IMG/VR virus record: IMGVR_UViG_3300006038_000004
Coordinates: 1-37,133 of that record
From: a virus
Strand: one strand, 5' to 3'
Length of the DNA stretch: 37,133 nucleotides
Position 1 is the stretch's first letter. The number at the start of each line of letters is the position of its first letter. This document shows, in pieces, positions 1 through 37,133 of this stretch. A program made the translations under genes and the position numbers. The notes under the pieces are model-generated. The model worked only from the letters and a program-made list of their open reading frames with translations, made no database searches and had not been told where the DNA came from.

Positions 1-1382
1 GCTTAAAGGACTCTGAGGGTGCTTGGTGGTCAGGTGTTACTGAGGGAGATGTAGACAAGCCTTCATGTTTAGCAATGATTACTGGTACAGGGGGTGACAT
101 GGAAAAAGGCAAAGAGGCTGCTGAAGTATTTCTCCACCCCGAGGCTTATAATTTGTTGGCATTTCCTAATCCAGAGATTCCTGGGACAATGATGGGAAGG
201 TTCATTAATGCATTGGAAGCCAAGATTAAATATAAAGACCCAGTTAAACTTTCTGAATATCTGGGAATAGAGCATCCTGATTTAGATAATATCACTATTC
301 TTGTTACTAATTATGAAAAAGCCAGAGAATGGTGGGATAAGGAATATGCAAGAGCACTCAAGTCTGGTAACCAAAAGACAGTACTCAAATTCAAGGCCTT
401 TTGGCCACTAGTTCCATCAGATAGTTTCCTGGTTCTAACAAAGAACGATTTTAACATAGAGGCAGCCAAAGCCCAAAAGAATAGGCTAACCGCCCTTGGG
501 AAGACTGGAACCCCAATTGAACTATATCATGATGGTGAAAAGATCTGTCACAAGTTTACTGATAAAATCCCAATAACCAAATTCCCAGCAGGAAATACTG
601 ATTCGCTAGATGCTCCACCAGTCATATGGGAATTCCCTATAGATGATGAACCACCTTTTGGCTTGTATATAGCTGGAGTTGACCCTTATAGACAAGGTAA
701 AGCTGAATATTCAGATTCCCTAGGGGCAGTATATATATTCAAAAGAATACATGATATTCAATCAGATAGGTATCAAAACCTATTTGTAGCTTCCTATGTA
801 GCGAGGCCAGATAGTAAAGATAAATGGAATGAGACTGCCAGACTTCTGATCAAGTATTACAATGCCTATACCCTTTGCGAAAATGATGAATACAGCTTCA
901 TTGATTACATGGTTAAGAAAGGAGAGGCAGCAAGATACTTAGCACCGCAGCCAAGTTGGCTTAGAGAAATCGTTCCAAATACTTCAGTAAGAAGAGATTA
1001 TGGAATTCATAGGTCGAGTGATAGAATTAGGAACCATCTAAATGGTTTATTTAAATCTTATCTGGATGATATAATATATAAAGATGAAGAAGGAGGAAAT
1101 GATACCCTGGGGGTAACTAGAGTATTTGATTCGATGCTCCTAGAGGAAGTAATAAATTTCAATTCAGAAGAAGGTAACTATGACCGTATAGTAGCTGCAG
1201 AACTTGCAATAGCTTTAGCAGATCATCTTAATCCACAATTTGTAGTGGCAACAGAAAAAAAAGACCCTAGATTCGAAGCATACTTTGGAGGCAGAAAGAG
1301 CTCAAACAAAGTAATAGACTTCTCATCCCCCTCTCCTATCAAATATAATAATGGAAGGAGAAGATCAAAATTATTTATATAG
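1..1382 (+). CDS. terL: Terminase large subunit, 3' part (5' end outside window)
   Basis: The frame is open from base 3, so the ATG at 75 is internal and the N-terminal ATPase lies upstream of the window. The visible part begins at the end of the ATPase, with a Thr-Gly-Thr-Gly-Gly coupling motif at 81-95. It continues into an RNase H-like nuclease domain that cuts concatemeric DNA during head filling. Likely metal-binding acids are the Asp of the GVDPYRQG segment (codon 681-683), the Glu of a CEND segment (879-881) and the Asp of GNYDRIVAA (1182-1184), in the spacing usual for terminase nucleases. The gene ends in TAG three bases before the portal gene, so the two are probably co-transcribed and work together at the packaging vertex. 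The family is secure; assignment of individual catalytic residues is inference. Confidence 0.9.
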   Translation, partial: LKDSEGAWWSGVTEGDVDKPSCLAMITGTGGDMEKGKEAAEVFLHPEAYNLLAFPNPEIPGTMMGRFINALEAKIKYKDPVKLSEYLGIEHPDLDNITILVTNYEKAREWWDKEYARALKSGNQKTVLKFKAFWPLVPSDSFLVLTKNDFNIEAAKAQKNRLTALGKTGTPIELYHDGEKICHKFTDKIPITKFPAGNTDSLDAPPVIWEFPIDDEPPFGLYIAGVDPYRQGKAEYSDSLGAVYIFKRIHDIQSDRYQNLFVASYVARPDSKDKWNETARLLIKYYNAYTLCENDEYSFIDYMVKKGEAARYLAPQPSWLREIVPNTSVRRDYGIHRSSDRIRNHLNGLFKSYLDDIIYKDEEGGNDTLGVTRVFDSMLLEEVINFNSEEGNYDRIVAAELAIALADHLNPQFVVATEKKDPRFEAYFGGRKSSNKVIDFSSPSPIKYNNGRRRSKLFI

Positions 1383-1385
1383 CAG

Positions 1386-3983
1386 ATGTCAATAATTATA
1401 CACTCAAAAGATCAGAACCTTGATTGGGCAAGATGGAACATTTACCCTGATCAATTCGTACCAGAAGCAGAGAAGACTAAGGATGATTGGATAAAATCCA
1501 ATATGGATTACTTTGCTAATGTAGCCTACTCCCAATTCATTAAAGGTAAAGATACCTTTGTGAATAACTATAATCTAGTTAAAGGGATTCTCCGCCCTCA
1601 AGATTTTTATATTAATGATACAGATGATCCTGAATTAAGATCTTTTGCAGATACGATAGTCAAAGATGTAGAACTTCCAGACTATGTAAAACATTATCCT
1701 ATTCTGAATCCTCCATTGAATACCATGTTAGGGGAACTTACCAGAAGACCTGATGTGGCTAGAGTTAAAGCTTTTGATGATGACTCCAAGAATGAGGAGC
1801 TTCAATTTAAGACTGAAATCCTCCAACAGTTTATAATAGAACAGGCTAAGTCTAAAATAGCAACCCAAATGGGTATTGGAGGAGCTCAAGGAGGAGATAA
1901 TCCAGATGAAAATGATTTGGAGAAGCTTACCATGGAAAAGGTTTCTGAATATCTGACTGATTATACTTCCAATGCAGAGAAATGGGGCAATCATGTGCTC
2001 GAAGCTATGAAGATGCAGATGAATATGAAAGAGATCTCAGAGGATTGCTTCAGAGACTTGTTAATATGCTCAAGAGAGTTTTACCATGTATATGAAACCA
2101 ACTCAAAATTAGGAGTAGGCGTAGAGAACTTAAATCCTAAGAACGTCTGGTTTCTCACTTTACCCGATAAGAAATATGTGAAAGATGCTTTTGCTGCTGG
2201 GACAGTCCATGTAATGGAACTAAGTGAGATCATCGAGAGATTTGATCTTGACAAGGAAGAAATTGATCACCTAAGAAAAGGAGTAAAAGAACTCTCCCTA
2301 TTCTCCCCGAGGGAATCTAATTTCGAGAATCCTACTGTAAGTGGATGGGACTCAATCAAATATGATACTTATTCCCCATTTATAGTTCAACAAAGGCTCC
2401 TTGTGGAATCAATGCTAAAGGAAAATGTGGATCCTTTAAACGACTTCCTTGGCTTATCATCTAATGTAAATACATTCGGTAATAAGTATGTAGTTGTACA
2501 AGCCTATTGGTGCTCTAAAAAGAAAGTTGGTAGACTTACTTTTAAAGATGAAGAAGGAGAGGAACAAACAACTCTTGTAGATGAATCTTACAAGAAGATA
2601 CCAAATCAGATATCTATTGAATGGAACTATGTCAACAGATGGTATAAGGGGTATAAGATTGGATCAGATGTATATAATGTAGAACCATTTGAGCTCCTTG
2701 ACTACTGCCCTATTATAGGAGTAGTGCATGAAATTAAAAATATCAATGAAGCAAAGAGTCTAATAGATCTCCTGAAGCCCTATCAGATCTTGTATAATGT
2801 GTGTATGAATCAGCTATATAAGCTGCTAGAGAAAGAAATTGGTAATGTATATCTAATGTCGATGAGGCATATTCCTATTCCTAAAGATGGAGATGCCCAG
2901 GATGCATTAGATATTTGGGAACAGGAAGCCAGAAAAAGAGGGGTTATTATAGTAGATGATTCCCCTGAAAACATGAAGAGTCCCTCTAACTTTCAAACTT
3001 ACAAGAATATAGATTGGACAAGAACTTCTGAAATCCAATCAAGGTATACGCTTGCTATGCAACTCAAGCAGGAGGCTTGGGAGCTTGTAGGTATTAGTAG
3101 AGAAAGGACAGGAGGGATAGCTGCTACACAAACAGCTACAGGTACTAATACAGCCCTATCACAATCCTACGCTCAGACTGAACCATACTTTGCACAACAT
3201 GAATATGTATTAAATAATGTGTATCAAGCAATTTTGGATGCTGTACAACATATAGAGGTCAAAAAACCATGGTCAACTATCTCTTATATTAATACTGAAG
3301 GAGAACAAGCTTTCATTAGGGTCAACTCTGAAGACATCACCCTGAGGGATCTACAGGTATTTGTTACTACAAGGGCTAGTGATCAAAAAGCTTTTGAAGA
3401 CTTGAGGCAGCTCGCTCAACCTATGTTGCAGAATGGGGCTACCCCTTATGAAATATCTGTTCTCTATACAACCAATTCAATAAGGGCTATGAAACAAGTT
3501 TTCAAGTCCCTGAAGGATAAGCTGGAGGCAATGCAGCAGCAGGAGCAGCAGATCAAGCAGCAACAGATAGAGCAACAACAGGCTCAATTCCAACATGAGC
3601 AGGAGCAAGCGGCTATTCAAGATCAGCTAGATAAAGAGTTTGAACATGGAGAAAATGAGCTGGACAGATTGAATAAGAAGGAAATTGCTTTAATATCTGC
3701 TGCAGCAAAAGAAAGAAGCGCATTTAAGCCAGAACCAAACGCAGGGGATGAAGACATGGTTTTAGCAGCACAGACTGCGCAAGAAGGGATGATTGCTGAT
3801 AGGGATTACCAACTCAAATTATCTCAGATCCAGCAAAAGGCCAAAGAGGCAAATGACTATGTAGCAATGGAATTGAAAAAAATTGCCTTAGATAGGGAGA
3901 AGCTGCAAGCTCAATTGCAAATGAAAAGGATGGATATAAAGGCCAAGAAGGCACAAGCTAAGAATAAACCAAAATCTAAATAA
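1386..3983 (+). CDS. Portal protein
   Basis: This 865-residue protein directly follows TerL, the usual portal position, and has the large size typical of crAss-like portals. The portal forms the dodecameric ring at one capsid vertex through which DNA enters and to which the tail attaches. The central part (about residues 190-640) is mixed alpha/beta, with a segment at about 545-600 (ending near GIAATQTATGTNTALSQ) typical of portal stem and wing regions. The C-terminal 150 residues are a Gln/Glu/Lys-rich coiled coil; a CAG/CAA-rich stretch at about 3530-3600 encodes a run rich in Gln. This tail probably forms the barrel or a contact with cargo. Start ATG at 1386 leaves three bases after TerL; its stop overlaps the next start (TAATG). 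Confidence 0.85.
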   Translation: MSIIIHSKDQNLDWARWNIYPDQFVPEAEKTKDDWIKSNMDYFANVAYSQFIKGKDTFVNNYNLVKGILRPQDFYINDTDDPELRSFADTIVKDVELPDYVKHYPILNPPLNTMLGELTRRPDVARVKAFDDDSKNEELQFKTEILQQFIIEQAKSKIATQMGIGGAQGGDNPDENDLEKLTMEKVSEYLTDYTSNAEKWGNHVLEAMKMQMNMKEISEDCFRDLLICSREFYHVYETNSKLGVGVENLNPKNVWFLTLPDKKYVKDAFAAGTVHVMELSEIIERFDLDKEEIDHLRKGVKELSLFSPRESNFENPTVSGWDSIKYDTYSPFIVQQRLLVESMLKENVDPLNDFLGLSSNVNTFGNKYVVVQAYWCSKKKVGRLTFKDEEGEEQTTLVDESYKKIPNQISIEWNYVNRWYKGYKIGSDVYNVEPFELLDYCPIIGVVHEIKNINEAKSLIDLLKPYQILYNVCMNQLYKLLEKEIGNVYLMSMRHIPIPKDGDAQDALDIWEQEARKRGVIIVDDSPENMKSPSNFQTYKNIDWTRTSEIQSRYTLAMQLKQEAWELVGISRERTGGIAATQTATGTNTALSQSYAQTEPYFAQHEYVLNNVYQAILDAVQHIEVKKPWSTISYINTEGEQAFIRVNSEDITLRDLQVFVTTRASDQKAFEDLRQLAQPMLQNGATPYEISVLYTTNSIRAMKQVFKSLKDKLEAMQQQEQQIKQQQIEQQQAQFQHEQEQAAIQDQLDKEFEHGENELDRLNKKEIALISAAAKERSAFKPEPNAGDEDMVLAAQTAQEGMIADRDYQLKLSQIQQKAKEANDYVAMELKKIALDREKLQAQLQMKRMDIKAKKAQAKNKPKSK

Positions 3984-4309
3984 TGAGTCTACTAAAATTA
4001 AAAGCTAAAGTAAACCTTGTCTCAGAGGAAGATATGGAACTTGAAGAAATGGACATGGGTATCATAGCTAAATCCAAACAATGGGTATGGAGGGCTATAG
4101 CAGTTCAAGTAGTAGAGGTATATAAAGTAATAGCCTATACTTCCAACAAAAGTATAATACAAATGTATGATGGAGAGAAGATTTTAGTAGCAGAATCTTT
4201 TGAAGAATTATGTGAAAGATGGGAGAAGGCAGTTACCGAACTGAGACTGGGGGAAGGTGATTGGCCTGTTTATAACGAAAGTGGTGAATCTTTTGGGACA
4301 GATGAATAA
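3983..4309 (+). CDS. Small acidic protein between portal and scaffold, unknown function
   Basis: A 108-residue protein whose ATG overlaps the portal stop codon (TAATG at 3981-3985), so it is probably translationally coupled. The N-terminus is short and basic, then acidic (residues 14-25). The middle (about 38-70) alternates hydrophobic and polar residues as in a small beta-sheet, and the end is acidic. I do not recognise a family. Its place between portal and scaffold suggests a role in head assembly, but that is only context. The open frame, coupling and lack of overlap with other genes support it as real. Confidence 0.7.
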   Translation: MSLLKLKAKVNLVSEEDMELEEMDMGIIAKSKQWVWRAIAVQVVEVYKVIAYTSNKSIIQMYDGEKILVAESFEELCERWEKAVTELRLGEGDWPVYNESGESFGTDE

Positions 4310-4329
4310 TCCTAATGCTATATTAAGCA

Positions 4330-4372
4330 ATATTACTCAGCGTTTTAGCCCTAAAGGCTTTGTTAGTAATAT
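4330..4372 (+). terminator. Hairpin between portal operon and scaffold gene
   Basis: An exact inverted repeat ATATTACT (4330-4337) / AGTAATAT (4365-4372) encloses a smaller AGCC (4347-4350) / GGCT (4356-4359) hairpin. No clean T-run follows, so it is a weak terminator candidate. The right arm lies between the -33 and -7 elements of the next promoter, so it could equally be an operator. Confidence 0.4.
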
Positions 4373-4389
4373 AATTACACATAATTTTA
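4359..4389 (+). promoter_or_regulatory. Bacteroidota-type promoter for scaffold/capsid genes
   Basis: TTTG (4359-4362), 19 bases, then TAATTTTA (4382-4389) fits the Bacteroidota sigma pattern TTTG / TAnnTTTG except for the final base. The following bases ACATCCTGT are nearly the same as after the -7 element at 16529, which suggests a phage-specific extended promoter. Transcription would start near 4396, about 27 bases before the scaffold ATG at 4423. Confidence 0.6.
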
Positions 4390-4422
4390 CATCCTGTTGA
4401 AAACCAATAAAATCAACTAAAT

Positions 4423-5667
4423 ATGGCGGACAGAGAACAACTTTCTTTCTCTGTGGGTGATTTTGGAATCATGTCTACACAAGAGATTCAGGCTGAAGAC
4501 TTTCTTAATTCTGAACCTGAAGATATAAAGGTAATCCCTCCAAAGGAAACACCTAAAGAAGAACCTCAAGTTAAGAAGGCAGTAAAGAAAATACCTCAGA
4601 AAAAGGAAGAAGAAGATAATGAGATAGAGGAAAAAGAGGAAGATTCCACTGAGCTAAGAGACAAGGCCATCTATGATGTTCTTGAAGAAAAAGCTGATGA
4701 GGAAGAAGTCAAACCCACAGATAAGCAGCCCAAAGCTACCCCTGAGGGAAATGAGGAAGAGGGTGAAGAGGGTGAAGATAATATGTACGGTGCCATAGCT
4801 CAAGAGCTATTGAACCATGGTATATTTACCCTTGATGAGGATGAAGAAGCCCTTGAACTAGCTACCCCTGAGGATCTACTTAATAGATTTCAGTATGAGT
4901 CAAGAAAGCAGGCATCTGTAGTGATAGACAAGTTCCTTGGAAGATTTGGAGATAATTACAAAGACATGTTTGAAAATGTATTTGTAAAAGGAATTGATCC
5001 AGTCGATTATCTGAACCGCTATACTAAAGTAGAAGGAATTAAAGAACTTGATATAACTGATGAAGGTAATCAGGAGAGAATAGTAAGAGAACTTTATAGG
5101 TCAGAGGGTAGATCTTCTGAATATATTGAGAAAAGAGTCACTCAACTCAAAAACTATAATGACCTCCTTGATGAAGCAACAGAAGCTCAAAAGATACTAG
5201 TAGCTAAAGAAGAGAAAGAGATAACAGAAGCTGCTACTAAGAAACAAGAAGAAATCACGAGAAAGCAGCAGATCAAAACAGAATATATTAATAATGTTGG
5301 CAAAATTCTAGGTGAGAAGCTGAAAAATAAAGATTTTGATGGTATTCCTGTAGATAGGAAGTTTGCTGAAAATGTCTATGGATATATTACACAAGATAGG
5401 TTCCAAACTCCTGACGGCGAATTACTTACAACATTTGATAAAGATATTCTTGATCTGAAGAGACCAGAGAATCATGAGCTCAAAGTTAAAGTAGCCATGC
5501 TAATGCAGCTTCTAAAAGAAGATCCTCAATTAACAAAATTAGCTAAAAAGGCTGTATCAAAAGAAACTAATACTCTGTTCAATGGCCTGAAGAAAACTGC
5601 CATAAAAACTGGCAGTACTAAAAAGACAGATGAAGAACCTCAAGTAAAATCTTGGTTTTCCCAATAA
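4423..5667 (+). CDS. Probable scaffolding / head assembly protein
   Basis: A 414-residue, highly charged protein just before the major capsid gene, the classic scaffold position. Residues about 25-125 are dominated by Glu, Asp, Lys and Pro and are likely disordered. Residues about 235-290 form a Glu/Lys/Gln-rich helix likely to be a coiled coil, and the C-terminal part (about 330-414) is helical and basic near the end, as in scaffolds that bind capsid protein. No protease motif is seen. It has its own promoter upstream and is followed after 26 bases by the capsid gene, so scaffold and capsid are probably made from one transcript. The function is inferred from composition and position, not from a recognised domain. 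Confidence 0.6.
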   Translation: MADREQLSFSVGDFGIMSTQEIQAEDFLNSEPEDIKVIPPKETPKEEPQVKKAVKKIPQKKEEEDNEIEEKEEDSTELRDKAIYDVLEEKADEEEVKPTDKQPKATPEGNEEEGEEGEDNMYGAIAQELLNHGIFTLDEDEEALELATPEDLLNRFQYESRKQASVVIDKFLGRFGDNYKDMFENVFVKGIDPVDYLNRYTKVEGIKELDITDEGNQERIVRELYRSEGRSSEYIEKRVTQLKNYNDLLDEATEAQKILVAKEEKEITEAATKKQEEITRKQQIKTEYINNVGKILGEKLKNKDFDGIPVDRKFAENVYGYITQDRFQTPDGELLTTFDKDILDLKRPENHELKVKVAMLMQLLKEDPQLTKLAKKAVSKETNTLFNGLKKTAIKTGSTKKTDEEPQVKSWFSQ

Positions 5668-5693
5668 TCCTATAACAAAATAATAGAGCAAAG

Positions 5694-7238
5694 ATGGCTT
5701 TACAAACAATACCTGGTTTTACTGGTTTTTCCTATGCCAGGGTAGCTTCGATGGATAAACGTGCTGTAGGTAAGCTCACTGATACCAATCACCTAGAGTC
5801 TTTCCACACCACAGATCCTGCGGACTATGATAAGAAAATCATTTCCATTTATACACAGAGCTCATTGTATGCCAATGATTTCTTGGATATGATTAACAAG
5901 TCTACTCCGTTCTACATTGATACTAACTCTGATGCATGGCAATGGGAAGTAGAAGTACCCTACAAATTCCCTAAGATCATCGAAGTGCCAACCAGCACTT
6001 TAAACCTTACCACTCCAGGTATTGATGGTCAAGAATTCCAGTTTGTGATGGACTCTGCTGAGTTTACTCAGAATATGATCATCACGCCACATAAGATATA
6101 TGGTCAGAACTTTGCTATCATAAGAGATCCCCAACCTTTCAATATGGGATTCTTATACACTGCAACTCTTGTATCAAGTAATCCTAAAGTAGAATTCGTT
6201 GATCCTACTTTCCTTCAGCCTGGTATTGAGTTTACTCTTGTAAACCAATCAATAGGTGAGTTTGATGAAGATCTACCTGGTCTTCCTCGTATGGCTGAAA
6301 AGATTACTATGTATGAGTCTCTTGGATCAGCTGTAGGTTATAAACATACAATTACTGGTTGGGCAGATGACAGAATGCTTAAGAACTCAGATGGTATGCC
6401 TCTTGACTTGATGGTTTACATCAATGGTAAGAGAAATGAAAAACCTGTAACTAGGCATGACATCAGATGGGAGCCTTTCATTGAGTTCTGGATGAGAAAA
6501 GCAATGCTTGATCTGAAAGTACAGAAGATGATCTGGGGTAAACCAGGTATCGTGAAGACTAGAGGTTCTAAACAAGAAGTGAAGAAAGTATCTGCTGGTG
6601 TATATTACAGGATGAGAAATAACGGTAATCTTGTTCAATACAATAGAGGTGAATTCTCAACTAACATCTTCCGTGCAGTGTTTGGAGACTTGTTCTACAG
6701 ACGTGTGGATGTGAAAGATAGAAGAGTTAAAATATACACAAATGAAGCAGGCTTCGATGTGTTTGATCAAGCCCTTAAGGATGATGCTCTTAACAGCGGT
6801 CTTACTATCATTGCAGATACAAGATTTATTCAAGGTGCAGAGCAAAAACTGACCTTAAACTATGCCTTCTCAAGCATGGTAACTCGTGAGACAGGTAAAA
6901 TTGAGCTGGTTCACTTAAAAGAACTGGATTTACCTCAATCTAACTTAGAGTTTGGTCAGAATAAAAAGTCAACCCCTCTATTCCTTGTGTTCGATATTTC
7001 CCCTGAGGGAGATGGATCTCTGAGAAATAACATCAGAGAGGTGAGAATGAAAGGAAGACCTTCAATGACTTGGGGTTATATTGATGGCCGTAGAAATCAC
7101 AAAGGTGCTTTCGCTTCACAAGGTCACTCAGCAGCTAATATGTTCGATGGTTATACCATCTTCATGGATGATAGATACGATGTGTTTATTGAAGATTTAT
7201 CACGTTGTGTCGTAATAGAAGAAGTACCTCAGTTCTAA
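5694..7238 (+). CDS. Major capsid protein (HK97 fold, crAss-like)
   Basis: A 514-residue protein in capsid position after the scaffold gene; the size matches crAss-like capsid proteins of roughly 490-520 residues. The N-terminus (MALQTIPGFTGF) and the segments near residues 45-110 (FLDMINKSTPF, then WQWEVEVPYKFPK) are the kind seen in crAss-like capsid proteins, which form the icosahedral shell with an HK97 fold. The C-terminal third carries the GYIDGRRNHKGA segment. Codon use is less AT-biased and more uniform than in its neighbours, as expected for the most highly expressed gene. No cysteine-rich or Thr/Ser tract is present. A structured intergenic region follows it. Confidence 0.9.
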   Translation: MALQTIPGFTGFSYARVASMDKRAVGKLTDTNHLESFHTTDPADYDKKIISIYTQSSLYANDFLDMINKSTPFYIDTNSDAWQWEVEVPYKFPKIIEVPTSTLNLTTPGIDGQEFQFVMDSAEFTQNMIITPHKIYGQNFAIIRDPQPFNMGFLYTATLVSSNPKVEFVDPTFLQPGIEFTLVNQSIGEFDEDLPGLPRMAEKITMYESLGSAVGYKHTITGWADDRMLKNSDGMPLDLMVYINGKRNEKPVTRHDIRWEPFIEFWMRKAMLDLKVQKMIWGKPGIVKTRGSKQEVKKVSAGVYYRMRNNGNLVQYNRGEFSTNIFRAVFGDLFYRRVDVKDRRVKIYTNEAGFDVFDQALKDDALNSGLTIIADTRFIQGAEQKLTLNYAFSSMVTRETGKIELVHLKELDLPQSNLEFGQNKKSTPLFLVFDISPEGDGSLRNNIREVRMKGRPSMTWGYIDGRRNHKGAFASQGHSAANMFDGYTIFMDDRYDVFIEDLSRCVVIEEVPQF

Positions 7239-7256
7239 TGAGGACACCTTCCGAGA

Positions 7257-7341
7257 GAGTAGCCCTAAACTTCCCGCCTCAGGGCTACTCCTCAAATACC
7301 CCTTCCTGCAGAAGGCTAGAGGCCCAAGACCTCTGGGGGTA
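7257..7341 (+). terminator. Structured intergenic element after capsid gene
   Basis: Between the capsid stop (7238) and the next start (7367) lies an exact 10-bp hairpin GAGTAGCCCT (7257-7266) / AGGGCTACTC (7281-7290). Then TACCCC (7297-7302) can pair with GGGGTA (7336-7341), enclosing two small hairpins, TTC(CTGCA)GAA (about 7303-7313) and AGAGG (7318-7322) / CCTCT (7330-7334). There is no poly-T tail. It may be an attenuator, an mRNA-stabilising or processing element that raises capsid expression relative to downstream genes, or a partial terminator. Confidence 0.5.
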
Positions 7342-7366
7342 CATAGAAACCAAATAACAACTACTT

Positions 7367-8320
7367 ATGGGCAAGATTGGTAAGATAAGTATAATACCAA
7401 AAGACTATGATGGTGCATTCCCTACTATGGAGAAATCCTTAAGGCAAAGAGGAATGAGTAGAGCTCCTGGCACAACTAAAATGATGCTCCCTTTCAAGGA
7501 GCTCAGTGGAAAGTACAGAAATGGACTTGATGAAAATGCTAAGAGTATCCTTAAAATAGAAGATCCTCAGCTAAGGAAAATGGAGCAAGATAGAATAAAA
7601 GCTCTTAGACAAAAGCTTCAGGAGACTACAGGGATTGATCTATCGCCAACATCTGAGTATTATAACTATACCTCTAAAAAGTTTGGGGCTCATGTAGAGC
7701 CAGTAAAGCTAGTAGACGGAGATAACCTGTTCAATTTAGAAGATCCTTGGCAGTATATTACTTATCTATGGCTTTGTGCAGATCCACGTATTGCTTCTTC
7801 ACTTGCAGCATATGAGAGAGGAGAATATTCTCATGAAACACAGTACTATGTGAACGATGAGGAAGTGGAGAATACTATTCAGTACAAGAAGAAAAAGACT
7901 GCTAATGATGCTATCATTAAATTTGATAGCTGGTCACTAGAAAAACGTAAAAAGATCGCCAGACTATTTGATCTGCCTGTAAGTGATAGTACAAGAGAAG
8001 AAGTTGTATATAATCTCGTAGATAGCTTCCTGAAAAAGAATCAAGTAGAATCTGGGGTTCATAAAGGTAAAGACCCAATGAAAGTTTTTGCTCTGTATGC
8101 TGATCTGAAAGATGATATGTTATATACAAAAGATCTGGTAGAGCAAGCTTTCAAACACCAAATCTACAAGGAAAAGAAAGGTGGCCGTGTTTATGAGGGA
8201 GAATTGGAAGTGTTTAGAGATAAACAAGAATTAATTGATCATCTTATAGATGAAAACCACCAGGAAGATTTACTCGAACTGGAGAAAAAGTTAAAAGTAA
8301 AAAAACTTGCTGAAGTATGA
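7367..8320 (+). CDS. Conserved head-associated protein, unknown function
   Basis: A 317-residue, charged, mostly helical protein directly after the capsid gene. There is no signal peptide or membrane segment. Residues about 125-155 hold an aromatic, conserved-looking patch (DPWQYITYLWLCADPRIA), and the C-terminal 60 residues are Glu/Lys-rich and probably coiled coil. The position after the capsid gene and the ATGA overlap (8317-8320) with the next gene suggest a structural role in the head or at the portal vertex. I do not recognise a named family. The start at 7367 is the first ATG after the intergenic hairpins. Confidence 0.65.
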   Translation: MGKIGKISIIPKDYDGAFPTMEKSLRQRGMSRAPGTTKMMLPFKELSGKYRNGLDENAKSILKIEDPQLRKMEQDRIKALRQKLQETTGIDLSPTSEYYNYTSKKFGAHVEPVKLVDGDNLFNLEDPWQYITYLWLCADPRIASSLAAYERGEYSHETQYYVNDEEVENTIQYKKKKTANDAIIKFDSWSLEKRKKIARLFDLPVSDSTREEVVYNLVDSFLKKNQVESGVHKGKDPMKVFALYADLKDDMLYTKDLVEQAFKHQIYKEKKGGRVYEGELEVFRDKQELIDHLIDENHQEDLLELEKKLKVKKLAEV

Positions 8321-9045
8321 TCCAAGTAGAGAGCCTGTTATATAAGACAGACCTTAAGTTAAATAAGGTTGCAGCTCTCGAACATCAAGTTATACCTTTA
8401 GAGAACAAGATCCTCGCTCTGAATGAAGCCCAGCTCAAGCTGGTTAAACTAAAAATGGACTCGAATAATCCTTCGGGTCTCGGGTTAGATAGCTTCAAAA
8501 AGAGATATGAGGATCTTGAAGTTTTAATAGAGCCTATGAGGACTCATCCTCTAACTCTGGCTGAAACTGATCCAGATCTAAATAAATGGACAGCAGATCT
8601 TACAGAACTTAGCCCTCAGTATATGTTCTACATAGATTCCTACTTTCTAGCTTCCAAGGGGGCATGTAAAGATAAGATCATCTATGTAAATAAGGATCTG
8701 GTAAAACACTCTGATGTTATTAGTCTACTAATTAACACAAATTATAGGCCCTCCTTTGAATATGAGGAGAGCTTTTGTTCGATAGCCCAACTTAACTTAA
8801 GTATTTACACAGATGGAACCTTCACTCCGAAGACTATCTATGTGAGTTACATAAGATATCCACAAAAAATAGACTACCCAGGATACATCAAATTTGATGG
8901 TACTGCGTCCACCCGAGTGGACTGTGAGCTACCAGAATATCTTGAGGATGAGCTACTTAACCTTACAGTACAGGAACTAGCTATGGATACAGAAAATAAT
9001 ACAGCAGTCCAGTACACCCAAGAAAGAATAAGAACATCTGAATAA
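8317..9045 (+). CDS. Probable head-tail connector / ring (adaptor) protein
   Basis: A 242-residue protein whose start overlaps the previous stop (ATGA). The N-terminal 60 residues are a long helical stretch; residues about 95-190 are beta-rich with aromatic residues. The C-terminal segment (YVSYIRYPQKIDYPG, then LPEYLEDELLNLTVQELAMD) has the pattern of small connector proteins: a strand, a Leu-Pro turn and a final amphipathic helix. Such proteins bind beneath the portal and gate the DNA channel. Position right after the head genes fits. This is pattern recognition, not a definite family match; it could also be another head-vertex protein. Confidence 0.5.
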   Translation: MIQVESLLYKTDLKLNKVAALEHQVIPLENKILALNEAQLKLVKLKMDSNNPSGLGLDSFKKRYEDLEVLIEPMRTHPLTLAETDPDLNKWTADLTELSPQYMFYIDSYFLASKGACKDKIIYVNKDLVKHSDVISLLINTNYRPSFEYEESFCSIAQLNLSIYTDGTFTPKTIYVSYIRYPQKIDYPGYIKFDGTASTRVDCELPEYLEDELLNLTVQELAMDTENNTAVQYTQERIRTSE

Positions 9046-9068
9046 TTCACGCAAAAATCTATAGTTAA

Positions 9069-10226
9069 ATGGATTTCTCATTAACAACATTGTTTGTTGC
9101 TACATCAGGGACTCTGGCATCTTCAGGATCTACCCAAGACCTTACAGCAGGTCAGATTGGTTTATTCCGTCCAGATTACTCAATTGCCACATCTGGTAAC
9201 ATAGCAGCAGCAAAATACTTCTACATTGCTCAAGGCAGAATTGAAGTTGTACCCTCAAATAATGCAGTGGGATTTGGAACAGTAGGTAACCAACTTGGAA
9301 GCAAGAGGTCTGACAAGATCACTTCTACCAAGGTTATTGAATGGTACAAAGTAACTGCTGTATCAAACGTACCAACACAGGTACAGAGCATTAGCTCGTG
9401 GAATCTGGAATGTAGTGAGCAAATCACCTTTGCTTTCGTACTTCACTCAAGCTATATTGATACAGGATTCTTTAATGGTCTGACTAAATCATTTATAGTA
9501 GATACCCCTTGTTGCTCTTGTGGTGCTAACCCATGTACTGATGTAAGTGGGACTGCTCTACAAACCTTTGTAGATCAAGCAGCAGCAAAAGGTAACGCAG
9601 ATCCTGCACTCTCTACCTTCCTTACCTTCTCAAGATTTGGAACAGGTTCAAATTCTCAGTTAATTATCACTGAGAAACCACTTACAGTGTATGGAAATAC
9701 TTGTGACTTCTCAGCTTATCCATATGAATACGATAGACTCTGGTTCAGAGCATTTGTAATCAAAGGGCCTATCACAACTCAGGATTTCATAGTAAGTGAT
9801 TCTTGTGATATAGTAGCTACATCTACTGTAGTTCAGAGATCTGACTACCCAACAGGATCTTCTGCAGAAATCAAGCAATTAGAAAAGAACCTATGGAGCT
9901 ATCAAGTTAATCAGTTCAAACATCAATATAAGTACAATAGCTGGAACCAATTGTTTACCAGCTATGTAACAGATGGTACATTCTATGATACTTACTATAT
10001 CAAGTACTATCCATATGATGAATACTTGGATACATGGAACCCTGGAGTTCCTCAGGATTCCACAGTAATTGTAGCCTTCCCTACTGGTACAGGTACAGCA
10101 TTTGAAACTGCGATGGTAGCAGCTCTTGGAGCAGTAACTGATGTGAGTGGAACTAATCCAACTACAACAACAACAACATCAACAACATCTACATCTACAA
10201 CTTCAACCACTACCTTAATACCATAA
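9069..10226 (+). CDS. Probable capsid decoration / auxiliary virion protein with Thr/Ser tail
   Basis: A 385-residue protein, largely beta-rich with many aromatic, Ser and Thr residues. The N-terminus reads MDFSLTTLFVATSGTLASSG without a typical signal peptide, followed by segments (AAAKYFYIAQGR, about residues 46-57; KVIEWYKVTAV) like those of virion surface proteins of large Bacteroidota phages. A CCSCGANPC cysteine cluster lies near residue 148. The last 20 residues are a Thr/Ser tract ending in LIP, encoded by 10161-10214. It sits after the connector gene and before a strong terminator, so it closes the head transcription unit. Decoration or auxiliary capsid protein is the likeliest role; head fibre is an alternative. 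Confidence 0.5.
   Translation: MDFSLTTLFVATSGTLASSGSTQDLTAGQIGLFRPDYSIATSGNIAAAKYFYIAQGRIEVVPSNNAVGFGTVGNQLGSKRSDKITSTKVIEWYKVTAVSNVPTQVQSISSWNLECSEQITFAFVLHSSYIDTGFFNGLTKSFIVDTPCCSCGANPCTDVSGTALQTFVDQAAAKGNADPALSTFLTFSRFGTGSNSQLIITEKPLTVYGNTCDFSAYPYEYDRLWFRAFVIKGPITTQDFIVSDSCDIVATSTVVQRSDYPTGSSAEIKQLEKNLWSYQVNQFKHQYKYNSWNQLFTSYVTDGTFYDTYYIKYYPYDEYLDTWNPGVPQDSTVIVAFPTGTGTAFETAMVAALGAVTDVSGTNPTTTTTTSTTSTSTTSTTTLIP
10161..10214 (+). repeat. ACN-type repeat encoding C-terminal Thr/Ser tract
   Basis: Eighteen consecutive Thr or Ser codons, mostly ACA/ACT with TCT/TCA, at the very end of the probable decoration gene. The antisense strand reads as a run of Val codons, which makes a spurious open frame. 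Confidence 0.85.
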
Positions 10227-10244
10227 TAATCTGAACCCGGAAGT

Positions 10245-10282
10245 AAAGGAGAGCAGAGCAATTAGGCTCTCTCTCCTTTTTT
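10245..10282 (+). terminator. Strong intrinsic terminator
   Basis: AAAGGAGAG, a bulged C, AGAGC (10245-10259), loop AATTAG, then GCTCT-CTCTCC-TTT (from 10266) forms a stem of about 14 bp with one bulge, followed immediately by a six-T run (10277-10282). It lies 19 bases after the decoration gene and before the endolysin. No clear promoter is visible between it and the next gene at 10300, so readthrough or antitermination may feed the fibre module. Confidence 0.85.
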
Positions 10283-10299
10283 ATTTCAAAAAACCACTA

Positions 10300-10812
10300 A
10301 TGAGACACAAAAAATCAGAAGAAAGAGTAAATCTACTCCATCCAAAGGTAAGAAATGAAGTAAAGGTTCTAATTGAGAAAGCAGAGGTTTCCCTACCCAA
10401 AGATATTGCTATAGCCGTCCCCCAGGGACTAAGAACAATAGATGAGCAAAATGCACTGTATGCTCAGGGAAGAACAAAACCTGGTCCTATTGTTACAAAT
10501 GCTCGTGGAGGAAGTAGCTATCATAATTATGGTCTTGCCTTTGACTTCTGTTTAGTCTATGACACAGATGGTAACGGGGTTTATGATGAGACTTCATGGG
10601 ATATCAAAAAAGATAATGATAAAGATGGTATAGCAGACTGGCTTGAAGTAGTAAAGATATTTGAACAAGCTGGCTGGGAGTGGGGAGGAAAATGGTCTTC
10701 TATAAAGGATTACCCACATCTTCAAAAAACATTTGGACACAGTTGGGCAGAATTGCTTAAATTATACAATAGTAATCTGTTCATACCAGGTACTAAATAT
10801 GTAAACATATAA
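10300..10812 (+). CDS. M15-family peptidase endolysin (L-alanyl-D-glutamate / D,D-peptidase type)
   Basis: A 170-residue protein covering a complete M15 (VanY/CwlK-like) zinc peptidase that cleaves peptidoglycan peptides. After a helical N-terminus comes QGLRTIDEQNALYAQGR (residues 42-58), then the zinc motif SSYHNYGLAFD with ligands His75 and Asp82, and the third ligand His140 in KDYPHLQ. Between them are two Asp-rich loops, DTDGNGVYDE (88-97) and DNDKDGIADW (105-114), that resemble calcium-binding EF-hand or dockerin loops; similar inserts occur in other Bacteroidota phage lysins. No signal peptide is seen, so release would need a holin, spanin or other route not visible here. It starts 18 bases after the terminator's T-run. 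Confidence 0.88.
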   Translation: MRHKKSEERVNLLHPKVRNEVKVLIEKAEVSLPKDIAIAVPQGLRTIDEQNALYAQGRTKPGPIVTNARGGSSYHNYGLAFDFCLVYDTDGNGVYDETSWDIKKDNDKDGIADWLEVVKIFEQAGWEWGGKWSSIKDYPHLQKTFGHSWAELLKLYNSNLFIPGTKYVNI

Positions 10813-10813
10813 C

Positions 10814-11386
10814 ATGGCCTATCCAGAAACATCTCCTATATTAGATTTCACAATAGTAGATACACATAATACACTAACATTAGGGGTTGCAGATATCTCC
10901 TTCTACCCAAGCAATTTTGTGGTAACCAATCCGACTTACGAGATTACACCACCTGCCTTCCCCAAGGCTACTGTTATTTTTGTAAAAAGTGAGGTTCTAT
11001 TTCTGAACAGCAATACACTGAATATAACCTGTGTCAGCGATCCTTCTCTACTTAATGACCTCCCCGATGGGATCTGGACAATTAAACAGTCTATAGCCCC
11101 TGCCATAGACTTCAATACTGAAAAAACATTTCTGAGAACCACTCTTATAGAACAAAAGTTTGGAAAAGCTTTTCTGAAAACTGATCTTATAGAATGTAAC
11201 CAGGATGTAAAAATAGAGCAAATGAAAGTGCTGGACGAAATTTGGTTCTATATCCAGGCAGCAATCTCAGCCTCAAGCCAGTGCAATAATATCTTAGCTA
11301 TGAAGCTGTATAAGAATGCAAATACTATGTTAGATAACTTCATTAGAGGTAGATGTAGTGGTACTACAAATACTCTCTGGTGCTAA
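10814..11386 (+). CDS. Hypothetical protein of fibre module
   Basis: A 190-residue protein starting two bases after the endolysin stop. Residues 1-105 are beta-rich with many Thr, Pro and Phe residues (MAYPETSPILDFTIVDTH at the start), like a small beta-sandwich. Residues 125-175 are helical (QMKVLDEIWFYIQAAISAS, then CNNILAMKLYKNANTMLDN), and the protein ends with CSGTTNTLWC. A beta head plus helical tail with conserved Cys suggests an adaptor or small structural protein that works with the downstream fibre genes. No named family recognised. Confidence 0.6.
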   Translation: MAYPETSPILDFTIVDTHNTLTLGVADISFYPSNFVVTNPTYEITPPAFPKATVIFVKSEVLFLNSNTLNITCVSDPSLLNDLPDGIWTIKQSIAPAIDFNTEKTFLRTTLIEQKFGKAFLKTDLIECNQDVKIEQMKVLDEIWFYIQAAISASSQCNNILAMKLYKNANTMLDNFIRGRCSGTTNTLWC

Positions 11387-11398
11387 AAACTAAGGAGC

Positions 11399-11551
11399 AT
11401 GGGATGTCAATCAACCAAATGCAAAAACCCAGACTGCAATACCTATGCTGCAGCATGTCAACTTGTTAATGGGTATTGTAGAGCATGTTGGGAAAAAATA
11501 CAACAAAAGAGTGCTTATAAACTATTACGTAAATGTTTAGCTTTCTTCTAA
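11399..11551 (+). CDS. Small cysteine-rich protein (50 aa)
   Basis: A 50-residue open frame (starts MGCQSTKCKNPDC, ends RKCLAFF) between two fibre-module genes. It has seven Cys residues (3, 8, 13, 20, 27, 30, 46), including a CRAC pair, consistent with a small zinc-ribbon-like or disulfide-bonded fold. AAGGAG lies one base before the ATG, unusually close; the gene has a 12-base gap from the previous stop and its 3' end overlaps the next start at 11533. Cys residues in both neighbours suggest a common extracellular or virion setting. Too short to assign a function. Confidence 0.5.
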   Translation: MGCQSTKCKNPDCNTYAAACQLVNGYCRACWEKIQQKSAYKLLRKCLAFF

Positions 11552-12579
11552 AGACTTGTACAAGCTGTGATAATCTTGAAGATGCTATATGTTCTATTGA
11601 TGCAGTCCTTGCTCAATATGGCAAAAATGCCTGGCAAAATACTGCTTTCATGACCATAAAGCCTACTCCTCACCTAAAGGTTAGGCAACTATTATATTAT
11701 AAAGAAATACTGAATAATCTAAGATGGAACCAAGACTTCTATTGTTCTTATAGTTATTCAACTATAGTATCAAGAGTAAGAGCACTAACAGGGGGAGAGT
11801 TTAGGATAGCAAGAAGAATGAAGGCAGGACCGTTCACTACAACCACTACTACTACAAGCACTTCTAGCACAAGCACTACCAGCACTACGAGTACTTCTAC
11901 TACTAGTACAACAAGTACTTCAACTTCTAGTACTACATCTACTACCACTTCTACAACTACTCATAGTACTACTTCAACAAGTACATCTACTACTACTTCA
12001 ACGACTAACACGACAACAAGTACTACTAGTACATCAACAACAAGCACTAGTTCTACTACAAGCTCAAGTACGACAACAACTACTACAACTGCAGGAGGAC
12101 CGGTAGTAATTGATTTTACAACAGTCAATGGAATATCTAATTCTAGTGGAGTTTGGACAGTACCTGGGGGAGGCTCTGATTATGGGCACACTGGGCTGGC
12201 AACTCTCAAACTAGCTGCAGGGGTAGATGGTATAATTTATTTTGATGGTACTAGTGTTCGTGGAGTTCTAGGATTTTCAACTGCTAATTCTTTAACTGCA
12301 TTTGGTAGTATGATAGCAGGTATAGTAATGGATGACATTAGTATATATAAGATTGATGGAGGAGCAGTTACTGGTCCATTAGAAAGTACTGTAACTTCAA
12401 ACAAATATGGAATAAGAAGGACTGGTAGCACTATAACAATAGAAAAATCATCAAATGGAGGAGCATCATGGTCAGTTGTATCTACACTATCAAGTACTTC
12501 TTCTGCTAATCTCTTCATTGTTTGTGATATCAATGGTGCAGGTCATCTGGATCATCCAATAGGGTTAAACATAGCATAA
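11533..12579 (+). CDS. Fibre-like protein: helical anchor, Thr/Ser linker, beta-rich tip
   Basis: A 348-residue protein in three parts. Residues 1-100 are helical and basic with Cys9, Cys12 and Cys20 and a repeated aromatic pattern, probably a virion anchor. Residues 102-186 are an 85-residue tract of almost pure Thr and Ser, with one His and one Asn. Residues 190-348 form a Gly/Ser/Ile/Val-rich beta domain resembling a jelly-roll or lectin-like receptor or carbohydrate-binding tip. The tract would be an extended, possibly glycosylated linker that holds the tip away from the particle. The start overlaps the preceding small gene by 19 bases. Fibre role is inferred from architecture and location. 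Confidence 0.55.
   Translation: MFSFLLKTCTSCDNLEDAICSIDAVLAQYGKNAWQNTAFMTIKPTPHLKVRQLLYYKEILNNLRWNQDFYCSYSYSTIVSRVRALTGGEFRIARRMKAGPFTTTTTTTSTSSTSTTSTTSTSTTSTTSTSTSSTTSTTTSTTTHSTTSTSTSTTTSTTNTTTSTTSTSTTSTSSTTSSSTTTTTTTAGGPVVIDFTTVNGISNSSGVWTVPGGGSDYGHTGLATLKLAAGVDGIIYFDGTSVRGVLGFSTANSLTAFGSMIAGIVMDDISIYKIDGGAVTGPLESTVTSNKYGIRRTGSTITIEKSSNGGASWSVVSTLSSTSSANLFIVCDINGAGHLDHPIGLNIA
11836..12090 (+). repeat. Long ACN/AGY repeat encoding an 85-residue Thr/Ser linker
   Basis: 255 bases made of Thr (ACA, ACT, ACC, ACG) and Ser (AGT, AGC, TCA, TCT) codons. Codon choice is mixed, so it is an imperfect low-complexity repeat rather than a pure microsatellite. Sub-blocks such as ACTAGTACAACAAGTACTTC recur with changes. 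It could change length by slippage or recombination, always in multiples of three. Confidence 0.9.
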
Positions 12580-12589
12580 TATTAAATAT

Positions 12590-13642
12590 ATGGCTTGTAA
12601 AGATTGTCTATTAAATTGTTCTGAAATAGTATCGGATCAATGTGTTCAGTACACAGGGCCTGAAATTCCCTTGCTTGGTATCTGCACAGGGGATACTCTT
12701 TCATCTTTTGAAGCAGCAATTGCTGCTGAAGTGGTGGGTATATTAGATGGTACAGGAATTGAGCCTGCTAACCTAACTATTAGTTGCTCTTTCCTACAAG
12801 ATATCATAGGAGTATCTTCTCCTACTCTAAGTAACGTATTACAGATGCTGATAACTGCATCTTGTACTCTGAAAGATCTTGTTGATGACATAAATATAAT
12901 AATTGCTGATAATCCAGTATTCAATACAGCTTGTCTTACAGGACTTCCTTCAAGTCCTACCAGAGATGATATTCTACAAGCTGCAATAACTTTACTCTGT
13001 TCTGTTAAAACTACAGTAGATGCCATACCCACAACATATGTTAAAAATTCTGATCTGACAACACTTGTTACTCAAGTTGTCAATAACATAAATGGAGGAG
13101 GAGGCACAGTCGTACAGAACTATACAAAGATGGTTCCTTATACAGCAGTAGCTTATTTTGGACCACTATCTAACTTTGATGCTGGAGGAATAGGTATTAG
13201 TACTTTAGGATTCAGTAAATTGTACATCTGTAATGGACAAAATGGAACTCCAGACCTAAGGGGTAGGACAATTGTAGGGGCTATTAGAAGCGTTCCTGGT
13301 GGTGCACTTGATGCTGCAGTAGATCCAGCAGTAAATCCTAATAATCCAAACTGGGCAGTAAATGATAGAGGTGGGGAGACTTTCCATACATTATTAACAT
13401 CAGAAATGCCTGCCCATATCCATGGAGTAACTGATCCTGGTCACCAGCACTACTCTGCCTATAGGGGGGCTCTATTGCCTCAATCTGGTAATTCAACCCA
13501 ATGTTGGGCAGGAGCAACTGACTCTTCCAAATTGACAAGTGTATCACTGACTGGCGTAACAATTCAAAGTACTGGTGGAGGACAACCTCACAACAATATT
13601 CAGCCTTCTCTATCTGCCTATTATATAATGTATATTCCTTAA
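12590..13642 (+). CDS. Tail-collar-domain fibre protein (probable receptor-binding)
   Basis: A 350-residue protein. The N-terminus (MACKDCLLNCSEI, then CVQYTGPEIPLLGICTGDTL, about residues 18-37) resembles that of the next gene and is probably the attachment domain. Residues 60-165 are a Cys-containing helical region. Residues about 186-350 form a phage tail-collar / microcystin-dependent-protein-like domain: NGTPDLRGR (218-226), MPAHIHG (273-279), HQH (286-288), and the closing GGGQPHNNIQPSLSAYYIMY. His pairs in such domains often bind iron in trimeric fibres. Eleven bases separate it from the previous gene. Receptor binding is the usual role of this domain at a fibre tip. Confidence 0.72.
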   Translation: MACKDCLLNCSEIVSDQCVQYTGPEIPLLGICTGDTLSSFEAAIAAEVVGILDGTGIEPANLTISCSFLQDIIGVSSPTLSNVLQMLITASCTLKDLVDDINIIIADNPVFNTACLTGLPSSPTRDDILQAAITLLCSVKTTVDAIPTTYVKNSDLTTLVTQVVNNINGGGGTVVQNYTKMVPYTAVAYFGPLSNFDAGGIGISTLGFSKLYICNGQNGTPDLRGRTIVGAIRSVPGGALDAAVDPAVNPNNPNWAVNDRGGETFHTLLTSEMPAHIHGVTDPGHQHYSAYRGALLPQSGNSTQCWAGATDSSKLTSVSLTGVTIQSTGGGQPHNNIQPSLSAYYIMYIP

Positions 13643-13650
13643 TCTAATAT

Positions 13651-15051
13651 ATGGCTTGCACTAATTGTACACAATCAACTGCATCTATAACAGGATTCAT
13701 TCCTGCCAATTGCTCAGAACCAGCTTCCTGCTTTCAGGATGCAGGTTGTGTTGTATATACTGGCCCAGCCCTTAGCTGCTCAGGTATTGCTACAAATTCT
13801 AATCTGGAGACTATCCTCCAAACCATAGATCCATTGCTTTGTGCATCTACAGGAGACTATTCTACATATAACACATATTGCCTAGCTCCTATTACAACTC
13901 AAAAGCAGTTCGTTGAAACCATCTCAAGTTTTGTATGTACCCTTAGAGATGACTTTGATGAGTTTGTAGATACAACATATGTTGCTGATCAAAGTAGTAT
14001 AGATAGTAGGTTAGATGCATTAGAGGTTCCTGGGATAACATGTAGTTCAGCTGGAGTAGTTAATACAGATACACTCCAACAATTACTGACTAAGTATTGT
14101 ACAAAATTTGGAACTATTGATAGTGCTATCAATCCTTCAGCAGCCAATTGGAATTCATGTTATGTGGTAACCCCTCCTACAACAATAACTGGAGGATTCA
14201 ATACTCTAATTGCCCAAATATGTATTCTAAAGGCTCTTGTAGAGAGTGGAACTTCATCATTGCCTACATTTAATAATGTAGGAAGCTGTCTTCCTGCACC
14301 TCTCACTACAGCAGATAGTCTTGTAGATACAGTAAATAAGATCAAAGTAAGATTGTGTCAAACTGGTACGATAGATACTACAGCTCTGACATTTGGGTGT
14401 GTAAGTAACTCAGTATCAAGTGGAACAGATCTCCAAAGTACTCTACAGAACATTCTGACAAAGGTTACACAGATTGCTCAAAATTTACCCACAGAATGGT
14501 CAGCAGACTTTGACGTAACAAATGTTGATAATGGAGACTTGTGTCTAGGTAAAGAAGTTGCCTTAGCTACTCCTTCAACACAAGATAGATTTGTAGCAGC
14601 AACTACTTCGGATACATCCCCAGGAGTGCTGCAGAATAAACTTGTCGCAGGTACTAATGTCACCCTTGATTATGTTACTACCCCTGGGTCTGTGATAATC
14701 AACAATACTGGTGGATCTGGTACTGGAGATCATAAAGTAGCTGTAAATTCAACAGACCCAAGTCCGGATTATTTAGGGGTAAAAATCATTACAGGAGGCC
14801 TTACTAATGGAATACAGGTAACTCCTACTGTAGATATTATAAATAATGTAATTACTTTAGATGTTACAGTAGATACAGTTACTCTATTTCAATCACTTAT
14901 AGATACTTTAAGTAGTGATTCAGGGTTATATGCTAGTTTCTGTGCAGCAGTTGCTGGATGTCCTTCTCCTTGTGATGCTCCAAGTAATGTAACTGTAACA
15001 TATCAAAGTGGTACAACATCTACCACAACAACTACAACTACTACACCTTAA
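13651..15051 (+). CDS. Fibre-module protein with YTGP N-terminal domain and Thr tail
   Basis: A 466-residue, Cys- and Thr-rich protein. Its start (MACTNCTQSTAS) and CVVYTGPALSCSGIATNSNL segment (about 33-52) match the previous gene's N-terminus in pattern, so both likely attach to the same virion site. The middle contains repeated units of about 90-100 residues, each with a Cys-containing helix (FVCTLRDDFDE, QICILKALVES, KVRLCQTGTID). The C-terminal part (about 285-440) is beta-rich (FDVTNVDNGDL, LVAGTNVTLDYVTTPG) as in fibre shafts. It ends in TTSTTTTTTTTP. The next gene starts after nine bases. Function inferred as fibre or fibre-base protein. Confidence 0.55.
   Translation: MACTNCTQSTASITGFIPANCSEPASCFQDAGCVVYTGPALSCSGIATNSNLETILQTIDPLLCASTGDYSTYNTYCLAPITTQKQFVETISSFVCTLRDDFDEFVDTTYVADQSSIDSRLDALEVPGITCSSAGVVNTDTLQQLLTKYCTKFGTIDSAINPSAANWNSCYVVTPPTTITGGFNTLIAQICILKALVESGTSSLPTFNNVGSCLPAPLTTADSLVDTVNKIKVRLCQTGTIDTTALTFGCVSNSVSSGTDLQSTLQNILTKVTQIAQNLPTEWSADFDVTNVDNGDLCLGKEVALATPSTQDRFVAATTSDTSPGVLQNKLVAGTNVTLDYVTTPGSVIINNTGGSGTGDHKVAVNSTDPSPDYLGVKIITGGLTNGIQVTPTVDIINNVITLDVTVDTVTLFQSLIDTLSSDSGLYASFCAAVAGCPSPCDAPSNVTVTYQSGTTSTTTTTTTTP
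15013..15045 (+). repeat. Short ACN repeat encoding Thr tail
   Basis: Eleven codons, ten Thr and one Ser, immediately before a Pro codon and stop. Same composition as the tracts at 10161, 11836 and 16075. Confidence 0.8.
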
Positions 15052-15060
15052 TAAAAACCA

Positions 15061-16167
15061 ATGAGTAGTATAGCTAATATATGTTGGTCTTTCGTTCCTG
15101 GATCTTTAAGCACACTTGTTGAATACAAGGTGAGTGGGGATACTACATGGATACAACCAACTTCGCCAAATAATCCTACTACTAACAATTGCTACCCTAT
15201 CCCAATTGATGATAATGTTTACTATGATGTGAGGCTGACAACAAATGGAATAAGATGTGCTCCCAAATCCAGAACAATACAGATTGTTAGGCCAATAGGA
15301 TGTTGTCCATCAGGATATATATTGTCTGAAGATGGTACATACTGCTTACAGGTAAATGAGACTGCAGCTACTCCTCCAAGCTCTCCAGAATCTACAGTAG
15401 CAAAAACTAACGTTTTCTATTCAGATTGTGGAAGTTATATATATGATACAGGTTATTCATCAGATGGTACAGGGACATCTACTCAAATATCAACAAGTAA
15501 TAGCTTTTGGAGAAATGGGTCAGGAACTTGTGCTGCTGATGGAAATACCTCTAATGGTCCTATGAATAGATGTGCTCTCTGGTCAGTTTCTGAATTGAGT
15601 AATCAGGATATAGGATTTTCTGTCTGTGTGAATGTAAGCTCTCCTCAGACATATTATATAGGGTTTGGTTGTGATAATTATGGAATCCTTAGAATTGATG
15701 GTAGCACTATCATACAACAGGATCCAACTGCTCTTGATATACAATATGGAATAATAGGAGCACCTTTCCATGTTTGGCATATTTATCCAGTAACACTGAC
15801 AGCAGGGAATCATATCATAGAAATGGTAGGTCATAATGTTGCTCCTCCTGCAGCCATGGGAGCAGAAATATATCAGAATACCATAGCTGAGATCATATCA
15901 GCAACTTCATATGGAATGCTAAATGTGGTTTTCTCTACCAAAGACTATGTTGGGCAAGATGTACAACTTGGCACAGATGGTATTGGATATACCTGCCCTT
16001 CAGGATATTCATTGGTTTTTTGTGAGGGGCCTGCTTTCTGTAGGCAGGTGCTTACCACTGCTGTAATTGAATGTACCACAACAACTACTACTACTACTAC
16101 AAGTACTACAACTAGTACTACGACCAGCACTACCTCAAGTACTACCACAACAACAACTACTCCATAA
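15061..16167 (+). CDS. Beta-rich virion protein with FnIII-like N-terminus and Thr/Ser tail
   Basis: A 368-residue protein. Residues 1-78 look like a fibronectin-type fold (VEYKVSGDTTWIQ, then YYDVRLTTNGIRC). Residues 79-105 hold a Cys-Pro-Ser-Gly-Tyr motif with ILSEDGTYC, followed by an Ala/Pro linker. Residues about 118-285 form a PA14- or carbohydrate-binding-like beta domain (NVFYSDCGSYIYDTGYSSDG; YGILRIDGSTII), a pattern I associate with widespread uncharacterised phage virion proteins. The C-terminus has another Cys motif and ends in 29 Thr/Ser residues plus Pro. The stop overlaps the next start (TAATG). Probable host-surface binding; exact role unknown. Confidence 0.55.
   Translation: MSSIANICWSFVPGSLSTLVEYKVSGDTTWIQPTSPNNPTTNNCYPIPIDDNVYYDVRLTTNGIRCAPKSRTIQIVRPIGCCPSGYILSEDGTYCLQVNETAATPPSSPESTVAKTNVFYSDCGSYIYDTGYSSDGTGTSTQISTSNSFWRNGSGTCAADGNTSNGPMNRCALWSVSELSNQDIGFSVCVNVSSPQTYYIGFGCDNYGILRIDGSTIIQQDPTALDIQYGIIGAPFHVWHIYPVTLTAGNHIIEMVGHNVAPPAAMGAEIYQNTIAEIISATSYGMLNVVFSTKDYVGQDVQLGTDGIGYTCPSGYSLVFCEGPAFCRQVLTTAVIECTTTTTTTTTSTTTSTTTSTTSSTTTTTTTP
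16075..16161 (+). repeat. ACN/AGT repeat encoding C-terminal Thr/Ser tract
   Basis: Twenty-nine codons of Thr and Ser immediately before Pro and stop, with the next gene starting in the overlapping TAATG. The antisense strand reads as a Val-rich false open frame. Confidence 0.85.
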
Positions 16168-16409
16168 TGGCTAATATAATAATTGATTATACAATCCCCT
16201 TTGGGGCAAGTCTTAGGATAGGATATAGAATTCAAGCCTCTTCAAGTGCTTTTACATATCTGACCACTTTCCCAACATATAATGATTCTCCGTATACTAT
16301 CTCTGGTTTACCTATAGGGAACTATGAGGTAGAACTGACAACCATTTGTCCTAATTGTACAGGAGGAGTATTTGGTGAACCTCAAATATATCCCGCAACT
16401 AGTCAGTAA
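16167..16409 (+). CDS. Small FnIII-like protein (80 aa)
   Basis: An 80-residue protein translationally coupled to the upstream gene by TAATG. Its strand pattern (IIIDYTIPFGASLRIGYRIQ, then NYEVELTTICPNC) looks like a single fibronectin-type domain and resembles the N-terminus of the gene just upstream. It may be a detached module of that protein, separated from it only by the Thr/Ser tract and a stop, or a partner domain that binds the same site. It ends the fibre module and is followed by two hairpins. Confidence 0.6.
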   Translation: MANIIIDYTIPFGASLRIGYRIQASSSAFTYLTTFPTYNDSPYTISGLPIGNYEVELTTICPNCTGGVFGEPQIYPATSQ

Positions 16410-16410
16410 T

Positions 16411-16472
16411 ACCTCTGTTTTTTGGTTTTTCAGAGGTAGCCCTAACATTTCTATGTTGGGGCAATTCTTTTT
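16411..16472 (+). terminator. Tandem-hairpin terminator of fibre module
   Basis: The first hairpin is ACCTCTG (16411-16417) / CAGAGGT (16431-16437) with a T-rich loop. The second is GCCCTAACAT (16439-16448) / ATGTTGGGGC (16453-16462) with a TTCT loop and one G-T pair, followed by AATTC and TTTTT. The second hairpin with its T-run is a good intrinsic terminator. Confidence 0.75.
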
Positions 16473-16505
16473 AATGCATTGAGTGTAAACATAACAGGTT
16501 GGCTA

Positions 16506-16536
16506 TTGGAAATATCAAGAATATTATCTAACTTTA
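16506..16536 (+). promoter_or_regulatory. Bacteroidota-type promoter for phosphoesterase/ring-protein operon
   Basis: TTG (16506-16508), 20 bases, TAACTTTA (16529-16536). The stretch TAACTTTACATCCCGT matches the promoter before the scaffold gene at 14 of 16 positions, including six bases beyond the -7 element. Transcription would begin near 16543, about 30 bases before the ATG at 16574. Confidence 0.6.
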
Positions 16537-16573
16537 CATCCCGTATAGTATTAATAATGAACAAATTATATAG

Positions 16574-17800
16574 ATGTCTGACAATCAAGATCTTATAGAA
16601 CAGCTAAAGAGGCTGCTATCTCAAAAAAAATCAAAAGATTTCTACGCAAGAAAGCTTGGAATAACTCTTGAAGAGTTGAATGACCTGCTCAAAGTAACAA
16701 AAGGGAACTCTGGAAGAGTATCAGAAGATGAACTTTATAGCTTTTTGAAAATAGAAGAAGATGTGGAGAAGGAAGAAGCTGAAATTACGATTAATGTAAA
16801 GGAGCAAATTAGAACCCTAGAGGAGTTAATAGAGAAGTGCAAAATTGATACAAAGCTCTGGAACATAGATAGGTATGTACAGAATATATGGGGATCTCCT
16901 AGTAACCCCTCTTGGCAAGTGAAAGCTTGGTTGTCTAAGAAAACCCCAGTTGATAATTTCCAGAAAATTTTCATAGATTTCCTCAAGACCTATAAACCGT
17001 CTGTCTATGAACAGACTGCCCCAAGCACTGCCCCACACCTCCCCAAAGGGTGCCTAGTAATAAATAAACAAGACCAGCACTTAAATAAGTTTGATATATT
17101 AGGAAATAATTCCATGGGTAAGAGGTTCCATACGATATATGAAAGAACTAAGAGAATCCTTCACCAATCGACTACTTCAAACAGACTTGAAAAGATTTAC
17201 TATGTAATAGGAAGTGATCAGTTCAATGCAGAGTGGATGGGAACTACTACTAGGGGAACAAAGCAGGAAAACATTGATACCTACCATCAGAGCTTTGAAA
17301 GGATATGTAATCATGAAATAAATATGGTAAATCTCTTACTGAATCATTCAGGAGATGTAGAGATTATATACGTATCGGGAAATCATGATGAATATGCTGG
17401 ATGGCATCTAATAACTTGGCTGAAGGCTTACTATAATAGAACAGCAGGAGTAAAATTTGATACTTCCCCCAGGTATAGAAAATATGCAAGATATGGAAAA
17501 AATGCTATCATGTTTAACCATGGAGATGCTATCAAACCCCCAAAGCTTGCGAATATGTTCCCTATTGAGTTCAAGAATGAGTGGTCTAATTGTGATAACT
17601 ACTATATATTCACAGGTGATAAGCACCATGAAATAACCATGGACTTCCATGGAATTATGTTTTTCCAACTACCTGCTCTATCAAAAGCAAAATCCTTCTG
17701 GGATGATAAACAGGGACACACTTGCACTAAATCTGAGCTTGTGGCCTTTGTAATAGATGAAAATGATGGGGTGACAGGTATATTAAAGCAAAAAGTATAA
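16574..17800 (+). CDS. Calcineurin-like metallophosphoesterase with N-terminal helical region
   Basis: A 408-residue protein. Residues 1-60 are helical and may hold a helix-turn-helix-like segment (FYARKLGITLEEL, 23-35). Residues 160-395 contain the full metallophosphoesterase set: D167-x-H169, GSD215 with N218, GNHDE (269-273), NHGD (315-318) and GDKHH (348-352), the metal-binding order of calcineurin-like and SbcD/Mre11-type enzymes, so it should be active. Related enzymes occur at this place, inside the virion gene block, in crAss-like phages. The substrate is unknown: it could act on DNA ends or nucleotides during packaging or takeover. Its stop overlaps the next gene (TAATG). It is the first gene after the promoter at 16506. 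Confidence 0.82.
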   Translation: MSDNQDLIEQLKRLLSQKKSKDFYARKLGITLEELNDLLKVTKGNSGRVSEDELYSFLKIEEDVEKEEAEITINVKEQIRTLEELIEKCKIDTKLWNIDRYVQNIWGSPSNPSWQVKAWLSKKTPVDNFQKIFIDFLKTYKPSVYEQTAPSTAPHLPKGCLVINKQDQHLNKFDILGNNSMGKRFHTIYERTKRILHQSTTSNRLEKIYYVIGSDQFNAEWMGTTTRGTKQENIDTYHQSFERICNHEINMVNLLLNHSGDVEIIYVSGNHDEYAGWHLITWLKAYYNRTAGVKFDTSPRYRKYARYGKNAIMFNHGDAIKPPKLANMFPIEFKNEWSNCDNYYIFTGDKHHEITMDFHGIMFFQLPALSKAKSFWDDKQGHTCTKSELVAFVIDENDGVTGILKQKV

Positions 17801-18498
17801 TGGCAACCTTGAGACAAGTAGTTTCTCGTGTAAGATCACTTGACAAAATGTTGAATAGTGACAACACCATAACAGATAGAGTGATAGCCACTGAGCTTAA
17901 GAGCAAAGCTACGTTCTACATCAGGAGAGAAACTGATAAGAGAAAACTTTGGAACACTTCGACTATATTTACAAATATCCCTTGTGTGGAAATGACAGAA
18001 GTTCCAACGGCAGACTGCTGCGATTATGTTTCAGATCAGTATGTAGCAAGAAGTAAACATAAATTACCAAAGATCTCTGATGGTATATATGGACTCCTAA
18101 TACATGGTGTATTCTCTGTGGATAATTCAAGAAGGCTGAAAGAGATAACTCTAAGTAGATATATTAATCTCCTAAAGTTAGGATTGCCAACCAACGATAT
18201 ATACTATTGGATATATGATAGGTACTTATATATATCTTCCCCTAAGGTTGAAGTAGCCAGCATATGGGCCTATTTTGAAGAGGATGTATCGACTGACTTA
18301 CTTTATCCAGATTGTCCTTGTACAAGTCAAAACAAACCAAATCCCTGCACAAATCCTCTTGACCTAGAGTTTAAGTGCCCTGGGTATCTTGAAGATGTAG
18401 TAACTAAAGATTGCCTCCAAGTCCTACTCCAAACTTATTATAGAGTACCAGTTGATCATACATCAGATAACAAAGATGACCAAGTAAATAAAACATAA
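17800..18498 (+). CDS. Probable ring / tail-stabilisation protein
   Basis: A 232-residue protein coupled by TAATG to the phosphoesterase. The N-terminal 60 residues are helical and basic (LRQVVSRVRSLDKMLNSD). Residues 60-170 are beta-rich, including IYGLLIHGVFSVDN and the pair YYWIYDRYLYISSPKVEVASI, followed by a Cys-rich loop (CPCTSQNKPNPC) and a final helix. This layout, and its place before the muzzle gene, match the P22 gp4-like tail-stabilisation or ring proteins reported in crAss-like phages. It would sit between portal and tail. The family match is by pattern only. Confidence 0.55.
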   Translation: MATLRQVVSRVRSLDKMLNSDNTITDRVIATELKSKATFYIRRETDKRKLWNTSTIFTNIPCVEMTEVPTADCCDYVSDQYVARSKHKLPKISDGIYGLLIHGVFSVDNSRRLKEITLSRYINLLKLGLPTNDIYYWIYDRYLYISSPKVEVASIWAYFEEDVSTDLLYPDCPCTSQNKPNPCTNPLDLEFKCPGYLEDVVTKDCLQVLLQTYYRVPVDHTSDNKDDQVNKT

Positions 18499-18671
18499 TG
18501 GATACTTTAGACAGCTTAATGAGAAAAGGATATAGAATCTATAGGGTTAAAATGAAATTAACTAATACAGTTAGAGAGTACTTTAAAACTCGGATGAACC
18601 TGCTAATAGATTACCATGAAGTTTTAAAAGTAATTACAGTAAGAGATGCCAAGAGTGAGGGTACAATATAG
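18498..18671 (+). CDS. Small basic protein (57 aa), unknown
   Basis: A 57-residue open frame from the TAATG overlap at 18496-18500 to TAG at 18671. It is rich in Lys and Arg (MDTLDSLMRKGYRIYRVKMK at the start) and likely forms two helices. Its end overlaps the next start at 18646 by 26 bases. The frame fills a 147-base gap that would otherwise be empty in a tightly packed operon, which supports it as real. No function can be assigned. Confidence 0.5.
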   Translation: MDTLDSLMRKGYRIYRVKMKLTNTVREYFKTRMNLLIDYHEVLKVITVRDAKSEGTI

Positions 18672-19137
18672 GACAGGATCAAGAGAAGCATATGATAAAT
18701 TCTGTGCAGCTCATCCTAGTATAGATATCTCCTTTGATAAATGGAAGGAGATCATTTATACATTTAATTATAACTTTAGAGATCATATCCTTGAGACTGG
18801 TGATAGATGTAAGCTCCCTTGGGGGTTGGGAACTTTTTCCATAAGCAAGAAGAAAAGTAAAAAATTCATCACTATAGATGGCAGGGAGCATGTAGTTATG
18901 CCTATTGATTGGGTAAAGACCCAAAAACTAGGTAAGAGAGTATATCACTTAAATACTCATACTGATGGATATAGATTTAAGTGGTATTGGTTCCCAGTCG
19001 ATGCTAGATTTCAGTACACAGAAATATGGGTTTGGAAGCCAGCCAGATTAAGCTCCAGAAAACTGGCAGAATATCTAAAACGCCCTAATTCTCCCTATCC
19101 ACAGATCTACAGAGAGTGGGAGAGAAAACGAAACTAA
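18646..19137 (+). CDS. Conserved structural-operon protein, possibly HU/IHF-like
   Basis: A 163-residue basic protein. Residues 1-50 are helical. The segment CKLPWGLGTFSISKKKSK (about 58-75) followed by MPIDWVKTQKLGK resembles the beta-arm region of HU/IHF DNA-binding proteins (a Gly-x-Gly-Thr-Phe core followed by basic residues). crAss-like phages are reported to encode IHF-like subunits among their virion genes. The C-terminal third (FKWYWFPVDARF, then WVWKPARLSSRKLAEYL) is aromatic and basic and goes beyond the usual HU length of about 90 residues. It may bind packaged DNA or shape the portal vertex. Start chosen at 18646; it lies one base before the next gene. Confidence 0.5.
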   Translation: MPRVRVQYRTGSREAYDKFCAAHPSIDISFDKWKEIIYTFNYNFRDHILETGDRCKLPWGLGTFSISKKKSKKFITIDGREHVVMPIDWVKTQKLGKRVYHLNTHTDGYRFKWYWFPVDARFQYTEIWVWKPARLSSRKLAEYLKRPNSPYPQIYREWERKRN

Positions 19138-19138
19138 G

Positions 19139-20086
19139 ATGTCATATTACTACAAGTATAAGTTCGTATCACCCGATTCTCTTTTTGCAAGAGTAAAAGA
19201 AGAAATGAAAAGTTACTTCGATGCAAATGCAGTAGATGATCTGATGTTTCCTATATGGACTTCAAAATGCCTCCAAAAGCTGGGAAGATCTTCTTATAAG
19301 ATTGTCTCAGCATTGTTATTTATGGACAATTTTGAGGCTAAGCTCCCCCCTGATTTCATTGCCCCTAGGGAAGTTTGGCTAACTGCTGAGCTACTCTCAC
19401 CAACATTTAGAAAACCTGGTGCTTTCTACCAGAATATTACCACAGTATTAAATAAGCCATATGATCCGTGTGACCCTGCACTCAATTGTGATCCTTGCAA
19501 TCCTGACATAATTACTGTTGTAACAAAAACTCAGACAGAGGTTACTCAACCTATAAGATTAAAGTATCTCTTAACACCAGGTAACATACATTCAAAACAA
19601 GGATGTGATTCTTCTTTGGGATGTATGAATAGTAATGCCAGAGCTTTTGGGCTGTGTAAGGATGACCTCACATTTGATATAAGAGATGGCAAACTTGTCA
19701 CAAGTTTCAGGCAAGGTGATGTATTTCTTATATACTATTCAGATCAGAGAGATGATGCTGGGCAGCAATTAATACCCGACAATTACAGAATACAAGAGTT
19801 TATTGAAGCTTTTCTTAAACAGAAAGTGTTCGAACAACTGTACAATCAGGTAGTGGATGAGACCTTTAATCAGATTGAAAAAAAATATATCTTCTACAAG
19901 CAATTAGCAGATGAAGCTTATATACTAGCTGATATAGAGATCAAGAAAGAAACAATCTATAAGAAAGCTCAAAATATAAGGAAAGATAGACACAGATTTG
20001 ATCCTTACGCTGCAGCAATGTATGGAGATTCCTGGAGGTGGAGGGGAGGATCATGGCCAGCAAGTTCTTGGGGATTAAATAATTAA
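19139..20086 (+). CDS. Probable ring / tail connector protein
   Basis: A 315-residue protein one base after the preceding gene. The N-terminal half (SLFARVKEEMKSYFDANAVDD, then MFPIWTSKCLQKLGRSSYK) is helical, then comes a beta-rich body with a Cys-rich insert (DPCDPALNCDPCNPD, about residues 110-124), and a long C-terminal helix (about 215-285) with many Lys, Glu and Tyr residues. The protein ends in a Trp/Gly-rich tail (GDSWRWRGGSWPASSWG). Location directly before the muzzle gene and the long helix fit a ring protein stacked under the portal. No named domain is certain. Confidence 0.55.
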   Translation: MSYYYKYKFVSPDSLFARVKEEMKSYFDANAVDDLMFPIWTSKCLQKLGRSSYKIVSALLFMDNFEAKLPPDFIAPREVWLTAELLSPTFRKPGAFYQNITTVLNKPYDPCDPALNCDPCNPDIITVVTKTQTEVTQPIRLKYLLTPGNIHSKQGCDSSLGCMNSNARAFGLCKDDLTFDIRDGKLVTSFRQGDVFLIYYSDQRDDAGQQLIPDNYRIQEFIEAFLKQKVFEQLYNQVVDETFNQIEKKYIFYKQLADEAYILADIEIKKETIYKKAQNIRKDRHRFDPYAAAMYGDSWRWRGGSWPASSWGLNN

Positions 20087-20093
20087 GTAGAGA

Positions 20094-23000
20094 ATGGGAG
20101 AAATTAGACCAAATAATGCATATCTAGGTATGAACCTAGATTCTATCATAAGCCAGGTTAAACCAGGTCAGGTAACATTTGCTCAAAATGCACAAACTGC
20201 TGGTTTTGAAGGTAATATGATTGTCTATCAAAATGAACAGGCCAATGAGATCTGTTTTATGATCCCCTCAGGGTACAAGGTAATTGGTACTCATAATATA
20301 GTAGAAAGGGATATAATAATTATATTTCTTGTAAACCCTACGACAGGGGAATCTGAGATAGGAAAGGTAGTAGGTTGTACATATAGCACTATAATAAATG
20401 CGACTTGCCTGAATTTTAATCTGAATAATCCTATTCAAAAGGTTGTTCACAAAATAACTAACTGTAGCACAGAGGTTTACTGGGTTGATGGAGCTAACCA
20501 CATGAGATTCATTGACTTAAATAATTTACCTTTCAGAGAAATTGTACAGGGGACTGGTACTAATCCCTGTGATGTTGTTACCAGCTCAGAAATTGACTGT
20601 AACAAGTTAAATGTAAGGCCAAACTTCTCTATTCCACAGGTCACTTACAGAAGTGTAGAATCTGAAGGAACAACTATTGCTGGAGATTATCAATTTGCAA
20701 TTCAGTACACCAATTCCCTTGGGGAAGCCTACACTTCATATTATTCTGTAACGAACCCTATTCCTATCTATGATAAATTCATAGTGAGTCCTAATTTCAA
20801 CTATCCCGTAGGGAAGTCTATAATCCTTGACATAGAGAACATAGACACATCTGGGGTGTTTGATTTTATTAATGTAGCTGTAATAAAAACTATTAATGAT
20901 ATCTCTTCTGTAGATATTGTAGGAACTTATCAGATACAGGGTAGTAAGATGACTATTACCTACACAGGTCAGTCAAAAAGTGGTGTAACAGGAACAATAG
21001 AGGAAATATTTGAAAAGTTTCCTGTCTATGATACTGCTGGTGATGTGACTACTGTACAGGATATTCTTGTGTTTGCAGATCTTACATCTACACAAAGAAT
21101 TAGTTATCAGAAGATTGCAAACCAAATAAAGCTTCAATGGGTAAGCTGGAAGATGCCTCATATACAAGGTCAATACGCAGATGAATTAAATGCTGCTAAT
21201 CTTAGAGGCTACATGAGAGATGAAGTATATGCGTTCGATGTAGTGTTTATCTTAAAGAATGGCTATCAGACTGATAGATTTCATATACCAGGAAGGGCTC
21301 CTATTAGCTCAGATCTTACAATTATCAGTAATGGAGATTCAAATTTTGGACAAAGTATATGTGATGAAGTAGAAGGAAAACCTAGATGGCAAGTGTATAA
21401 TACTGCTACATTGCAAGGAGTAGATACCAACTATGATTCTACTAATGTATGTTATCAGGGTCCATATCAATATGGAAATTTTTCATATTGGGAATCTACA
21501 GAAACTTATCCTTGTAATGAGCCTGTTTGGGGGAACCTCCAAGGTCGTCCAATAAGACATCATAAATTCCCAGATAGCTCAGTTACTCACCACCATGATT
21601 CTGCTGGCAATATATTCCCCCTAGGGGTAAGGCTGGACAGTACAGCTATTTTCCAATTAATAAAAGACTCAGAACTCACACAGGAGCAAAAGGATAATAT
21701 TGCAGCTATTAAGATTGTCAGATCCAACAGAGCTGCAAGTAAATCAGTTATTGCTAAAGGTCTCCTATACAATGTTGGTAGATATGCCAAAGGGGATAGT
21801 ATATATTACTATCCAAATTACCCATTTAATGATCTAAGACCTGACCCATTTATCTTAAATGCTTCAAATACTGATATAGGAGCTCAGATATTCTCCTCAT
21901 TTGAATCTGTCCAGAATATTAGTGTTACCAGGACTTTAATGTACAGTATGCCAACAGTGGAGAACCTATGGAAGTCTGCTGGGGATATTGTAACTGTCGT
22001 ATACCAAGGCTCATTTGGAAGGACTACCAAAAACAAGAAGCATTTAATTGTAACATGGGATGGTCTTCCAATATATGATAGTGGAGGACTAGCTGTGGGG
22101 TCTACTGATCAGTTCAGTCTTACTATTACTCTTAAAAGGACAGGCAGCAACAGAATTGATATAACAAGTAGATTACAGGTATTTGGTCAAAATACTATTG
22201 ACAAGAAGACCACTAATTTTGTAAATGGGGTAGATTTTAGCATCGCCCATACAATTGATCTTTATGCCCAAGCTCCTGTAGAAATTGCAATACCTCCTAT
22301 TCCTGGAGAAGATGGGGATATAACCGCTACAAGTATAGTGGCTGGCTATAAGGCTGCACCTATTCTGTTTGGAGCAGATCTCAATCTCCTAAACGGATTC
22401 AATAGTGCTGAGAGTAAGAACAGGTACACTTTTCACTCTCCTGATACTAGTTTCTATCAACCATTCTTGGGGACTCAGCTGAAACTTGAAAGTGTGGAGT
22501 TTGGTACCACTAGATCTCATTTTGTACAAGTAGATAAACATGCTAAGTACAGATTCCCATCACTCCAGTCTTACCTAACTGCCCTTGGGGTGGGTATAGC
22601 CATAGGGTTTGCATCAGGTACATATGGGGTATCGACTAATCCATTCAATGGTGCAGCAGCATTTACAGCTTTTCAAGTATTTAATGATATAGTTTTCAGG
22701 CTCTTACCGAAGAGAAATATGACTTATTCATTCAATTCTCTTGGTAATTATACGACTCCCAAAATTCTTCCTAATGATACAGGCAACAAGATCAGAATGC
22801 TTGATATTGCAGCCTATCTCATAAGTGGCGTTCAGGGAGTTGGGGATATACACATAGTAAATAACTATCAGAGAGAGTCATCAGTTTATCTAAGAACTAC
22901 AGATACTCTACCCTATCCGAATACTATAGCTGGGGTTCCAGAGGACAATTCAAGGTTTACACTAGGACAGGTTGGATGTGTAGAGAACTTCTATACTAGA

Positions 23001-25028
23001 AACATCTCATCGTACTATGCTTCAATCAAAAATATCGTTCCAGACCAATATGGACAAATTTACTCATATGAAGCAGTTGATACAGGTTTTCAAATGCAAG
23101 TTAATCTGGGGGATCAAACTCCTGGAAGCGGTCTTAGGGATATATTTGGAGGTGATACCTTCATTAATAAGTTTGCTCTAAAGAGAAAATTACCATTCTT
23201 TATAGACAATAGGGTAAATTTCCCAGACGATTCTGATATATTCTATGATGAGTTAGGTAATGTGGGTTTTCCAAAGTATTGGTTCTCAACTGATGTAAGA
23301 AGAGGTGATGGGGGAGCTTTCAATATAGGTTCCTTGTTTGGAGTAAAAGTGCATAATTTTGATTGTGCCAATTCTGCATTCTTTTATGATGCAGGGAAAA
23401 TTTATCTCTTTGCCTATGGTATTATCAATTTCTTTGTTGAGAGCCAAGTGAATGTAGATCTTAGGCAAGCATATAACAATAAGGAGGGGGATTATTTCCC
23501 TCATGTTGGAGGGGATGTTCCTGATCAATGGCTTCAGGAAGCATTTGTTCCTATTGCTTTTGATAATACATATACTTATAATAAGACCTTCTCAAAGCAA
23601 AATATTGAAAATGTCTTTACTACCCTACCTGTGGATTTTGATCCAACTCAAAGCTGTATATACAGGTTCCCTAATAGAGGGATTTATTCAGAAAAGCAAC
23701 AAGATGTTATAAATTACAAGAAAAATAACTGGAGGATCTACAGGCCTGCCGCAGTATATGATTTTCCTCTAAACTATGGTAAGCTCATTTCTATAGATGG
23801 CATAGAAACAAGAATGCTACTTGCTAGATTTGAGAACAGGGCTCAGGTTTATAATGCTCTTCTTACTGCTAATTCATCAATTGCCGAAGTATATCTTGGT
23901 CAGCAGATCTTCAATCCTAGTGTTCCTCCAGTAGACTTTGTAAGTAGTGATTTAGGGTATACCGGAAGCCAAAATAAGTTTCTTCTACAGACTGAATTTG
24001 GCCATATATGGGTAGATGCCCTTAGGGGGGATGTGTTCTTAATGCAGGGACAAAGCATCAATGATATTTCCAATGAGGGAGTTAAAATGTTCTTAACCAA
24101 TAACTTACACTTCCAAATTAAAGATGCTTTCCCTGAGTATGATATAGATAATAATTTTAAGGGAGTAGGCCTACATGGAGTATATGATAACAAATATAAC
24201 AGGCTCCTCATCACAAAGCTTGATTTCAAGCCTATTGTTAGTGGAATTACGTATAATAGCTCAACAGATGTTTTCTCCTATGCCGGAGAAGAGATTGAAC
24301 TTGGAGACCCAGCCTATTTCTGCGATATATCCTTTACTATTTCATATTCTTTTATATCAAAATCATGGATATCATTCCACAGTTACTTGCCAAACTTCTA
24401 TATAGGATCAACTAGTAAATTCTATACAGGAAGGAAAGATCTTGAATCAGTATGGTTACACAATACAGTAGAAAACAAGTACAATGAGTTCTATGGGGAA
24501 GTAGCGCCATATATCTTAGAGCAACCTTTTGCATATAAATATCAAGATGAAATACTACAGTCTGTAAAGGACTATAGTAAAGTAAATGTGATGACTAATG
24601 CACAAACCTTTGTACAGACAGATAAAGCATTCTTTAACAAGGCTATCATATATAATGATCAGCAATGTACAGGGGTTCTTAATCTTGTAGCAAAACCATC
24701 AAACAATCTATCATCATATCTGCAATACCCTAAATATAACTCTGATAGCAGAGATATACTCTTCGTCAAATCAGATAATTTCTATAACTATAATGGATTC
24801 TGGGATATTGTAAATGATTACACAGAGCCTATCTGGCTGCCAGATTGTACAGCAAGTACAGAAAACAAAGTATTAAATGATTCTAATCTGAACTACACCA
24901 ACAGGTCTTTTAAGAAGTACCCCCTGAGGGCAAAGGATTGTAGGATAAGGCAGATACTAGATAATAGGACAGATGTGAGAATAACATCTCAATTTATCGC
25001 TACAGAAACTCAAACCTCTTATAAGTAA
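20094..25028 (+). CDS. Muzzle-type tail protein (1644 aa)
   Basis: A very large beta-rich protein at the position of the crAss-like tail 'muzzle' or DNA-stabilisation protein. The N-terminus (IRPNNAYLGMNLDSIISQVK, then GQVTFAQNAQTAGFEG) follows the pattern of those proteins, which start with a strand that docks on the tail hub and then form beta-propeller-like repeats. Repeated strand motifs such as DGLPIYDSGGL and DNTYTYNKTFS support a mainly beta protein. It likely plugs or lines the tail exit and holds packaged DNA. There is no hydrolase motif visible. Seven bases separate it from the previous gene; its stop overlaps the next start (TAATG). This gene alone is 13 percent of the window. Confidence 0.75.
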   Translation: MGEIRPNNAYLGMNLDSIISQVKPGQVTFAQNAQTAGFEGNMIVYQNEQANEICFMIPSGYKVIGTHNIVERDIIIIFLVNPTTGESEIGKVVGCTYSTIINATCLNFNLNNPIQKVVHKITNCSTEVYWVDGANHMRFIDLNNLPFREIVQGTGTNPCDVVTSSEIDCNKLNVRPNFSIPQVTYRSVESEGTTIAGDYQFAIQYTNSLGEAYTSYYSVTNPIPIYDKFIVSPNFNYPVGKSIILDIENIDTSGVFDFINVAVIKTINDISSVDIVGTYQIQGSKMTITYTGQSKSGVTGTIEEIFEKFPVYDTAGDVTTVQDILVFADLTSTQRISYQKIANQIKLQWVSWKMPHIQGQYADELNAANLRGYMRDEVYAFDVVFILKNGYQTDRFHIPGRAPISSDLTIISNGDSNFGQSICDEVEGKPRWQVYNTATLQGVDTNYDSTNVCYQGPYQYGNFSYWESTETYPCNEPVWGNLQGRPIRHHKFPDSSVTHHHDSAGNIFPLGVRLDSTAIFQLIKDSELTQEQKDNIAAIKIVRSNRAASKSVIAKGLLYNVGRYAKGDSIYYYPNYPFNDLRPDPFILNASNTDIGAQIFSSFESVQNISVTRTLMYSMPTVENLWKSAGDIVTVVYQGSFGRTTKNKKHLIVTWDGLPIYDSGGLAVGSTDQFSLTITLKRTGSNRIDITSRLQVFGQNTIDKKTTNFVNGVDFSIAHTIDLYAQAPVEIAIPPIPGEDGDITATSIVAGYKAAPILFGADLNLLNGFNSAESKNRYTFHSPDTSFYQPFLGTQLKLESVEFGTTRSHFVQVDKHAKYRFPSLQSYLTALGVGIAIGFASGTYGVSTNPFNGAAAFTAFQVFNDIVFRLLPKRNMTYSFNSLGNYTTPKILPNDTGNKIRMLDIAAYLISGVQGVGDIHIVNNYQRESSVYLRTTDTLPYPNTIAGVPEDNSRFTLGQVGCVENFYTRNISSYYASIKNIVPDQYGQIYSYEAVDTGFQMQVNLGDQTPGSGLRDIFGGDTFINKFALKRKLPFFIDNRVNFPDDSDIFYDELGNVGFPKYWFSTDVRRGDGGAFNIGSLFGVKVHNFDCANSAFFYDAGKIYLFAYGIINFFVESQVNVDLRQAYNNKEGDYFPHVGGDVPDQWLQEAFVPIAFDNTYTYNKTFSKQNIENVFTTLPVDFDPTQSCIYRFPNRGIYSEKQQDVINYKKNNWRIYRPAAVYDFPLNYGKLISIDGIETRMLLARFENRAQVYNALLTANSSIAEVYLGQQIFNPSVPPVDFVSSDLGYTGSQNKFLLQTEFGHIWVDALRGDVFLMQGQSINDISNEGVKMFLTNNLHFQIKDAFPEYDIDNNFKGVGLHGVYDNKYNRLLITKLDFKPIVSGITYNSSTDVFSYAGEEIELGDPAYFCDISFTISYSFISKSWISFHSYLPNFYIGSTSKFYTGRKDLESVWLHNTVENKYNEFYGEVAPYILEQPFAYKYQDEILQSVKDYSKVNVMTNAQTFVQTDKAFFNKAIIYNDQQCTGVLNLVAKPSNNLSSYLQYPKYNSDSRDILFVKSDNFYNYNGFWDIVNDYTEPIWLPDCTASTENKVLNDSNLNYTNRSFKKYPLRAKDCRIRQILDNRTDVRITSQFIATETQTSYK

Positions 25029-25306
25029 TGGCAAAAAGTACAGGAGGAGGAAAGAAACCCCCACAGTATGTAAATGATCCAAGCTTACAAGCTTTATCTG
25101 ATATACTTCTTTGGAAGAGCAGAAATAAGAACTTTATTGATAGAGCTGTGCACCCTGAAGATAAGCCTGCCATTCAAACAAATACTTTACCCGGTTTACA
25201 GAACGAAGGAATTCCTGATTTTGTAAAATCTACTCATCTCATGGCTCATGATTTGGATAGATTTTCTGGAAAGGGAAGAGTATATCCAATGTTGGTGCAG
25301 GACTAG
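25028..25306 (+). pseudogene. N-terminal part of a cargo/virion protein, cut by a frameshift
   Basis: This 92-residue frame starts in TAATG at the muzzle stop. It begins with a basic, Gly-rich stretch (MAKSTGGGKKPPQYVNDP) and then carries the first half of a domain common in phage virion proteins: THLMAHDLDRFSGKGRVYPM (about residues 70-89). It stops at TAG just after this. The second half of the same domain (GLEYLSPVAAYNYANDSGEY, then DLAEYFSKQGYK) continues in the -1 frame without a stop into the next gene. One extra G at about 25300 would join the two into a 1394-residue protein. Either this copy is mutated, the sequence has a missing base in a G run, or translation shifts frame. Confidence 0.6.
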
Positions 25307-25413
25307 AATATCTCAGCCCTGTAGCTGCATATAATTATGCAAATGATAGTGGGGAGTACGTAGAGACCCCTAGTTATGATTTAGCTGAATATTTCTCTAA
25401 GCAGGGCTATAAA
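25261..25413 (+). other. In-frame upstream extension of the 25414 gene (frame junction)
   Basis: The frame of the gene starting at 25414 is open from 25261 (last stop TAG at 25258-25260), so the two frames overlap at 25261-25306. The text from about 25300 onward completes the domain begun in the other frame. A heptamer of the -1 slippery form X XXY YYZ (A AAG GGA, 25270-25276) lies in the overlap in the right phase, but a shift there would lose the conserved RVYPMLVQ segment, so a single-base deletion nearer 25300 fits better. Confidence 0.6.
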
Positions 25414-28400
25414 ATGGCATCTGACAATTTATATGGAACTAATTATAAAGATTACATGAAAAATAAAAATGGTGGCAAAATACCAAAAGGGAAGGCAGGG
25501 TACTTCTTACAGGTAGATCCTAAAAAGCTTCTGTATGAAGATCTACCATGCCCCGGATGTAAAAAGAATCTGATGGCAGAATATGGGATGTACATGGACC
25601 CTGGTCCAAGAATACCTGGCTTAGCCCAAAGTGTATCAGATTATTATGGAGGATACCCTGAAAGCGACCTTGCTTTTTCCAAGGTACAGGGCCCTGTTCC
25701 AATAGGGACTCCTCCTGATACATCAAAGGTAAAACCTGGAAAACCACTAGGGGCAAAGGATCTTCGACCACCAAAACCTACTAAAGGAGGAGGCTTTAAT
25801 GCAGGTAATGTAGCTCTTGCTGCTATGACAGCATTTGATGCAATATTACCAAATAGAGTATCCAAGCAACAGGTAGTACAACCTCAAATGGCTTATAATC
25901 CTATGTCTTATGGGTATGGTTCTCAAGCTCTTGAACATGGAGGATCTATACCTGCAGCTAAAAATGGCAAAGCAATGAAATCAAAAAAGAAGATTAAGAA
26001 ATATGATGATGGAGGATTGGCCCCAGCTCTGTTCGGATTGATGGATGCATTCTATGGAGAGCTAGGCAATGCAAAGCAGGGTTTGATGAATGCTTTTACA
26101 GGAGGGGCAGGCGGTGCTCTTGGTGGAGCAGGAGGTGGGGGTCTAAGTGCCCTTGCTGGTGCAATGGAACAAGGTGGTATGGTAGAAGCAAAAGATGGTC
26201 ATTGGATTCAGAAGGCAGTAAATCCTAAGCATAAAGGATACTGTACTCCAATGACTAAATCAACTTGCACTCCCAAGAGAAAAGCTCTTGCCAAGACTTT
26301 TAAAAAGCATCATGGATTCCATAAAAATGGTGGTATTATTCCTGATAACATGAGTATATTTAGTCCTCATGAATATGAACAGGGAGGTAATGTGAACGGG
26401 GGAGCAAAAATCAATATGGTGGATGGAAACTTTCCCAACACTGATCTAATGGAGCAATGGTTGCTTTATAATGATGGTGGAAATGTCAATGGAGGGGCCC
26501 AAGTAAGAGAAGTAGGAGCCACCTATCCAAATACAGATATGCTAGAACAATGGCTACTATATGCCCATGGGGGTAATGTAAATGGTGGTGCTAATATAAG
26601 AGAGGTTGGGGCGCAATACCCCAATACAGACCTTATGGAGCAGTGGCTTCTATATAAAGATGGCGGAACTCTAAGTGCTGATAAAGCAAAAGAAATGCTT
26701 AGGGATGGTACTGCTCATGGTAAAAAGCTTACCAAAAAGCAGAAACAATACTTCGGTATGGTAGCTGCGGGAAAAGCTCCTACAGGTTTAACACTTGATG
26801 GAACTGGAGATCCAGCTTCTAAAAACCCTTTATCTCCACAAGAAGCCTATTACCAGTCTAGTGCTAAATTATCATATTACAAAGATCTACTTAATCAAAA
26901 ATTAAAAGCTAAGAACCCACAAGCTTTCCAAGATTACTTCAAAGGACTGGTAGATCTAAGAAGATCAGGCAATAGCACAGGTGCAGATAAATATGTTCAA
27001 GATACTAAATATGATGAATATCTTACCCCCCAAGAGGTTCAAACTGCCCTAGGGGAAAGATATAAAGACTACCTGGAAAGCATCAAAAATGTGAATGGGT
27101 ATAATGTTTCTCAAGGTAGACAACCATTATATGGTACTGTAGAGGGGCAGAACGATTTAAGTAATCTTAATTACGGTAGAAGATTTGCAAGTTTGCAGAT
27201 AACTCCTTCATTTGCAGCTCATAATAAAGATAAAAATACAGATTATAGTAGATCATATAGCTATAACCCTCAAACAAATCAGGTTGATTTTACTGAAACA
27301 GGAGATATGAAGCTTAAGCCAGATTATCTAAGTAACAGAACTACACCTACTGTTACTTATAAAAATGGTGGAGTGATGTATGATGATGGAGGATCTATTG
27401 ATACAATGTGGGGAGGAAGTGCCGACCTGGAGAGCTACAATCCCTATGATGGAGGTACTGTGGAGTTCAGTGGTGATTCACATGCCCAGGGGGGTATAGG
27501 AATGGCCTATAATGGAAATCCAGTTGAAGTAGAAGGAGGTGAATATGCTTCAAAAGATGATTCTGGAAACCTTACCATATATGGAAATATGTTCATACCA
27601 GGAACAAAGACAAAGTTCAAAAAGGCAGCAAAAGCAATAGCTGGTAAAGAAAAAAGATATGATATGCTGGCTACCAAAGGCTCTGATCTTGTAAATAATT
27701 CTAACCCAGCAAGTAAGTTTGACCAGCTTAAGTTTAATGCAGGAAGAGTTATGATGGAAGGTGGGCAAATGGGAATGGCAGATCTAAGCTCAAAGAAAGA
27801 GAAGCTTGCTTCACTCCAAAGAGCTATGCTTGATATGGCTGAACAGCACGGCCTTGATCCTCATGCAATGTCACAGGGGAAGATGAAGAAAGCTAAGAAA
27901 GGAGCATCTATTCCTTTTTATCAAGAAGGAGGTAGTGATCCAGATAGTAATGATCCTACACGAGCTGATAGAAACAACAACCCAGGGAACATAAAATATG
28001 GAAAGTTTGCACAAAAATATGGTGCTAAAAAAGACAAAGATGGTTTTGCTATCTTCCCTGACAGAAAAGTGGGTGAAAAAGCTATGCAAGAGCTCTTATT
28101 AAGTGATAGTTATAAGAACCTACCTGTTAGTCAAGCAATTAAAAAATGGACAGATGGGCACCCTTATAGATATGATCTAGGCCCACTGACTGATAAAACA
28201 GTAAGTGAACTTGGCCCAGATGAGCTTTCTATAGTGCTTTCCACTATGAAGCAAGGTGAAGGGACAAGATATGGAATGACCCCAAGACCAATTCCTAAAA
28301 CACCATCAAGGACGCCTACACCTAGAACTCCTACCCCTAGTTCATTTACCCCTTACACTATACCTGAAATGAGTGTCACTCCAGAAAATCCGAATATCCA

Positions 28401-29211
28401 ACCTGTGAACCCAGTACCACCTTATGATAAATTAGAAGTTCCTACAAGAAAACCTATCAGAAGCAATGTAGAAGGTTTGCATTTGACGCAAATTCTACCT
28501 GAACTGTATGCTGCAGCAACCAATAAAGTAGAGCCTGTGCCTACACAAAGGTATGAGCCTCAGTTATATGCACCTTATCAGGTTAGTTTCCAGGACAGAC
28601 AGAATGCTAACCAATCTGCGTTTAATGCGCAGATGAGAACTGTTGGAGGATCTAATCCAGCAGCTCTTGGTACTCTTGCTGCACAAAAATATCAGGCAGA
28701 TCAAGCAGTACTAGGAGATGAGTTTAGAACTAATCAGGCAATTGCTAATGATATTACCAACAAAAATATAGCTCTTGTGAATGATGCTAATATGAAGAAT
28801 TTGGGAATAGCTGATACTCAAATGGTTAGACAATCTCAAGCTAGATCTAAAACTAGAAATCTTAATCAATTGATAATTAATAGCTTGTCTGACAAATATT
28901 CTCAAAATGAATTTGAGAATAAGAGGCTTGCAGCATATGAAAATCTGTATGACTACAGATTTGTACCTCAATCTGATGGTGGCCTATCTGCAACCTACTT
29001 TGGACCCAATGCAATGTTTAACTATAATGGTAAAGCATCACAGAATAGTAATACTCCCTCAAGGACTATTAGTAGATATGATGCCCAGGGGAACCTTAAG
29101 GGGTATGCTGAATATGATGATTCTGATTTGAAAGATTATCAAAGAATGCTTCAGGTAATGAAGCTTGAGAGAACTAATCCTCTAATGCAAGTTCCGCCTC
29201 TCAATAAGTAA
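25414..29211 (+). CDS. Large virion cargo-type protein with repeats and NNPGN domain
   Basis: A 1265-residue protein from this ATG, though its true N-terminus probably lies in the frameshifted gene upstream. Residues 120-320 are Gly/Ala/Lys-rich with short basic blocks (KSKKKIKKYDDGG). Residues 324-416 are three tandem 31-residue repeats ending EQWLLY. Residues about 680-790 hold a domain with SGDSHAQGGIGMAYNG and VEVEGGE, seen in virion proteins of Bacteroidota phages. Residues 850-950 begin RADRNNNPGNIKYG, a motif of lysozyme-like or virion-associated domains, followed by a Pro/Thr-rich linker and a helical C-terminus. I infer a cargo or ejection protein that may touch the cell wall. Catalytic activity is not shown. 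Confidence 0.6.
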   Translation: MASDNLYGTNYKDYMKNKNGGKIPKGKAGYFLQVDPKKLLYEDLPCPGCKKNLMAEYGMYMDPGPRIPGLAQSVSDYYGGYPESDLAFSKVQGPVPIGTPPDTSKVKPGKPLGAKDLRPPKPTKGGGFNAGNVALAAMTAFDAILPNRVSKQQVVQPQMAYNPMSYGYGSQALEHGGSIPAAKNGKAMKSKKKIKKYDDGGLAPALFGLMDAFYGELGNAKQGLMNAFTGGAGGALGGAGGGGLSALAGAMEQGGMVEAKDGHWIQKAVNPKHKGYCTPMTKSTCTPKRKALAKTFKKHHGFHKNGGIIPDNMSIFSPHEYEQGGNVNGGAKINMVDGNFPNTDLMEQWLLYNDGGNVNGGAQVREVGATYPNTDMLEQWLLYAHGGNVNGGANIREVGAQYPNTDLMEQWLLYKDGGTLSADKAKEMLRDGTAHGKKLTKKQKQYFGMVAAGKAPTGLTLDGTGDPASKNPLSPQEAYYQSSAKLSYYKDLLNQKLKAKNPQAFQDYFKGLVDLRRSGNSTGADKYVQDTKYDEYLTPQEVQTALGERYKDYLESIKNVNGYNVSQGRQPLYGTVEGQNDLSNLNYGRRFASLQITPSFAAHNKDKNTDYSRSYSYNPQTNQVDFTETGDMKLKPDYLSNRTTPTVTYKNGGVMYDDGGSIDTMWGGSADLESYNPYDGGTVEFSGDSHAQGGIGMAYNGNPVEVEGGEYASKDDSGNLTIYGNMFIPGTKTKFKKAAKAIAGKEKRYDMLATKGSDLVNNSNPASKFDQLKFNAGRVMMEGGQMGMADLSSKKEKLASLQRAMLDMAEQHGLDPHAMSQGKMKKAKKGASIPFYQEGGSDPDSNDPTRADRNNNPGNIKYGKFAQKYGAKKDKDGFAIFPDRKVGEKAMQELLLSDSYKNLPVSQAIKKWTDGHPYRYDLGPLTDKTVSELGPDELSIVLSTMKQGEGTRYGMTPRPIPKTPSRTPTPRTPTPSSFTPYTIPEMSVTPENPNIQPVNPVPPYDKLEVPTRKPIRSNVEGLHLTQILPELYAAATNKVEPVPTQRYEPQLYAPYQVSFQDRQNANQSAFNAQMRTVGGSNPAALGTLAAQKYQADQAVLGDEFRTNQAIANDITNKNIALVNDANMKNLGIADTQMVRQSQARSKTRNLNQLIINSLSDKYSQNEFENKRLAAYENLYDYRFVPQSDGGLSATYFGPNAMFNYNGKASQNSNTPSRTISRYDAQGNLKGYAEYDDSDLKDYQRMLQVMKLERTNPLMQVPPLNK
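26383..26661 (+). repeat. Three tandem 93-bp repeats in cargo gene
   Basis: Units at 26383-26475, 26476-26568 and 26569-26661 each encode 31 residues beginning GGNVNGGA and ending EQWLLY plus two residues. Units 2 and 3 share REVGA-x-YPNTD; unit 1 differs there (NMVDGNFPNTD). The DNA differs at many third positions, so the duplications are not recent and the protein sequence is probably under selection. There are no spacers, so it is not CRISPR. Confidence 0.92.
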
Positions 29212-29242
29212 ACCTAATAGGTTTAACTATACATGTAAATCG

Positions 29243-29273
29243 TTGGAACATAATTAGAAAGAACATAACTTTG
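29243..29273 (+). promoter_or_regulatory. Bacteroidota consensus promoter, possibly giving a leaderless mRNA
   Basis: TTG (29243-29245), 20 bases, TAACTTTG (29266-29273), an exact match to TAnnTTTG. It lies in the 70-base gap before the gene at 29282. Transcription would start around 29279-29281, at or within a few bases of the ATG, so the message may have little or no leader. Confidence 0.65.
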
Positions 29274-29281
29274 TAGATTAA

Positions 29282-31957
29282 ATGGCCTCTTTTACAGACG
29301 AAATAGTAGCTTTCAATCCCTACAGGGCGCAAATCCCAGTTGATGACTATGTGAGGGTTGGGATGGTTAAGCAACAACAATACGATCAGGGAGTTGCAAA
29401 AGTACAGGGATATATAGATTCAGTAGCTGGGCTTGAGGTAATCAAGCCAGAACAGAAGGACTATCTCCAACAGAGAATAAGTAACTTACAGCAAGAAACT
29501 GGGAAAATTGTACAAGATGATTTTTCCAATCAACAGCTTGTTAACTCTGTTGGATCCCTTACTAATAAAATAGCCAGTGATCCAATCATCCAGACTTCTG
29601 TGGCATCAACACAAGCCTATAAGACTGGTCTTGCTGCCATTAGAGAAGCAAGAGAGAAGGGAAAATCATCTGTAGCTAATGAATGGGATTTCAGCAACCA
29701 GTTTCAGAAATGGTATAGTGATGGTGATGCAACTACTAGATTCTCAGGATCCTTCACTCCCTACACTGATGTTAATAAGAAAATACTCGAAGCTGTAAAA
29801 CAATTATCTCCAAATTCCCATCTTGAAGATATTCCTTATAAGAGACTCCCCGGAGGGGCAATAGAAAGAGATGCCACAGGTAGGCCAATTATAGATATGG
29901 CCATGATGCAAAAATCTCTTGAGGGTGTATCCACTGAAAGAATTGAGGCTGCTATAAATGCTAACATCACTCCTGATGATCTCAATCAATTGGCAATAGA
30001 TGGAAGATATGCATACAGAGGAGCAAATGCTGAATCAATGAAAAGGATAACTGATCAAAGATATACTTATAGACTTGATCAGTTAAATGATGTTATCCAA
30101 GGTCTTATGATTGAGAGACAGACTGCTAACAACGATCCTGTTCTTGCTAGTGCAATTGATGCAAAAATACAGAACTATAAAGATAAAGCCCTTCAAATAC
30201 AGGATGCTTATAGGAGCACTATCGGATCAATAAATAATAACTTGGAAGCTTATAAAGGGAACTTCTATACTAGCGATTGGTCAAAGAGCTTCTCTGATGC
30301 ATATGCTTATTCTAAAGAAGCACTTACATATAAGGAAAATCCTTACTTCATGGCAGCTGAGAGAAGGAGAGAAAATGATATCAAGTTTCAAGAGTTCATG
30401 GTAGATAGGCAATTTAAAGCTGCAAGTCTGGGTATAGAAGAAGCTAAACTTGGACTTGAGAGAGAAAAGCTAGAAGCTTATAAACTTTCTCTACAAGCAA
30501 AGATAGCCAAAAGTACAGCAAAGGGGGCTCTTGAAGGTATTGGGCTTAGTGACCCAGTATTGGAACCTATTCTACAAGAAGGCTTAGATAAGGTAAATCT
30601 TAACTCCTTTCTTGCTGAAACAGAAGATGTTGGAAAAGACATTGATCTTCAGAAAATGGCCATATTAGCACAAAGTACTGATCTAGTTGTACTTAAAAAG
30701 GACAAAGATGGTAAAAACCCACACTATGAATTTAATGTTGCAGGCAAGGATCCTCAGACAGTAATTAGTGCTGCCAATGCTGCCATGCTTAAATTAAAAG
30801 ATGCTTATGATAAGGATCCTAATAGTGTTGACGATGGTGCAAGAACTTACTTTAGAAACTTAGGTAATGCTGACCAGGTAATACAAAATAGAAAGTTTGC
30901 TATTAATCAAGTGCAAGCTGAAGCTGATCAAGAACACCCCCTAGGGAAGGTAGTAGATAAGATTCCTCCTATGAGAATAACTACTAAAGGAGGAGATGTT
31001 CTTTACATGAGTGGTAGAGAGCAGTTTGATTTTATGAGCAAAATGGCTCAGCTGAAAAATGTGGCCCCATCATATGGAGCTGGAGGCCCTACACATGCTT
31101 ATTATGACGATAAACAGGCAGAGAAAATCTTAACTACGCCTTCCGAGAGATATATGTATAATGTAATAAAGAAGCATAATAATAACGAGCCCCTAAGCCC
31201 TCAGGAGTCTACTATAATTAAGAGATTAGGAGATGCAGCTAGACCAATGGGGGCTGCTGTAGGTATAGCAAGAAATAGGGATAGATATATAACCAATGCT
31301 GTCAAAAGCATAGTTGGTGTGCAGGAACCTGTTTCATTTACTCTTGAAGCATTTGAGGCTCCTGATAGGAAGAGAGCACAAGCTGTAGCAAGTAGATTAG
31401 TAAATACCATTATAGCAGAGGATAAAGAAAGTCCTAATCCTAGATATGATAAAAGTGATATAGTAAAAATGCTTGGTGACAAATCAACTAATACCACATA
31501 TTCATTAGTTTCAAAGGGGAGAGGGCAATATGCTCTTGCTCTGAGCAATACCGAAGTCACCGGAAACCCAGTGGAAATGGATATTAGTAGACAACAAGCA
31601 GAAGAACTATTTGGTCAGGGAAAGTTTCTGGATGACTTCTACAACATTAGACAAAGCTTACAACTTACTAAAAATACAGGAAAGTGGACAACTGATGTAA
31701 GAGGACTAGGTAAAGATGGAGCTTTTAGCCTTGAGAATGGACTCCTGAACAAGTATAGTATAAAATATCATGTGGAAGACCCTTTGAAAAACGGGGGCTT
31801 GCAAGTAAGAATGTATATTTATGATAAGCAGGCTAGACAATGGCTACCAGAAAAGACTGCTAACTTTGGACAGCTTTTGAATGAAGCTCAAGTGACCAAA
31901 TTCTTGTCACAAGTAGGAGATCAATATATAGACGCAACATTACAGTCAAACCCATAA
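29282..31957 (+). CDS. Large virion cargo-type protein (891 aa)
   Basis: An 891-residue, mostly helical protein with its own consensus promoter. The N-terminus (DEIVAFNPYRAQIPVDDYVR) and the following helices (QQQYDQGVAKVQGYIDSVAG) follow a pattern found in large virion proteins of crAss-like phages. Residues about 370-420 are strongly charged and helical (EEAKLGLEREKLEAYKLSLQ), a likely coiled coil. There are no Cys-rich, membrane or enzyme motifs that I can see. With the genes on both sides it is probably part of the material packed in the head or tail and ejected. Start at 29282 is the first ATG after the promoter. A three-base gap separates it from the giant gene downstream. Confidence 0.55.
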   Translation: MASFTDEIVAFNPYRAQIPVDDYVRVGMVKQQQYDQGVAKVQGYIDSVAGLEVIKPEQKDYLQQRISNLQQETGKIVQDDFSNQQLVNSVGSLTNKIASDPIIQTSVASTQAYKTGLAAIREAREKGKSSVANEWDFSNQFQKWYSDGDATTRFSGSFTPYTDVNKKILEAVKQLSPNSHLEDIPYKRLPGGAIERDATGRPIIDMAMMQKSLEGVSTERIEAAINANITPDDLNQLAIDGRYAYRGANAESMKRITDQRYTYRLDQLNDVIQGLMIERQTANNDPVLASAIDAKIQNYKDKALQIQDAYRSTIGSINNNLEAYKGNFYTSDWSKSFSDAYAYSKEALTYKENPYFMAAERRRENDIKFQEFMVDRQFKAASLGIEEAKLGLEREKLEAYKLSLQAKIAKSTAKGALEGIGLSDPVLEPILQEGLDKVNLNSFLAETEDVGKDIDLQKMAILAQSTDLVVLKKDKDGKNPHYEFNVAGKDPQTVISAANAAMLKLKDAYDKDPNSVDDGARTYFRNLGNADQVIQNRKFAINQVQAEADQEHPLGKVVDKIPPMRITTKGGDVLYMSGREQFDFMSKMAQLKNVAPSYGAGGPTHAYYDDKQAEKILTTPSERYMYNVIKKHNNNEPLSPQESTIIKRLGDAARPMGAAVGIARNRDRYITNAVKSIVGVQEPVSFTLEAFEAPDRKRAQAVASRLVNTIIAEDKESPNPRYDKSDIVKMLGDKSTNTTYSLVSKGRGQYALALSNTEVTGNPVEMDISRQQAEELFGQGKFLDDFYNIRQSLQLTKNTGKWTTDVRGLGKDGAFSLENGLLNKYSIKYHVEDPLKNGGLQVRMYIYDKQARQWLPEKTANFGQLLNEAQVTKFLSQVGDQYIDATLQSNP

Positions 31958-31960
31958 TAG

Positions 31961-34900
31961 ATGCCACTACCAGAACAAGATATATTACAGCAAGGTGATG
32001 TATTGGCTGCACAAAGAAACCCAGGATTTGAAACAGAAGCATTGCCTTCACCTGCAGGATTTGAAGCTCCTGAGATAGCTCCTATTCCTATTCCAGGAAC
32101 AGGTCTAGTAGAAAGTGGAGGACAAGCACAAGAGGCTTATCTGAGCAAGTTCAATAGATCCATTCTAGGAACTAGAGATAGAGTTACTCCTGGAGACTTG
32201 CCAAATTATAGTGTATCAGATGTTTACAATCCAAGATATCGCTCCATTCTCCCTGGGGAGGATAGTGAGGAGGCATTTGCAAAGGCACAACCTTGGTTCA
32301 AACAGTGGGGAAATGCAATTGCTAAGATGTCAGCAACTGCTGCTGGTACATTTGTAAATGGGATAATGGCTATTCCAGATGGTATTTCAGGTAATCCCTA
32401 CAATACCACAATGGGCAATTCTATAGACACCTGGCTTAAGAATCTGGAAGATACCTTTCCGAACTACTATACAAAATGGCAGCAAGATCACCCATTTATG
32501 TCAGCACTACCTTTCTCAGGAGGGTTCTCTAACTTTTGGGGAGACAAATTTCTAAAGAATATTGGATTTACAATAGGAGCCATTGGTTCAGCTGTGGCTC
32601 AAGATGCAGCAATAGGTCTTGCAACTGGAGGTATTGGTGAAATCCCTATGATCGGTTCGCAGATAGGTAAAGCTTCTCTATGGCTAAATAAGATATTTAC
32701 TGGAACTAACAAAGCTGACCAATTACTTCAATTAGGAAGGGCTACAGGGAGAACTGGTGAGCAATTGATAGACTTAAAGAACCTGGCACAAGCTGCTGCT
32801 GGTACAAAAGTAGTTAATGGAGCAAGATATGCAATGAATCTATATGGTTCTGCTGCTTCTGAGGCAGGATTTGAAGCCAGAGATGCTTACAATACAATCA
32901 GAGATGATCTGATGAAGGACTTCCAGAAAGAGAAAGGGTACTCTGCAACTGGCAAAGATCTTGAAAACATTGAGAGATATGCTAAAGCAGCAGGTAATGT
33001 GAGATTTGGAGCTAATTTGGCCCTTTTATCTATATCAAATGCCCTACAGTTTGATGCTTTCATGAAGCCATTTAGTGCTGCTAAGGCCGGATTCAGATCT
33101 AGTATTGAGAGAGATATTAGTACAAAATCAATGATAGGCCTAAAACAAGGCTCAGTAGATGCCTTTGAAAACATTCCTAAGAGTATGTGGGGAAAGATAA
33201 GACCCTTTGTACCTGCTGTGCTGGCAGAAGGTGTGTTTGAGGAAGGTGGTCAGTATGCTACTCAAATAGCAGTTGAGAACTTTTATGAAAGAAAATATCT
33301 ATATGACAAAGGTCTAGCAAAATCTTCTTATTCAAAAGATGAGACACCTTTTGATGCAAGAGATCAGGTAAAAAATGTAGTGCATTCAGTTGTACAAGGC
33401 CTTAAAGATGAATTCTCTACTGATGAAGGTTTAGAAAATGTATTACTTGGATCTCTAACAGGTGTTGTATTTGCAGGTGGTGAGAGAGTAATGGATAGGC
33501 TGTTCAATAAAGACAGTGATGCTAAACTTACTCATGCTACTCTGTCTCTTCTGAACTCCCAGGGGGTAACTGGTATCTTGCAAAATCATTATGATAATGC
33601 CGCTGCTGCTCATAGAATCACTGAAGATATGAAGCAGGCAGTTAAAGATAATGATTTATTTAAATATAAGAATTTCCAACATGAGCAGTTTGTAAAGTTT
33701 ATTACATCTGGTGTAAAAGCTGGTAGATTTGATGTGAGAATGGAGCAGTTAAAAATGCTCAAAGAGATGGATAATGAGGAGTTTAAGAAAGCTTTCGGAT
33801 TAGATAAAACTAATGATAATGTAAAGACTGCTGATGAATATGTAGATGTTCTGATTCAAAAAGCACAGAAAATCAAGAAGTCTTATGACCTAATAAATGA
33901 TACTTTCACTAATCCTTTTAGAAATAATCCGAAAGATAGTACCCCTGAGGGGGCAGAAGAAGCCCTTAAGCATAACACTTTCGAAGGTTGGAAGGATGAT
34001 CTTGCATTTCTTGCTTCCATCAATTCAGATGTTGATGCAAGATTGGATTCTATTGGTAGAGATCTAAGAACCATAAACCCAAACTTAGACCATTACCATG
34101 TAGCTAATTTCACAGATAGAAAGTATCTTAAAAATTATGCTAATTCCCTGGAACAAGAGGTAAAAGGTCTGCAAGGTCTTGTGGATCAAAAAGCATCGGC
34201 AGATCCTAATGCTGATAAAAATAGAATAAAGTCACTACAAGCGAAGGTTCAGCTAATAAATAACTATCTAACAGATCCCAATTTCTCTGAGAAAAGATTT
34301 GAAGGAACTTTTAAAAACCTTCTCCAATTCCATTTAAATGGTCAACAGGACGTTGGTAATGTTCAGATTCCTCAGGAAGCATTACCTAAGCTTATTGAAT
34401 ATGGTAGAGATGTTCAGAGATTAAGACAGTATAGAGATAGTGCTAATAAAGCTTTTGATAAGCTTTCTACAGAAGAAGGCTTCAATAGATATTTTAGAGA
34501 AGCTTTTAATGCTCAAAGTAAGTATTCAGAACAAGCTCCCCCTGTTTCTCCTACACCTCCAGGAGAAACTCCTCCTCCAAATGATGGGACTCCTCCTAAG
34601 CCACCAGCTCCTAAACCAATAGGGGTGAAGGACAAAGCAGGAAAAACTACCAACTATGATCCTAATAAAGAGTACTACGTAAATATAGAAAAGGGAAAGG
34701 AGCCTGTAAAAGCTTTTGTTATTGAGCAAAAGCCTGATGGTAAAGTAGTTGTACAAACTGCTGAGGGTGATTCCCATGAAGTTGATCAGGATATTTTCTT
34801 TGCAAAAGATGAAAATGCACAGAAGGTTAAAGATGAAATAGATACTAATACTTCAAAGGAGGATATACCCCCACCTACTCCTACAGAGGATACAGGTACT

Positions 34901-37133
34901 AAAGAGGGGCCAATGAAGAAAGATCTGAGCTTTGGTCTTTATTCTACTACTGATCCTGTATATTCAAGACAGGATGTGCCTTTTGATAACTTTCATAGAA
35001 GACATCAGAATTTCCTATTTGATATGGGATCTTCTAACCCAGATGTATTTAATCAGGATAATAAGCCTAAGTTAAGGATTATTCCTGTTACATCTAAAAC
35101 TGCCCAGGCCCTTGGTTTCCCTGAAGATTTTATTCAAGAGCAGCCCAAGGAGGATAATATATTCAGGAGTCCTAGTAGATATACTTCAAACGATGCTCCT
35201 GTTATCTCCGTTGATGATGTAGATTTTGAAAAAAGTGGTCTTGAGGACATATCAGGATTTAAGAAAGTTAGATTATTAGAAATAAGAGGGATAAATGCTG
35301 AAGGATTTCCTGTAGGCACTGTGCTAGTTAGCATTAGAAATGAGGATGGGAGTTATGGAAATGTTGTACTTGAAGTATTCTTTAAAAAAGATGCTGGAGC
35401 AACATCAAATGCTGATAACGCTACTATTAGAGCTGTCTATATAGTAGATGATACTGTAGATCCTGTAAAAAGAAGAAGGCAAAGGGCTAGTATTCTTAGT
35501 GCCATTGCAAATAGTAAGGTTGTACCTCCTCAGCTAAAAGAGCAAGCAAAGAATAACCCAGACAAATTTATCCAGGAAGCATATGAGCAAGCCAGAGATG
35601 CAGCAGGAGCAGAGGAACAACTTGGAGAAAAGTTAGTAGACAAATTACTTGAATATGGCGGTCAGGGTATCTTCTTTGTAGATTCCAAAGGAGATAAAAT
35701 GGGAAGAGTGGGAGAACCAGTAGACCCTAATAAAGCCATCTTCTCAACATTTGCTTCCACTGATCTTACCTTCCAGGCTTCCCCTGGGGTAAGTGAGGAA
35801 AGATACACAAATAAGGACAATATTGATGAGTCGGCTGCTAAAGATTGGTGGAGAAGTACAAGAGAGGGAATCCTATCAATCTCTACCCCTGAGGGTGCAA
35901 TGCAAAGAACTTATCAATTTGCAGTAAGTAGAGGTATTCCAAATGTTATAAACAAAGGATCAAGAAATAATCCTATTACTGTAGGCCTAATTAGAGAAAG
36001 GGATCTTGATAAACCTATCATTACTCTACCTACCCTTGGGGATGTGGCAGTAATGGGGGCTTTTAATCAGGAAGGAGAAGGTATTGCTTCTTCTAAACAA
36101 GGAGTGAAAATGCCTCTGGGAACTCCATTATTAAACTATGGAGGAAACCTAATATACCTAAATGCTAGAAAATTCACAAAGGAGGAGACTATCAATATCT
36201 TTGAGATGTTAAAAATCATCTCCGATAGAAATAGAACTACCGAATCTGGACCCATTTTCAAATACCTGCACAAGGTAATTTATATGGCTAACCCAGAAAA
36301 GAATATTGCTCCTACTGCCAGCTCTATAACAATTGACAAGTTTGGAAATTTATATCTGGGCACAAATCAGAACCCTGTACAACTTCTTCCACAAGCCTTG
36401 GAAGATAACAAGGAAAGAATTATGACCTTCCTTGAAGGGGCATACCATAATATCAAGAACAGTGAACTCTTAAGGATTCAGAGAGATCCTAAAGCAAATG
36501 ATCTTGAATTTGCTGAACTTAAAGCTGAAAACGGTAGAATAGAAGTTGTTAACAGATGGAAGAATTATAACTACTATCTTCTGTCAAACAGAACTCCAGA
36601 TGGTAAGTTGAGAACTAATGAGCCTCTGGCTACTAATATTTTAGTTCCACAAGAAGGTGAAAAACCAATAGTTCAGAAATACTCTGAGATCCTGAGCTTT
36701 GATTTTGATCCTTCTAAGTTCATGAGACCCAAGACTGTAGAAGAGCAGAGGGTTGAAGAGAATCCTGAGATTACTGCTACAGATGCTAGGGCAGCTCTTG
36801 CCAAAGTTATTGCAGATGCAAGGCTGGTTGGAATGTCTATTGATAACCTACTTTCCCTTAGGGAAGTGTATGCAGGGGATGATAATCTGTCTGATAAGCA
36901 GAAATCTCAACTTGCAGGGGCCGTTGATACTCTAATAGAGCATATACAGAAGAAAAATGAAGAGCAAGGAGTTCAGCAGCAGGAAGTTAGAGAAGAAGTG
37001 AAACCAATAACTTCTCCTGAAGTAGTTACTACTAAAGAAGAAAACACTCACAAAACTCTGGTATTAAGGAAAGATACCTCAATGGGTGATCAGTTAGATT
37101 TAACTGATAGTGATTGGAGGGAGCTTGAAGAAG
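31961..37133 (+). CDS. Giant virion protein, 5' part (3' end outside window)
   Basis: This frame starts at ATG 31961 and stays open to the window end: 1724 codons without a stop. Residues 1-180 are mixed with Pro-rich stretches (PIPIPGTGLVESGGQ). Residues about 200-230 (FTIGAIGSAVAQDAAIGLATG) and 496-508 (LLGSLTGVVFAGG) are hydrophobic and could insert in a membrane during ejection. Residues 520-840 are helical and charged. Residues about 859-888 are Pro-rich (TPPGETPPPNDGTPPKPPAP). The rest is mixed alpha/beta. In crAss-like phages giant genes here encode ejected cargo, and one nearby carries a virion RNA polymerase; its DFDGD-type motif is not present in the visible part. The role is inference from position and size. 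Confidence 0.6.
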   Translation, partial: MPLPEQDILQQGDVLAAQRNPGFETEALPSPAGFEAPEIAPIPIPGTGLVESGGQAQEAYLSKFNRSILGTRDRVTPGDLPNYSVSDVYNPRYRSILPGEDSEEAFAKAQPWFKQWGNAIAKMSATAAGTFVNGIMAIPDGISGNPYNTTMGNSIDTWLKNLEDTFPNYYTKWQQDHPFMSALPFSGGFSNFWGDKFLKNIGFTIGAIGSAVAQDAAIGLATGGIGEIPMIGSQIGKASLWLNKIFTGTNKADQLLQLGRATGRTGEQLIDLKNLAQAAAGTKVVNGARYAMNLYGSAASEAGFEARDAYNTIRDDLMKDFQKEKGYSATGKDLENIERYAKAAGNVRFGANLALLSISNALQFDAFMKPFSAAKAGFRSSIERDISTKSMIGLKQGSVDAFENIPKSMWGKIRPFVPAVLAEGVFEEGGQYATQIAVENFYERKYLYDKGLAKSSYSKDETPFDARDQVKNVVHSVVQGLKDEFSTDEGLENVLLGSLTGVVFAGGERVMDRLFNKDSDAKLTHATLSLLNSQGVTGILQNHYDNAAAAHRITEDMKQAVKDNDLFKYKNFQHEQFVKFITSGVKAGRFDVRMEQLKMLKEMDNEEFKKAFGLDKTNDNVKTADEYVDVLIQKAQKIKKSYDLINDTFTNPFRNNPKDSTPEGAEEALKHNTFEGWKDDLAFLASINSDVDARLDSIGRDLRTINPNLDHYHVANFTDRKYLKNYANSLEQEVKGLQGLVDQKASADPNADKNRIKSLQAKVQLINNYLTDPNFSEKRFEGTFKNLLQFHLNGQQDVGNVQIPQEALPKLIEYGRDVQRLRQYRDSANKAFDKLSTEEGFNRYFREAFNAQSKYSEQAPPVSPTPPGETPPPNDGTPPKPPAPKPIGVKDKAGKTTNYDPNKEYYVNIEKGKEPVKAFVIEQKPDGKVVVQTAEGDSHEVDQDIFFAKDENAQKVKDEIDTNTSKEDIPPPTPTEDTGTKEGPMKKDLSFGLYSTTDPVYSRQDVPFDNFHRRHQNFLFDMGSSNPDVFNQDNKPKLRIIPVTSKTAQALGFPEDFIQEQPKEDNIFRSPSRYTSNDAPVISVDDVDFEKSGLEDISGFKKVRLLEIRGINAEGFPVGTVLVSIRNEDGSYGNVVLEVFFKKDAGATSNADNATIRAVYIVDDTVDPVKRRRQRASILSAIANSKVVPPQLKEQAKNNPDKFIQEAYEQARDAAGAEEQLGEKLVDKLLEYGGQGIFFVDSKGDKMGRVGEPVDPNKAIFSTFASTDLTFQASPGVSEERYTNKDNIDESAAKDWWRSTREGILSISTPEGAMQRTYQFAVSRGIPNVINKGSRNNPITVGLIRERDLDKPIITLPTLGDVAVMGAFNQEGEGIASSKQGVKMPLGTPLLNYGGNLIYLNARKFTKEETINIFEMLKIISDRNRTTESGPIFKYLHKVIYMANPEKNIAPTASSITIDKFGNLYLGTNQNPVQLLPQALEDNKERIMTFLEGAYHNIKNSELLRIQRDPKANDLEFAELKAENGRIEVVNRWKNYNYYLLSNRTPDGKLRTNEPLATNILVPQEGEKPIVQKYSEILSFDFDPSKFMRPKTVEEQRVEENPEITATDARAALAKVIADARLVGMSIDNLLSLREVYAGDDNLSDKQKSQLAGAVDTLIEHIQKKNEEQGVQQQEVREEVKPITSPEVVTTKEENTHKTLVLRKDTSMGDQLDLTDSDWRELEE

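Follow-up and report, generated by a model that had tools for sequence, protein, structure and literature searches.

The window, positions 1 to 37,133 of IMG/VR virus record IMGVR_UViG_3300006038_000004, can be assigned from its protein sequence matches to the crassviruses (order Crassvirales). Specifically, it encodes the crassvirus major capsid protein (PF23898, Crass_capsid, E 5.6e-33, window 5694-7238), tail ring proteins 1 and 2 (PF24228, E 8.6e-13, 19139-20086, and PF25702, E 3.7e-17, 17800-18498), and a P22-type portal. Among GenBank phage records, only that of the cyanobacterial Leptolyngbya phage Lbo-JY46 has a similar capsid protein, at 24% identity. The structural module is colinear with that of the nearest relative, G001 (L002, L040 and L041), at 70-96% protein identity. 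An ORF with no Pfam match, 1724 amino acids or longer, occupies positions 31961-37132 and runs off the end of the contig; its place suggests that it is a virion RNA polymerase-type crassvirus protein. The region of concern here (Table 1) lies upstream of this ORF and begins with a 1644-residue gene that has no Pfam match and is called muzzle by position only, to which the cargo-position gene is joined by a stop/start overlap.

Table 1. Features at and around the frame break, in window coordinates (L002, IMGVR_UViG_3300003323_000567; L004, IMGVR_UViG_3300025914_000009).
Feature	Position	Strand	Remarks
Muzzle-position virion protein, 1644 aa	20094..25028	+	Stop overlaps the ATG of ORF92
ORF92 (92-aa frame)	25028..25306	+	N-terminal ~2/3 of the accessory domain; stop TAG 25304-25306
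AAAGGGA heptamer	25270..25276	+	Correct phase; conserved residues lie downstream of it
Frame junction	25298..25306	+	Placed by homology; beside the zero-frame stop; slippery motif absent
-1 frame, C-terminal third of the domain (GLEYLSP...GEYVETPSYDLAEYFSKQGYKMASDNLYG)	25300..25455	+	Upstream of or overlapping possible internal starts
First ATG of the -1 frame, start of the 1265-aa ORF	25414..25416	+	Context typical for starts of this phage
Second internal ATG	25456..25458	+	Protein begins where the domain-less L002 protein begins
Cargo-position gene, 1265 aa, modular, glycine-rich	25414..29211	+	Main body conserved in L002, L004 and L003

The 92-residue frame, ORF92, ends in ...GKGRVYPMLVQD followed by the stop. 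The first-pass annotation had put this stop right after GKGRVYPMLVQ, and the stop is indeed nearby, but a residue, D, stands between VQ and it. The same annotation described a -1 frame open from 25261 into the 1265-residue gene, which is what the sequence contains, and no ATG, GTG or TTG was found in that frame before 25414. Its further proposal, that the two frames carry the halves of one domain, is borne out by a profile HMM of about 130 residues, which was built from 12 other phage sequences with the window left out. ORF92 matches columns 14-86 of this profile (E 3e-8) and the -1 frame matches columns 85-122 (E 1e-3), so that the two matches abut, and among all six-frame ORFs of the window only these two pass the inclusion threshold. 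The frame split in the window sequence is real.

Using L011 and alignment queries, we identified relatives of the domain in viral contigs; they form a modest set, mostly distant, at about 30-46% identity. Checking them for a single frame, as the first-pass annotation had advised, we found the domain in one open frame in every one of 40 loci on 18 distinct viral contigs, none of them a same-species relative; 39 of these loci span the profile from column 20 or earlier to column 118 or later, and the remaining one spans columns 6-116. Searches of Pfam, PHROGs and the PDB with the domain found no family, those of the phage GenBank collection and of genome contigs gave no match, and viral contigs queried with the window's own two halves yielded no close copy. 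AlphaFold models of the domain are of low confidence (mean pLDDT 56.8 for L011 and 49.5 for L036).

To place the point where the frames meet, every codon at which one frame could pass into the other was tried as the join, and the domain HMM was used to score the result. The best joins fall at 25298-25303 (51.1 and 51.0 bits), compared with 40.8 bits for a join at the AAAGGGA heptamer. Codon usage independently shows a phase switch, with its optimum at about 25279-25293, and the -1 frame is strongly gene-like from 25300 on, ahead of any possible start codon. Reading the stop TAG as glutamine was also considered and rejected, as read-through at TAG 25304 keeps the zero frame whereas the homology continues in the -1 frame; such recoding would moreover need four read-through TAGs up to 25459.

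The accessory domain is absent from the nearest relatives, G001 (L002) and G003 (L004), as well as from other relatives, and the stop/start overlap with the muzzle-position gene is likewise where their cargo-position gene begins. The domain is thus an accessory N-terminal insertion. The start of the L002 protein, MAKKINKKKAPKAKAGYWLQV, aligns with window MAK...KNKNGGKIPKGKAGYFLQV, such that its first residues correspond to MAK of the window joined to KNKNGGKIPKGKAGY. In the explanation that we prefer, the cargo-type gene has gained an extra domain of about 130 residues just behind its original start codon. In L003 (4296-8435) and L045 (5726-7008) the cargo-position proteins have a different N-terminal module with a HEMSHG or HEFSHA stretch, which is zinc-metalloprotease-like, although in Pfam it is SprT-like for L003 only (E 0.05). 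As the N-terminus may thus have no module (L002 and L004), the HEMSHG/HEFSHA module, or the present domain, it looks like a swap site for accessory modules in crassvirus cargo-position proteins. The N-terminal part of the cargo protein of phiCrAss001, gp45, is expected to exit the virion first (PMC10172136).

Two further features of the cargo-position gene were noted. A stretch within window 25261-29211, GHWIQKAVNPKHKGYCTPMTKSTCTPKRKALAKTFKKHHGFH, is found again, with about 41-90% identity, in genes of other phage contigs (L005-L015) that are otherwise not close to the window region, and it is a second widely shared small domain. At residues of about 375-470 of the cargo-position protein (P0002) there are three near-repeats in a row, GGNVNGGA.I.(M/E)V....PNTD(L/M)(M/L)EQWLLY, which are present in L002 too.

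We propose that the accessory domain of the window is interrupted by an unprogrammed frame break, either a recent mutation or a sequencing or assembly error, and we give this reading a probability of about 0.87; this and the weights behind our wording for the alternatives are judgements and not computed values. An error or a real mutation were the first two options of the first-pass annotation, and both stand. The third, that AAAGGGA keeps programmed frameshifting alive, is contradicted at that site. A programmed -1 shift, at the heptamer or near the stop, would join the frames and yield a short and a long product, and in its favour the heptamer has the correct phase, as had been claimed (it reads A_AAG_GGA), it is the sole in-phase XXXYYYZ heptamer within ORF92, and the coding character of the -1 frame persists before any start codon. 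However, the heptamer lies about 25 nt upstream of the junction defined by homology, which itself has no slippery motif. A join at the heptamer replaces the conserved RVYPMLVQ with KSISNVGA, at a cost of about 10 bits, so a shift there cannot yield the domain as it is in relatives. The downstream RNA folding is unremarkable (z -0.62 to -1.62, in a model without pseudoknots), and none of the 40 domain loci on 18 contigs has the two-frame arrangement. The heptamer also has G at Y, which breaks the classical rule of A or U as quoted in PMC10885494, although that study's own phage data did not show this limit. We judge AAAGGGA to be a chance match, and programmed frameshifting to be improbable. 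A lineage-specific, non-canonical shift beside the ORF92 stop, by which the cargo protein would be made with and without its N-terminal accessory domain, is very improbable.

It is also very improbable that the locus holds two genuine, separate genes by design, one for a 92-residue protein and one for the 1265-residue cargo protein. In its favour, the start context of ORF92 is very good and internal ATGs are present. Yet from 25300 to 25413, ahead of any start codon, the -1 frame is conserved and gene-like, and in none of the other 40 loci is the domain split.

As to the origin of the unprogrammed break, we judge a recent real mutation to be barely more probable than a pure sequencing or assembly error, in which case the real gene would be continuous and the break confined to this contig. 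In favour of an error, some 31 kb of coding DNA contains just this one break, no window gene up to 31957 being frame-broken elsewhere relative to colinear G001 (70-96% identity); the domain shows no other decay, and the contig is one record of an uncultured virus. Against an error, no homopolymer at the junction exceeds two bases, and homopolymers are where indel errors are most frequent. In addition, the break lies in one of the small number of stretches that the nearest relative does not share. The domain accounts for 1.35% of the coding DNA, and the stretches unaligned with G001 for 5.5% in total, so that chance would seldom place an error there; this is mild support for a real mutation that is tolerated. 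On the other hand, a long-standing broken domain should carry a second lesion. The domain has none, which counts against our preferred reading, and upstream of 25414 the codon usage of the -1 frame is no less gene-like than in other parts and so shows no decay; both favour either an error or an event that is very recent.

Under our preferred reading of an unprogrammed break, then, a recent event with a net change of -1 at about 25298-25306 would have interrupted the accessory domain. If the break is real, initiation at 25028 would give a truncated product of 92 residues, and the main cargo protein would be made from the internal ATG at 25414 or 25456, giving the form without the domain that the nearest relatives have. 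The start contexts of these two ATGs lie within the range of the real starts of this phage, being outscored by about 8-11% of other ATGs, where the median for a real start is about 7%. The phage could probably live with such a break, because a protein begun at 25456 would again be the domain-less one, and because the nearest relatives lack the domain its loss need not be harmful. If the break is instead a sequencing or assembly error, there would be one long protein with its domain intact. The importance of the locus is mainly one of annotation, in that automatic gene calling gives a spurious 92-residue orphan and a cargo gene without its N-terminal domain.

These observations may be set against three known systems. 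The phage genes with programmed -1 frameshifting, for example those of tail assembly chaperones, likewise have an in-phase XXXYYYZ heptamer upstream of a stop and a downstream frame at -1, but the window's heptamer is off the homology junction, has no standout structure, and its arrangement is not conserved. crAss_CARG1 (PF25725) is the portal-bound domain of crassvirus cargo protein 1, the protein represented by gp45 of phiCrAss001. The product of the window gene is, like that protein, large, modular and of virion type, and the gene directly follows a large one that is called muzzle by its position. Two proteins in which Pfam finds crAss_CARG1 (L008/G007 and L029/G020) also have the accessory domain, which in part supports the earlier suggestion of a virion cargo-type domain. 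No match to PF25725 was found in the window, however, so that its gene is called cargo by position; it is also larger (1265 residues or more) and carries another N-terminal accessory domain, which is broken. The third comparison is with the domain-less cargo-position genes of L002 and L004, which differ in being unbroken and in lacking the N-terminal domain of about 130 residues, and which share with the window a colinear structural module (70-96% amino acid identity for the L002 record), the stop/start overlap and the main body of the protein.
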